Below, piece by piece: positions 1-64,000 of a stretch of DNA of 64,000 nucleotides. The stretch covers positions 186,001 to 250,000 of the forward strand of contig CAMXCT020000397.1 in the NCBI GenBank assembly GCA_947184155.2. Reading direction: 5' to 3'. The position numbers and the translations under genes are program-made. Position 1 is the first letter of the stretch. Every line of letters starts with the position of its first letter. The notes below the pieces were generated by a model. It was given only the letters and a program-made list of their open reading frames with translations, ran no database searches and had not been told where the DNA came from. The DNA comes from Cladocopium goreaui. Taxonomy: Eukaryota > Sar > Dinophyceae > Suessiales > Symbiodiniaceae.

Positions 1-201
1 ATTCAAGGAAAACCTACCAAAACATAGTGGTTTATATATAAATATGTATATAGTTCCCTTCATGTAGTAAAATAAACGACTATTTCAATACATAGCTGTA
101 TAAATATATACAAACATGATTTTCTTTTGAATGTACAGCTTTGTTGTATAACTTTATGTTTTCCACATGTTGCTATTTGAGATCCATATTCAAATCTCCA
201 G
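1..201 (+). other. 3' part of an intron of the methyltransferase-transposase gene
   Basis: AT-rich, no open frame that continues the methyltransferase. It ends in CTCCAG at 196-201, immediately before the first in-frame methyltransferase codons, so it is read as intron. The gene continues to the left of the window. Confidence 0.55.
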
Positions 202-663
202 GTAAATATTCAACTGCGTCATGAGTTTAGCGTTGAGATTGAACCTTACAAGAGGAAGTTCATTGCTGATGCTCACACTGCCAAGGGTGAAAAACCAACA
301 TTTCATCTTTTCAGCGATGTTCGTATTTTTGCAGATGGCAAAGGGTATTGCGATACCTGTGGTTGTGTCCACAATGCGCCAGCTGAAGTTGATATCCTAT
401 TTGTTGGTCCATCATGCAAAAGCATCAGTTTGGAGAATGCCGACCGGTCTTCCTACAAGCACTGCTACAGTACGGGTGAAGGAAGTAGTGGCTACACATA
501 CCAACATGGAGTAAAAGGTGCTGTTTCTTCTACAAATCCTGCACTTTTGTTCTTCGAGAACGTATTGGGAGTGATGTTTGCAGTGAACAAGAAACCATCC
601 CCCATGGAGGCCACGGGATTCAGATTCATATCAAATTCAGGCTTCAGATGTTGTATTACAGTG
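202..663 (+). CDS. C5-cytosine DNA methyltransferase, exon with motifs IV and VI
   Basis: Frame +1 is open for 154 codons. It contains HEFSVEIEPYKRKFI, a cysteine-bearing stretch (GYCDTCGCVHN) and VDILFVGPSCKSIS. The last is the motif IV loop with the presumed nucleophile Cys at codon 415-417; PSCK replaces the common PCQ. FFENVLGV follows at about 550-570 and is motif VI (ENV, Glu that protonates the cytosine). S-adenosylmethionine-dependent transfer to cytosine C5 in the nucleus is the family role. Motif I (FxGxG) must lie in upstream exons. The exon ends at GTG 661-663 before a GT donor (GTATAT). The 294-bp intron 664-957 ends in CTGCAG. The FSVE..P.KR.F and GPSCKS signatures resemble protist and bacterial-type methyltransferases rather than maintenance DNMT1, by eye. 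Confidence 0.85.
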
Positions 664-957
664 GTATATATATATAGTATTTATCTATATGCTTATAAAT
701 ACAAAAGGGAATGTTCTTAATGCACATAGAATATGTGAATGGATATTGGGGAATAATCAAGATATGAAAATGGTGCTATGATTTCTTCGGTCTTATGTGT
801 GTAGCTAAAGTAGGAAGGTATTGTATTTTTTGTCTGTATTCTGTATCTCTTTATCTCTCTATCATTCGATATCTGTTATTTTGTAGATATTTATGTATAA
901 AAGGGATTGTTTTTAATGCACATAGAATATGGTCATATTCCCTTCCTCTCCCTGCAG

Positions 958-2172
958 GTCATGACCAAAGACCTGGGAGAACTTGGCTATGTTGTTGAAC
1001 ATTCCAAAATTGATGCACAAGACTACCTCTTACCTCAAAGACGGAATCGGGTGTATGCATTAGCGGACATCAATGCTGGTCAATGTTCCCAATCCTTTGC
1101 GCAAAAAATGAAAGCAACCATGGAGTCTATGGCTTCTGATGTGTTGTTACCGTTTGATTCTGTGTTTGACACTACTTTGCCACATCAGCAGCTGGAGGGG
1201 CGACAATATGACAAACTGCAGGAAGCTTTGGAAAAAGCATGTTTACAAGCAAACTGCCAAAATGTGTTCCTAGACACGTCAACTTCGTCAACAAGAGAGT
1301 GTGAAAGTGCAACCAATGTCCTTACATGTGTGCGACCTACGCACAAAATTTACAGCAATCAGCTTCAACGTTTTGTGACCATACAAGAGATGTGGGCAGC
1401 ACAAGGACTGTTCAAATGCAACTTTGAGAACCAAGAGGCAGTTCAAAGCATGTGGGAACAAGCTTCAAAAGCACAAGACCTTGCTGGTAACGCTTTCGCT
1501 TCTACATGTATGCAGGCCAAAATCATCGCGTCTCTGGTACATGGTCAGGGATGGATCAATCTCGCAGGATCACATGGAAACGCTACAAACGCTCTGCAAA
1601 CTGGTTTCGAAAGTGGTACTACTCCAAATGACTCAAGCTCTCAACCTGATTTCTTCGAAACACCAGATGCTAAAGGGACTTTGTCTACAGCATCATCGAG
1701 TGAACGGGGTATCAAGCGTAAGAGTAGCTCTGATGATGATGATGTACGAGATGAAAGTGTTTACAGCAGTCCACCAGCAGAAGCATCAGCATCATCCCGA
1801 CCACAGAAACGCATCAGTCTATCAAGTGAATCGATAGTAGCCTCATCACAACTGTCAAAACGCATCAGTTCATCAGAGGAAGCCTTGGTGCCATTGCCAC
1901 CTCCCAAACGCAGATGTGTAGGGAAAACAAAGCAGTCAGATGCGATGATAGTACCTCAACATATCAAAGATTTGATGTCATTACGAGAATCCAATAGAAA
2001 GAAAGGACCAGGACGTCCAAAAAAACAAGCACCTCAAGATTGTGAGGCTATTGTCACTGCTTCCAACCAAGATCCACCAGGAAAAAAAGGAAATGATTCT
2101 GAGAAGGCGAAGACTGCACGAGATGGGAAACAATCTGTGATCAGCATTTGGGACAAGATGAAGTTGTTTGAA
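958..2172 (+). CDS. C5-cytosine DNA methyltransferase, C-terminal motifs VIII-X plus AT-hook linker
   Basis: The exon opens with VMTKDLGELGYVVEHSK, then QDYLLPQRRNRVY (motif VIII, QRR at 1036-1044), LQRFVTIQEMWAAQG (motif IX) and LAGNAFASTCMQAKIIASL (motif X, GN at 1486-1491). Together with the preceding exon this covers motifs IV-X, a full catalytic C-terminus. After about 1560 the sequence becomes Ser-rich and basic, with PPKRR and KRISLSSES runs (possible nuclear localisation signals), and then GPGRPKK at 2005-2025, a textbook AT-hook that binds the minor groove of AT-rich DNA. The frame stays open into the next intron up to 2244. The chosen end (GAA|GAAACT, GA donor) is the phase-0 site that joins to exon 3; a different donor a few codons later is possible. 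Confidence 0.8.
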
Positions 2173-2189
2173 GAAACTCGACTGCCAAT

Positions 2190-2222
<33 letters not shown>

Positions 2223-2354
2223 GTATATATATATATATATATAACATATGTCACCCTTATGATGTAGATATAGCTTTCCAACCTATTTTCCATGCTGTGT
2301 TAATGTGTATGAGCCAACAATAGTATTGAACCCATCACCTTTGTGATGGGATGG

Positions 2355-2854
2355 GGTGGTTGGGTGGGAAGGGTGGGGTGGAAGGTGGAAGATGGAAGGT
2401 CGAAGATGGACCTCAGAAATGTTGCAAATAGCTTGCTAAACAGAATGGCATCGGGTGCTACATGGCAATTTATACCATATGGTGGGGTAGGAATACGGAG
2501 CATGGAACCATATATATATATATTTATGATTTCTCTTTTTGTAGAGGTGATTTAGGATGCACTTAGAATATGGAATGGCATAGTGAGTGGTTGGGTGGGA
2601 AGGGTCGGGTGGAAGGTGGAAGATGGAAGGTCGAAGATGAACATCAGAAATGTTGCAAATAGCTTGCATATACGATGCTGAACATTGGAAATGCTGCAAA
2701 TAGCTTGCAACACATAATGGTACCGGGTGCTACATGGTAATCTATACCATTTGGTGGGGCAGGAATACGGAACATGGAACCATGTATATATATATATGAT
2801 TTTTCTTTCTGTAGAGGTGATTTGAGATGCACTTAGAATATGGAATGGCATAGA
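2355..2854. repeat. Tandem duplication inside the methyltransferase/transposase intron
   Basis: Two diverged copies, about 2355-2585 and 2589-2854. Each runs from GGTTGGGTGGGAAGGGT through GAAATGTTGCAAATAGCTTG and GGAACCAT(AT)n to ATGCACTTAGAATATGG-AATGGCATAG. Copy 2 carries an extra internal duplication of the TTGCAAATAGCTTGC piece. The unit lies wholly in the intron that separates the methyltransferase from the transposase exons. Confidence 0.85.
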
Positions 2855-2878
2855 GACATATTTGCCATCCCATCTCAG

Positions 2879-3471
2879 GAGTATGAGAGTGTTTGCGCAG
2901 ATCCATCGGTGAAGTACAAAGAGAAGCATTTCCTCTCTACTGCCAGAAGGAAAGGTGCATATCAGGGGTGTTTCACGGACAGTCATTGGGGAGGACATCG
3001 AAAAAAACAAAACTGGGATTTGTTGGTCAAATACGCTCCAAAGATTGCAAAAAAGCATTCTGAAGTTCCTAACTCACTGCGTGATGTTCTGAACATTACC
3101 ACAAAGAAGTGGAATGGAGGGAAATTCAGCAAAAGTGATGGGCTGCACGTGATACCACCAAGCCTAGCCCTAGCACTGGATACGATCATCATGGACAGAT
3201 TAGCGGCTGGCGAAGAAGTTTCTTACGATTTCGTTGAATCAACGTTGAAACTTTTGGTGAAACTTTGGAATGAAAAGATTGAAGAGTTGCAGGCCGATGT
3301 TCAGGAAACAGTACAAAAGAAAATCTTGCAAGCACAAAACGCAATCGCTGAGTCTGAAGATGTTGGAGATGATGTTGCGCGAATGGCAAAGGATGATGAA
3401 ATGACAGCATTGAGCAAGTTGTTAGAGACACTCCAGCCCTGCAACATCAGCACCCAACCTACTGCACTGGG
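2879..3471 (+). CDS. Transposase N-terminal region of the fusion (helical, basic)
   Basis: Open frame (first possible Met at 2840; the exon itself is taken from GAG at 2879 after CATCTCAG). It encodes EYESVCADPSVKYKEKHFL, then a basic region (ARRKGAYQGCF, WGGHRKKQNWDLLVKYA) and a helical segment with IPPSLALALDTIIMDRLAAG and ESTLKLLVKLWNEKIEEL. The later part resembles the helix-turn-helix lead-in of pogo/Tc1-like transposases (regular L/I spacing followed by the R.LGI.TSSVTKQS segment in the next exon). It ends in an acidic, Ala-rich stretch before a GA donor (GG|GAACCT at 3472). Reading through instead gives a stop at 3482-3484. The role in DNA binding is inference. Confidence 0.6.
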
Positions 3472-3647
3472 GAACCTTGCCTGATGATTTGCAACTATGT
3501 TTTTTTGGAAAAAAAGAAACAATGGATGAATGAATATATATGTATATTTAATTATATATATGGGCTTACATACACACACATATATATATATTGTCGAGAA
3601 CAATATTCTAAGTGCATCGTTTTGTGTGCACACTCACATGGTTTACA

Positions 3648-3715
3648 CCATCACGACAATGATCATCTCGACTGCCCAGGTCCATCACGACAATGATCAT
3701 CTCGACTGCCCAGGT
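3648..3715 (+). repeat. 34-bp direct duplication carrying a 3' splice site
   Basis: CCATCACGACAATGATCATC... repeats exactly at 3648 and 3682 and each copy ends in CTGCCCAGGT, so the acceptor CCCAG|G exists twice, 34 bp apart. The downstream copy gives the phase that joins exon 3 to the transposase frame. Confidence 0.85.
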
Positions 3716-4189
3716 CTTGTGCATCTCGAGTTTGCAACCGATTGGGGATCCGAACAAGTTCGGTGACCAAACAATCAAAACACTTGGACTACGATCATCC
3801 CATGGTTGCCAATGTGAGGGCCTTTGTAACCTTGTGTGTGGAGCAACATCGGATAGATGGTAGACTGGTTGCAAACTTTGACCAGGTGTGGACAATGCAG
3901 TATGAAGGAGCTCGTCGTGTCCTGTACAAACATGAAAGTAAACGTGGTTCATTCTTTGAAAAGAACAATACACCTTCAGTCACCAAAGCATTGAACAGTA
4001 TCAGGAAAGCACTTTCTCTTGAATGTGATACTGGTTCAACAAAAAAGATGTTTGCCAACCAGTCAGACTCAACGCCGCTGGAAATTTGAACCCGGTGGAC
4101 TACGCTCGCGTACCAAGAACTACGACGACGTTAAGTTGGGCCGATGGTGATTTGGGTAGAGCTTTTGTTACTATGGCACCCGGAACAGC
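3714..4189 (+). pseudogene. DDE transposase core, first catalytic Asp; one frameshift
   Basis: It starts after CCCAG at 3713 with SCASRVCNRLGIRTSSVTKQS, a helix-turn-helix-like lead. LVANFDQVWTMQYEGARRVL follows, the first DDE-motif strand with Asp at 3880-3882. Frame +1 runs to a TGA at 4087-4089. The expected continuation (VDYARVPRTTTTLSWADGDLG, FVTMAPGT) is in the frame one base earlier (codons start at 4086). So one base is missing, or two are extra, between about 4035 and 4085; the six-A run at 4039-4044 is the likeliest place. This is either a real inactivating mutation or a sequencing/assembly homopolymer error. The exon end GC|GTACAA (GT donor at 4190) restores phase with the next exon. 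Confidence 0.75.
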
Positions 4190-4445
4190 GTACAAAACTC
4201 AGTTGTTTCTTATTGTTTTTCGTTCCTATTACTAATATATAATACATATGGTACATACAAAACTTATCAAAAGAATATACATATATACATAAATCAGCTT
4301 GAAAGGAATATACATATGTATGGTTACTTATATATATATATATTGTTTCTGGTTGCCAGATCATATAGACCAAAATATTCTATGTGCATTGTTTTTGCAT
4401 ATATTTGAACTTTATTCACCATGGAAACCAAAGTCGCTTTGCAAG

Positions 4446-4753
4446 GTCAGAAAAGACGATAGACGCAATGAATCGAGAATTGGGCCATGTGTTACACATC
4501 TCAACTCGTCACTCAGGGTCCACTCACTACTGGAATGCTGCAACTTTGGGTGAATACCTTGAATTTTTGGGGAGCGAACTACGTGCAAAAAGGATGAAAC
4601 ACGGACTCGATGCATCTTCAAAAGCGTTGATACTCATGGACAAAGCAACGGTTCATCAAAGCAGCACTTTCGAAAAGCTTAGAGATCGGTTTCAACGTGC
4701 TCACAACTGCATTCTGCTTCACGGTGCTTCCTACCAATATGTTGCAATCCCAG
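4446..4753 (+). CDS. DDE transposase core, second catalytic Asp
   Basis: Encodes SEKTIDAMNRELGHVLHIS, HYWNAATLGEYLEFLGSEL and KALILMDKATVHQS. The last is the second DDE strand (family form: hydrophobics-D-N/K-x-x-x-H), Asp at 4639-4641. It then reaches a strand ending YQYVAIPG. The exon ends at 4753 before GAGGCA (GA donor) and joins, one base plus two, to the third catalytic segment. The preceding intron 4190-4445 is 256 bp and carries one inverted ATGCACWTAGAATATG motif near its 3' end (4374-4389). Confidence 0.75.
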
Positions 4754-4926
4754 GAGGCAAATACAAGTTTGAAAGCTATTTTTGTTTGTTGTAGAAGTTT
4801 GTGTATACAGACACATATACATATATCAAAAGATTCAGGTGTGTACTATTGATATATTGGTTCCATATATATATATAGTGAAAAAGAAAATGTTCAGAAA
4901 TTCAACATATATAACATGTTCATCAG

Positions 4927-5092
4927 GCTGGGGAGCTTGTGGTGGACCTTGTGATGGTTTCCATCAGTGGTATCATGGATTGAGACGCGCGGCGCAACGG
5001 ATCACGGTGGGCATGGGGAAAACTCTACGATCAACTTTGGCTGAGATGTCGATCAGTGTGGATGGCAATCCGCGGTTTGAGTTGCATGTGCA
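4927..5092 (+). CDS. DDE transposase core, third acidic residue
   Basis: Begins after ATCAG at 4926 and continues IPG into WGACGGPCDGFHQWYHGLRR; the Asp at 4953-4955 is the expected third acidic residue. Spacing from the second Asp, counted across the intron, is 46 residues, so the catalytic triad reads DD46D. Pogo/Tigger-type enzymes also end in D but with shorter spacing, so exact family placement is open. Alpha-helical LRRAAQRITVGMGKTLRST follows. The end is at 5092 with a GA donor (CA|GATTTT), which joins in phase to exon 7. Confidence 0.7.
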
Positions 5093-5108
5093 GATTTTTT
5101 GGTTTACC

Positions 5109-5416
5109 TAATTTTCATTAGTTTCTGTTTGTAAAATATTATTTTGGGATGCACATAGAATATGAAAGAAAAGACATACCCACGGTATCAAATAAGCAGT
5201 GACTGTCCGAACATTTTGCACTACATCCAGGTTGACCACCGGGGGGAATTTGAGAGCCGAGCTAATTTTCATTAGTTTATGATTGTAAAAGATGATTTTG
5301 AGATGCACTTAGAATATGAAAGAGAAAATCTATTCACAATATCAAATAAGCAGTGACTGTCCAAGCATTTCGCACTACACCCAGGTTGACTACCGAAGGG
5401 AGTTTGAGAGCCGATG
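5109..5416 (+). repeat. 154-bp tandem duplication covering intron end plus exon start
   Basis: TAATTTTCATTAGTTT... at 5109 recurs at 5263 (period 154). Both copies contain the ATGCACWTAGAATATG motif (5149, 5303), the tract ending CACTACAYCCAG|GTTGACYACCG and the first about 30 bases of the following exon (ending GAGAGCCGA). Only the second copy continues as coding sequence. Confidence 0.85.
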
Positions 5417-6118
5417 CATTCGCTCTTCAATCCCTCAAAAACTATCAAGGTGGGAAGCTGATTCAATGGGCATGGGTCAGCCGCGGTTTGACCAGCATGG
5501 AGCAAATAGCTGAATGGCATCATGATGGCAACATGGAAGCAGCAAAGGCATCTTTTGAACAAACAAGGGGTGCAATGGCAACTTTGTATAGTTTGGATGA
5601 AATTCCTTCTGTTGAACCTACTGGTGAAGAAGATATCGTTGCTGCAGCTGAAACCACAACTTTGAAGGGGGAGTTGCATCAGTTCTGGGCAATCAACGAT
5701 TACGAAAACCCAACAGCTGAGCCAATTGCACTACCATCGTGGTTTCAGCTTCCAATTGACAATGTTCTGTTGACGTGGAAACGAGAACTTTCTGTTTGGG
5801 AGGAACGTATAGCCAAACGTAAAGCAAATGGTTTTGGTTCGTTGGCTCCCAAAATGAACGAAGCATATCAGCAATGGGTGTCCAATCCAACAAGGGTACT
5901 TGTCCTAGACAAAGCAAGGAAGGCACAGGTGATGCAACCAGGAAAAAAGTCTCAAGCACAGTTGAAAAAAACATGCCTGATGCTGGTGATTCATCCTTCG
6001 TTGGATCCAGCTGACCTTTGGGTTAAGTCGGGCAACGGAAAACAGTGGTCTCTTCATCTCTTGGAGGGTGAAGCTATTCCTCAAGTTGAAGTACCAGATG
6101 ATGTGGATCACTTTTCAG
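5385..6118 (+). CDS. C-terminal region of the transposase fusion, long exon
   Basis: About 245 codons open in frame +1 (LTTEGSLRADAFALQSLKNY ... GEAIPQVEVPDDVDHFSG). Trp-rich helices (KLIQWAWVSRGLTSMEQIAE, FWAINDY, LTWKRELSVWEERIAKRK, YQQWVS) suggest a folded domain outside the DDE core. No known domain was recognised. The start G at 5385 completes the CAG codon begun in exon 6. The end at 6118 precedes GATCTG (GA donor) and joins to exon 8 as TTT TCA G+GA CTT. The reading frame continues past the donor to 6276, but that extension (Cys/His-rich, TA-rich DNA) looks like intron. Confidence 0.6.
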
Positions 6119-6180
6119 GATCTGTGTTGTTGGTTTGTGTCGGGAGTTGTTTTTTTCCAACACATACACCACATCAACAG

Positions 6181-6420
6181 TGTGTATTGAACTATATTCT
6201 ATGTGCATCAAGCTGGTGCACACAGGACTTGACATGGAACATAATGCGGTGCATACACAAACAAATACTGTGGTAGGATTTGTTTGGTTTGAATATGTAT
6301 TAACGTATATGTATATTATATATATATATACACGTGTGTGTGTGTGTGTATTGAATTATATTCTATGTGCATCAAAATTGTGTACGCAGGACTTGGTGTG
6401 GAGCATGATGCGGTGCATAC
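6181..6420 (+). repeat. 164-bp-period duplication covering intron end plus exon start
   Basis: TGTGTATTGAAYTATATTCT.. at 6181 recurs at 6345. Each copy has the inverted ATGCACATAGAATATA motif, an acceptor (CACAG|GACTTG and CGCAG|GACTTG) and the first about 30 exon bases (GACTTGRYRTGGARCATRAT). The TA/TG-rich segment between the two lies in the same intron. Confidence 0.85.
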
Positions 6421-6928
6421 TCTCGACTTGGAAGAGGACAAGCAGATCGAAATGGAGCATGGTGAACCAATTGAGTACGGCGACTTTTCCGGTGATGAAC
6501 TGGATTCAGAGCTACACAGTGGGTTTCTCTTTGTCAAAGACTCAGACTCAGAGCAAGAGGACGAGCATGATGACAAGACAGCAGAACCCAAAGAGGACGA
6601 GAATGGCAAGAAATCACGCAATGCAGCACTTGAGCACCGACCAGAATATCAGGAACTCAAAGCGGCGGGGGTGACTGTCAGGCCTGAAGGATGTAGTTTA
6701 GGTATTCATCCAGGAAACATGGTGTGGCGATCTTACGGTGGAGGGTCTTCCCATCATGGTAGATCTTTTGGACCATCAAGTGGTCGCACTGCAAAGCAGG
6801 CATTACTCAGGGTGATTGAGCTCATGTTGCAGGGTCACTTGGAGCTTCACCCCAAGGATAGATTGGCAAAACTTCAGCTTCAAAAGGTTCAAACTGCACG
6901 AGCAGCAGAGCCGGAGCACAAAGACTAA
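6390..6928 (+). CDS. Acidic C-terminal exon of the methyltransferase-transposase fusion
   Basis: Starts after ACGCAG at 6389 and ends at TAA 6926-6928, about 179 codons. The first half is strongly acidic (LDLEEDKQIEMEHGEP, KDSDSEQEDEHDDK). It continues with EHRPEYQELKAAGVTVRPEG, a Gly/Ser-rich WRSYGGGSSHHGRSFGPSSG and a helical RTAKQALLRVIELMLQGHL tail. The mix of WRS and a helix near the end resembles a small DNA- or chromatin-binding tail, but no family is recognised. Whether 6928 is the true gene end is supported only by the lack of a good downstream continuation. Confidence 0.6.
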
Positions 6929-7276
6929 TCCCGAGCGTGCATGAAAGGGGAAAAAGAGCACTGATCAACGATTTGCTTGGAGAGTCTTGAGATTTGGATA
7001 ATATATATATATTATATATATATACCTCTATATTATATTTATACGCCCATATTCTATGTGGATAAATATTCTATGTGGATGACATTCCAAATTATGGTTT
7101 TGCTATGTAATTTCCATATTCTTAGTGGTACGTTAAAATTTTTAATATTCTATGTGCTAGCCGGTTACTATATATAGCTTAGAATTTATCTTAGTTTTAC
7201 TATATGTGTATATCTTTCACGCAGGAACTACGTGTGTCCAGTTGCGATGTGGGACACTTTCCCACCGAAAGCTGAG
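6929..7276. other. AT-rich spacer after the fusion gene
   Basis: Holds TATATA runs and three partial copies of the ATATTCTATGTG motif, and ends at the acceptor-like GCTGAG before the first exon of the paralogous block. The right end of the mobile element is probably here, but no inverted terminal repeat partner is visible because the left end is outside the window. Confidence 0.4.
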
Positions 7277-7341
7277 GATCGGATGCCAAGTCCAAAGCAG
7301 AGACAGTCCGAGTGAAGATGAACAGTGTACCCCTGTGGCAG
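7277..7341 (+). CDS. Paralogous block 1, exon 'GSDAK-ETVRVK'
   Basis: GATCGGATGCCAAG.. encodes GSDAKSKAETVRVKMNSVPL. It aligns without gaps to the exon at 47605 (GSDAKKNVETVRVKITSVPC), 11 of the 15 residues GSDAK..ETVRVK.. being identical by eye. The acceptor is GCTGAG|G and the end CTGTGGCAG is approximate. Function unknown. The exon forms the first member of a collinear set shared with 47.6-50.8 kb. Confidence 0.6.
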
Positions 7342-7344
7342 TGA

Positions 7345-8210
7345 TGGGCCAGGGACTCTGTAAAGCTTGGAGGTTTCTTTTTTTTGGTATCCACTTGGAT
7401 CGCCTTGCTGTGAGGTGTTAATGGGTACTAAGGGCTTACACCGTAGCAAGAGATTTTGCTTTGTGGTATAGTGGGGTGTAACCCCTCTGGCCCAGCAAAG
7501 CTGGCATACACCACCCGGTCATGATGGACATAATTGACATCATCAATACACTGACTGCAAATTCTGGATTTTGACATGTGACCGTGGTTGAAGATGGTTG
7601 AAGGATTTGGCGAAACTGCCTTTGATGGAAGTGTGAGAGGTACTGCAAGTCCCAAGTACTTTGAAGACTTCTCTTGCCATCAAGACTGCCACGACGCAGC
7701 GCCTCTTGACGCGAATTTCAGAGTCTGACTATACTTTGTCATGAGTCAAAACCCTAAAGTAAATGGTTTATGGATGTTTATTCCCCTTAAAATATGGCAA
7801 GAATAGGTTTTGAACAAAATAGCAATATTGGTAGCGATCGTTGTATGGTCTTTGCAAAGAGCCTGGTGCGCTCAAAGCAATTAGATTGTGGGCCAAAGTG
7901 TGCAAAGAATGTTTCAACTCAAATGATCTCCAATGTCTGAAGAGCAGCGAAAAATGACTCACTTCAGCCTGAGTGGGATACAGCTTGGTACTAAGGTAAC
8001 ATACACATACCACCAGGCCCATGGTTTGCTATACTTAAAATCATCTTAAATCATCCCTATTTGTCGTTGTGGGGATTCCAATATTTCTTGGTTGGCTGTC
8101 ATACATAAGTCCCAGATGGTCCTAGGGTTTTACCGGTGTTTGTGGGTTAGATGGTCTCGTTGCAGTTGTGAATTCAGCATGGCTGAGGCCGACTCAATGT
8201 TCGACAACTG
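7345..8210. other. Intron/intergenic, no supported feature
   Basis: No reading frame with coding character and no repeat beyond short T-runs was seen. Confidence 0.4.
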
Positions 8211-8212
8211 AG

Positions 8213-8263
8213 TGGAACGACATCCACCATGATCTTTCACATCGACAATCAAGGCGTGGCTCA
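8213..8263 (+). CDS. Paralogous block 1, exon 'STMIF-IDNQG'
   Basis: Encodes GTTSTMIFHIDNQG. It matches GTSTSTMIFGIDNQG at 48908. The ACTGAG acceptor and AATCAAG|GC end are guesses. A tiny exon, supported chiefly by its partner and collinear position. Confidence 0.5.
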
Positions 8264-8776
8264 TGGGCCATTGGTTCATTGATGTTATTTGATGCTAATA
8301 ATCAGAGGGGATCAAGGGTGGTCAAGGCGGAAGTCTCAGAGAGATTCGAAGAGTCGTCCGACACAACTTGTGATTGCAATTTTGCTTGGAGTGCAGATGT
8401 GACGTTGTGTTCATCTTGGACTGTCTTGGAACCATGTCCACAACGACTTGCATACTTCTAGAATTACAAGACACTTGCATGTTCAGCGAACCACAAGTTG
8501 CAGTTCTCGTGCTCGTACTGTTTCACCCGTCATGAACAACCCATTGGTTTGTTTTACATCAGGGGGTTCCAATTCGAAGGCAACTTGCGACTTTCGGATG
8601 GACAAAGCGAAACATGTTCAATCTCCATCTCTGTTTCAAAGAAAAGAAATAATCTAGCGGATACACAAGGGTTACATCACAACCTCTGGAGATTATCACT
8701 TATCACCATGGTCAAGCCATATTTTCCATGTGGAGTGTCACCATCCCAACCACACGAAACCGCGCCGCTTCCTTAG

Positions 8777-8935
8777 GTGTCGCAAGTTCGGTGACGCCAA
8801 GGCAGGTCTGTGAGCAGTTGAAGAAGATGGTGAAGAGCAGCAGCCCTTCCCTGACCTCAGTCCTAGCCCCAGCGGGATCCATGATGCGGAAAGCACTTGG
8901 GAAAGCAATGGGTTCAAGTTTGGAGGTCTGTTTTA
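8777..8935 (+). CDS. Paralogous block 1, exon 'VCEQLKKMVKSSSPSL'
   Basis: Acceptor CCTTAG|G, donor GGAG|GTCTG. Encodes GVASSVTPRQ-VCEQLKKMVKSSSPSL then TSVLAPAGSMMRKALGKAMG. The 17-residue core VCEQLKKMVKSSSPSLT is identical to the exon at 49150, and DNA identity across the core is also high, so the pair is recent or constrained. Predicted amphipathic helix with one Cys. No family recognised. Confidence 0.7.
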
Positions 8936-8950
8936 ATATGTTTTAATGGT

Positions 8951-9066
8951 GGAGGTTTCCCATAACTTGTGGGGGTACCCCCAGTCCTCATCCTGTTGTC
9001 ATTCAACAAATCATCATACTGAAACCTATGGTGACGACTGGGGATCTCCCATTTTAGGAAACCTCC
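8951..9066. repeat. Foldback element, family B (GGAGGTTTCC...GGAAACCTCC)
   Basis: Terminal inverted repeat GGAGGTTTCC / GGAAACCTCC with inner GGGGGTACCCCC and GACTGGGGATCTCCC segments. Same family as 11766-11880, 21646-21730, 37338-37443 and partial copies at 29094 and 47910. Confidence 0.65.
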
Positions 9067-9951
9067 ATGGATACATTTGGGTCCAAGTGCTAGGCTTTAT
9101 TGGTGCTGTCAGCATCCTTTCTGGGTCAGGTTTGCTTCAGTACCAGTACTTCCTACTGATTTCCTATTCATAGAATTGGATGATGGGAAAATTTACAGGA
9201 AAGTCCTATAGTTGATGGTAAAAACCATGGTTTCCTGTAGATTTTCCTTTTGATTTCCTCTTGGCTTTGCATCAATTTGCACCAAAAAACTTCCCACGGT
9301 CCGTTTTTTGGCGAACAATGCCTCTGAGGCCGTGAGTGCTGCCGGAGAGATCAATGCCCAGGCATTCCTGGAGCGATGTGGAAAACCATGCTAAAAAATG
9401 CTAAAAATGCTGGTCTTTCATGGTCTTTCCACATCTACGTTAGTTTACAGGAGGCTACGGATCATAAGGAATCCTTGATGATAAAGTGGGATGAGCATAT
9501 ATGCCATATCAATCATGACAGTGGCACACATGAAACATCATGAAACTATCGCAGTTGTAAGTTCCAAGAGGATCAACATCAAGGATCATCCCAAACCTTC
9601 TCATGGGAATGTACTTGCACCCGCAACTGCCCCGAGTTTATGGTCTCAATTTCAACTTTCAACTTCACTTGTGCTCCAGTCTATCTGCTGGAACCGGGTC
9701 CCAGGGAAAGTCCACTAAAGCCAGAAAGGCTCAATTCACGTGATGGTTATCCAACAAAAACGTGAGATTCCAACAGGAAGGGCCTTCCCCAGTGATAAGT
9801 TGGTTCATAAACGATCTGAATATAGAATACTATAGGCATATAAACATATATAAACCATACATCCATATAAATCCTACCCTATGATATGAAGCAACTTACC
9901 TATCGCTTGGCCTTTTCCGAGATTTTCCTGTAGACCGCCAGGCGGGGGTCA

Positions 9952-10040
9952 ACATGGACATCTCCACCACATCGTTAAAGAGCCGCGCCCAAGTGGCGAT
10001 TCAGCAGAGGGAAGAGAAGGCCTCACCAGATTCCATCAGA
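9952..10040 (+). CDS. Paralogous block 1, exon 'VNMDISTTSLKSR'
   Basis: After CCGCCAG|G it encodes VNMDISTTSLKSRAQVAIQQ-REEKAS. It aligns with VNLEIATSELTSRSKAAVVQ at 50506. Coding support comes from conserved residues with many synonymous and conservative differences. Function unknown. Confidence 0.6.
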
Positions 10041-10221
10041 TTCCATTGTGGCGATGGTACCGAATGGGGTCAAAAATCATATAAACTCATGGAAAATAGA
10101 CAGTCCACTGGTAAAAATTTGGTCATGTTGTTCAGCAAGTTTACCATCAATGTCCTGGTATTTTCGGTCATTTTCCTAAGACATGATCATCGGGGGGGAT
10201 CATCCACCATTTTCACATGCG

Positions 10222-10330
10222 AAGTCCCAAGTCGAAGGCTGGAATCACCCGACCGCCAAGCTCCACCTCTGCCACCTCTGCTCCAAGTGATGCTACCACA
10301 ACCGGGTGCGACGCCGGCCGTCGTTGTTGT
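10222..10330 (+). CDS. Paralogous block 1, exon 'AGIT-STS'
   Basis: Frame KSKAGITRPPSSTSATSAPS, Ser/Thr/Pro-rich. It matches SEAGITVRTTASTSQAG at 50716 in position and sequence. Boundaries uncertain. Ser/Thr-rich stretches of this kind are typical of secreted or surface proteins, but that is inference. Confidence 0.45.
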
Positions 10331-11271
10331 CGCCTACCCCCAAGATCTTAAAGGATCATGGCCATGGAAAATCCACGAAAATCCATGGAGGTCTTCATGG
10401 TGTTGGAACATCGGCTTTCCGGCTTGCCATGTTGGGTGATTCACCACTGCCAGGCCTGAGAATGCCAACACAACTGTCCGGACCTCGAGTGAAGAGCAGT
10501 GGGAGATGATGTGTTAAAGGACGCACCCAAGATCATCCGCGTTTCCCGTTTTTTCTCGGTTTACAGATGAATATCACCACTTGATTTGTAAGATTTCCCG
10601 AATTGGTTTGATGCAACATCAGGACACCCCCCAAAATTGGGGGTAAAACCATGGTAAAAACCATGGAGTTTCCTTTCATTTTTGTCCTCGTTTTTTTCCA
10701 GAAACACTTGAAATAAACGACACCATTCCGACCTCACTAGAATGATGGTGAGAGAAATTCTCCCTCAAAATCACCCAACATTTCAGGTCTCACCGAATTA
10801 TGATAAGTTATCCAGATATGCATGATATGCTGATTTCGGGTCTTTATTCCATTCATGTGGTTAAAACATTGTCAAAACAAGAATAAAGCTAACCCCTTTT
10901 TGATGGTTTATCCCATAAAATTGGTAAACTTGGGGATGTTGTAACATGTTTTAACCACATCTCCCATGAAATCCGTAAGATCCTGACCAACAGCTGAGGC
11001 CCAAGGCTCGAGGGTTGGGCCACGGTGGTAAGATGCCCAAATCGGCAAGTAAGTGTGGGACATGTGGGAAAATGTTTTTTTAAATGCTATGAGTTTTTTG
11101 GAGGGCCTAATTTCAACCCATTTTGGGCGATTTGTGTAGAAATTTCAGAATCATTTCAGAGAATCAAGGCAACTATGAGAGAACGTTTCACATGCATTGT
11201 TGACCCATCTTTGAAACATGTTCCCCGCAACTCCCTGGTTCACCCACACTCTTTTGCTTTAAGTTTTCAGG

Positions 11272-11312
11272 ATTTAGGGTTTTAATTTAGGGTTTAAGGT
11301 TTTAGGGTTTTA
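11272..11312 (+). repeat. Degenerate interstitial TTTAGGG (telomere-type) repeats
   Basis: TTTAGGG at 11273, 11286 and 11301 with intervening TTTAAGG and TTTTATGG variants. Arabidopsis-type TTTAGGG is the telomere repeat reported for dinoflagellates. Short and degenerate, so it may be chance in T-rich DNA. Confidence 0.4.
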
Positions 11313-11765
11313 TGGTTTTGGTGTTTGTTGTTTTGGAAAGTAAAACACTTAAACCCTGCTAGCAGGATTTGAGCATGTCAAAGGATATTTTCGGGATTGG
11401 CCGCTGGCAAAGCTAGGGCTCCGCAGGTTTCCCCGATTCGGCCAACATCCAATCCTCCTGCATCTCCATGGGCGCCTTGAATGGGATGGAATGATCAATC
11501 CATCAATGGGATGTTCCATGCTTATTATCAACTATTATTGTTATTATTCATAACTATTATGATCAATCCATGACGGATGATTCATGAAAAAAATCCATGT
11601 TTGTTATATTTATCATCGACTATTAAAAAAAGCTAAGATGATTGTTAGTCATAAGAGTTGATAATAATTATAATAATCCATCATGGACTGATGATTATAA
11701 ACTATTATTCTCTGGATATCCATTGGATATCGGATGGCTGGGATGGTGATTTAATGGGTGTATGG

Positions 11766-11880
11766 ATGTTTCCTAAGTCATGGGGACCCCCAAATCATCC
11801 AGTCATGGATTAGCCATGGACTTCGTATTGAAAGCCATGGTGACGACTGGGGATCCCCCATGACTGGCTAGAAACCTCCA
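11766..11880. repeat. Foldback element, family B
   Basis: GATGTTTCCTAA ... GAAACCTCCAT with inner GGGGACCCCC, and the shared GGTGACGACTGGGGAT piece also found at 9031 and, in part, at 47018. Confidence 0.6.
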
Positions 11881-12416
11881 TATATGGCTAAAAAGATCCA
11901 ATGGTTAGGAGGGAGCTAGGGAATGCACGGGGTATTCATAATCCCTATTAAATGGGGAACTAAGGAGCTACTTAGATTTTTCCAACCACATGATAGATCT
12001 ATAATATTAAGTATGTAAACTACTATATAGTATTAGCATTCATCATCCAATTATGGAATGGCATGGAATTAAACATATTAACTTACCCTTATCTAATTAT
12101 TCCAATTAGATCTCATTTAACAGGGGAAAATATTAGTAAATACATAATATTAAACAATATGCATTGGAATTTAGGGTACTACGGTACCCTAGACAAACTC
12201 TAATGAAGTATACATTTTTACAAAAGATGACCATTCCAAACATTGGAAGTGGCCTCTTTGATACCTCATAGCTCCATGGCTGAGGATTCCTTCCAGCCGT
12301 GCCAGCTGTGCTTGCCATGGTCTGTCTGAGCTGAGCCACGGCGAGCCACGACGAAACGCGCTCTATCTGCGAAGCAGAAGAGCAGACTTTTCCTGTAGAT
12401 TCGGTGCTGAGAATAC

Positions 12417-12521
12417 GCTCTGGTTATTTAACATAGCCATGGAAAATGGCCCATTTATAGATGATTTTCCCAGCTAGAAACCTCCATTTATAAGGCTGCT
12501 ATGTTAAATAACCAGATGGTA
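12417..12521. repeat. Foldback element, family A
   Basis: Near-perfect inverted repeat CTCTGGTTATTTAACATAGC ... GCTATGTTAAATAACCAGAT around a loop holding AGCTAGAAACCTCCATTTAT. Family A copies share the CTGGT-ATTTAACATAGC arm. Confidence 0.8.
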
Positions 12522-13985
12522 ATTTTTATGATCCATCATGGAATGATGATTATCAACTATTATTCACTGGATATCCGCAAGGTGAGAAGTTTGCAACCTT
12601 TGAGATTTTGGTTCCACCCATGTCACGAATGACTACAACTTGTGGAGATCCGTGGCCAAAGTGATGGCCCAGGTGTTGGTGTCAGCACGCATAGGGTTTA
12701 GGGCTTTACTGAAGAGGAACATGCCAATGATGAAAGCCATGCAAAAAACGCTTACCTTTCCCATTAACATCAGAAAAGTTCCCAACATTTTGATGCTTTG
12801 ACCCAGTTTGACTCAGTGTCTTGTACGAAAAGACATCTGATTTTCTATGAATGATCAAACTATCAAATTTTGTGCATCTTGCTTCAGTAAAATAGGACGA
12901 TCCAATCTTCCATAGAGAGCTTTCTGGCTCTTTGGGAAGTAGGGCTGACCTTTGCCCGGGCTGAGGGGGTTTCACATCATCTCATCAATTCTGAACCTGT
13001 GTCACAGCATTTTTTTGGGGGGTGAAGATGTCTAAGAAATCTACGCTTTTTCAACAATTCACACACTTGAAACAAAGCAATCACAGCCTGCTGCAGCCTG
13101 CTTTTTCAATTGAGCTTCCAATATCAGTGTTGATGATCCAGATCACGGCATTTCACTGGACCAAGGGTGACCTTGATTGGTACTTCACGTGGTTTTTCGC
13201 ACTGGAAGTGAACTTTTTGGAATGGTATTGAATGGTATTAAAGATTAGCAATATCATCCCAAATCCATCCTGGAACAGTGACCTGCATCATGGCAGCTTT
13301 TAGAATGAACATCCAGACAACTTGAGTGGATTGGTGATGTTAACCAAGCCAAGAGAAATGCGGATCTGCGTAGATCAGCTTTTCAATATCCTCAGGTTCA
13401 GTGTCTGAAAATGGGGTACTACGGTATAATATTGTAATAGTGGCTCTATATATATATTAATATATATATATATGTGATGCAATAAATCGTTGGATAAATA
13501 GGGGGCAGCCTTCAATTTCAAGACAAAGCCATTCTTGATCCATGAGACATTCCAGTCTGACCCTGGTCACCCCCGTTTTTTGGCCCGGGGAAGGGACGGC
13601 CAGCGATTGGGCTGGCGCTTGGCTTGGAATGTCGCTGGGAGCCTCCACACCACCAGTTTGCCATGGACAAATTACCATGAGAACAATAGGGAACTCATCA
13701 TATTATATAGATAGGACATGTATAAACTATGTGTTTTGGTGTCCTAGGTATGCTTGGCATATGTTTGCCATTGTCATGGGTAATTTATAGAAATCTGCCA
13801 ATTACTTATAATTTGCTGAAAATTTACTGATAGACATTTACCAAATCTTTAGGGCGCATCAAAAACTCGTTACTCTGCATTCCACGAGCCTGCGTCGCTT
13901 ATAGCCCTCGTAGTGCCTTAGGAAGCTTAGGAAGTAGTATTCTTGAGCAGCTGTTGTTCTCCCCGCGGAGAGCGAGCAAAAAAGA

Positions 13986-14770
13986 GTGAGCGCTTTTCCC
14001 ATCCTTGAAACTCAGCTGGATGAGCAATGGCGATGTGACACATACATCAATCAGTTCCTTCAAACTCAGCAACCTTTGCAATATTTAGAGTTGCCTTCGG
14101 CAAACCCCCAAGACATAGCAGATAGGGAAGTAGGTTTGAAAGTTGGGGTCCGGATTGAAACATCTGAATTGGTTCTACTGTTGGTGTCAAAGCTGGTTTG
14201 TGCAAAAGCTTACTGGTGTTCAACCTGGCATTCAGACATGAGTTGGTGTAAGAACCGGGTTGTGAGAGACCTGGTTGGTGCAAAAGCAATTGTGGCGAAA
14301 AAGCTTGTAAAGATTAGGTGTAAGAATTGCTTCGTATCAGAGCTGGTGTGGGTTAAAATTTCTTGCCGTAAAACTTTGTTTGTTATTAATGTGCGTTAAG
14401 AGATTGGTTTGTACAAAACTTACCGGTTTAGAAGCATGCGAGGTGTAACACTAGCTGATGTGAAAACAGGTTCAGACAAAGCAAACACGCGTTGCAGCCT
14501 TGGCGTCACTCACTTGATTGCTGGCATGGCTCGAAGGTCTCTTTGAGATCATTGCGCTTGGTGCCTGTGCTCAGCCAGGGGCTAAGTGCCATCAAAAGAC
14601 CTGAGGACGCTTTTGAACTGCACATGGCTTTGGCATTGGTCACGTTTGGTTCAAGTTTTGGCTCAACCGAAGTTCGGTTGAACGTGCAAGGCCATGCAGA
14701 CGCTGGCAGCGATTTTGCTGATTGCCTGCGGGCATTTCGCCGTGGCCGACCCTTGGCTTTGACTCGGTAG
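13986..14770 (+). other. Open, possibly coding stretch, unassigned
   Basis: Two consecutive + frames (13986-14399 with QLDEQWRCDTYINQFLQTQQ; 14492-14770 with RPEDAFELHMALALVTFGSS) have mixed, globular-looking composition without simple repeats. No family recognised and no splice structure could be fixed; the second has an equally long open frame on the minus strand. Listed as possible exons only. Confidence 0.3.
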
Positions 14771-14799
14771 CGCACCCTGTGTTATGGATTAGGCCCTCA

Positions 14800-16450
14800 C
14801 CATTGTGGTACCTGTGCTCTTGAAGGTGATGTTATATCTGTTATATCTGTTATTTATATCAATGATGTCTGTACTTTTGCGGTGCACTTGCTGACTATCC
14901 CCTGGTCTCCGATGTTTGCGGGTTGCCTTTTTCTAAGCCCTTCCCAGGGTCTCATCCTGGTCGGAGCGTGAAAACCTCCAACTGGTGCCCAATATTCGCG
15001 CCCCTCAGGACGTGGCCAAACGGACTTTGAGTTTTCGCAAACCAGAGGCCTGTTGGTTTGCTCCTGGATGTTGTTTCCAGAAATTGTTGATATCTGGGTC
15101 CAAGCCATTTTGTCCGAGTGATAATGAAGGGTTATCGCCATACCGACCCTCTCCCGCATATCCCACTGTGCCTCCGGCAGCCATGTTGAGTAGTACTTGG
15201 GAAGTGGGGTTGATGCAGGTACGTGATGCTGGAAACACTCGTTGGAATATCTTGCGGTTCTGAAGCCATGTGACGATTGTCATCAGGCATTGCAGAATCA
15301 TCCAATATATCAATGTATATATATATATATCAACATATATGGATAATATAATTATATATATATATATTATGTGGTGGATTCAAACAAATATATATATACA
15401 CATATATATATATACATCCACCAAAAAATGGCTACTACTTTGCATCTCCTTGGATTTTTCTAAAATGCGGAAAAGAGCTCCCAAGTCATGCTCCACAAAG
15501 GTCTTCCGTAGGAATAATTGGGGTACCCCAATAGCTGGATGGTTGATTTCAATTGATTTCATGGAACATCTGAAAAAAAAAAATGAAAATTTTGGGTACC
15601 CCCCAAGACCTCGGAACCCCCCAAGACCTCGGAACCCCCCATGCAGCTGGAAGCGGCAGGCCAAGCGAAAGCAGCCAAGGACGCGGCATCTGCAGCCAGA
15701 GCCTCAATGGCTGGTGGAAAACGGCTATGGAGTGGTTCTAAGATGTTTTTTTTTTAATGTAGCTACCAGCTATGGGTTTTGGACTATCAATCATATGGGG
15801 ACATTTTTTGTTGATGGATGATATGAATGATGGTTGATTGGTTCTGAAATAGTGGATTATGATGGATTATGAAGTTACCTGGTTTATTACGGTTTATTGG
15901 AGATTTATTGTACCCATTGGATACCATGGGATAAGAATGCAACGAGCCAGTATGATGGCATGGCTAGCGGCTATTTGGCACGGAATTTGCGGACTCCAGT
16001 GATTCCCTCGGATAGTCATAGGCCCTGATTGTTCATTTCCAGAATCTTCAAGTACTGACGCAACAAACCCTGTTGGAACATGGATACAGTTACAGGATGA
16101 AAAAAGGGCTGGATGAATTTGAAAATTGGATAGTTCCCCAGCATCTGTGCGAGACATATGCCGAGGTCTTCGGGATATGGTGACGTAGGCTATGGTCACT
16201 TGGTGATCGACTGGTGACTGGTGGCCATTGAAATGTGTACCATCGAACACTGGGATACAACCGTAGTTGTCTTGAAAAACGACCAATTGCTGCCATGAAA
16301 AACAGAGACTGACCACGTTAAATGACATGAAACTCGGTAGCATCATATGTGAAGGAAACTACCATCACAAGAAATGGCTTCATGATCCCCATCAAGGTAT
16401 ACTCACTACTCTTTGCATCGGGTAAAAACCAACAATCTCAACTGCATCAA
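14800..16450. other. No supported gene
   Basis: Contains TATATA runs (15315-15415), a GGGTACCCC-type inverted piece near 15521-15610 with a directly repeated CCCAAGACCTCGGAACCCC, and short frames (e.g. 14985-15263) with no recognisable product. Confidence 0.35.
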
Positions 16451-16456
16451 GGCAAT

Positions 16457-17657
16457 GAAGACGGACCATATGGCTACAGCTCTTCTGGTCAAGGCGTTGG
16501 AATGTCGTTGTTGATTTCCTGGATGCAGATGTTCATTTGGATGTTGCAGCACATTTGTTGAAGCTGGTGATACCAACTATTTGCAACCGAAATGACGCTG
16601 ATTTCGGATGATTCGATCTCAACTTTTTAAAGCAATAAAAGCAATAATATGGTCTAGGATTGTCTAGGTAGAGCAGCAGTCTCAAGTTTCCATGGTTTTG
16701 GGCTACTAGTAGTGGGGTCTGCACCGCAATGCTCCCAACAGACATGGGCAAAATGTCGTAAAATAGCACCTTCTTAAAGACCAACTTGGACCCCCGTCCC
16801 AAGAATTGGTATCGATGATATTCCAAACAATTCTTCACCCTTCTTAGCCTATCTTAGCCTATCTTAGCCTGGTGCCCAAAAACCATCGACTGTATGAAGG
16901 TGTTGACGGTGGTGAAGACGGACCATATGGCTACAGCTCTTCTGGTCAAGGCGTTGGAATGCCGTTGCTGATTTCGTGGATGCAGATGCCAATTTTGATG
17001 TTGCAGCACATGTGTTGAAGCTGGTGATACCAACTATTTGCAACCGAAATGACGCTGATTTCGGATGATTCGATCTCAACTTTTTAAAGCAATAAAAGCA
17101 ATAATATGGTCTAGGATTGTCTAGGTAGAGCAGCAGTCTCAAGTTTCCATGGTTTTGGGCTACTAGTAGTGGGGTCTGCACCGCAATGCTCCCAACAGAC
17201 ATGGGCAAAATGTCGTAAAATAGTACCTTCTTAAAGACCAACTTGGACCCCCGTCCCAAGAATTGGTATCGATGATATTCCAAACAACAATTCTTCACCC
17301 TTCTTAGCCTATCTTAGCCTATCTTAGCCTGGTGCCCAAAAACCATCGACTGTATGAAGGTGTTGACGGTGGTGAAGACGGACCATATGGCTACAGCTCT
17401 TCTGGTCAAGGCGTTGGAATGTCGTTGCTGATTTCGTGGATGCAGATGCCAATTTTGATGTTGCAGCACATGTGTTGAAGCTGGTGATACCAACTATTTG
17501 CAACCGAAATGACGCTGATTTCGGATGATTCGATCTCAACTTTTTAAAACAAGGTCCAGGATTGTCTAGGTAGAGCAGCAGTCTCAAGTGTCCATGGTTT
17601 TGGGCTACTAGTAGTGGGGTTTGCACCGCAATGCTCCCAACAGACATTGGCAAAATG
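16457..17657. repeat. Three tandem copies of a 457-460-bp unit
   Basis: GAAGACGGACCATATGGCTA starts at 16457, 16914 and 17374. The copies are over 95% alike by eye; the third is truncated near 17657. A short, diverged relative of the unit start follows at about 17712-17780. Each unit begins with a Gly/Ser-rich frame (GPYGYSSSGQGVGM) whose equivalent in the diverged copy is PYGGSSGEGPGG, so the unit may include a duplicated small exon. Minus-strand frames of up to 144 codons run through each copy and are probably incidental. Units end in a TCTTAGCCTA triplet repeat. Confidence 0.85.
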
Positions 17658-17936
17658 TCCTCAAAGTGACGTGTTCACCCTTTTTGCAGATCCAACTGTC
17701 GAAAATCCAGCACCTATATGAAGGTGGTGTCACCCCACCATATGGTGGCTCTTCTGGTGAAGGCCCAGGCGGAATCTCGTTCCTGATTTGTTAATGTGGG
17801 CGTTGACTAGAACCCAGATCATTGGATCCCAATCTTGCCGCTCAAGACGTCTCAAGAGACATGGGCACCCGGTAGTACCCTCCTGTACTGTAGCAGCTAC
17901 TGGTGACTGGCCAACTCGCTGGGAATGGACCCGGGG

Positions 17937-18020
17937 CCGCCAGGAGACTGTGCTGAGATGTATTGTTATACACCGGTGTTCACCGCAACTGGTGAACCAA
18001 ACTGGGAGGTCGAGGCTGGT
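17937..18020 (+). CDS. Cys-rich module exon, first recognised
   Basis: Frame GPPGDCAEMYCYTPVFTATG then EPNWE fits the module's second half (C..xxC[YF]xxxYxxxG). Boundaries unknown. First of more than 25 exons of the same type on the + strand between 17.9 and 41.5 kb. Confidence 0.45.
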
Positions 18021-18171
18021 GGACCATGGCAAGACCATGGCAAGACCTGCAAGACCCAAGACCTGCAAGGGTGTTTTTTGTTCATGTAGTAAAGAGTTCA
18101 GAATAGCAGGTTGTCTCGTTCGCAATAGTTTTTCACACCAGTTCAACATATATATGTATATATATATATTT

Positions 18172-18236
18172 ATATAGATATAGACATAGATATAGATATA
18201 GATATAGATATAGAGATAGAGATAGATAGATAGATA
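18172..18236. repeat. ATAG/GATA microsatellite
   Basis: TATAGATATAGA units grading into GATAGATAGATAG. Confidence 0.9.
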
Positions 18237-18312
18237 CGTCAAAAATAGTTCATGTTCAAGTCCTGTTTATTTTTTCTCTTTTGGTGACGAAACTGATGCC
18301 CCAATGGCCAGG

Positions 18313-18404
18313 GAACTGCGTCCTGCGCAAGCTACGAAAAGGGATGCCCCTGCAATGACCAATGGCAAGTGCAGTGTGAAAGCTTTGGCTACAAGGCAGG
18401 CCCA
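18313..18404 (+). CDS. Cys-rich module exon, CPC type
   Basis: After ATGGCCAG|G: GTASCASYEKGCPCNDQWQV then QCESFGYKAG. The SC...GCPC...C spacing matches exons at 20554, 24180, 30.99 and 37.1 kb. Confidence 0.6.
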
Positions 18405-18686
18405 TTGATGGATCTGCCTAGATTTCTTGGGTACTTACGGTGGCGAAGTTGGCGAAGTTGGCTAAGTTGGCAAGCATCCAAAAACTGTTGGGTTATTGTT
18501 AGTAGGGCTTATGTATAATAGTTATTTATATATATATAATTATATATATATATATTTAAACAAACTTATAATAGCTATAGGTCTATAGGTGGTAATCTGA
18601 CAGTCTGGGGGGAATCTTCCAGGCCCTTCCGCTTCCTCTGGGGATGGGAATATAACAGTGTCCGGCGCAGCGCTTAGCTCGCGCGC

Positions 18687-18763
18687 CAGACCTGCGAGCT
18701 GAAGTCGGAAGGCTGCTATGATCCCTTTGCAGTGGAATGCTACCTGGCATCAGAATTATGATG
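18687..18763 (+). CDS. Cys-rich module exon
   Basis: After GCGCCAG|: TCELKSEGCYDPFAVECYLA then SE. Four Cys in the first-half pattern (C...GC....C). End uncertain. Confidence 0.5.
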
Positions 18764-18769
18764 GACATT

Positions 18770-20250
18770 GATGAATATTGATGAATATTGATGAACTGTG
18801 ATGAATGTTGTTAAGTGGTTTTGAACCGCAAGCCGGCAAGCCCCAGTTGGTCGAATACCCCACAAAACGGGTAGTCATCGCATGTCATTTGCATATTAAA
18901 CAAAACTTGAAGAAACCCACCATGTTGGGATACGATGTTTGCATGATGCTTGGGTCAATCTGCTCCTGGCAAAATCAGTTGGCACTGCACTTGACTGAAC
19001 TTGCCATGGCTAATTAGTAGGAAAGCCTGACCATTAAATCCAATCATTGCATGACTAGTTATGGTTGATGGTTGGTGGTATCCCACTATGTATTTTCATT
19101 TTAAGTTCAATAAATCCCGTATTGTTGGTACAATTAAAGTTTCATTTGCCAGACTCTAGTTTCGGGTGAGAGGCTATTGAATGACGGTTGCAGGAGTGTT
19201 CCAGACGATTCTAGGTACATGATAGTTACTTTATGTTACTTTTGGGTGGACAGTGGGAATGTTACCCCTTTACAATCTTTATAAACAAATTATCCTCTGG
19301 TAAACTAACATAGCTATGGAAAATCACCATTTTTAATGGGAAAATCCATTATAAATGGTCATTTTCAATAGCTATGTTAGTCATTACCAGAGGGTACATC
19401 AATTTCCGACCCAAACGTACCTGGAATCGCTTCAGGCTTGAATCTTGATGTGGACCAAAAAACAATGGACTATGGACTCATGATCAGCCTCGTTTTCATG
19501 AGATGAGAAAGTAGGCTAGCATGAAGACATATCGACTCTTCCAATGAAATTGACGAATATTCTTGGACTGAGAAGTTTTCATGGACTGCAGACTAGATTT
19601 TTCCATGGTGTATTTTACAATAAGTATGTGTTCAATGATTCATGCCATGCACAAACTTGACATTAACTGTAATAATCATAGTTTTCCATGCTTATTTTGC
19701 CCACACTGTGGAGTACCCCCCAAGAGCACCATATTTAAATTCATATACTGTAATAGTTATATAACAATATAACAACATATAATATATAGCACATTCTAGC
19801 CTATATATATACACTATACTGTATACTTATATAACAATATATAACACCTATAGACTATAGATATACCTTACCTATAGCCTATAAGTCAAGTACGATATCA
19901 GCCTCAAACAAGGCAGGCTCGCCAGCCAAACATCTGCCAGGCAACGAAGCCACTGAGCCTTGGAAGGTTATTCGGTGGACCCGGTGGATTATTCGATGTT
20001 ATTCGGTTATTTCATGTTATTCCACCAGTCATAACCCATGGAATAGCATGTAGCATATGGATGCATATGGTAATAGCAGGTCTTGAGTCTTGACCCCTCC
20101 CCAGAATTTCCATATCCTGAAGTAGCCTGAATAGATAAAATGGAAAATGTTGTTCATCCCCAAATACTTTAATTGGAAGATACTCTATCATGAACAATAC
20201 GAATGATTCACTGGTCAGAACTGCCATGCGAATCATGAAAAAAAATCTGA
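18770..20250. other. Intron-like, no supported exon
   Basis: Has a GATGAATATT short tandem repeat (18768-18806), a family A foldback element and ATATAACA-rich DNA (19735-19870). No coding signal seen. Confidence 0.4.
19291..19396. repeat. Foldback element, family A
   Basis: TATCCTCTGGTAAACTAACATAGC... paired with ...GCTATGTTAGTCATTACCAGAGGGTA. Confidence 0.8.
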
Positions 20251-20261
20251 CCAGAACGTCA

Positions 20262-20387
20262 GGAAGTCAAGTGCACGGACGAGTATTCTTCATATTGCTG
20301 GGACAAGGAATGGGGAAGCTGTCCGGTATATTGCAAAAGCAATCAGACCACGTGCTACGCCACCACGTACCTTTCCACAGGACCCGC
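20262..20387 (+). CDS. Cys-rich module exon, best first-half example
   Basis: Frame KCTDEYSSYCWDKEWGSCPV then YCKSNQTTCYATTYLSTG. It defines the first half of the module: K-C-T-D-x(3)-YS-x-YC-x(5)-GSCP-x2-C-x4-Q-x2-CY. The exon at 20754 repeats it (KCTDSSGYSWC...GCPLEC). The acceptor is either CCAG at 20252 or GTCAG at 20262. Extracellular, disulphide-stabilised repeats are the likely nature. No Pfam family is recognised with confidence. Confidence 0.65.
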
Positions 20388-20553
20388 GATGATGTGGGTT
20401 GACACCTGAGCCATGAACGAGTTCTAACATGTTATAACTTGTTGGTTCGTCGTGATTAAGCTACACTGGTTCAGAACACACACAATCCTGGGACATGGGA
20501 AAACCGGGGAAATGTTCATGACTTACCTGGGAAGCTACAACGGTTCTGGGAGG

Positions 20554-20645
20554 AGAAGTGGACTATGCTGCTCCGGCGACGGAAACGTGCGTGGACCTCG
20601 CGGTGGGATGTACTTGCGTGACCTGTCAGCAATTCCAACGGATTC
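20554..20645 (+). CDS. Cys-rich module exon, CxC type
   Basis: DYAAPATETCVDLAVGCTCV then TCQQFQR. ETCV....C.C is the second-half signature; DYAA parallels the exon at 36737 (DYAADGSYISDRETC). Confidence 0.6.
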
Positions 20646-20753
20646 TCATCATTTTCCCATATTTTCCCTATGAAAATGATTTTCAATGGCCATTTGGGGC
20701 CATATCTACCATTTTTCCGCCATTTCAAGAAGGTCTCCTTGCGGATCTTTCAG

Positions 20754-20892
20754 CCCTCTGGATGCCCCGCCTTATGGCGATCAATCGGCCAAGGATCAGC
20801 AGTGGGAGGAGAAATGTACGGACTCATCGGGATATTCGTGGTGTACACCAAAGTTTGAAGGCTGCCCGCTTGAATGCCAAGAAAACGAGCAG
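20754..20892 (+). CDS. Cys-rich module exon, first half
   Basis: Acceptor CTTTCAG at 20753, possible GC donor after GAGCAG (20892). Encodes APPYGDQSAKDQQWEEKCTD, SSGYSWCTPKFEGCPLECQE and NEQ. Confidence 0.65.
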
Positions 20893-21506
20893 GCTGGACG
20901 TTTGTTGATGTTTCTTCATCTGCGGAGGTGTTGAAACCTGTTTTTTTTTTTTTTCGGTGCTCATGAGCATTCCCAGGTCTTTGAAGATATGAATTAGTCC
21001 AAAACATCGACTATACTGATACAACATGTCTATTGAATAGGGAACATGAATGATGATGATCAACCACTGGAGTTTAGGGAGAATCCGCTTTGATACATAA
21101 ACTTAAAACTCTCTTTTCACCTAGGCCATGGAAAGTGCCGAGTTTCTGTGTTCTGCAGCATTTGTCAGGATCAGTGTCCGAAACAAGGGAGACCCAAAAT
21201 AGAATATTCCCAAGTGCCAAGTACAGTTAATCATGATTTTCTCTGTGAAAATCGCGATGTGAAAATCGCCCTGACTGGTGGTCATACCATGTTATACCAT
21301 GTTATACCCCAATTTTCGGAGACACACCCAAAATACAAGTTGATTACACATCCCATTGTTACACTATATATATATATATACACATATATGTATACATACA
21401 TATCCCCATGATATGCCCACGTTTGTTGATGTTACATCCCTCCTTAGTCTCCCAACAGGTCCTTATCAGGTTCTTGTTCAGCGGCTCTTCCAGGCTGTTT
21501 GACCAG

Positions 21507-21642
21507 GGGGATTGCCAGGTGTGCTATACCATGCAATACACGGCCAACGGTGAGGTGGATTTTGCCAAGGCGGTCCAGCAGTCCCTTGGTTCTGGCGAGG
21601 ATGTGGAGGATGTTAAGGATTGTGGATGGTGCGATCCAAGGT
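21507..21642 (+). CDS. Cys-containing exon, possibly same gene
   Basis: Frame GDCQVCYTMQYTANGEVDF, AKAVQQSLGSGEDVEDVKDC, GWCDP. The C..CY...Y...G part matches the module (compare CYATTYLSTG). The acidic helix is extra. Confidence 0.5.
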
Positions 21643-21645
21643 CAT

Positions 21646-21730
21646 GGGGGTACCCCCAGTCCTCATACAGTTTTTCAGGGATTTTCCATTCTAAAGCATC
21701 CAGCTATTGGGGTACCCCCATTTATGGATA
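21646..21730. repeat. Foldback element, family B, compact
   Basis: CATGGGGGTACCCCCAGT ... ATTGGGGTACCCCCATTTAT; the ends are complementary. Confidence 0.6.
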
Positions 21731-22414
21731 ATGAATAAATGAATATTTCACCAAGAAAACATGGAGAGAAATTTGGGATGTAGACATTCTCAGTTGGGAT
21801 GAGATCCCAGTTGGGATGCCAACCATTGAAACGTGGGGATCACCAACAAGTTTATCAACCACTGGGGATGGGATTTAACGCTATTTAACGCTATTTAACG
21901 CCATGAAACGATGGTGGAAATGATGCCTCGAGCCTTAAGCTATTTTTTTCAGTATAGGTAAATGATAGCCAATGTTTATCAATTTGTTGGGTGGACATGG
22001 GTAATTTTACATCATGTTTACCATATTTGACCTTTTTTGTTCACTAACTTGTTCTCCGTTGTATGTAGTATCTGAGGTGTTGGGAGCAACCCAACAAGTT
22101 CTGGCCATCAAAGAACTGGGGAATAATGGTTTACGTGTACCATCAATTTTATGGTGGTTTTGAATGTTCAGACAAGCTCAAATGGTATGTGATTGATTTG
22201 ATGGATATTGACATTTTGTTGATGTATGATGATGTTTTGCGCTGGTGCTGCTGGTTTTGTGGTTACAAACTGTCAATTCTGCATTTGTATGATTTGTTTT
22301 TATATCTCATTCTTGGATGTGTCCGGAGGCTTATATGGGTTGGGTTATAGTTTCTGGGTTGCAAAGGGGGTGCCAATGTCCAATCTTTCCAGAAAGGATC
22401 CTGCGGTGACCCAG

Positions 22415-22493
22415 GAGCTGTGTGTCTATGGACAGCCCCTGCCCATGCAACACGGAGTTTGAGGACTGCTCGACTGGGTGTCCCATCGATTTC
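22415..22493 (+). CDS. Cys-rich module exon, CPC type
   Basis: After GACCCAG|G: SCVSMDSPCPCNTEFEDC then STGCPIDF; TTTCT|GAAAGG could be a GA donor, otherwise a TGA stop follows at once. Confidence 0.6.
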
Positions 22494-22693
22494 TGAAAGG
22501 CGTATATGAAGCTGGTTTCTTTGGTGATCTTAATGGCATGTTATTGGGATATCTTAATGGAGGTTTACTGTAATGCGATATTGACCGGATTTACCCTCTT
22601 GGTGTCATCAGGCAGCCTTTAAAGTGAGGAACTCGCTTGCAGAGCTACAGTTTGATGACACTAATGGAAGGGGTTTCTCAGTTAGTTTCTCAG

Positions 22694-22790
22694 TTATGCC
22701 CGCGAAGGATCAATGCACCTTGGAAGATTGGTCTTACTGCCAGCCCAAGAGTCATGGTTCTTGTCCTCTTTCTTGCACGGCCACTGAGCC
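22694..22790 (+). CDS. Cys-rich module exon, first half
   Basis: After TTTCTCAG: MPAKDQCTLEDWSYCQPKSH then GSCPLSCTATE. Cys spacing equals that of 20262 and 20754. Confidence 0.65.
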
Positions 22791-22920
22791 CCCTGGCAGT
22801 TTTAGCTGGACACATCTGAACACTTCATTGGCTGAGCTTCAGGCCATTGGCGTCCCCTGTGTCCCAACTTGGTGATAGTTTCCGTGGATTTCCGTGGAGT
22901 TTCCGTGGAGTCACACTGCA

Positions 22921-23010
22921 GGCATCACTGTTTCACCACACCCTACGATGCAGAAGGCTTCGTCGACTATGAAGCTGAATGGGAGGACTGGGTCCGAAGC
23001 GGCCATGCAG
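22921..23010 (+). CDS. Cys-rich module exon, YDAEG segment
   Basis: After ACTGCAG|: HHCFTTPYDAEGFVDYEAEW then EDWVRSGHA. The C...PYDA.G piece matches CFIPSYDAKG at 33343. Confidence 0.55.
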
Positions 23011-23261
23011 TTTAGCCAGATGGGCCCCCGCAGAACAGATCCTGGATCTGAAAAAATAATGGGGGAATAGTTAAATTCGAAGGGGAAGGAATTAAAAACC
23101 GCTTTCTTTTGAATATCATGAACATATATGAAAATAGATGAAAATAGATGGAAAATAGATGAACGTAGCATAAAATGAGATCAGTCATTGTATCACTATC
23201 CCATTATACAATTATTTAACCGCCGTTGGCGTGTTCCGCCGGCCCCACGGGCAGAGCTATT

Positions 23262-23480
23262 TGGGTTTCTCAAACCTTCAAAGCAGAGACATGACATGGA
23301 AGAGATAAAGTGCAAGTGCATGCAGTAAAGCGTAGCAGCAGTCAGGATAGGGGTGCAGATTTGGGGCCATGGACGCAACTGAAAAGATTTTGGCGTCTCA
23401 AACATGTATAGCAGAGACAGGACATAGGAGGAGATAAAGTGCAAGTGCGTGCAGCTCAGCATAGCAGCAGTCAGGATAGA
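23262..23480. repeat. 128-bp direct duplication
   Basis: AGCAGAGACATGACATGG ... CAGCAGTCAGGATAG at 23282-23350 recurs diverged at 23410-23478, both starting just after a TCTCAAAC piece. No product assigned. Confidence 0.75.
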
Positions 23481-24179
23481 AGGGCGAAGCAAGAGCATGA
23501 TTTTTCTAGATGTTGTGTAAAACATGGTGCTTCTGTGAAACACTTAAAACAGGTTGTTTTCTGTGAATCAGCGTTTTGTTTAGTAGGAAGACGCGCTTTT
23601 ACACAAAGCATGGTGTTTGCGTAAACCAGGGTTTGAAATTAAACCGAAGCAGTGTGTGAACCAAGGTTTTTGGAAAAGGCCATACATAGAAAGGTTGCGC
23701 GTGTAAATGGTGTTCTGCACAAAAGCAAGTGGATTGACAGGCCACCTGTATGAGGTATAGGAACGTAGAAGGTGTAAGAATGACAGAGCAAACCGATCGC
23801 GAGCACCACAATGGGAATGGGAACATAAAAGAACATGCGCATGTTGCGCGAGGCGTGGGCAGAGTCGAACCCAGCACATTGCAACGAAAGACGCGAAGGA
23901 AAAACACGAAGAGGAGACACAGAACATGGGTTTTGCGTAAACCGGGGTTTGAGTTGAAACCGAATCATGTCTGGAAACAAAGGTTGAAACCAAAGATGAA
24001 AAGCGCGACGCGGATGATGCAGGGGGAGGGTTCAAGTTAGACAAGGCAAAAACTCGCGCCAAGGGGCAAGTCTAGACAAAGACCAAAGACAAAACAAACA
24101 GTACAACTACGAACAAGCAAGATCCACAAGACACGCCAGCAGGCCGGCGGATTGACATGAAATCAATGGCCATCCCCAG

Positions 24180-24318
24180 GAGAGCTGTGTGACAGCTGCC
24201 GACGGATGCCCCTGCGATTCCACCTGGGAGAAGAGATGCAGCATGTCAGATGGAGGCGACGGCAGCTCCTCGGTGGATCCAGCGCGATGTGACGCAAAGA
24301 TTCGTGACGACTCTATGG
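24180..24318 (+). CDS. Cys-rich module exon, CPC type, long
   Basis: After ATCCCCAG|G: ESCVTAADGCPCDSTWEKRC followed by an acidic/Ser-rich tail and VDPARCDAKIRDDS. Signature ESCV....GCPC....C. Confidence 0.65.
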
Positions 24319-24848
24319 CGGCTTTCGTTATCATCATTAAAGATCTATAAAAAGAGGGGCTTAAAGTTGTTTAAACCATCGAAGATATGTTGATGAATGA
24401 CTGTTGGTTGATGGTTGGTGATTGGTTCGGGGCTTATGCTGGCTATATTTAGGATTCCTCATAATCCATGAGCTGGACACCCGTTCTTGACCAACCACAA
24501 CCGCCAATCAGATGAAGCCACTGCTCGAAGGTGGAAGATGTTAGCTGGCGGTGCCTGAAAGTAATACCGATACCGATTTCCTGCTGTGCCTGTGTCGCGC
24601 ACATGCAATGCACTTCACAAACAGGACCGCTGTTCTGGTATTTCTACAAAGACCTTCAGGTTCAGGACATACAATTTCTATGCAGCAAGGTGTGCTAGCC
24701 GACTGGGACACAGGTCTGTCAGAATATAGGGCATCTCTAAAATCCATTGTTTCTCATCATTTTCTCAATTCAACATGCCAGTCCATTGGGGCACTGGTAT
24801 TTCCAAGAGAGTTACTTGGTTTTTTTCCAATTTTTCCCATATTTTCAG

Positions 24849-24960
24849 AGAAAACTACACAGCAACAATGCGCCAAATTCGCCACGGGTTCCAGGCTATT
24901 CTTGGTGCACCCTGAAATCTGAGAGTTGCCCCATTGATTGCGGTGAAGTGGTGACATGTG
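24849..24960 (+). CDS. Cys-rich module exon, first half
   Basis: After TTTTCAG: PRVPGYSWCTLKSESCPIDC then GEVVTCAS. GYSWC....SCP..C parallels the exon at 20754. Confidence 0.65.
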
Positions 24961-25145
24961 CCTCGACTCGGCTGCCACGGCGGTCGTCGGTTTTAGGGAT
25001 CTTGGTTCCAAAGGAAACACATGACCCAAAGCAAATTCATCGAGAAGTTACTAGATGACCCTATGTCATGGAACATTTACGAAATTTCACCATCATCATC
25101 ATCATCATCATCATTCGATCTCATGGTTTCATTCATTCGCATCCA

Positions 25146-25250
25146 GATTCGATGGCGGCCGAAGGCTACCATCACTCCGGCAACTACAGCTGTGCCACGG
25201 AGAGTGGCTGCACCTGCGAAGCAGATGAGATGAGTTGCCAGGACCTGCTT
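25146..25250 (+). CDS. Cys-rich module exon, CxC type
   Basis: AAEGYHHSGNYSCATESGCT then CEADEMSCQDL. Acceptor probably CCAG at 25142-25145. It follows a (ATC)n microsatellite at 25089-25114. Confidence 0.6.
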
Positions 25251-25301
25251 TTTCGAGGTGGCCAAGCTCGCAAACCACTGAAACACCATGGTGAGTATAT
25301 A

Positions 25302-25441
25302 GCCTCTGGTAAACTCATGTAGCTATGGAAAATCATCCTTTTTCATGAAGAATCATTTTATAGATTGATATGATTCAATACTTATATGTATACATATTAC
25401 GATGTAATATATATATATATGTCAATTCAACCAAGAGGCTA
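25302..25441. repeat. Foldback element, family A, with TA-rich insert
   Basis: CCTCTGGTAAACTCATGTAGCTATGGAAAATC at the left. The right arm is eroded (AACCAAGAGGCTAC). The least certain family A copy. Confidence 0.4.
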
Positions 25442-26614
25442 CTGAAAGAGGGTACTTTGCGCATTTTCATGTCATATATTCAGATTCTGATCTAGTTCTT
25501 CCACTCTGATTCCTGGTTATTTCATAGTTTTTCCATTCATATATAACATATATGTGACATAAATCATATGCAGATGTTCACGTCATTCTTCTCTGGTCCA
25601 ATCTTCAGGACGCAGCGGGAAAGATGGAGTGTTTTGCAAAGGAATGGTATGGAGAAAGCTGCCACTGGTCCAAAAATCTGCGAGAAGTTGTGTAGGAGTG
25701 ATATTCAACATTATTCAACTAATCCCTTCCCCCTAATATTGAAATATATTAACCATGGTGGATGTCGGGAATTTCCACATCATTGGGACCATTTATATCC
25801 ATTTATGGGGCGTTTAATATTAGGGTGATGGGATTATGAAAGTTTGTTCGCAAGTAGTACATTGATTGTTACATGATGTTACATGATTTCGCCGGCAATG
25901 TCAGCACATCGATACATAAGCAACAGAACTTCCTTTGCTGGGGTGAGAGTTGCACAGCTGCCACCATGGCTAGGCCCTTTGGTTTGTGACTATGAAACGC
26001 ACAACTACTGCTATGAAGTAGGACCGGCAGCGGCTCTTCTGTGACAGGTGAACATCAATGATATCAATGGGTAAGAAGGCTTCCAGATGTGTCGCACATC
26101 ACCACTTTTGCTGCTCAATACATCAAAAACACTGCTGTCTTTTTATCTCCACACGTGATGCATAAAATCTGAATCTTGGAAACCCTTTGTTTAGGTCATC
26201 ATTTGATGCCTTTGTAGCCTGTTTCAGAGAATTTTAGATCTATGAAAAGACCCTTGCAGTTTGGAAGTTCATAGTGCTGCACGCAGGATTCGATGGACAA
26301 GGGATGATGATTTGGACGGAATACTGCCACTTGAGACCCAGTGCACCGAGCTATGCTGAGTTGTGGTTACAGCTATGATGAAATGTGGTCGCCTTACAGA
26401 TATGGAGGTGTTCGAAAATATCTATAGGATTCCATAGGGTATCCCTAGGTATCATCCATTTGATGTTCGGATTTTCCATTGTAAACAATCCAGCTATCGG
26501 GGTAGCTGACTATGGAAACCGATAAAATCAGGGCCTCCGGCCTGGCTCCAAGCGATCCAGCAGAACTTCCTCAGCTGTTTTTAATCGACATGGGAATCCG
26601 GACGTGTAGGAACC

Positions 26615-26616
26615 AG

Positions 26617-26650
<34 letters not shown>

Positions 26651-27236
26651 AGTTGTAGTTGTAGTTGTAGTTGTTGTATAAGTTGTTTAAATTGTTTAAG
26701 TTGTTTAAATTGTTTTAGTTGTTTAAGTTGTTTAAGTTGTATAAGTTGTTTAAGCTGTTTAAGTTGTTTAAGTTTAAGTTGTTTAATTCTGTTTAGTTGT
26801 TTAATAAGTTTGTGTTAAGTTGTTTAAGTTGTTCAAGTTGTTTAAGTTGTTCAAGTTGTTTAGGTTGTTTAAGTTGTTTAAGTTGTTTAAGCTGTTTAAG
26901 TTGTTTAAGTTGTTCAAGTTGTTTAAGTTGTTCAAGTTGTTTAGGTTGTTTAAGTTGTTTAAGTTGTTTAAGCTGTTCAAGTTGTTTAAGTTGTTCAAGT
27001 TGTTTAAGTTGTTCAAGTTGTTTAGGTTGTTTAAGTTGTTTAAGTTGTTTAAGCTGTTTAAGTTGTTTAAGTTGTTCAAGTTGTTTAAGTTGTTCAAGTT
27101 GTTTAGGTTGTTTAAGTTGTTTAAGTTGTTTAAGCTGTTCAAGTTGTTTAAGTTGTTCAAGTTGTTTAAGTTGTTCAAGTTGTTTAGGTTGTTTAAGTTG
27201 TTTAAGTTGTTTAAGCTGTTTAAGCTGTTTCAGTTT
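26615..27236. repeat. TTGTTTAAG nonamer array with 81/162-bp higher-order structure
   Basis: (TTG)n at 26618-26680 passes into TTGTTTAAG variants. The diagnostic TTTAGG variant recurs at 26860, 26941, 27022, 27103 and 27184, exactly 81 bp (9 x 9) apart. Neighbouring 81-mers alternate AAGCTGTTTAAG and AAGCTGTTCAAG, so the full period is 162 bp. Long frames in all three phases (LFK, CLSC, NLN repeats) are by-products. Confidence 0.95.
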
Positions 27237-27251
27237 GTTGCTGCATTTCAG

Positions 27252-27356
27252 AGGTGCCGATGATTGGGATTGCCCAGTGATTTGCAAGAGCGACAGCGCC
27301 AAGAAATGCGGATCCGGATGGGACGCCTATTGCATTGGCATGAGCGACGCTTGTTG
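27252..27356 (+). CDS. Cys-rich module exon next to the nonamer array
   Basis: After CATTTCAG (27251): GADDWDCPVICKSDSAKKCG then SGWDAYCIGMSDAC. CPVIC.....KKC matches CPVTC...QKRC at 31.4 kb. Its acceptor lies only about 15 bp after the nonamer array, so the array is the 3' end of an intron. Confidence 0.65.
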
Positions 27357-27494
27357 AAATTGCATTGATTGATGTCCCAGTTCAGAATTTTTGTTGTTCT
27401 GGAGTTTTTCAAATAAGCAGAGTTTTTTTTTACAAGTAAAGATTTATATGAAAGTTGACCTGCACATGGTTGGATGTAGGCAGTTTGCTGGGGT

Positions 27495-28348
27495 GCGTAG
27501 GCTGGCGTAGGCATATTTTGCTTCATTTTACGGCAGACGCCGCGTAGGCGACCGCGGATTCGACGAATTTTGCAGCCTGTGGGTCAAGATTGAAGGGTCT
27601 AATGAGTGTAGCTCGATGCGGCATGTGAAATTTCCGCTGTCCAAAAAACACAAGTAATTAGAAGATAGCAACTGTTTTGCTGAGAAACAAAAGCTAATGG
27701 AACTATTCCGTTCCCTTTTCTGCAGAGTCTCAAGCCTCGAAGTTTGCATGGCCAAAATCCGAAAATAAAGGAGCTCCCCCGCGTAGGCACCGCGTAGGCG
27801 AAAAGTAGGCAACGGGTAGGCGAAAACTCTCATGAGCAGGGATGCCCCAAATATGCTGCTGCAACGTATAAAATTATATGTTGTTTCCCTGCTGCCAAGA
27901 AGCGACGGCAGAACCAGCGTCTTACACCTGCGGAATCATTTTTTCGTCTTTTACTTCTTCTCCTTCTTCTTCTTCAAGTTCCTCTTCCTCCTCTTCGTTT
28001 GAGTCATCTGCGGACTGGAAAAAAACGTGCGCTCACGTGCTCGATGCATTTTTGGCGAAATAGGTAGTTGCCTAATGTCTTCTCACCATGTAACAACCAA
28101 TGAATAAGTACATGGCCCTCTTCCTCCTCATTGTTTTTAATGCGATCATTGGATATGAACAGTTTTGTAAAAGGGTGCGCAATTATACGAAAATGTTGCT
28201 GAGACTGTGGGCGCGTAGGCATATTTAGCTAAAAATTGCATAAAACCTCACGCGCGTAGGCCTGCGTAGGCAACCTATCCCCACCCAAGCTTCCGCGTAG
28301 GCTGAAATTGTGCGCGCGTACGCGAAATGTAAGCCTCGCGTAGGTACC
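27495..28348. repeat. Cluster of dispersed GCGTAGGC octamers
   Basis: Exact GCGTAGGC at 27495, 27505, 27542, 27781, 27792, 28213, 28254, 28264 and 28295, plus near copies (AAGTAGGC, GGGTAGGC, GCGTAGGT). Spacing is irregular and all are in the + orientation. CpG-rich islands in otherwise AT-rich DNA. Confidence 0.8.
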
Positions 28349-28744
28349 TATAAAATGATAACACCCTACATCAGAAAAATAACACAACTCAAATGTTGCC
28401 ATCTTCGGGACTATTCCATCCCACTCAGTCCTCCTGAGATTGTCATGTCCAGTGATAGTTCTGCAGCACACTGGTTCAACCGATGCCATGATTAAACTGT
28501 CCCGGCCAAGAAGCACAACCATCCCAGAATGGCTTGGAGAAGGTTGAGAAGCTCCAGATTCGGCTGGTAAATCCATACCTAAACTAAACCATCCCAGTGA
28601 ACGTACAATCCAAATCATAATATTTCCTTGAGTTTTACATGTATATCATATTATATCATAATTATCATCCATTGAAATATCCCATCAAACATTGCATCCC
28701 CGCAAATCACTTGTTTTGTTGCTTCATCGATTCTCGCTGCCAAG

Positions 28745-28832
28745 GAAGAATGTCCAGAGGAATGCACTCCTGAGCAGCAGCTTTGTGTGGTGCCCAACTA
28801 TGACACCTCAGGCACTGATGCCTGTGGAACCT
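28745..28832 (+). CDS. Cys-rich module exon, first half/YDTSG
   Basis: After GCTGCCAAG: EECPEECTPEQQLCVVPNYD then TSGTDACG. Signature ECP..C..EQ.CV.P.YD..G. Confidence 0.65.
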
Positions 28833-29093
28833 AGAAAACACGGGGATTTGACGTGTGGTTTATCACTAATATGTAACATGTATATATATATATATTTACA
28901 CATATGATTTACTATATTTTCTCTCTCTCTCTATTATATATATATGTATACCTATTTTATTATTCATATATACTGTAGGCGAGGTGTCCAATGGTCCAAA
29001 AATATGGCGGCCTTCCAACTTCGAATCGGAACTTGCTGTCTCTGCTGATCAATAGTCAATGACTAGCTAATTAGATGTCTATTAAGAATATAT

Positions 29094-29145
29094 GGGGGTT
29101 TCCATAAATGGGGGGACGAGTACCCCCAGATCATCCATTTTGATG
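29094..29145. repeat. Partial foldback element, family B
   Basis: GGGGGTTTCCATAAATGGGG and GTACCCCCAGATCATCCAT resemble the left half of the element at 37338. Confidence 0.4.
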
Positions 29146-29574
29146 TAATATCACGAAAGAAGAAAACACCAAATAACCCTGCGTGAACGTCAGTAATGAG
29201 GTGTTTGCAATTGATGGAAGTGAAGAACCCCCTGCGAAGCACAGCGAAGAACGATCATTCATAAATGATCCTCCAACAGAATCAAATCGAGTTCCGTGAA
29301 ACCTCCAGCCTTTAACATATCTATATATATATATGTGTGTGTCACCAGACATATGGATGTATATCAGACTTGATTGCTCTTGTAACCAGTTTTACTGGTC
29401 TTTGGGGTCATAGTAGAGCTTTATGAGAATAAAACCAAGGTGTCCAAGATACTAGTGTATGCCAACATGAACAAAAACATATATATATATAATTATATCA
29501 TATTATGATCTATCCTGCCTGCATCTTCAACCTTTATGGCCCCAATTCGCCATGTTTGAGAGGCACGATGCTAA

Positions 29575-29655
29575 GCTCGCCCATTAAATGTGCCGCCAGT
29601 AATGAAGAATGTCCGTGTGGTGACAACACTGTGAAGTGTCCCTTGGCAGCGATGA
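29575..29655 (+). CDS. Cys-rich module exon, CPCG type
   Basis: SSPIKCAASNEECPCGDNTV then KCPLAAMN. KCAAS..ECPCG.N..KC matches 34.96 kb (KCAASLDQCPC) and 40.5 kb (CPCGKNTISC). Confidence 0.65.
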
Positions 29656-29869
29656 ACATCATAGCAGTCATAGCAAATCACATGGCATAACAACACAGAC
29701 GTGGAAACTCTCAACAAACGAAATTGGCCGAACCATTTCAGTAAGAGAAGTACTGGTATTGTTGTTTCACATTGTTTCACTAAACTCAACTCTTTGGTGG
29801 ATTGTCAAAGGTTGAACCATGTTGAACCGACGACTTGGTGACTACTGTAGTTGTTGTTCCTTTTCCCAG

Positions 29870-29997
29870 CTGGTGTCTGCGCCCGAGGCACATATGAAGG
29901 TTGGTCCTACTGCGAGTCAACGGCCTTTGGCTGTCCCATCACATGTGCTGCAGATGAAAAACTCTGCGATCCCATCTCCTACACTGCAGAAGGCAGG
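29870..29997 (+). CDS. Cys-rich module exon, complete first half
   Basis: After TTTCCCAG (29869): VCARGTYEGWSYCESTAFGC, PITCAADEKLCDPISYTAEG. Most complete single-exon version of W-S-YC-x(7)-CP-x2-C-x3-E-x2-CDP-x2-Y-x2-G. Confidence 0.7.
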
Positions 29998-30691
29998 GAC
30001 ATGCAGGGACACAAGATCCAATCCCGTAAAGTTTGGTGATTTTGGGATCCTAGGATTGTCACTTGGATGGAGTTTTTTCCAATGTGTTTCATGGTAATTC
30101 TCAGGATGTTTCGTTGAAATATGTTGAAATGGTAACTCTCAAACTCTCAAACATCCACCTTTGTTGAAGTGCTAATTCTCAAACTGTTGTTTTGTGGTAC
30201 GTCTCCCAGTTCCAATTCATATCTGGCACCTGAGGAGAGTGGGATGCTTGGCTCCGGAGATGGCTGGCTGATGTGAAAAACCGCGGGGGTGTTTCGCCCA
30301 TTTTTGTCAGTGACATCACTGATTAGAATTATTCTATGGTCATTGATGTCATTGATTCAGCATGATCATTATTTTCCACCCCTTTTGTTTTTTTGATCAA
30401 ACATCCTTGAAATCATATACCCGCCAATTTGGGTTTCATTGAATTCATCACGAATTCTGACGGAACGTTTTCTGGAGAATAGATCCCCTCTGGTGTCATC
30501 AAACGTGGCTTGCTGGAAAATCCCTATAAATGTAGGTTTATAGCCGGCTGGAGGTATAGGAATCTTAAAATCCCTATTGTTATAGAATAAATTCCTATAG
30601 GTGATTTTCCCAGCGAACTACGCCTCCATCTCCGTCATGTCTAGGCCAGAAAGCGCTGGACATTTTACCATGCAGCTTCACAAGATTCGCC

Positions 30692-30799
30692 TATAGTCTC
30701 TGGGAATTTCACATAGCTATTGAAAATGGGAATTTGCAGTTGAATTATCCATTAAAAATGGTTGTTTTCCATATATTGGTGCCAAACTACCAGAGGGTA
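30692..30799. repeat. Foldback element, family A
   Basis: TATAGTCTCTGGGAATTTCACATAGC at the left, ...ACTACCAGAGGGTA at the right. A lone right-half piece (GGTTTTCCATAGCTATGTTTGCC) lies at 30948-30970. Confidence 0.65.
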
Positions 30800-31000
30800 C
30801 ATCCCATTAAATCCAAGTAAATGTCTGGTTGGTGTTTGGAACATGGCTTTTATGACTTTCCATATATTGGGAATGATCATCCCAACTGACTCATATTTGA
30901 GGGGTTGACACCACCAACCAGATGTTCATTTATCTATTAAACATGATGGTTTTCCATAGCTATGTTTGCCGTTTGGGTAGGCTTTGGCGCCAGATCTCAG

Positions 31001-31111
31001 GATTTTACCGCGCAATCGACCCAGAGCTGCGTCAAGCAGGACCAAACATGCCCTTGCGGCGCCAACGCCAAGCCGTGCAAGTGGACCGATGATTGGGGCT
31101 ACGAGGAGGAC
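31001..31111 (+). CDS. Cys-rich module exon, CPCG type
   Basis: After GATCTCAG: DFTAQSTQSCVKQDQTCPCG then ANAKPCKWTDDWGYEED. A TGA at 31112 or a GA donor (GGACT|GAACGG) ends it; GA use is consistent with other introns here. Confidence 0.7.
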
Positions 31112-31311
31112 TGAACGGCACTATACGATGATCCCACACAACATACGAGGAGGAAGTGTGTTAGAGGCGTACATCATATTGTGATATATTCTGCATTGTG
31201 ATGTACAAGTATAATCATGTAATATATGTATATATATGATACATCATATGTCATTAAATCATATCTCTAGTTAACTAAATTATATATATATATTATATGA
31301 TTTGATATAGC

Positions 31312-31436
31312 CATCTATGCAAATCCTCACCGCCATCCCTGGAGTCGTCGCTCGAGGAGTACTGTGCCCCACAGATCGAGAGTTGTCCGGTGACCTGTTC
31401 CGAAGGTCAAAAGAGATGTTCCTTGGTATACTGTAG
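31312..31436 (+). CDS. Cys-rich module exon, first half
   Basis: SLESSLEEYCAPQIESCPVT then CSEGQKRCSLVYCR. EEYC....ESCP.TC..GQ.RC. Confidence 0.65.
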
Positions 31437-32422
31437 GTTGTTACATGGGCTACACACACATATATATATATATATTCTATAGAATACATAATATAATATA
31501 TATATATATAATTATATATATATATGGCTATCATGATAGTTGGTTTGTAAAAGGTGATGTTATATAGTTATATGCATATCAATTCTTACCCTGTTGACAT
31601 ATTCGAGCCACACAAGGCATTTATGTTTAAATCCCATATAGATAGCCAATAGAAAGAATTACCGTCCAAATATGTCCCAAGCATTTGGGGTCATAAAAAA
31701 AGAACATCGTAAGTATTCCGATGAAATTTGGTATACCCAATTTCATAGACTGCCAGAAAATCACCATTGGGGATTGCTAACCTTATTAATTGGACACATA
31801 CCTGACCCCTCCAAGGGGCAAGGACTTATCGCCCGGGGTTAACTGTTGCTCGTTTCGCTCAATTGGTAAGAGAATGCTCATGTTTTTACGTTCCCATCTC
31901 CGTTTCTACGAAGTCCTTTTACTGCAGCCATCCATGAAGAAATTTACTGCTTTGCAGGATTGGTTTTTGATGTCATCTCTTTCCTTGTCTATGGGTATCA
32001 ACCTACTCATTAAATCAAATGCATAGCCCAGGTTGTGCACAGTCAGAGGTTGACTGCGAACCACCCTTGTTAATTTTGCTGGACATTGGTCCGTCTGGGT
32101 TTCCCAAAAAGCAAATCGGCAGTTTAACTCCTGCAATTTTGTTGTTGATCCCTTTGAATCGTGAAGGGTACCACATATGCTCCATGTATGCTCCATATTT
32201 ACCTACATTTTGGACACATATTCCATGCATGGAGCAACCCATGGTTTGTATAGCTAAGACCTGGGTCAACCTTGGTTAATTAGATACTTTCGTACTTTTA
32301 TCTTTTGCGATGGTATAATTACTCCTAACCAGCTATAAAATTTGGCCAGTATATGCCAGTATCTAAGATTCACCATGAGACCCCCATCGCGAAATGTCAC
32401 TTTTTCCTTGGAATTTTCCCAG

Positions 32423-32512
32423 GCTATCGGACCGATTTCAACTCGTCCGGATATCCGGAGTCCGAGTCGGAATCCTGCGTTCCAGAGGCTGTGGATCTCT
32501 GTCTGAAAATGG
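32423..32512 (+). CDS. Cys-rich gene exon with classic GTGAGT donor
   Basis: After TTTCCCAG: YRTDFNSSGYPESESESCVP then EAVDLCLKM; donor ATGG|GTGAGT at 32513. ESCV is the second-half start. Only two Cys here; the CPC part may be in the next exon (32896, SCQCG). Confidence 0.65.
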
Positions 32513-32895
32513 GTGAGTTAGACCCAAAAATGGCCATGAACTACTGGGGGAAAGGATGTATGAAGAGATGATGAAGCATGGATGTTGAAGACCTGGTTCA
32601 GGTCGTGGCAGTGCCTTTGGTAATTGCAAAGCAACACTTAGAAAAAGATTTGCCAGTTGAAATGGTGGGGACCAAAGTTTTCTTTAGCCGATATATGAAA
32701 GTATATACATTATATACATTATATATATACACAGATCTGTATGACCCTGAAAGGTGATGTCATCCCATCCATTTGTACTGGTAGTTACAATCACACTAAA
32801 CCCATCTAAACCCATCTAAACCCGACTCAACCGATTTACAAAAATAACCTTCGCTAAGCAACTGACAGCTGCCAAGATCTTTCCAACTGTCGCAG

Positions 32896-33006
32896 GGTCA
32901 GTCTTGCCAGTGCGGCACACATTCCCAAACGTGCTACGACCCATGGTTTGAGGGTGACGTTTGCTACCCCATGTGGGACTTCTGGCAGCTCGTTCGTGAA
33001 ATTCAG
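32896..33006 (+). CDS. Cys-rich module exon, CxCG type
   Basis: After TGTCGCAG: GQSCQCGTHSQTCYDPWFEG then DVCYPMWDFWQLVREIQ. SCQCG....C corresponds to CPCG.N..C. Confidence 0.65.
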
Positions 33007-33191
33007 GGTGCCTTGGGAGATGCATTTTTGACGAGCTGTCGTTGATATGTGGAATATGCCCACTATAGAGGTGGTAAACTGGTTGGTGGTTTGGAACATT
33101 TCTTATGGAATATGGGATAATCCGTCCCATTGACGTTCATATTTTTCAAGATGGTTAAAACCACCAAGCAGTTTAAAGTAAAAGTTAGAAG

Positions 33192-33320
33192 CTACAATGT
33201 GAGGCCCCCAAGATAGCTAAGGTGGTTGATAACTCCAATAACTATGGTTTATGGTACTTACAACTATCGTTACTGGGGCTTATAAACCAACAAACATCAC
33301 TGGGGGGCCTCACATTGTAG
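33192..33320. repeat. Foldback element, family C
   Basis: CTACAATGTGAGGCCCCCA ... TGGGGGGCCTCACATTGTAG, 19-20-bp near-perfect terminal inverted repeats. The interior AAGATAGCTAAG.TGGTT.ATAACTCC is shared with 56557-56726. Confidence 0.85.
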
Positions 33321-33342
33321 AAACTGGGATGATCCTCTCCAG

Positions 33343-33474
33343 GTCCGGAATCCCCGGAATCTGCAGAATCTGAGGAGCAATAAGAAGTTCACATGCCCCG
33401 TGGTGTGCGCTGCGAATGAACAGTACTGCTTCATTCCCAGCTACGATGCCAAGGGCAACTGGATCAGTACAGCG
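33343..33474 (+). CDS. Cys-rich module exon, GT donor
   Basis: Acceptor CTCTCCAG, donor AGCG|GTGAGC at 33475. Encodes VRNPRNLQNLRSNKKFTCPV, VCAANEQYCFIPSYDAKGNW, ISTA. Clear CPVVC...EQYC...YDAKG. Confidence 0.75.
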
Positions 33475-33688
33475 GTGAGCCCAGGGTCGAGATGGTCGAG
33501 GTTGTTTCCCTGAAGAATCCCTAAAAAATGGGTGGAAAGCATCATGGCTATTCTAGTTCTTTGGGGTTGGTGCAGATCATTCCAATCATGCAATTGATGT
33601 CACTGGTAAGATCTAGTAAGCCTTACAGAACCTAGTGGAAACCTGGTGACCTTTTTACCATGGCTGTTGTTTTCCAACCCGCCGCCAG

Positions 33689-33777
33689 GAGATGTGCGTG
33701 GCGCAGGGACAAAGCTGTGACTGTTCGCAGGGGCAGAACTCCTTCAGCTGCACGTGGAATGATCCGTCGCTGGGCAG
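33689..33777 (+). CDS. Cys-rich module exon, CxC type
   Basis: After CGCCGCCAG: EMCVAQGQSCDCSQGQNSFS then CTWNDPSLGR; donor GGGCAG|GTTGAG (33778). Directly follows the exon at 33343 and completes that module: ...YDAKG | MCV....SCDC....CTW. Confidence 0.75.
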
Positions 33778-33800
33778 GTTGAGATTCTGGGTGCAGAAAT

Positions 33801-33916
33801 GGATTTGTCTGAAAATAGTGTATCCCTACACCCAATGGTTAATGACCATTAATTATCCATCATTATCCCTATTAAATGGCTATAATTGGGAATATACCCT
33901 ATTTTCAGACAAACCC
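33801..33916. repeat. Foldback element (TTTGTCTGAAAATAG arms)
   Basis: GGATTTGTCTGAAAATAGTGTAT pairs with ATACCCTATTTTCAGACAAACCC, starting 23 bp after the preceding donor. No second copy was recognised. Confidence 0.7.
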
Positions 33917-34204
33917 AAATGGAGGAGAATCGGATCCACGGGATTTTGGGGTACCCAATTTGGATGTCACACAAAAATGCAGGGATTTGATGACATTTGC
34001 AAGTGCTGTGTGAGACTGCAGGGCAAGCGGCAAAGTGTGACAGGTATTTAGATGTATTTAGGAAGCTCTGACTTGACGAAAGTTTATAGCCATTTTGGTG
34101 TTTGTTTGTCAGATGATTTCCAATCAGCCAGCGATTTGGTAATAACTTCGTAATATGTGATGTTTGAGGTCACAAAAGATGATATCCCATTTTTGAGATG
34201 CAGG

Positions 34205-34345
34205 AGTTACTGTACACCTGGTTTTTTCACGTGTTGCAACGTTCACTACCGAGGGACTTTGGAGCATTTGTGGAATGCTTGCCGACCCATGGCGGCTACT
34301 GTCCTTATTCCAACTGTCCACAGGCGCCGAGGGGCCAAGATCCAA
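34205..34345 (+). CDS. Possible Cys-rich module exon, frame unclear
   Basis: Two frames look plausible: RSYCTPGFFTCCNVHYRG at the start and ECLPTHGGYCPYSNCPQAPR further on. A GYCPY.NCP piece resembles the module's first half. A frameshift or an internal short intron could explain the switch. Confidence 0.35.
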
Positions 34346-34585
34346 GATGGGCGGATGTGGTTGGCTGTCGTTGGTATAGTTTGGGGATACAAGCCAGAAA
34401 TACAAGCCAGAAACCCCGTTATAGATACATGTAGACTTATCACTATTGAGTCATATACATATATATATATATACATACGTATAATATACAATACATATAT
34501 GTATATACAATATAGGTGTGTATGATATATATATATATAGTTAATTATATATATATATTTAATTATATATATATTTAATTATATA

Positions 34586-34722
34586 TACATACATACATAC
34601 ATACATACATACATGCATACATACATACATACAGACATACAGACATACAGACATACAGACATACAGACATACAGACAGACATACAGACATACATACAGAC
34701 ATACATACATACATACATATGG
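34586..34722. repeat. ACAT/ACAG tetranucleotide microsatellite
   Basis: (ACAT)n with interspersed ACAGACAT units, flanked by TATATA runs from 34450. Confidence 0.95.
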
Positions 34723-34949
34723 TCACACTTCCTTCATGGATTATAGCAGCAGTTTTCTTTTCCAACAGGTTGTCCGTGCTTTTCTGGCCCCAGCAGCCAT
34801 CTTAAGATATTGCACATGATAATTAAAGCATATGCTAGGATATGAATATGGCTCAAGAAATCCTTGAAGCTCAACTCTTGGATGTTCCAATAGCCTGCCA
34901 CTTCCATTTTGGTTCCCATTTGGTCCCCCCTTTTCGACGCAAAACACCT

Positions 34950-35095
34950 TTGTGCCCCTGATGTCTAAGGGTCAGGTGTCCTGCAGCATGGTGGAGGATT
35001 ATTTACCCAATGGTACCTCACTTGGATGGGTCCAACCTGCCGTGAAATGTGCTGCCAGCCTTGATCAATGCCCTTGTGCCTTGTCCCAAAAAGGT
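34950..35095 (+). CDS. Cys-rich module exon joining second-half segments
   Basis: MSKGQVSCSMVEDYLPNGTS, LGWVQPAVKCAASLDQCPCA, LSQKGG. SC...YLPNG.S corresponds to C....YDxxG, and KCAAS..CPC to the CPCG part, so this exon spans both. Start uncertain. Confidence 0.65.
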
Positions 35096-35542
35096 GGGAT
35101 CCATCTTGATGATAGGTCAAATTATTGCTTAATAAGGTGATACTAGTCATGGAAACCTCTTGATCTAGCCAGTTGCCTATATGGGGTGTTGGGAGCAACC
35201 TTGTTTATAATTTCCAGCTACTGCGCAATATAGAATATATATATATATATTGTGTTCACCACAGGTGAAGGGACACCAATCACAATGGAGGATTGTGTCA
35301 GTTTGAATTTTGAGGGTCAATGAACTAGATCTATCAATGTTGCCCTTGACAAAGGGATATTACACAGGAAATGCTTTGACGCTCAACGGGCCCTTCCAGT
35401 GCCTGACAGAAATTGCGATGGGTTAGAACTGCTAACAACTGTTGGCTGCGGCTGATGATGGCCTCATAACTCATACTTGCCAGGGCCCATTGAAGCTCTC
35501 TATATATATATATATGTCTGTATATATATATATATATGTATG

Positions 35543-35645
35543 CATGTAATGTGATGTGATGTGATGTGATGTGATGTGATGTGATGTAATGTAATGTGAT
35601 GTGATGTGATGTGATGTGATGTAATGTAATGTAATGTATGTATGT
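35543..35645. repeat. GTGAT/GTAAT pentanucleotide array
   Basis: GTGAT units with two blocks of GTAAT variants, between TATATA runs. Confidence 0.95.
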
Positions 35646-35900
35646 ATGTATATATATATATATATACATGTATATTTATATTATCCCTTTGCTAGCTTAT
35701 TTGATGTGGATGCCCCCAGACAGGTGGACATAGGCAGAGAAATCAAGAGATTCCTGGCGCAGATCTTGGGTGATTATGGATTTATCCACAAATCCCAGAG
35801 ATTTGATGTGAAAACCAGCAGCCATGGGTCAAAACTTATTAAATTACCATAGATGTGGGGAAAATCCGCCTCAAAAACCGGTGATTTTTTTGACCTTCAG

Positions 35901-36010
35901 GCGGCAAGGAGGCGGAGCGCTGCCCCAGTCAGGGCTGTCTCTTTAAAGACGAAGGCTGCGCACAAGACTGCGGAAGCCTGGAGAAGAAATGTCTCATGGC
36001 TCTGAAAACG
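35901..36010 (+). CDS. Cys-rich module exon
   Basis: After ACCTTCAG: GGKEAERCPSQGCLFKDEGC, AQDCGSLEKKCLMALKT. C...GC....GC...C...EKKC equals the first-half spacing. Confidence 0.65.
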
Positions 36011-36227
36011 CTAACGGTGCTGGTGGATTTGGTGGGGTGCCCGTGGCATTTTGGAAGATCTCCAAAATGGGAATCTCACAATGACAGATGGACTTGTTAT
36101 TTTGTGTGACAAATGATGTTCTTGATGTTGTATATCAATATTAGTATGTGTTACATTGTATAGAACTTCATGGGAGTCGTTCCAAAGGTCCACGTAAGGG
36201 TTTTTAACTGCCAAGGCCGCCGGGTTT

Positions 36228-36381
36228 CAACATGAGACCCCGCGAGAGTTTTTTTCTGACTTCGCGAAAGTAACTTTTTTTGTGAAAGATTTGGCGAAAG
36301 ATCTTAACGTGAGACCCTCGCGAAGGATAAACGTGGGGTTCGCGAAAGATTCTCGAAAGTCATTATTTTATTCGCGAAGAA
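36228..36381. repeat. Cluster of TTCGCGAAAG-like palindromic motifs
   Basis: CGCGAGAG, TTCGCGAAAG, GGCGAAAGATC, CTCGCGAAGG, TTCGCGAAAG, CTCGAAAG and TTCGCGAAG within 150 bp, and two GAGACCC pieces. TCGCGA is self-complementary. A similar GAGACCCCCATCGCGAAA lies at 32379. Confidence 0.65.
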
Positions 36382-36736
36382 TGGCCGTTTGCAGATACAG
36401 GAATTTTAGAACAACCGCCATAGACAGAGTAAACAATGCCTAGTAGGATTGTGTTTGGTCTATGAAATGTTTGGGCCATGATAGTGCTAGTTTGATCGGG
36501 ATTGCGTCTTCCAAGAAGCTTGACGACAACTGTGCCCACTATCGAGCGGGTCTGAATTGGACCTAGCAGAAAATGAGATGTGCAATGGCAAGAACATACC
36601 AATCGAAACTGCTCACGTAAAACAATCTGGTAAACTCATATCATGAATCATATCTATATTTCTTTTCCACTCTGTTCTTATTTTGGGACGTTCAGCACAG
36701 GGCACAACTTGATTGCAGGTGTGTTTCGTGGCCTGA

Positions 36737-36801
36737 GGCTATTTAATTGACTACGCAGCGGATGGAAGCTACATCAGCGACAGAGAAACTTGTGTGCCTA
36801 G
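36737..36801 (+). CDS. Cys-rich module exon, YAADG segment
   Basis: LIDYAADGSYISDRETCVPR: the linker Y-A/D-x-D/A-G...ETCV that joins the two halves of the module. Boundaries approximate. Confidence 0.55.
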
Positions 36802-36930
36802 GGGATGAAGCTAGGGGCATGATCCAACATGTTTCACACATGACCAGATCCCTGCTGTGTAATAGGGAAAAGCAGAGGACCGTCTGGAGATGTCGCTGAT
36901 TGGAGCCGTCATGTCTTTCACATGACACCG

Positions 36931-37054
36931 TACTTGGTGGTTCATCCCAGTTAGTAAGTGGATTATAACACCAGTTATAGGTGAACTAACCCTACTTAGC
37001 CCAGTTATAACCAGGGGTATAACCTACTTACTGGGTGGGATGAGCCACCAAGTA
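36931..37054. repeat. Foldback element (TACTTGGTGG arms)
   Basis: TACTTGGTGGTTCATCCCAG pairs with CTGGGTGGGATGAGCCACCAAGTA; inner arms GTAAGTGGATTATAACACC / GGTATAACCTACTTAC also pair. Confidence 0.8.
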
Positions 37055-37105
37055 GACATTGTTCAAAGTCAACAGGGTGACGGTTCCAGATTGCGATTGC
37101 CATAG

Positions 37106-37190
37106 GTGCCCAGCGATCAACCTTGCCCGTGTGGCAAAAACGCCAACAAGCGACTTGGCAACGCAGCGACTTCAAAGTCAACGCTTCGGC
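37106..37190 (+). CDS. Cys-rich module exon, CPCGKN type
   Basis: VPSDQPCPCGKNANKRLGNA after GCCATAG. It follows the ETCVPR exon at 36737, giving ETCV...CPCGKN across the junction. Confidence 0.65.
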
Positions 37191-37337
37191 GAAGTGTTCT
37201 GCAGCGCAACCCAATGGTTCTCAGAATCAGCAGGTTTTTCAAATACCAGGGAAAATTGGGAAACTCATGTGGTTTTGGGAGATATACCCTTTGACTTTGT
37301 TGTTATTCAGAACAGGTTTGGGAAAGTTGAGACATAT

Positions 37338-37443
37338 ATAGGGGTTTCCATAAATGGGGTACCCCAGAATGGATGGTTTATAAAGGAACATCCTACTAGA
37401 AATGGATGATTTGGGGGTACCCCCATTTCAGGAAACCTCCATA
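37338..37443. repeat. Foldback element, family B, full copy
   Basis: TATAGGGGTTTCCATAAATGGGGTACCCC pairs imperfectly with GGGGGTACCCCCATTTCAGGAAACCTCCATA. Both ends carry the GGTTTCC terminus. Confidence 0.8.
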
Positions 37444-37799
37444 TGTTGAGATATCTCATGTTGAGCAACCATCAGATTTGATGATCATAGCTCCGAAGAA
37501 CAGCAGCTGGTCCAGCTGGTGCCGCCAGGTCGTAGCTACGTGGCTCAGTAGCTTGGGAGTGTTAGGAAGGATGGTGTGGTTTAATGTGTGCAGTATACAT
37601 CCACATGCAATGTATGACATAGGGAATAGCTAAGGGGATACGCATGAATACGCTGTTATGTGCCATGATATCCACGATCTTCTTCTCAAGCTGAACATGA
37701 TATACCTGCATATACCACTGTTGGGCGCTGCCACATGATGTCTGCTGGTGCTGCTGGCTGCCGCATGTTCTTTGTCTTCTATGAACCCATCCAAATTGT

Positions 37800-37874
37800 G
37801 ATCACCGCGGTTTATGCATGAAGCTAGTGGCTCACAATGTGAGCCACTAATTTCATATATAAACCCCGGTGATC
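37800..37874. repeat. 35-bp-arm hairpin
   Basis: GATCACCGCGGTTTATGCATGAAGC..GGCTCAC faces GTGAGCC..TTTCATATATAAACCCCGGTGATC with a 3-4-base loop. No second copy noted. Confidence 0.85.
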
Positions 37875-37875
37875 G

Positions 37876-38813
37876 GGATCAAATCTGACGCTTTGTCAAA
37901 CGTTGCAAGAGCAAGGCGTTGTGGGAAAGGCTGTAACACTTTCTTGCACTTCTGTTCCTACAGATGTGTTCGCTGCATGGCATTATATCCAACGATTGCT
38001 AGTCCCTGACGAAAACCTATTACTAGAGGGGGGTGACGAGGATAGCAGGTATTTCCTCTGGAGAGCTTTTGCAACTTCCCAGAAGTCTTGAACGGCTTGC
38101 TGTTGGCAATCCATTCAACCAGAGCTTGCGAAAAGTGAAATTTCCAAGCGGTCTTCAAAGCTTGACCCTTGACATTTGGCGAGAATTTCAGCCAAAGCCT
38201 GGAAGGAGTGGACTTTCCACGTGATCTTCAAAGCTTGACATTTGGCAGTAATTTCAACCAAAGCCTGGAAGGAGTTGACTTTCCACGTGATCTTCGAAGC
38301 TTGACATTTGGCGGTAATTTCAGCCAAAGTCTGGAAGGAGTTGACTTTCCACGTGATCTTCAAAGCTTGACATTTGGCAGTAATTTTAATCAAAGCCTAG
38401 AAGGAGTGGAACTTCCACGTGTTCTTCGAAGCTTGAAATTTAGCGAGAATTTCAACCAAAGCCTGGAAGGAGTGGAACTTCCACGTGATCTTCGAAGCTT
38501 GACATTTGGCGGTAATTTCAGCCAAAGTCTGGAAGGAGTGGTCTTTCCACGTGATCTTCAAAGCTTGACATTTGGCAGTAATTTTAATCAAAGCCTAGAA
38601 GGAGTGGAACTTCCACGTGTTCTTCGAAGCTTGAAATTTAGCGAGAATTTCAACCAAAGCCTGGAAGGAGTGGAACTTCCACGTGATCTTCGAAGCTTGA
38701 ATTTTGGCGAACATTTCAACCAAAGCCTGGAAGGAGTAGTCCTGCCAAGTAGTTTGCGCACTTTCTCGTGCAGCTCCATACGTGTAAGCTGCTGTGGTCC
38801 GAAGTTTAGATAG
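37876..38813 (+). CDS. FNIP-type leucine-rich repeat protein fragment
   Basis: Nine consecutive 22-residue (66-bp) units in the frame 38169-38813, pattern SLxFGxNFNQSLEGVxxPxxLR. It matches the FNIP/LRR repeat known from Dictyostelium and abundant in protists, used for protein binding. The cap is VLPSSLRTFSCSSI, stop at 38811. A further degenerate unit upstream (LPRSLERLAVGNPFNQSLRK, 38075-38160) is in another frame: TTGACCC is inserted next to TTGACAT near 38164. Upstream, TLSCTSVPTDVFAAWHYIQR (from 37939) resembles the start of such a protein. Units 3-5 and 6-8 repeat as a 198-bp higher-order block. The frameshift and lack of an obvious promoter suggest a decaying or partial gene. Confidence 0.75.
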
Positions 38814-38984
38814 ATATGAGTTGTTTGCATTTTGTGTATTTGAGAAATGTGTGGTTGTTTGGATGACATGGTCGAGCTGTCACATCTCAAACATGAAAGG
38901 CTTCTTGATTCACCATCACCCTGAAACGTTCATGCAGAGACATTCAAACGGACACATGGCCATGTCACTAGCTTGCTTGAAGCC

Positions 38985-39414
38985 CCGCTTGCAACCGCGC
39001 CAGGCCAACCAGTGCCACATCATCGTCAATGGTGAGTGCTGGGTTGGCCAATTCGCCGTGTGGCGGTTTCCCGTGATGCAACCGTCAGACATCCAGGTTT
39101 GGGAAGCCTGCCCTCTTCCCGAGCACGCCTGGTTTGTCCCTGACAACTGTTGCATCTGCACGACAATCGGCTCCGGCTGTGTTTCACTAGGGGGTGGCGA
39201 TTACGATGGGGACCTTTTGATGTTCACATCCAATCCCATCCTCCTTAAGTTCCTTGATTGCACGCCCAGTGGCACGGAAGTGCCCGAACTCAATGCTGCT
39301 CGAGCGCATGTAGAGGGTCTTGTGGAGAAATCCAGCCCGATCCGGTTGCGCAGCATAATGCAATATCGAGAGCATTGCTTGCATGTTCCAACGCCGCAAA
39401 TCCGCTTAGTCTAA
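38985..39414 (+). CDS. Eukaryotic RNA-dependent RNA polymerase (RDR/QDE-1 type) catalytic fragment
   Basis: An open frame from 38794 to TAA 39412-39414. The recognisable part runs from about 38985: CHIIVNGECWVGQFAVWRFP, VMQPSDIQVWEACPLPE, then IGSGCVSLGGGDYDGDLLMF and TSNPILLKFLDCTPSGTEVP. In the family the order is G.V.V.RNP...PGDI....A......, G......GGD[LY]DGD.....W...L; DxDGD (codons at about 39203-39217) binds the catalytic metal. Such enzymes make double-stranded RNA in RNA silencing. Only the C-terminal catalytic part is visible. After the stop the same frame goes on with KKDAVSKDQFESAYRASWDN to 39510, directly after an A8 run, so the stop may be a decay or assembly mark. Missing N-terminal exons and a location among Cys-rich exons suggest a translocated fragment or nested gene. 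Confidence 0.75.
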
Positions 39415-39469
39415 AAAAAAGATGCCGTCTCGAAGGACCAATTTGAATCAGCATATCGAGCATCATGGG

Positions 39470-39840
39470 ACAACAAAATGCTTGCGAACAAAATGCCTGC
39501 GAACATTTGAAAACAGGGGTACAGTATCCGATGCTTGTTACATACTACCCAAGACTCTTGGGGTCATTCATTGTCTCGGGGAGGATTGACTTGGGAACTG
39601 GAAACCATGAGGTTCTGGAGCAAGAAGTAAAAAGGTCGAGGCACATGTACAGGAAGGTACCATTTTCCAGGTTATTATATTCCAGTGATATCAGTGATAT
39701 CCCATTAAATTCTCATGATTAAATCCCATTGTAATACAAAACTCACACATTTTGTTTTTTTCCCATCGCTTTCCATGATTTTCCACATTGCAAACTGGTG
39801 ATGGTCAGCCATCAGCAGCCTTGAAATGCCTGCTATCTTA
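39470..39840. other. No supported exon
   Basis: One + frame (39465-39722) has mixed composition (LLGSFIVSGRIDLGTGNHEV) but no recognisable feature. Confidence 0.3.
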
Positions 39841-39841
39841 G

Positions 39842-39928
39842 GTGTGCCAACACCGACCTGTGCTTACCCCAGAGCGAATTGGACATCATTTGCCCGTGCA
39901 AGGCAAGTGGCTCATTGTGCGGCACATT
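39842..39928 (+). CDS. Cys-rich module exon, CPC type
   Basis: After TATCTTAG: CANTDLCLPQSELDIICPCK then ASGSLCG. CPCK....C at the end. Confidence 0.6.
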
Positions 39929-40378
39929 GGTGTTCTGAATATTTTTCTTTTGGCAACTGCAGGGGATAAGCCACGGGTATAGGCCAAATCTATCAGCAAG
40001 CAGACCACACATGTTGGTCATTTTTGGTATAATACCATTCGCAGTTTTGGGGCGACTTTCAAGATCTTTCAAGCCAGTTTTGACATGTATGCAATAGCTG
40101 CAAAGCGGCAAATTGTTTTGAAGCAATCTTCTTCTCCTTTGAGGATGCAAAAACCATCTGCTGGCCATGCGACGGGACGGTGAAAGAGATTTAGAAAAGT
40201 GGGAACCGACCTGTTATCGTGTTGCAGTCCATGGTCGAGTGATGCAAGTTCTGCAGAGGATGTTTTTAAAGTATTATATATAAATATATCTAAAATGTTC
40301 TAAATATTCGCTCGTGTCCACCAAAGCTTGTAAACGAGTTCAGTGTTTTGGGTCGTTGATCCATCTCTTCCTTTCCAG

Positions 40379-40578
40379 TTCTGAGAGTTCAACAACAAAT
40401 TCACAGCATGGAGGCATCGCAGACCACATGTCCAGTGGTGAACTACGACAAGGATGGAAAACTCACGAGCTTCATGACTCTGCAGTGCGTCAAAGAGGGT
40501 GATGCTTGTCCCTGTGGCAAGAACACTATCAGTTGCCCAGATCCCAATGACGTGGCTCAGCGCGATCCTAACAGCTGA
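40379..40578 (+). CDS. Cys-rich module exon spanning the linker and CPCG half
   Basis: After CCTTTCCAG: VLRVQQQIHSMEASQTTCPV, VNYDKDGKLTSFMTLQCVKE, GDACPCGKNTISCPDPNDVA; TGA at 40576-40578 or an earlier donor. It gives the linker and second half in one piece: NYDKDGKLTSF..LQCV...ACPCGKN.ISC. Confidence 0.75.
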
Positions 40579-41039
40579 ACTCAGAGTTTTCTTTCTTTTA
40601 GCCGTTTTATTCAGATGGTAGCTGACAAATAATGATGATATGGCCCAATGATGCCCAATGGTTGGAATACTGGCACAAAAAAAACGTTCCCAGAGAGAGC
40701 AGCCTTGCATATCTTCACATAGCTTAAACCTTCCGTGAATTCCTCAGACTTCCTTGTACTTAATTGACTGGCAAACCTGGTGAGCTATGGCATTTTTTTC
40801 GGCGGCAATCCAATTTGGCAATGTAATTCCTGCATAATTCTGCTGTTTGTGGCTGCAGCCATGATTGATTACCAAAGGGTCAATCCCTACTTGTCAGTTG
40901 GGTGAAAAAAGTCACCCATCGTCCTTGTCAGCCCCGTGCCTTTTTGTCCGTACGTGTAAGATTCCATTGTGAAAAAGCAATGTCATATGTATGTCATATG
41001 TTTCTGTTTTTGTTTCCCGTTTTCTCTTGCATAATTTCC

Positions 41040-41420
41040 ATTATGTTTGAAATTGATATGATTTTTCCTTGTCAAAATCAAATTGTCCTAGTAATTACCG
41101 ATTTTTCTTGGTCAAAATCGATTGTTCCCAGTATTTGTTTCTCCTGTAGACATCAATTGTTCCTAGCAAAATTACATTCTTTTCCTGGTAAAAATAATAG
41201 TTTCCCCTTTTTGTCCTAGTAAACACCAGGTAAATCCCATTTTTCCCAATACAACGTCAATTCAATCCCAGGTAAATCCCATGTTTCTGCAGGTAAATCC
41301 AATTTTTTCCCAGTTGAATCGAACTTTTCCCAGATGAGTCCAATTATTCCTAGTTTAATCCCATGTGTCCCCAGGTAAGCCCCATTTTTCCAAGGTAAAT
41401 CCCATGTTTCCCAAGTAAAA
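41040..41420. repeat. Degenerate CCCAGGTAAATCCCATTTTT array
   Basis: About 13 imperfect units of 20-35 bp built on TTCCCAGGTAAATCCCATTTTTCC, most regular from 41225 to 41415. AGGTAA occurs at 41230, 41271, 41291, 41374 and 41392. Confidence 0.7.
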
Positions 41421-41433
41421 CACGGGTGGTCAG

Positions 41434-41527
41434 TGCGCTACTTCCAAGGTCACAGCCAGGTTTTGCGTCCCAACGGCCCAGCATAACACGTGCCCACAGC
41501 CCTGCACTGCGGAAGCCATTGCTGCAG
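41434..41527 (+). CDS. Cys-rich module exon, last of the main series
   Basis: After GGTCAG: CATSKVTARFCVPTAQHNTC then PQPCTAEAIAA, donor GCTGCAG|GTGGGG. C......FC......TCP.PC..E matches the first half. Confidence 0.65.
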
Positions 41528-41585
41528 GTGGGGAGGGGATCGTGCACTTGGCAAACATATAACAACCTCGGGTATATTATATATT

Positions 41586-41669
41586 ATAGTCATCCCCAAA
41601 TAGATGGAAAAGTAGATCACCATCAAATTTGTAGGGATTTACTTTTCCATCTATTTGGGGATAACTATA
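41586..41669. repeat. Perfect 22-bp-arm hairpin
   Basis: ATCCCCAAATAGATGGAAAAGT (41592-41613) is the exact complement of 41641-41662; TATAGT/ACTATA extend it. Confidence 0.9.
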
Positions 41670-41929
41670 TATATATGAGTAAACGACAAAATTACTGTAA
41701 TACTCATTTAGTCTTGCTTCGCCTTGGCCTTTCTGAGGTTGCACAAAACCTTCATAGCGGATGGGAACGACCCTATACCGATACCCGTTGTGATACCTCT
41801 GGGAGTACTGAGATCTTCACAACCAACCGATAGGGACGACCTTAATTTGCGCATGGCTTTAAATTTAGCAAATAATATTATCCCCTACTCATACCAGACA
41901 AACTATGAGAAATATTTTACATATACATA

Positions 41930-42420
41930 TGCGTATAATATTTATATATTATCTATGTGATATACACATAAGTGATACATGTATGTGTATATATATACAT
42001 TTATATGTATATGTATTTGAATATGTACATGTATATGTAAATGAATTTGTATATGAATATGTATATGAATGTGAATATGTGTAATTGGGTATATGTATAT
42101 GTATAATTATGTATACGTGTCTGAGTATGTTTAGGTTTTTGTATATTATGTATATATATATATACGTGTATGTGTATATGTATGTATATGTATATTATAT
42201 GTATATGTGTATGTGTATGTACATGTATATATATAACTGATATCTACAAGTACAACTGAATACAACTGACTCTTATAAATATGTGATTGATATTTGGACA
42301 AATCAATACACACACATATACATATTATAGATAGATAACCGGTACACATATGCAAGTTATATACGTATATGCATATGTATATATATATATATGTATATAC
42401 ACAGCCCAGCTGTCTATATA
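41930..42420. repeat. TATGTA-rich low-complexity DNA
   Basis: Irregular TATATG/TGTATA repeats, no coding content. Confidence 0.9.
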
Positions 42421-42522
42421 TTGACATATTATCATGCACTATACATGGTATCACCAAGATCTACATAGTCTTGAAGTCACATTGCTGAGCCTGGGGGTAA
42501 TTTCTCCCACGAAGATCTCAAC

Positions 42523-42636
42523 TATACTCTCTGGCAATTTAACATTGCTATGGAAAATGTCCCATTTATAGATGATTTACCCATTAAAAATTGTTGATAT
42601 TCCATTTCGCAAACTGTCAGCCATTACCAGAGGGTA
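42523..42636. repeat. Foldback element, family A
   Basis: TATACTCTCTGGCAATTTAACATTGC ... CCATTACCAGAGGGTA. The right inner arm is eroded. Confidence 0.65.
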
Positions 42637-42979
42637 TATCAATTTATAGATGCTTTTCCAACACAAAATTGTGCCAACAGTAACAGAGCATCATCTTTTG
42701 GTGGGCGTGCCTCAACCACCATGAAGCTCAGCCGGCCATACCTGAGGCAACAAGACCTGTGTGAGGACCAATTTGGACTCGGAAGGAAACTTCAAGTCTC
42801 AATCGGCAGCTTGGATGACAATTGGAGCCCTAGAAATCCCAACTGTTTCTTTATAAATGGGCTAACGCCCTGGTGCCGCCGACCCCCATTTTGAGGGCCA
42901 TGGTTATCCGATGTTATGCGATGTTATCCCACATGTTTCCATATTTGTCATGTTTTGTCCATGATTTTCACCAGGATTC

Positions 42980-45810
42980 CCAGGCGCTGGCAAAGGGCTG
43001 CCGCTGCAGGGCAACGTGTTTGTGGTGACCTGGGAAGACAGCGGCAAAGCGGTAAAGGCCCACAGACGGGTTTTGTGTCGTGATGGGCCGTGCTTCGCGC
43101 ACGTTTTGAAACCCTCTAAATGGAGTATGGCGACATGGCCAGGCGCTGGCAAAGGGCTGCCGCTGCAGGGCAACGTGTTCGCGGCGGTGACCTGGGAAGG
43201 CAGCGGCAAAGCGGTAAAGGCCCACAGAGGGGTTTTGTGTCGTGATGGGCCGTGCTTCGCGCACGTTTTGAAACCCTCTAAATGGAGTATGGCGACATGG
43301 CCAGGCGCTGGCAAAGGGCTGCCGCTGCAGGGCAACGTGTTCGCGGTGACCTGGGAAGGCAGTGGCAAAGCGGTAAAGGCCCACAGACGGGTTTTGTGTC
43401 GTGATGGGCCGTGCTTCGCGCACGTTTTGAAACCCTCTAAATGGAGTATGGCGACATTGCCAGGCGCTGGCACAGGGCTGCCGCTGCAGGGCAACGTGTT
43501 CGCGGTGACCTGGGAAGGCAGTGGCAAAGCGGTAAAGGCCCACAGACGGGTTTTGTGTCGTGATGGGCCGTGCTTCGCGCACGTTTTGAAACCCTCTAAA
43601 TGGAGTATGGCGACTGGCCAGGCGCTGGCAAAGGACTGCTGCTGCAGGGCAACGTGTTCGCGGTGACCTGGGAAGGCAGTGGCAAAGCGGTAAAGGCCCA
43701 CAGAGGGGTTTTGTGTCGTGATGGGCCGTGCTTCGCGCACGTTTTGAAACCCTCTAAATGGAGTATGGCGACTGGCCAGGCGCTGGCAAAGGACTGCTGC
43801 TGCAGGGCAACGTGTTCGCAGTGACCTGGGAAGGCAGTGGCAAAGCGGTAAAGGCCCACAGACGGGTTTTGTGTCGTGATGGGCCGTGCTTCGCGCACGT
43901 TTTGAAACCCTCTAAATGGAGTATGGCGACTGGCCAGGCGCTGGCAAAGGACTGCTGCTGCAGGGCAACGTGTTCGCGGTGACCTGGGAAGCCAGTGGCA
44001 AAGCGGTAAAGGCCCACAGAGGGGTTTTGTGTCCTGATGGACCGTGCTTCGCGCACGTTTTGAAACCCTCTAAATGGAGTATGGCGACATGGACAGGCGC
44101 TGGCAAAGGGCTGCCGCTGCAGGGCAACGTGTTCGCGGTGACCTGGGAAGGCAGTGGCAAAGCGGTAAAGGCCCACAGAGGGGTTTTGTGTCGTGATGGG
44201 CCGTGCTTCGCGCACGTTTTGAAACCCTCTAAATGGAGTCTGGCGACTGGCCAGTGCCAGGCGCTGGCAAAGGACTGCTGCTGCAGGGCAACATAATCGC
44301 AGTGACTTGGGAAAGCAGTGGCAAAGCGGGAAAGGTCCACAGAGGGGTTTTGTGTCGTGATGGGCCGTGCTTCGCGCACGTTTTGAAACCCTCTAAATGG
44401 AGTATGGCGACTGGCCAGGCGCTGGCAAAGGACTGCTGCTGCAGGGCAACATGTTCGCAGTGACTTGGGAAAGCAGTGGCAAAGCGGTAAAGGCCCACAG
44501 AGGGGTTTTGTGTCGTGATGGGCCGTGCTTCGCGCACGTTTTGAAACCCTCTAAATGGAGTATGGCGACTGGCCAGGCGCTGGCAAAGACTGCCGCTGCA
44601 GGGCAACGTGTTTGCGGTGACCTGGGAAGGCAGTGGCAAAGCGGTAAAGGCCCACAGACGGGTTTTGTGTCGTGATGGGCCGTGCTTCGCGCACGTTTTG
44701 AAACCCTCTAAATGGAGCATGGCGACTGGCCAGGCGCTGGCAAAGGACTGCTGCTGCAGGGCAACGTGTTCGCGGTGACCTGGGAAGGCAGTGGCAAAGC
44801 GGTAAAGGCCCACAGACGGGTTGGCGACTGGCCAGGCGCTGGCAAAGGACTGCTGCAGGGCAACGTGTTCGCAGTGACTTGGGAAAGCAGTGGCAAAGCG
44901 GTAAAGGCCCACAGAGGGGTTTTGTGTCGTGATGGGCCGTGCTTCGCGCACGTTTTGAAACCCTCTAAATGGAGTATGGCGACATGGCCAGGCGCTGGCA
45001 AAGCAGGGCAACGTGTTTGCGGTGACCTGGGAAGGCAGTGGCAAAGCGGTAAAGGCCCACAGAGGGGTTTTGTGTCGTGATGGGCCGTGCTTCGCGCACG
45101 TTTTGAAACCCTCTAAATGGAGTATGGCGACTGGCCAGGCGCTGGCAAAGGACTGCTACTGCAGGGCAACGTGTTCGCAGTGACTTGGGAAAGCAGTGGC
45201 AAAGCGGTAAAGGCCCACAGAGGGGTTTTGTGTCGTGATGGGCCGTGCTTCGCGCACGTTTTGAAACCCTCTAAATGGAGTATGGCGACATGGCCAGGCG
45301 CTGGCAAAGGACTGCCGCTGCAGGGCAACGTGTTCGCGGTGACCTGGGAAGGCAGTGGCAAAGCGGTAAAGGCCCACAGAGGGGTTTTGTGTCGTGATGG
45401 GCCGTGCTTCGCGCACGTTTTGAAACCCTCTAAATGGAGTATGGCGACTGGCCAGGCGCTGGCAAAGGACTGCTGCTGCAGGGCAACGTGTTCGCAGTGA
45501 CCTGGGAAGGCCCACAGAGGGGTTTTGTGTCCTGATGGACCGTGCTTCGCGCACGTTTTGAAACCCTCTATATAAATGGATTATGGCGACATGGCCGGTG
45601 ACCTGGGAAGGCAGTGGCAAAGCGGTAAAGGCCCACACGGGGGTTTTGTGTCCTGATGGCCCGTGCTTCGCGCAGGTTGTGAAACCCTCTAAATGGATGT
45701 AGTGGAGTATGGCGATATGGCGACATGGCCAAGCGCTGGCAAAGGGCTTCCGCTGCAGGGCAACGTGTTTGCGGTGACTTGGGAAGGCAGTGGCAAAGGC
45801 TTTGGTGTCT
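42980..45810. repeat. 158-162-bp satellite, about 18 units
   Basis: Unit CCAGGCGCTGGCAAAGG ... AACGTGTTCGCGGTGACC ... CGTGCTTCGCGCACGTTTTG ... AAATGGAGTATGGCGAC. Starts include 42980, 43139, 43301, 43460, 43618, 43776 and 43934. Two sub-types alternate: GACATGGCC with GGGCTGCCGCTG (159 or 162 bp) and GACTGGCC with GGACTGCTGCTG (158 bp). Truncated units occur near 44830, 45005 and 45500-45700. It is far more GC-rich than its surroundings. Both strands are widely open (ORFs up to 278 codons on the minus strand), but 158-bp units shift frame from copy to copy, so conserved coding is unlikely. Confidence 0.95.
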
Positions 45811-45944
45811 GGTGGACCATGCAGGCCGAGGTCCTAGCAGGCCAACGCCGCACACCTGCGGTGATCCCGGGCGCCGCCCCGCCTGGGCCAAGGCTAGGCA
45901 GGGGTCGGCGGATTTTGATTGGGGACATGGTGATCATCTATTAG
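45797..45944 (+). other. GC-rich open stretch after the satellite
   Basis: The last unit runs into GFGVWWTMQAEVLAGQ then PAVIPGAAPPGPRLGRG, GC-rich and open to 45944. It may be a genuine exon from which the satellite unit was amplified, or chance. Confidence 0.25.
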
Positions 45945-45949
45945 GTTTC

Positions 45950-47035
45950 GGGGGCACCCTGCATCATTCTTGCTGTCAAAAATTGTCATAAATTGGGGTA
46001 TACCCAAGTTTTCAGACACGCCGAAATGAAGGTGATGTGTATTTTTCTTGTTGCGAGATGAGGATTGTATCTATGGATAGGTTGGGCAGCTTGATTGGTT
46101 CATTGAAGGAATGATTGGTTCATTTGCTGAACTCACTGCTAAGTCTGGGGTTTTCATATGCTCCAGCAAGGGGTGCAATGTGGTAAACCCAAGTATAAGC
46201 CATCACCACAAATGGGCGGTATATACCATCCCCAAATGGTAAGTTTATGGCATAGGGTTTCTCACATTATACACCCCTCCATTTCTGCACTCGGCAAAGT
46301 TGCAGTTTTAGAAGATCACTTTCAACAGATCATTGGAGATACACCCACGAGGTGAAGTTCAAGCAGGGAATTTACCACTAAAGATCCCTTTTTTCCCCAC
46401 CATGTTCTCTCTTGCTTCCGGGGCTATTGCCTTTTTGTTATCCTGTTTTTGCTGTTTTGTTTTTGTTGTTGTGGTGGGTGGCTGTTTGAACGTATTTTGC
46501 TCATATTTTCATCCCCTCTCACTTGGGCTTTCTATTTCCCTAATGGTCTCTAATTATCCTGAAGGAGATTCAGATAGAATATGTTTTTTTTGTGGGGAAA
46601 ATGTTTGAGACTCCCATATTCTATCCACTTCAGGATGACTTATATCCACTAGAATTGCATGCCATCAGGCTATTCTCCTGATCACCCTTGGTGGCGGGCT
46701 GCCAACAGGTCGGTGGTTTCATTTCCTTCATGCTTTCCAGATGTTGGAATGATCTGGAATGATCTAAAAAGCGTGTTTCGTCCTGCTTTGTAGAAAAAGA
46801 TCAAGTATGTATCATCTTCCGTCTATGTTTCCCAAGATAGAGGTACCCCAACTCATCATAACTCATCCAAGTCATGGCATTCAAGACCATGACTTAGTAT
46901 ATCTTATAGTATATCTTAGTATAGATTAATGATCTATTATGATATCCATTGGATATCCAGTGATTCATGCCATGTTGCTGAGAATATGTTTGCAATATCC
47001 TAGTATTGAAACTCATGGTGACGACTGGATCGACC
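45950..47035. other. Intron-like, no supported feature
   Basis: T-rich stretch (46380-46520) and short inverted pieces (e.g. GGTAAACCCAAG at 46181, GGGGTATACCCAAG at 45996). No exon seen. Confidence 0.4.
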
Positions 47036-47041
47036 TCCCAG

Positions 47042-47170
47042 GTCACCTGCATCGGTGGCAGTCAGCGCTGTGGCACTGGGGAGGGCATGAAGCTGTGCCC
47101 ATCCGGCGCGGTGATCTCGGTGGGGACGACCTGTATCGACCTGCCACTGCGATGGATGGGGGGATGGTGA
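47042..47170 (+). CDS. Cys-containing exon at the start of the 47-kb block
   Basis: After GACCTCCCAG: VTCIGGSQRCGTGEGMKLCP then SGAVISVGTTCIDLPLR. Five Cys, Gly-rich. It links the Cys-rich series to the Thr/Ser exons that follow. The end is uncertain. Confidence 0.6.
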   Translation, partial: VTCIGGSQRCGTGEGMKLCPSGAVISVGTTCIDLPLRWMGGW

Positions 47171-47382
47171 AATCCCAGAAAAACGCTGATGACTTGGGGA
47201 TGATGGGATGATGGCTCAGGGTTTCTAATGGTTTCTAGCACAACTGGGATTGCAACTGATGATGGGATGATGGTTTAGGGTTTCTAGTGGTTTCTAGTGG
47301 TTTCTAGCACATGAACTGGGCAACGATTGCAACTGGTTTTGAACTGAGGTATGGCGCTCCAGCCACGCAGACTCGCAGACTC

Positions 47383-47497
47383 AGCACGACCACCGCCAAG
47401 CGAGAGACATGCAATGCCATCATCACTATGTCATCTTTGCGCAACTTGTCGTGGCGGAGTATGGCATCCAAGCGGGTGGCATTGGATAGGAACTGGT
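47383..47497 (+). CDS. Exon 'TTTAKRETCNAIITM'
   Basis: LSTTTAKRETCNAIITMSSL then RNLSWRSMASKRVALDRNW, TGA at 47497-47499 or earlier donor. The TTT....ETC pattern recurs at 57241 (GETCETTSNAL). Confidence 0.45.
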
Positions 47498-47604
47498 GAA
47501 GCACCCTGGTAAGTCCCTGAGGGGTTATCCCATTTATGACTGGCTTGTAAACCACTTGCTAACCAGTAGGTCTTTCAAAGCTGATTTGACTTCGCCTCCC
47601 CGAG

Positions 47605-47693
47605 GAAGTGATGCTAAGAAGAACGTGGAGACCGTGAGGGTGAAGATCACCAGCGTTCCTTGCCGAAGTTGTATCCAGACATTGCCCATAGCG
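47605..47693 (+). CDS. Paralogous block 2, exon 'GSDAK-ETVRVK'
   Basis: After CCCCGAG|: GSDAKKNVETVRVKITSVPC then RSCIQTLPI. Partner of the exon at 7277. Confidence 0.6.
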
Positions 47694-47909
47694 GTGTCGT
47701 TTTTGGGTACTTTATGGCCATCTTTAGCCCGTCCTTAGCCACATCTCTACAGCAATGTACAGATTGGACCTAGATGTTGATTTCCTTTCACCCCTAGAAT
47801 TCACACAACCTTTATGATACTGTGGATGGTTGCGAAATCCTGCACCAGTTGAAAACGGTGGTTTATCCTATTATTTGTACCTGGCAGGATTTCTTCCATC
47901 CTCAGTATG

Positions 47910-47995
47910 TCTGTTTCCTAAAATGGAGGTACCCCTAGTCATCATCCATTTTTTTATAGGATTTTCCCTCAAAAAAACCATCCATTGACGGGGTT
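47910..47995. repeat. Partial foldback element, family B
   Basis: GTTTCCTAAAATGGAGGTACCCCTAGTCATCATCC and a matching ATCCATTGACGGGG right side. Confidence 0.45.
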
Positions 47996-48171
47996 CCCTC
48001 ATCATCACCATTACTTATCAGCACCTTGGATAGTTGAAAGCCTATTAATCATGGATCATAAGGGGATACACCATCTATAATCACCAATGAACATTAGTAA
48101 CTGGTGCATCTATATCATCTATGTTTCATCTATAGTATGAACTGGTGTATCCCACACTATACTACTATGGA

Positions 48172-48284
48172 TACTGGTTATTTAACATAGCCATGGAAAA
48201 TGGCACATTTATAGATGGTTTACCGGGGTTTACCTATTAAAAATGGTGATTTTCCATGGCTATGTTAGTCATAGCCAGATGGTA
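48172..48284. repeat. Foldback element, family A
   Basis: TACTGGTTATTTAACATAGC ... GCTATGTTAGTCATAGCCAGATGGTA. Confidence 0.8.
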
Positions 48285-48416
48285 CAACAAGTGACAAAGC
48301 TGAACTAAGGCTGTTTGAGGAGAGTTACCCCTAAACAAAAGAACATCCACAGATATCATCAATGAACTGGTGCAGGATTTCGCAAGCCTCCACAGTAACC
48401 ACTGCCACACTGCCAC

Positions 48417-48510
48417 AGGTCCTCCAGGTTTCTTCGGAGCTGCGAACGACGCTGGCCATCAAGACGACGACGGGCCGTGCCTTGGATGGCGTTTCTGGGC
48501 TGGGTGTAGA
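48417..48510 (+). CDS. Exon 'VLQVSSELRTTLAIKTTTG'
   Basis: VLQVSSELRTTLAIKTTTGR then ALDGVSG, between CACAG and a GGGCTGGGTGTAG stretch. Thr-rich beta-like segment. Not matched in block 1. Confidence 0.45.
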
Positions 48511-48539
48511 TGCAGAAGACAGACATGTATGACATCATA

Positions 48540-48740
48540 TACTAATATTAATATATATATATAATATTATAATATATATATATATTATAATATATATATA
48601 TATATTATAATATATAGTATATATTTTTGATTATTTATTATATATTATAATATATATATATTATAATATATAGTATATATATTTTATTATATATTATATC
48701 TTATATATTATATATTATTTATTAATATAGGTAATAGGCA
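48540..48740. repeat. Alternating TATAAT low-complexity DNA
   Basis: Inverted ATATATTATAATATAT units, strongly self-complementary. Confidence 0.9.
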
Positions 48741-48907
48741 ATAGGTAATTAAGATAGATTGGATGTGTCGATCGGATTAGATCAGATCAGATTAAATCAG
48801 ATTAGATAGATCATCATATGCATGTGAACAGAATGTGCTTGACTGGGCACGTGCTGTGTATCACCCTGTGAAAAATCGGGCCTCATCCACGAGGTCGTCT
48901 GCAAACC

Positions 48908-48970
48908 GGGACTTCCACCAGCACCATGATCTTCGGAATCGATAACCAAGGACTCTGGGAAGGGTGAAGG
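48908..48970 (+). CDS. Paralogous block 2, exon 'STMIF-IDNQG'
   Basis: GTSTSTMIFGIDNQGLWEG. Partner of 8213-8263. Confidence 0.5.
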
Positions 48971-49149
48971 AATGCAACAATGGATACAGTGGCAACCTGG
49001 ACTGTCCGAACTTTCCAAAACCAGCTGTCCACAGACTTTGGAACTACAAACAAGGGATTCTATCGATTGAGGTTCCCATTTGATATTGTTTTTTGGTATT
49101 GTTCCCGTCCTTTATTCCTCCATGTCCTCCCTTTTGTGAATGGCCTAAC

Positions 49150-49282
49150 GGTAGGAATTACCACGACAGTGACTCCAACGGTGGTGTGTGAGCAGTTGAA
49201 GAAAATGGTCAAGAGCAGCAGCCCATCGCTCACGGACGTGTCTTGGCAGCTTGGAGTCCGGAGGGTTTTGGCAGCAAAATCC
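49150..49282 (+). CDS. Paralogous block 2, exon 'VCEQLKKMVKSSSPSL'
   Basis: VGITTTVTPTV-VCEQLKKMVKSSSPSL then TDVSWQLGVRRVLAAKSC. It shares VTP..VCEQLKKMVKSSSPSLT with 8777-8935, while the tails diverge completely. Confidence 0.7.
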
Positions 49283-49840
49283 TGCCGATGACAAAACAAA
49301 ACACTTGGAAATTAGGAGGTACAAATCATGCACAACCTGGAAGAAAACTGTCCTCATAAGATATCAACACATATCAACACTAATCTATGAAAATTCAAGG
49401 CTTCGCATTTCTCTCATCGAGATGTCACCTGGGCTTTTGAAGTGATCGAGTCCGTGAACATGTTCCGGCCATTTCTTGGAACATTTTCTCCACAGAGCCA
49501 TCTCTGGGACCGTGATGGTGATCCTCATTGACTCAAATATACGATGACAATTCATGATGACGAAACAAATCCTTGTTGATCATGATGAACACATCACAAG
49601 ATGTCATAATTCTATGTTTATTCTGCTATATAGGAATTATTTTTATATATGATTGTATGATATCATTGGGTCATATTTATATATACATTTATTTGATCAT
49701 CATGATGATGGTTTACTGAACTTCGTCATGTGACTCCCCGGCCCATCCCGGCCCGCCATCTTGAGGCCGTTGCTGCAGTCGGAGTCATGAATTCACAGGC
49801 TGGGGGAATCATCATGAATGTGGGCCTTATTTGAGATTAG

Positions 49841-49958
49841 TAATGCCATCTGGTTATTTAACATAGCCATGGTATAGATGGCGATGATTTTCCCAGCTAG
49901 AAACCTCCATTTATTTTGGGGATTTTCCATGGCTATGTTAAATAACCAGATGGTATTA
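49841..49958. repeat. Foldback element, family A, best preserved ends
   Basis: TAATGCCATCTGGTTATTTAACATAGCCATGG with CCATGGCTATGTTAAATAACCAGATGGTATTA. The loop carries the same AGCTAGAAACCTCCATTTAT as the copy at 12417. Confidence 0.9.
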
Positions 49959-50505
49959 CTATTAATATTGTAATTTACCCAGAAATCTTGGGAAAATGAT
50001 GGAAAATGATGCAAAATGGTGGAACACAATGGAAAATGTAGTTCTATTTAGGTCGGTTTCCTGGAATTTTGTTGGGGCTTTAAACCAGTATCGATGGATT
50101 GTATATGTATTGTTGCTGAAACATCATGGCATTGCGTGGCATCGCAACAAGCGGAACAATCACAACGAAGAAAAAGGTTACCCCCTGTAATCCGCAGTTT
50201 TGGAGATTCAGCTTCCAGTGCTATTTCCGTTTGTTTTCCTGAAGATTTTGCCACATCTCTGTCAAGCTGGTTAAAGCTTTGTAACGAAGAAAGCAAACTG
50301 TTTCCATGGAAAAATGGAGCTTCGAATAAGCACGGACCAGATCGGTATATTGGATTTTCTTGTGGTCATCAAGCAATTTTGTATGGTGACTGGGAACCAA
50401 CTCTCTCACTCCAAAGATTCAAGACATTGACACAGTGAAACATCACCCCCTTGGGACGAACGGTTTTTTCCCCATGGGATGATCGATGCCGATCGCGAAA
50501 AATTA

Positions 50506-50621
50506 GGTCGGTGTGAACCTGGAAATCGCCACCAGCGAATTGACCAGTCGAAGCAAAGCTGCGGTGGTGCAGAGACAGCAACAGGCGGAAGACCGGAAGA
50601 CCATATTTGAAGCCCTGATAG
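50506..50621 (+). CDS. Paralogous block 2, exon 'VNLEIATSELTSR'
   Basis: After AAATTAG|: VNLEIATSELTSRSKAAVVQ then RQQQAEDRKTIFEA. Partner of 9952. Confidence 0.6.
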
Positions 50622-50715
50622 CCCTGTAAAGATTCCCCGAAATAGTGCATTTGGAACTCCGAGACTTGAACTTTTTGGAGTTGCAACTGTTTTTTCTACA
50701 TTGATTTATGAGATG

Positions 50716-50802
50716 ACAGCTTGTGCAATTGAAGATTGCAAGATAGCCAGCGAGGCTGGAATCACTGTCCGCACTACCGCTTCCACCAGCCAGGCGGGCT
50801 GA
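50716..50802 (+). CDS. Paralogous block 2, exon 'CAIEDCKIASEAGIT'
   Basis: TACAIEDCKIASEAGITVRT then TASTSQAG, TGA at 50800-50802 or an earlier donor. Partner of 10222. Confidence 0.55.
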   Translation, partial: TACAIEDCKIASEAGITVRTTASTSQAG

Positions 50803-51063
50803 AGGGGGGCCGTATGACCCGTGCCAAATGATGTGAAGTTACACACTTTGAACAATGGAGCGAGATGCTTATATGAGCTTTTTTTATAACTATACATATA
50901 ATTAATAAATAAGTATAAATATGTATAGAACTGATCACGATATATACTTACAACAAATAATATGCATAAATAATTATATAATATATATATGTATATGGCT
51001 GTGATTGGCTGTGTCTTTTTTTAACGTGCGCAGATTTTAGTAAAGGCAGGATGTTCGAGTTGT

Positions 51064-51464
51064 GCGAATCATACCCCCGAATCATACCCCGAATCATACC
51101 CCCGAATCATACCCCCAAAAATCACGATTATGAATGTTTCTTTTGGGATCGTTTGGGATTGCATTGGCCTCACTAGTTTCAATGGACCTGACAAGCTAAT
51201 TGACCAGTGCTGGCCAAGACCCGATGATCCCTGGCTACCTTCACGTACCTTCACGGAGTGGCGAATCTTCTCCACGCGCACAGAGTCTCATCATTATCCC
51301 TAAGCTGGCTGGCTCTGCTGGCTGGCTGGCTGGCTGGCTAGGTGGCTGGCTCAGTTGCTGCTGCTGGTTGGGTGGCTGGCTATAGGGCTGGCTAGTTGCT
51401 GCTGGCTGGCTGCGTGGCTGGCTGCTTGCTGTGTTGCTGATGAGGCTGATGAGGACTCCGGCTG

Positions 51465-51517
<53 letters not shown>

Positions 51518-52231
51518 AACCAAAAATCCGTCGAAGAGGAACATTAGCCTAAGCGTAGCTGAGCTAAAGGTACATGAGAAGAACATCCAGAAGAGACGCC
51601 GGCAGGCCGGCGGATATAAATCATAGATGTGCATTTAGGTCTTCACATTCTTCACATTCAGGTCCTGTCCAAGGTCGTCTGGCAGGTCGAGCCATTGCAG
51701 CCATTAAGTAGCAATCGTAGTAGGTTGATGGTGGGAAAAAGAGACTCAAGCAACAAAGCTTCCCGAATTCAAAAAAAAATGGGTTTCCGAATCATACCCC
51801 GAATCATGCCTGAATCATACCTCAAACTTCCAAATTCTGAACCTTGGTACATTTGCAAGATCAGAACTTGTGTTTTGTGAGCTCTTTTCTTTGCAACCAT
51901 TCGCAACGGGCTACACTACGCCTCCTGCTGCTTCTGAGAAAAATCCGACAACAGCACCCTGCAGCGGCATCCTGCAATGGCACCAACATGCCAACTCCAA
52001 AGCGCACACACCACTCTGACAGCAGCACGCACAGCGTCAACAGCATGCCAGCTCCAAAGCGCTCCACGTATCGTATAATTACCAACAGTTGAAAACATTT
52101 TCGGGGTAAGTGTGGGTAAATAACTATACGTGGAGGATGCAGGGAAACACTAAATCAAGGTCCGCGAATCATACCCACGAATCATACCCACGAATCATAC
52201 CCCGAATCATACCCACGAATCATACCCCCTA
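51064..52231. repeat. Three clusters of CGAATCATACCCC
   Basis: Clusters at 51069-51113, 51788-51822 and 52166-52231; units of 12-14 bp (GAATCATACCCCC, GAATCATACCCAC). Confidence 0.85.
51297..51516. repeat. GGCT tetranucleotide array
   Basis: TGGCTGGCTGGC runs interrupted by GTTGCTGCTGCTGG; perfect (GGCT)n at 51463-51513. Confidence 0.95.
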
Positions 52232-52312
52232 GTCAAACATCCCCGGTTGGGCACGCTATTTTGAGACATACCCATATTTGTATATATATATATAATTATA
52301 TAATTAAATATA

Positions 52313-52402
52313 ATGTGGTAAACCCAATAGTAAACCTACCATCTGGGGATGGTCTACCACTGTCGTAATATTGGGGATGGTTTATTATTGTGTTTACCAC
52401 AT
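52313..52402. repeat. Foldback element (ATGTGGTAAACC arms)
   Basis: ATGTGGTAAACCCAATAGTAAACC pairs with GGTTTATTATTGTGTTTACCACAT. A half copy (ATGTGGTAAACCCAAGTATA) lies at 46179. Confidence 0.8.
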
Positions 52403-52765
52403 CAGACATCAATTCAGAAATTAAATCTGACAATGGTACGCTGCTGCAAGGATGGATCTTTTTGAAGTCTCTTCACGATAGTCTGCTTACCCCAAAGACC
52501 ACCATAACATTACAATCCATTCCAAGTAAGCTCATCAAGGACATATACATGCTAATCCCCCCAAAAAAGATAGACAAAGTAAAATCCTCCGGACCTAAAG
52601 TGATAATTTGGAACCAATGTAGATACAGTATATAGTATGTAATATCATGTAATATCATGTTGTATCATATTGTATATATATATATTTATTTATTTAGTTA
52701 TTTATTTATAGCTATATATATATATATATTTGAATACATACGTAACATCATTACATATACATATA

Positions 52766-53371
52766 TATGGTAATATAGACAGATAGATGGTTTGATAGAT
52801 AGATACTGTAGATAGATAAGATAAGATTGGATTAGATAGATAGATAGATAGATAAATAGATAAATAGATAAACAGATAGATAGATTAGATAGATGAGATA
52901 GAATATATAGATAGATTAGATAGATTAGATAGATTGGATAGATTAGATAGAATATAATAGAATAAAATCGAACAGAATCAAATAGAATCAAATAGAATTT
53001 TATAGATAGATAGATAGATAGACAGACAGATAGATAGATAGATAGGTAGGTAGATAGATAGATAGATAGATGGATGAGATAGATTAGATAGAATAGAATA
53101 GAATAGAATAGAACAGAACAGAACAGAACAGAATAGAATAGAATAGATAGATGAGATAGATTAGATAGATTAGGTAGAATAGAATAGAATAGAACAGAAT
53201 AGAAACGAATCAAATCGAATCATATCGAATAGATAAGGTAAGATAAGAAAGATTGATAGATAGATAGATGAGATAGATTAGGTAGATTAGATAGAATAGA
53301 ATAGAAACGAATAGAATAGAATAGAGTAGAAATAGAATAGAAGATAATGGGATAGATAGATAGATAGATCG

Positions 53372-53402
<31 letters not shown>

Positions 53403-53630
53403 GATAGATAAGGTTAGATAAGATTAGATAAGATTAGATAAGAATAGAATAGATAGATAGATAGATTAGATAGATTAGATAGATTAGATAGATTAGGTAG
53501 AATACAATAGAATACAATAGAATACAATAGAATAGAATAGAATAGAAACGAATCAAATCGAGTAGATAAGATAGATAGATAGATTGATTGATTGATAGAT
53601 TGATAGATTGATAGATAGATATGTACAATA
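52766..53630. repeat. GATA/AATAGA satellite, about 0.87 kb
   Basis: TAGATAGA units mixed with AATAGAATAGA and TTAGATAGATTAGA. Minus-strand frames (e.g. 52698-53213) are low-complexity artefacts. Confidence 0.95.
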
Positions 53631-53986
53631 TGTTCATTTATGCAAAGGTCAAAAGACATGGAGCCAATGAAACCAAGCTCTTGTGACGCCCTTGGCTCAG
53701 GCCTCTCAGGCCTGCCCGAACTCCGATCTGGGGGCGTAGAGTGAATCTCTTTTTAGATGGAAAATCATGTGGAATTATCTTTTCCTATTGATGAAACTAC
53801 ATATTTCTATGGGAACTATATCGAATTACATATTTTTGTTTTCATGATCCCCTTAATATTAAACAGCCAGAAACCATGCTTTAGTAGGGGATTTATATAC
53901 TTTTCCATGGGATGATTAGGAGCGGAGGTGTTTAATATAACGGGGATGGTGATTGGATTGTGGTTTCTAGCCAGGCAGCCAATGCC

Positions 53987-54112
53987 ACCATCCTATAAAC
54001 CACCCTAAAAATGGTTATTTTACATCATCCCAAATAGGGGTACACCCAATTTTTTTCACCCAAAATTTGGGATGATGTAAAATAAACATTTGTTGGGTGG
54101 TTTATGGGATGG
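53987..54112. repeat. Foldback element with about 48-bp arms
   Basis: ACCATCCTATAAACCACCC..TTTTACATCATCCCAAAT pairs with ATTTGGGATGATGTAAAA..GGGTGGTTTATGGGATGGT; the loop has a GGGGTACACCC. Confidence 0.85.
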
Positions 54113-56556
54113 TAATTGTGTTAGCCAATATTCAACTGACCATGTTGCAAATGATTTATGATTCGGTATACCGCATGAATGGAGAACTCCCGCAAAATCA
54201 TGAACTTGAATCGAGGAGAGTCTCTCGCACTGGCCTGTATTGGGCATTTGTTTCATGGCAGTGTCACAGTCCTCCCATGCACTGGAGTGATGTGTTTAGT
54301 CATATCATTTCTGCACAAATGGATTCTTAAAATCGAACCCCTAAATCCACCAGTGAATCATCATTTTACCGATTAAACATGGCCACAACTGCTGGGGATA
54401 CTCAATTTTCAGGTGCCATACCCCAAAATCATGCAGAACGGCCCCTCATGGGGGAGTGATTTTTGCTCTCAAAATGGTCAAACATACCGGTATTTACAGT
54501 GTTTTCTGACCAAAATAGGCTTAAAACCGTTACTTAGAGCAAAAAATAGAGTTCACCTCCAAAGGCTATCATATGCTGTCATAAATCACTGGCATCTACA
54601 GACTCTTGTGACAGGATCCAATTGTTCCTGTGAGGCTTGCAAAGAACTACAAACAATCAGCAACAGAAAACATTTGCTGCACAGCATGCCATAAGAATGG
54701 GTAGCTGCGCGTCTTGCAATAGAATATACAGTAGCAATAGGTGACTAGTGTGATGGAGGTGATGGAGAAATTTTATTGCTAGAAGCAATTGATATGATAT
54801 AGTTGTTTCTTCATGAACTTGTTAGACTGTTATAACTTGTTATCTGATCTGCTTTCATCGTCTCGTTTCATTGAACTCCAAATGGATTCCACAGTTGGCT
54901 TCAGGCGACGAGCTCGGGTGGCTGGGCGCAAGGGGCAGCGGCTGGCAGCGGCTGGCAGCGGCTATAGCAACCCCCCAAAAAAGTTAAGAGAGGTACCATC
55001 CAAAGCTAAAATAGTCGTAAATTGATGTAATTAATTAAATTGCTGTTTGATCTTGTTTGAAGTTCCTGTAGATCTATAATGATCTATACGCGTTGAATCT
55101 CCTACCACTATGCGGTGTGAGGAAGGCGACTAGAAGTCAAAAATCTTCGTCTGGTTTCTGACAATTTTGCCTCCCGAAACAACCGAGGACACCAACCTTT
55201 GGTTTTGTAATACCCCGTCCTTTCGAGTACTGCAGTCGGTGAGATCCTGTGTCATGACACTTTAAAGGGATGTCCAGGTAGCTCCTGAAAATTGATATTT
55301 TATAGGGTTTTGAAATGGTGATGAGAGATTTGACCAACCACAACTATTCGGGTTTGTTTGAAAATGAGCCTCAGTTATTTAACAGGGACAAACATGAGTA
55401 ATTAACCAATGTTGAAACAAACCTAAATGGGGCTGTCAACCAGCTTTTTGATGGACTTTGGAAGGGTTTATCACGGTTTATCCAAAATCCACACATATTC
55501 CATATCATGAATTGTACCCCGAAATTTCCCTTCAAAACCCAAAGTGTTGAGGTGCAGATTTGTCTGGTGGATTCGACTCAGCAACGACTTTCTGCACCTT
55601 GGAATGAAATATGCGAAACTGAGTTTCATCATTTGCAGGAGATTCTCCCACCATTTGGTTTCCCTACCAGAAATCAAGTCTTTGCGAGCATCTCCCCATG
55701 TTTCTTCATTTTTTAGACATGAAGAACTAGAGAATTTCCACTGAAATACATCAGGTGTTTCCATATTTGTCCACGAAGATATGCCTTTGCAGCAAGGTCC
55801 ACTTCCTATGCTCTTGGCGCAACTCTTGCTGTGGTGCGCATGCTGACATGGGGCACAAGGTCCCGATTTTAGTCCTGTGAGGTGTCTACCATCCTGATGG
55901 TATACGTGCTGAATGTAGTTTGCATGTGAGATCGTTCATCCCTTATCCCTAGGATTAATAGCCCTTGCATAAGGGTACCCACATGAATATAAATACGTAT
56001 ATATATATATATACACATATTTATTACTTTATTTACATATGTATGTATCAATATATATATATACACATACATAATGCAATGTATAAATATAAATGCATGT
56101 ACGTATCTCTATGTACATATCTGTATATTATGATTTTATATTATATATATATCATATGTGTATGTATGTATATATATATATATCATGTGTGTATGTATAT
56201 ATATATATGGCCCCTAATATTAGGGGGCTGGACATATTCAGAATCAAGTGAGCAAGATTTGCTACAACCTTGAGGATTGTAGGCCGTGAGCTTTGAAGAA
56301 GGCTCAGCGATCCTCGCGCCAATGAAGTATTGATTTTTAGGATCTGAAGTAGTTGAAGTTTTATAGATGTCTGGCTAGTGGTTTCAAACATGCTGAAAAA
56401 AATGTTACAGTCTATTTTCAATTTTAAGCAATATATTGTGATATTGACATATTGAGTCATACAACTATAACGGTCACATCGCTCAACCGCCAAGGACCAC
56501 CATAGATGTCCTTTTCTCACTACACCCCAGTAGTTCTTTGATGGAACAAGAGGAGT

Positions 56557-56726
56557 TACAAGGTGGTGCCCCCAAGATAGCTAAGTTGGTTTATAACTCC
56601 AATAATAGCTAAGTTGGTTTATAACTCCAATAACTATGGTTTATAGATGTTTATAGGTGATATATCTATAATGCAGTTAATGGGTTTTATAAACCAATTT
56701 ATAACTAGGGGAGCACCACCTTGTAC
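56557..56726. repeat. Foldback element, family C
   Basis: TACAAGGTGGTGCCCCCAAG ... GGAGCACCACCTTGTA. Shares its interior with 33192, plus an internal 34-bp duplication (AATAGCTAAGTTGGTTTATA). Confidence 0.85.
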
Positions 56727-57240
56727 CCATGAAACCACTGACCACATCCAGTTTTGAACGCTTGAAGTTCTCAGCGCCGGCAGATGACCAATGCGAAAAC
56801 GCATATTTCTGGTGCAACGCTGAGCTGAGAACCTCCCGTGGCCAACGGTGACACAACCGAAGATCAAAACTATTCTATAGAATCCTTTCAAAAAATGACA
56901 TAGTGCATTGTTTGATACATGTTCTTATTTCTTTGATAAATTAATATACATCTTGTAACGTTTCCGAATGGTATTTCGAGAATGCCCATTTTGAATCAGC
57001 ACAGTATAGACGATGTGTTCCCGTGCATTGGCTGTACGTTGCCCAACTCCAGCGATTTCTTGCCCCAAATGCTGCAGCGGTGCAGCTTTTCGGGGCACGT
57101 TTGAAGGACATCCACCTCACGAAGTGATTGGATGGGTGACTCGCATAAATTGTTTTCTGTTATTTGATCTGTTGATTTCAACGAGAATTCTCAACATGTC
57201 TCAAGCTTCAGGATGATCCCAATATTTTGTTGTTTTTCAG

Positions 57241-57330
57241 GGTGAAACATGTGAAACCACCAGCAATGCGCTGAATGGTTTCGGCTCAAAAAGATGGGAG
57301 CGGGTTTTTGTCTACGCCGTGCTTTCCACG
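57241..57330 (+). CDS. Exon 'GETCETTSNALNGFG'
   Basis: After TTTTTCAG: GETCETTSNALNGFGSKRWE then RVF. TC.TT.NA resembles the exon at 47383. Low to moderate support. Confidence 0.4.
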
Positions 57331-58015
57331 GTGCCGTGGGTTTCCGTTCTCGACGTTTTGAATGGAAAGGATGGGTTGCTAGGCCCGGCTAGGCTGAAAA
57401 TGCAGGGATATCAGGCTAGGCTGAAAATGGATATGAGACCTTATGAGGCACCACGGGAAATCACGGGAAGATGACAAGTTTATCAAATATTATCAAATGC
57501 CGCATGGCAGTTTCCATGGCCATAGACTCGATAAATTCCACATAGAGAAGCCAACCCAAATCTCAGGAAAATTTAAAAAGACGGCGACTGAGACTTCTTG
57601 TGATATGAACAGACCTTCTTGATATTTAAATATATTTAATGCAGATATACATATGATATACACCGGAGAAAAAAAAACGAATTGATATTACCTTGTCAGA
57701 ATTCCCAAGAAGTGACAGGTTATTGCAACGGAATTTTAATATGTCACAGTGGGGCAAGTGTTCGACGGGTTTGGACGTAGACCTGGTTCGCGACTTGCAC
57801 TCAAAGAGACTTTGGAAAGCCTAAGGAAACCATAAAAGAGCAAAGGTGTACCAAAGCGCCAACTATTACTTAGATGAGATATTTGTGACGAAGTATGTTC
57901 TCTTTGTATACGCACACTTTTATGTACCGCATGATAGATATGATCTATATATTATATTATATTATATTATTATATTATATAACATTAACATTATCTATAC
58001 AATAGATACCTTCCG

Positions 58016-58131
58016 CTAATCAAACATGGCAATTGAAAGTGAGCACTACATTTATATATTATTTCCCCACTACTGTAAAACCACCATTTTTGAGTGATTT
58101 CCGATTGCCACGTTTGATTACTGGAGGTCAT
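58016..58131. repeat. Foldback element (TAATCAAACATGGCAAT arms)
   Basis: CTAATCAAACATGGCAATTGAAAGT faces ATTTCCGATTGCCACGTTTGATTA. Confidence 0.75.
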
Positions 58132-58471
58132 ATGATCATATCATATATGATCTGCGTTGTTCCAACAGATTCATGAAGAGAATCGTAACATGCCTTAGCT
58201 CCTAGATGCCCGGCTGCCCGGCTCCAAGATTGCATCGGAATTCATCTCATCCGCAGTTATGAGGCAACTATATCTGGTAAGGAACCCATTACGGGCACCA
58301 CAACTGTCCTGCAGAATTGCAGCCTTAAACGCCTTAAATGATTCAAATGCCTCATATGATGCACAGCAAATTGCTTCAGGATTCTTGCTAGACATCGGTT
58401 GAGAGGAGTTCATCGGAAACATAAAATGAAACGCACACTCTGACTTCAATGCAAAGCTATAAACCTAGCAG

Positions 58472-58552
58472 CCATGTCCGATACAAGCTGGGGCTGCCAA
58501 AGCGTCGAGGACAAACGCTGCACGTCCGATGCAGGGCTCAGTTTTGTTGAAA
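58472..58552 (+). CDS. Possible Cys exon
   Basis: SDTSWGCQSVEDKRCTSDAG then LSFVEM after CCTAG. W.C....D.RC spacing is module-like. Weak. Confidence 0.35.
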
Positions 58553-58699
58553 TGAGATATCGCAAGTATCGACCGGATGTGGTTTGTTTGGGGTAACATC
58601 ATGTGAGCAATCCCCATGAAATTTATGAAATCCTACCGTTGATGCTAAAAAAACATGTTTATAAGTTTTACATGTTTCCCCCACTTCCATCCATTGGAC

Positions 58700-58786
58700 G
58701 GACGGCTTTCGCACGTTCAGCGCCGTTGACTCCGGAGGAATGCGCAGTGCCAACCTGGGACCATGCTGTAGGTGCGGGAAGCTGAA
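58700..58786 (+). CDS. Possible exon
   Basis: Frame ARSAPLTPEECAVPTWDHAV ends in TGA at 58783. LTPEECAVPTWD recalls the C..P.YD linker. Weak. Confidence 0.25.
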
Positions 58787-59251
58787 GGGACAATTAACTA
58801 TAGCTGTAGTGAATAGTCTAGTCAATAGCAAGTAATTAATCACCAGATGATAAGTAAGAGATTAATTGACAAATCATGATAGTGAATTTGTACAGAATTA
58901 GTAATGATTAGAGTAGTATTCAAGTAGCCAATACGGTCATTAGTCAATTAAAACTAAGTTGTTTTTTAGCAAGTTAACTAATAGTCAATTATAGTCTAGT
59001 CAATAGCAAGTTATGTATGTAATGACTGTAGTCCTCAGTGTTTAGTAGTTAATATATGTTAATAGCAATCAATAATCGCAATTATATTTAGTAATTATCT
59101 TTACAAAGTACATGATGAGCCAGTAACTATGCCGAAAATGATACAAGTAGTTACTAGTATAGTTACTAGTATAGTTACTAGTATAGTTACTAGTAATCAC
59201 TTCAATAAAGAGATTTTAGTATACAAAGAGCTCTGTCTGTATATGCAGATT

Positions 59252-59380
59252 GGCATGTGTGCAGAGAGATACATACCAATCCCATGCGAGGACCAGTCAT
59301 GCAGTCCTACATTCCCAGAATTCGTTGACGGAAACATCTGCGGGAAACACCCCGGCAGCCAACCAGCCAGTGTCCTATAG
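59252..59380 (+). CDS. Possible Cys exon
   Basis: MCAERYIPIPCEDQSCSPTF then PEFVDGNICGKHPGSQPAS; four Cys, TAG at 59378. Downstream of a TAGTTACTAG short tandem repeat (59149-59192). Confidence 0.35.
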   Translation, partial: GMCAERYIPIPCEDQSCSPTFPEFVDGNICGKHPGSQPASVL

Positions 59381-59637
59381 ATTTTCCCAAAGCCAATGAT
59401 GATCATCTTTGGTGATGGTCCCAATCCCATTCAATCATATTAAATCCCCGTGGTCGATGGCTACAATCCAGTTCTAATCCACGGCCAGGTCAACTGATGG
59501 TGGCTGCGCCATGGGCATGTTTAACGATGCTGGATGAGATCCGGGTCATCCGGGTCATCCGTGAGAAATTTCCATGGGGGTCACATGGGGTAACTATCCC
59601 AAAATCGCAGACGTCGTCAGGTGAGTGATCCGATTTA

Positions 59638-59746
59638 CCCAGATGCGAAGCATGGTGCTGGAATATGCACACCTACAAAACTGGGTTATAAATATGGGGG
59701 TAAATGTGGAGGTGTGCATATTCCAGCACCATGGTTCGCATCTGGG
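59638..59746. repeat. Near-perfect 37-bp-arm hairpin
   Basis: CCCAGATGCGAAGCATGGTGC.. (59638-59674) is the complement of 59710-59746 with one mismatch. Confidence 0.9.
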
Positions 59747-60493
59747 AATCTAGAACCATGAGAATTTTCAAGCGAATGGATGATTTGGATGAGAGTGGAT
59801 GGATTTGGTGTCCTTATCTACTGCTTTTGAATAACTAAAGATCAACTCTTACATCAACTTACTAAGGTGCTTCTCCCGTGAAGGTACAGAAGTTATCACA
59901 ATTCCTGGGATGAACTGCCAAGACTTGGGACCCTTGGGAGCCTTGGGAGCCCTTAGCGAAGCCTTCGCGCCAGTCTGGCATGTGGCTGGTCTTCGTTTTT
60001 CTGGGCAGCTGCTTGGACCAAGTCAGGATCTGGTGCGAAGCTGCTGGGAGGTCCATGCACGGTCCTTGGAGGTCCATGCTTTTCCAGGGCTTCAACAGCT
60101 AAACTGAAGCCTAGACATCACCATTTTTGGGTGATTAGATGCTTTTAGTAATTGTGAACTCCCCTGTTCAGTGGATATAGAAAAAAAATCTGGAACCCTG
60201 CAAAGCAAAGGTATTTATCAGGAGCTTCCTTGCCAAGGTACAGCAATTTTGGAGGATTCAGGGTCCGCAATCTTGACAAGCACCCACACTTGGGGATAAT
60301 AACAATTCCCCAAATGAACCAAAATCCCACAGATGATACAGATATATTCAGATGGTTTTTGTTTACAGATACCAGTAGGATCAAATAGTGCTGCCATTCA
60401 AAGTTGCCTGGGTGCCCATTCCTTAAGGGTAGCCATCAATCACACAATGAAGTTTTAAGACCACGAAACAAAGGAACACCATTTCCAGTCATG

Positions 60494-60576
60494 TACCCTC
60501 TGGTAATTTAACATAGCTATTGAAAATGGCCCATTTATAGTGATTTTCAGTAGCTATGTTAGTTTACCAGAGGGTA
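60494..60576. repeat. Foldback element, family A, compact (83 bp)
   Basis: TACCCTCTGGTAATTTAACATAGC ... GCTATGTTAGTTTACCAGAGGGTA; the cleanest termini of the family (TACCCTCTGG). Confidence 0.9.
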
Positions 60577-60752
60577 TTTGATAGTTTTTTTAATTAAAAA
60601 AAAGACCATGGTTTCGTGGACCAAATGATTCTATCATTAAAATTGATGCAAACGAACTTCCTGGTGAAGCTGGGTGGATTTTCCCGAGCAAACTGAGCAA
60701 ACCAATTCACTGAAAAATATCCAATTCAATATCCTGTAATCCATGAAATATC

Positions 60753-61962
60753 CTATTAACACCTATTAACATCTATTAACACCTATTAACACCTATTAAC
60801 ATCTATTAACATCTATTAACACCTATTAACATTTGTTAACATCTGTTAACACCTATTAACATCTATTAACATCTATTACCACCTATTAACATCTATTAAC
60901 ATCTATTAACATCTATTAACATCTATTAACATCTATTAACACCTATTAACATCTATTAACAGCTATTAACACCTATTAACATCTATTAACAGCTATTAAC
61001 ATCTATTAACATCTATTAACATCTATTACCACCTATTAACATCTATTAACAGCTATTAACATCTATTAACATCTATTAACATCTATTACCACCTATTAAC
61101 ATCTATTAACAGCTATTAACATCTATTAACATCTATTAACATCTATTACCACCTATTAACATCTATTAACAGCTATTAACATCTATTAACAGCTATTAAC
61201 ATCTATTAACATCTATTAACATCTATTAACATCTATTAACATCTATTAACAGCTATTAACATCTATTAACAGCTATTAACATCTATTAACATCTATTAAC
61301 ATCTATTAACACCTATTAACACCTATTAACATCTATTAACATCTATTAACACCTATTAACATCTATTAACATCTAGTAACATCTATTAACATCTATTAAC
61401 ATCTATTAACATCTATTAACATCTATTAACACCTATTAACACCTATTAACATCTATTAACAGCTATTAACATATTAACATCTATTAACATCTATTAACAT
61501 CTATTAACATCTATTAACATCTATTAACATCTATTAACATCTATTAACATCTATTAACACCTATTAACATCTATTAACAGCTATTAACATCTATTAACAT
61601 CTATTAACATCTATTAACATCTATTAACATCTATTAACACCTATTAACGCCTATTAACAGCTATTAACATCTATTAACACCTATTAACATCTATTAACAT
61701 CTAGTAACAGCTATTAACACCTATTAACATTAACATCTATTAACATCTATTAACACCTATTAACACCTATTAACACCTATTAACATCTATTAACATCTAT
61801 TAACACCTATTAACATCTATTAACATCTATTAACATCTATTAACACCTATTAACATCTATTAACATCTATTAACATCTATTAACATCTATTAACCGATTA
61901 ACATTTATTAACAGCTATTAACATCTATTAACATCTATTAACATCTATTAACATCTATTAAC
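60753..61962. repeat. ATCTATTAAC decamer satellite, about 120 units
   Basis: Units ATCTATTAAC, ACCTATTAAC, AGCTATTAAC and ATCTATTACC. A 60-bp higher-order unit (6 decamers starting ATCTATTACC) occurs three times in succession from 61021 to 61200. Register breaks occur near 61470 and 61728 (shortened ATATTAAC/ATTAAC units). Confidence 0.97.
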
Positions 61963-62124
61963 ATTGAATCCCGATTTTTGTGGCAAGTCCCCATGACAGT
62001 TGGTCCAAAAAACTCGGCTGTGGAGCTTGGACTTCCATTGCCGGGATTGAATCCTGAGATCCCAATAGAAGGGCCCGCCGAAAAAATGTGGCCACCTATA
62101 TACTTGATATTATATCCTAATATA

Positions 62125-63005
62125 ATCCCGATAGATATATAGTGTATATATATATAGTATATGTAGTATATATAGTATATATAGTATATATATAGTATAT
62201 AATATATATATATATATAGTATATATAGTATATAATATATATATAGTATATATAGTATATATAGTATATATAGTATATATAGTATATATAGTATATATAG
62301 TATATATAGTATATATAGTATATATAGTATATATAGTATTTATGTTATATATAATATATATAGTATATGTATAGTATATAGATAGTATATATATATAGTG
62401 TATATATAGTTTATACATAGTATATATATATAGTATGTAAATATATAGTGTTTATATATAGTATATATATAGTATATATATATAGTATATATATAGTGTA
62501 TAGATATAGTTTATGTATAGTATATATATAATATAGCATATATATAATATAGTGTGTATATATATATACAGTATATATATATATATACATATAGTATTTA
62601 TATAGAGTATATATAGTGTATATATATATAGTGTGTATATATATATATAGTATATATAGTGTGTATATATATAGTGTATTTATATAGTATATGCATAGTG
62701 TATATATACAGTGTATATATATAATATATATACTATATATAGTATATATATAGTATTTTTTATAGTGTATACATATATATAGTATATGTAGTGTAGTGTG
62801 TATATATATAGTATATGTAGTGTTGTGTGTTTATATATAGTATATAAATAGTATTTAGAGAAAGAGTATGTACATATATATATAGTATATATATAGTGTA
62901 TCTATATAGTATATATATAGTGTATATATATAGTATATATATATAGTATATATATAGTATATAAGTATAGTATATATGTACGTATACATACATTTATATA
63001 TATAT
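62125..63005. repeat. TATATAGTA satellite, about 0.88 kb
   Basis: Units of 8-12 bp (TATATAGTATA), with GTGTATATATA variants. The minus-strand YTIYTIYTI frames are artefacts. Confidence 0.95.
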
Positions 63006-63107
63006 ATACATATTTGATTATAGGATCCCTCAAATCATTCCCTTGGCTAAGTTTGCTGGACCAGCCTGACTCCTTTGATCGACTTTGACTTCCGGAGCAC
63101 CTTCGGA

Positions 63108-63190
63108 AGATACCAGCCTCTTGCCGCGAGGAACTAGAGGAACTTGGGGAGAGATGTGCCACGGTGAAACGGAAGTTCGTTGGATTTAAT
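63108..63190 (+). CDS. Possible exon after the TATAG satellite
   Basis: CREELEELGERCATVKRKFV then G. Helical with two Cys. The acceptor could be GCCGCGAG. Weak. Confidence 0.3.
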
Positions 63191-63199
63191 GGGACAAAC

Positions 63200-64000
63200 A
63201 TTGTGATTTTATGATTTTTAATGATTTTGTTGGTATCTTAAAAAGGGGATATATAACATTATATAACCAACTATAGTCAAACGTTGGAGGATATAACAAT
63301 TTTTACCATGTTTTTGAAACATGTATAGCCTGTCTTTGGGGGATGGTCATAAAACGATGAATCCCATGGTCAAAACCCAATGGCACCCTACTATATTCTA
63401 CCAAAAAATAGGTGGAAATATGGATGTTTATCCCTGAAAAACCTAAGGTATATCATAGCAAACTTGATCTACGAGGAAAAAAATGGGGGGAGAACGAAAA
63501 AAAGGAAAAAAGGATCAACCAGGGGGATTCAAGACATGAGGATATGACATGACGTTGAACTCATGGGATTTTGTTTTAGGGAAAAACGATGTTTTTTACC
63601 GCTAGAAAAACGGTGGTAAAAACCCAATAAACTCCAATAGTCTCCTGTAGATTTTCTTAACTAAACCAATGCATTCATGGACCTGATGATCTCTGCCTTG
63701 AATTTTGAGGTTGTCGCACAATTTTCAGACAAACCCTGGTTCTCAACGGGTGGAATTTGGTGTTGTGGGGCCCAATCGATTTGAATGCCTGTTTTGGAAG
63801 AAAACTCATCGCTGATTTGGGGGCCCTCAAATTTTTGGCAAACATAGTAAGCATATGTAAGCATAGTAATATCCCCATTATTATTGGTTGTCACACATCC
63901 TATCACATGCTGCATGTCCCGTGGCGTTTCGAGTGTGGCAAAATGCTGCGTGAGCTTTCCCAGGTATGGCCTCGCATCGGCGGGCCTTGGAGCGGGTCTG
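63200..64000. other. No supported feature to the window end
   Basis: AT-rich. Minus-strand frames at 63661-63915 have no recognisable content. GC-rich sequence resumes at about 63915 and may be the start of another exon cut by the edge. Confidence 0.35.

What the first reader, a model, noticed from the sequence alone, without database searches (positions are those of the whole stretch)
202..6928. A C5-cytosine methyltransferase joined to a DDE/D transposase in one intron-bearing gene
Methyltransferase motifs IV, VI, VIII, IX and X, an AT-hook, then a DD46D transposase core and an acidic tail lie on one strand, and every exon junction can be closed in phase except at one frameshift. Methyltransferases inside retrotransposons are known from dinoflagellates and charophytes. 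A fusion to a cut-and-paste type transposase would be a different route and could let the element methylate its own or target DNA, or direct insertion to AT-rich DNA. Domain calls rest on motif recognition; the single-protein claim is inference.
Basis: partly seen in the sequence, partly recalled or inferred. Interest (0 to 1): 0.88.

Follow-up and report, generated by a model that had tools for sequence, protein, structure and literature searches.

The report
DNA methyltransferase fused to a transposase
A dinoflagellate gene appears to make one protein that joins a DNA-methylating enzyme to a cut-and-paste type transposase, so a mobile element (or a gene descended from one) may place chemical marks on the same DNA that it binds.

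Summary
Database protein P0033 (872 aa, one uninterrupted frame on a 5,303-nt ENA contig) carries methyltransferase motifs VI, VIII, IX and X, then the N-terminal part and D1-D3 of the transposase. It runs straight across the doubtful 2172/2879 junction (window KMKLFE|EYESV, P0033 KMKLFKEFEAL). The methyltransferase half matches Pfam PF00145 (9.8e-10). The transposase half matches no Pfam DDE family or PDB sequence, but belongs to a dinoflagellate family (32 database hits, one of them the window's own) with a D-D-D triad, D2-D3 spacing 46-51; models of two relatives match Mos1, Sleeping Beauty and SETMAR best. Seven complete introns, as modelled, use GA, GC or GT donors and AG|G acceptors. One frameshift lies in an A6 run at 4041-4046. 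Papers seen report C5 methyltransferases inside retrotransposons and, as a separate gene, in a viral mariner; ten searches listed no single-chain C5-methyltransferase/DDE transposase. Whether it moves or is domesticated, and whether it methylates its own ends, is untested: the left end is off the window, the own-genome search did not complete, and no reads were available.

The parts
202..609 (+). exon 1 (5' part of gene lies off the window): methyltransferase up to motif VI
   Evidence: acceptor CAG|G at 201/202, GC donor after 609; end set by alignment to P0033
406..423 (+). motif IV GPSCKS (putative catalytic Cys)
   Evidence: PF00145 match over joined exons 1-2, 9.8e-10
553..564 (+). motif VI FENV
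   Evidence: aligned with ENV in P0033
958..2172 (+). exon 2: motifs VIII (1036-1053), IX (1369-1389), X (1477-1497), low-complexity linker
   Evidence: PF00145 1.6e-6 for this exon alone, tested as 958-2169; motifs
1999..2025 (+). AT-hook-like KKGPGRPKK; GRP not seen in the P0033 linker
2173..2878 (+). intron 2 (GA donor, CAG|G acceptor), the junction in doubt
   Evidence: KMKLFE|EYESV aligned without break to KMKLFKEFEAL in P0033
2879..3471 (+). exon 3: N-terminal, predicted helical part of transposase
   Evidence: 102 of 254 aligned residues identical to P0033 over the stretch up to D1; helices in model of P0014
3714..4189 (+). exon 4: D1 NFDQVW at 3874-3891; frameshift in A6 run 4041-4046
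   Evidence: boundaries as in P0021
4446..4756 (+). exon 5: D2 LMDKATVH at 4633-4656
   Evidence: GC donor; same exon end in P0019
4927..5080 (+). exon 6: D3 GGPCDGFHQ at 4941-4967
5385..6118 (+). exon 7: region after catalytic core
   Evidence: aligned with P0020 and P0030; GA donor
6390..6928 (+). exon 8: acidic tail 6431-6613, C-terminal domain, stop
   Evidence: 46 of 104 C-terminal residues identical to P0020 of Symbiodinium sp. CCMP2592
610..6389 (+). span of seven complete introns (610-957, 2173-2878, 3472-3713, 4190-4445, 4757-4926, 5081-5384, 6119-6389); six of them carry the 14-mer TATTCTATGTGCAT (up to 2 mismatches)
7050..7159 (+). three further copies of the 14-mer in the 3' flank, possible subterminal repeat region
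   Evidence: role is inference

Best explanation
One spliced dinoflagellate gene encodes a single protein: C5-cytosine methyltransferase, basic/low-complexity linker, predicted helical N-terminal domain, Tc1/mariner-like DDE/D catalytic core, acidic tail and a conserved C-terminal domain. The most likely working is that the transposase half recognises and synapses its element's ends, and the tethered methyltransferase methylates cytosines at those ends or at the freshly inserted copy. Inserted DNA would then carry the CG methylation that covers most of the Symbiodinium genome (PMC5890265, abstract and discussion read), or end-methylation would tune transposase binding and so limit transposition. 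Shown: the fused reading frame in two sequences, motifs of both halves (motif I unseen), dinoflagellate-type introns as modelled. Inferred: catalysis, end recognition, mobility, self-methylation.
Confidence: 0.55

Rival explanations
1. Domesticated host gene of the SETMAR kind: a dinoflagellate methyltransferase gene captured a mariner-like transposase, which now serves as a sequence-specific DNA-binding module that brings methylation to scattered remnants of the parent element.
For: Exon-rich structure as in the more highly expressed Dnmt5/Dnmt6/Dnmt2 genes of Symbiodinium (PMC5890265 section 6); fusion conserved at 40-45% identity; Foldseek and VIA both list the SETMAR transposase domain; SETMAR precedent (PMC6326780, PMC8327481, search listing only).
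Against: Triad is DDD, whereas SETMAR has lost its third Asp (recalled). Many divergent family members and large clusters look like a proliferating family, but copy number per genome was not measured.
Confidence: 0.33
2. Two adjacent genes: a methyltransferase gene ending near 2172 and a separate transposase gene starting at the in-frame ATG at 2840.
For: The exon 3 frame is open back to 2837 with an ATG at 2840 and a pyrimidine-rich AG upstream.
Against: P0033 has both halves in one uninterrupted frame and aligns across the junction. The exon 2 frame has no stop near 2172; it runs on through TA-repeat to a stop at 2242-2244. The 14-mer found in six of this gene's introns occurs twice in 2173-2878.
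Confidence: 0.03
3. Decayed copy: the fusion was real but this locus is a pseudogene and works no longer.
For: One frameshift in an A6 run 4041-4046; Cys instead of Asn before D3.
Against: No in-frame stop in 1475 codons once the shift is allowed for; every junction can be closed at a dinoflagellate-type splice site; the shift sits in a homopolymer, where assemblies err.
Confidence: 0.3
4. The second half is not a transposase but another RNase H-fold protein.
Against: The first ten Foldseek rows, the first 40 VIA rows and the first eight Foldseek rows of the second model are DDE/D transposases and integrases; D-D-D motifs with DKAxxH and PND resemble those of DDE/D enzymes (recalled).
Confidence: 0.07

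Closest known systems
SETMAR/Metnase (SET histone methylase fused to Hsmar1 mariner transposase)
   Same: A methylating enzyme joined to a mariner-type transposase in one protein (PMC6326780 abstract start, listing); its transposase domain is among the fold matches
   Different: SETMAR methylates protein and is a domesticated primate gene (recalled); here a DNA cytosine methyltransferase, dinoflagellate, triad present, D2-D3 spacing about 47 instead of about 34 (the latter recalled)
SymbioLINE-Dnmt and SymbioDIRS-Dnmt3 (PMC5890265; abstract, sections 6 and 11 read)
   Same: C5 methyltransferase inside mobile elements of dinoflagellates
   Different: Those are retrotransposons with intronless genes and reverse transcriptase; here a DDE/D transposase in an intron-rich gene
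Mariner-1_OLpv (PMC3627910, passages read)
   Same: DNA transposon of the mariner kind that carries a C5-cytosine methyltransferase
   Different: There the methyltransferase, endonuclease and transposase are separate proteins in a viral element; here one chain in a dinoflagellate genome
DNMT5 (Cryptococcus, PDB 7r76) and dinoflagellate DNMT5c (PMC9998398, section 6 read)
   Same: Best PDB sequence match of the methyltransferase half, 2.6e-7 for the whole sequence, but 0.0064 for its best single stretch
   Different: DNMT5a/b have a C-terminal SNF2 helicase; here a transposase stands there. The DNMT5 likeness rests on the first part of the domain and is not seen with the two-sequence profile
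TET/JBP-carrying fungal DNA transposons (PMC12730594, passages read)
   Same: DNA transposons carrying a 5mC-acting enzyme
   Different: Dioxygenase, opposite chemistry; often a gene near the transposase gene (abstract start, listing)

Membership tests
C5-cytosine methyltransferase (PF00145) | profile match above gathering score | tested here: met
   38.8 bits vs cut-off 22, joined exons 1-2 of the window; the partial domain of P0033 gives 18.2 bits, below cut-off
C5-cytosine methyltransferase (PF00145) | catalytic Cys, ENV, QRR, GN motifs | tested here: met
   IV, VI, VIII, IX, X present in the window; names of motifs recalled
C5-cytosine methyltransferase (PF00145) | motif I (SAM binding) | not testable with these tools
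   lies upstream of the window
DNMT5 | closest sequence match among DNMTs | tested here: inconclusive
   first by phmmer against PDB but not with the two-sequence profile; no tree made
DNMT5 | C-terminal SNF2 ATPase | tested here: not met
   followed by the transposase instead; no SNF2 match in joined exons or P0033
Tc1/mariner-pogo DDE/D transposases | RNase H-like fold of DDE/D enzymes | tested here: met
   models of P0014 and P0033 match Mos1, Sleeping Beauty, SETMAR best; moderate scores, no Foldseek E below 1e-3, D3 stretch low-confidence; the window's own protein was not folded
Tc1/mariner-pogo DDE/D transposases | Asp triad | tested here: met
   19 of 34 sequences carry all three motifs, 15 partial
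Tc1/mariner-pogo DDE/D transposases | sequence membership (Pfam DDE models) | tested here: not met
   no DDE family at E 10 for the joined exons, none at E 1 for 29 of the 33 database proteins
Tc1/mariner-pogo DDE/D transposases | TIRs and TA target-site duplication | not testable with these tools
   left end off window; own-genome search unanswered
SETMAR-like domesticated fusion | single copy, no TIR | not tested
   no genome available

The most novel reading that the evidence does not exclude
A new DDE/D transposon superfamily of dinoflagellates whose autonomous members carry their own DNA methyltransferase in the transposase chain, so that excision, insertion and methylation of the element are one coupled reaction; the 14-mer TATTCTATGTGCAT repeated in its introns and 3' flank would be its binding site, and its introns would be, or be derived from, small elements that it mobilises.
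Probability: 0.15. Interest if true: 0.93.

Novelty: new variant of a known kind. Interest (0 to 1): 0.78.

Why it matters
Cytosine methylation is usually what hosts use against transposons. A transposase that carries a methyltransferase in its own chain would show a cut-and-paste element using the host's mark for itself, as retrotransposons of the same lineage may do by a different route. It could bear on why Symbiodinium genomes are CG-methylated nearly throughout. Because the transposase family matched no Pfam DDE model here, surveys based on Pfam would record such genes as methyltransferases with no further domain, so more may be hidden among the exon-rich dinoflagellate DNMTs (inference).

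Tried and rejected
Two-gene reading: considered because of an in-frame ATG at 2840; rejected after P0033. Full-length fusion search over 1478 residues gave no hit at E 0.01 among the 7990 candidates scored; it used at most 100 words over a long, partly low-complexity query, and I do not read it as absence. Viral contigs (1, 14 and 3 pattern matches, none confirmed) and prokaryote species genomes (16 pattern matches, none confirmed) gave no relative, so a viral or bacterial home is not supported at that sensitivity. Rfam found nothing at gathering scores in the window. Pfam, NCBIfam and PDB sequence searches did not name the transposase. The own-genome copy count was asked for seven times and never answered, so copy number, TIRs and target-site duplications are open. 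The model of P0033 has a low-confidence methyltransferase half (blocks of residues 1-240 at pLDDT 61 or less) and was not used for it. VIA-align: families not listed there are not excluded. The idea that the 14-mer is an RNA splicing signal was set aside because it occurs in both orientations and outside the introns. One search used the wrong side of the frameshift and gave a frame full of stops after 4042; one search replaces it. An earlier count said the 14-mer is in five of seven introns; six is right. Paper searches listed no single-chain C5 methyltransferase/DDE transposase; only open-licence papers are held and only listings were scanned for most, so this is not proof that none is in print.

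Full report
What is there. The first 6.9 kb of the window hold a gene on the + strand that starts before the window. Eight exons can be closed in phase: 202-609, 958-2172, 2879-3471, 3714-4189, 4446-4756, 4927-5080, 5385-6118, 6390-6928. The spliced model has 1475 residues and no stop until 6926-6928, but needs one frame change in the A6 run 4041-4046. Donors of the seven complete introns are GC, GA, GA, GT, GC, GT, GA; all seven acceptors are AG|G, as is that of the partial first intron. These sites were chosen by me for phase and for fit to relatives, so they are a model, not transcript data. In the table of PMC10666404 (passage) five of seven species use GA donors in 17-24% of introns, the other two 0.1% or none; AGG acceptors are 80-97% in six of seven and 56.5% in the last. 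Dinoflagellate origin is also supported by relatives from Durusdinium trenchii (P0017, deposited under the unfitting name malate dehydrogenase 2) and Symbiodinium sp. CCMP2592 (P0020).

The methyltransferase half. Joined exons 1-2 (with the first, longer exon 1) match PF00145 at 9.8e-10, 38.8 bits against a cut-off of 22, and TIGR00675 at 1.8e-13 but below its cut-off. Motifs IV, VI, VIII, IX and X are present (names recalled); motif I would lie upstream. The best PDB sequence is Cryptococcus DNMT5, 2.6e-7 for the whole sequence though 0.0064 for its best single stretch, and a profile of the window and P0033 puts HhaI ahead of it, so DNMT5 descent is only a lead.

The fusion. The third protein search, with a 1050-residue query scored on residues 345-720, gave one hit among 4315 candidates: P0033, 872 aa, on a 5,303-nt ENA contig; whether that contig is genomic or a transcript is not shown. 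It is one open frame that begins inside the methyltransferase (LFFWENV...), passes motifs VIII, IX and X, a linker, the N-terminal part and D1, D2 and D3. BLASTP against the window model gives 40% over 606 residues of linker plus transposase and 45% over 243 residues of methyltransferase. By region, identical/aligned residues are 108/218 in the methyltransferase, 24/93 in the linker, 102/254 in the N-terminal part and 110/216 in the core: both enzymes are conserved, the linker much less. The junction in doubt, 2172/2879, reads KMKLFE|EYES in the window and KMKLFKEFEA in P0033. Taken alone, the methyltransferase piece of P0033 scores 18.2 bits against PF00145, below the cut-off. None of the other 32 database proteins extends into the methyltransferase; P0014 and P0017 reach the N-terminal part and start there, which may reflect truncated models or copies without the methyltransferase.

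Mobile or domesticated. For a mobile element: many divergent family members, clusters with tens of member sequences (P0026 76, P0006 77), and the representative of the P0026 cluster includes translated intron sequence, as expected if intron-bearing DNA is copied. Against: the members were not seen and may come from repeated assemblies, no element ends were seen, and exon-rich DNMT genes in Symbiodinium are the more highly expressed ones (PMC5890265, section 6). The own-genome search did not answer in seven tries.

How it may work. If mobile, the transposase half would bring the methyltransferase to the element's ends; new copies could be methylated on arrival, matching a genome in which most CG sites are methylated, or methylated ends could weaken transposase binding and limit copy number. 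If domesticated, it would be a DNA-methylating parallel to SETMAR. Both need activity in the relevant halves, which is inferred from motifs.

Known relatives. C5 methyltransferases sit in SymbioLINE and SymbioDIRS retrotransposons (PMC5890265; abstract, sections 6 and 11 and part of the references read) and as a separate protein in the viral Mariner-1_OLpv (PMC3627910, passages). TET/JBP enzymes ride fungal DNA transposons (PMC12730594, passages). DNMT5c of dinoflagellates is described with a long unannotated N-terminal part (PMC9998398, section 6), and dinoflagellate DNMT5 as having lost SNF2 (PMC12344493, passages). In ten paper searches I saw no single-chain C5 methyltransferase with DDE transposase.

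Introns. The 14-mer TATTCTATGTGCAT occurs 15 times in the window with up to 2 mismatches against 1.41 expected. Thirteen lie between 720 and 7159: ten in six of the seven introns and three in the 3' flank; none is in an exon. If ten copies were placed independently in the gene, all falling in introns would have a chance of about 2e-5, but several copies lie in duplicated segments and are not independent. Both orientations occur. I cannot say whether it is a transposase site, a relic of inserted intron elements, or something else.

Noticed in passing
window 720-7159: 14-mer TATTCTATGTGCAT (either strand, up to 2 mismatches): 13 of the window's 15 copies lie in this gene's introns and 3' flank (1.41 expected in the whole window); absent from exons and from intron 5.
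   Followed up: partly
window 3648-3715, 5108-5414, 6180-6420: Partial tandem or near-tandem duplications that reach across the 3' splice site and, in the latter two, about 30 nt into the next exon, leaving relic acceptors inside the intron; further repeats within introns at 700-735/896-931 and 2401-2534/2673-2806.
   Followed up: partly
window 38166-38737: FNIP/leucine-rich repeats, PF05725 2.1e-58, in 66-bp units.
   Followed up: no
window 38788-39411: Fragment matching a cellular-type RNA-dependent RNA polymerase (PF05183, 1.1e-7) with GGGDYDGD, directly after the repeats.
   Followed up: no
window 42980-45511: 158-bp tandem array that leaves several long frames open on both strands.
   Followed up: no
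database proteins P0001-P0017 and P0033 versus window exons 2-6: Several relatives read the exon 4-6 stretch (P0033: exons 2-6) in one frame without introns, some on contigs of 165-406 kb that are too long for transcripts (P0004, P0007, P0010, P0013), while P0019 and P0021 share the window's exon ends; intron content seems to differ between subfamilies.
   Followed up: partly
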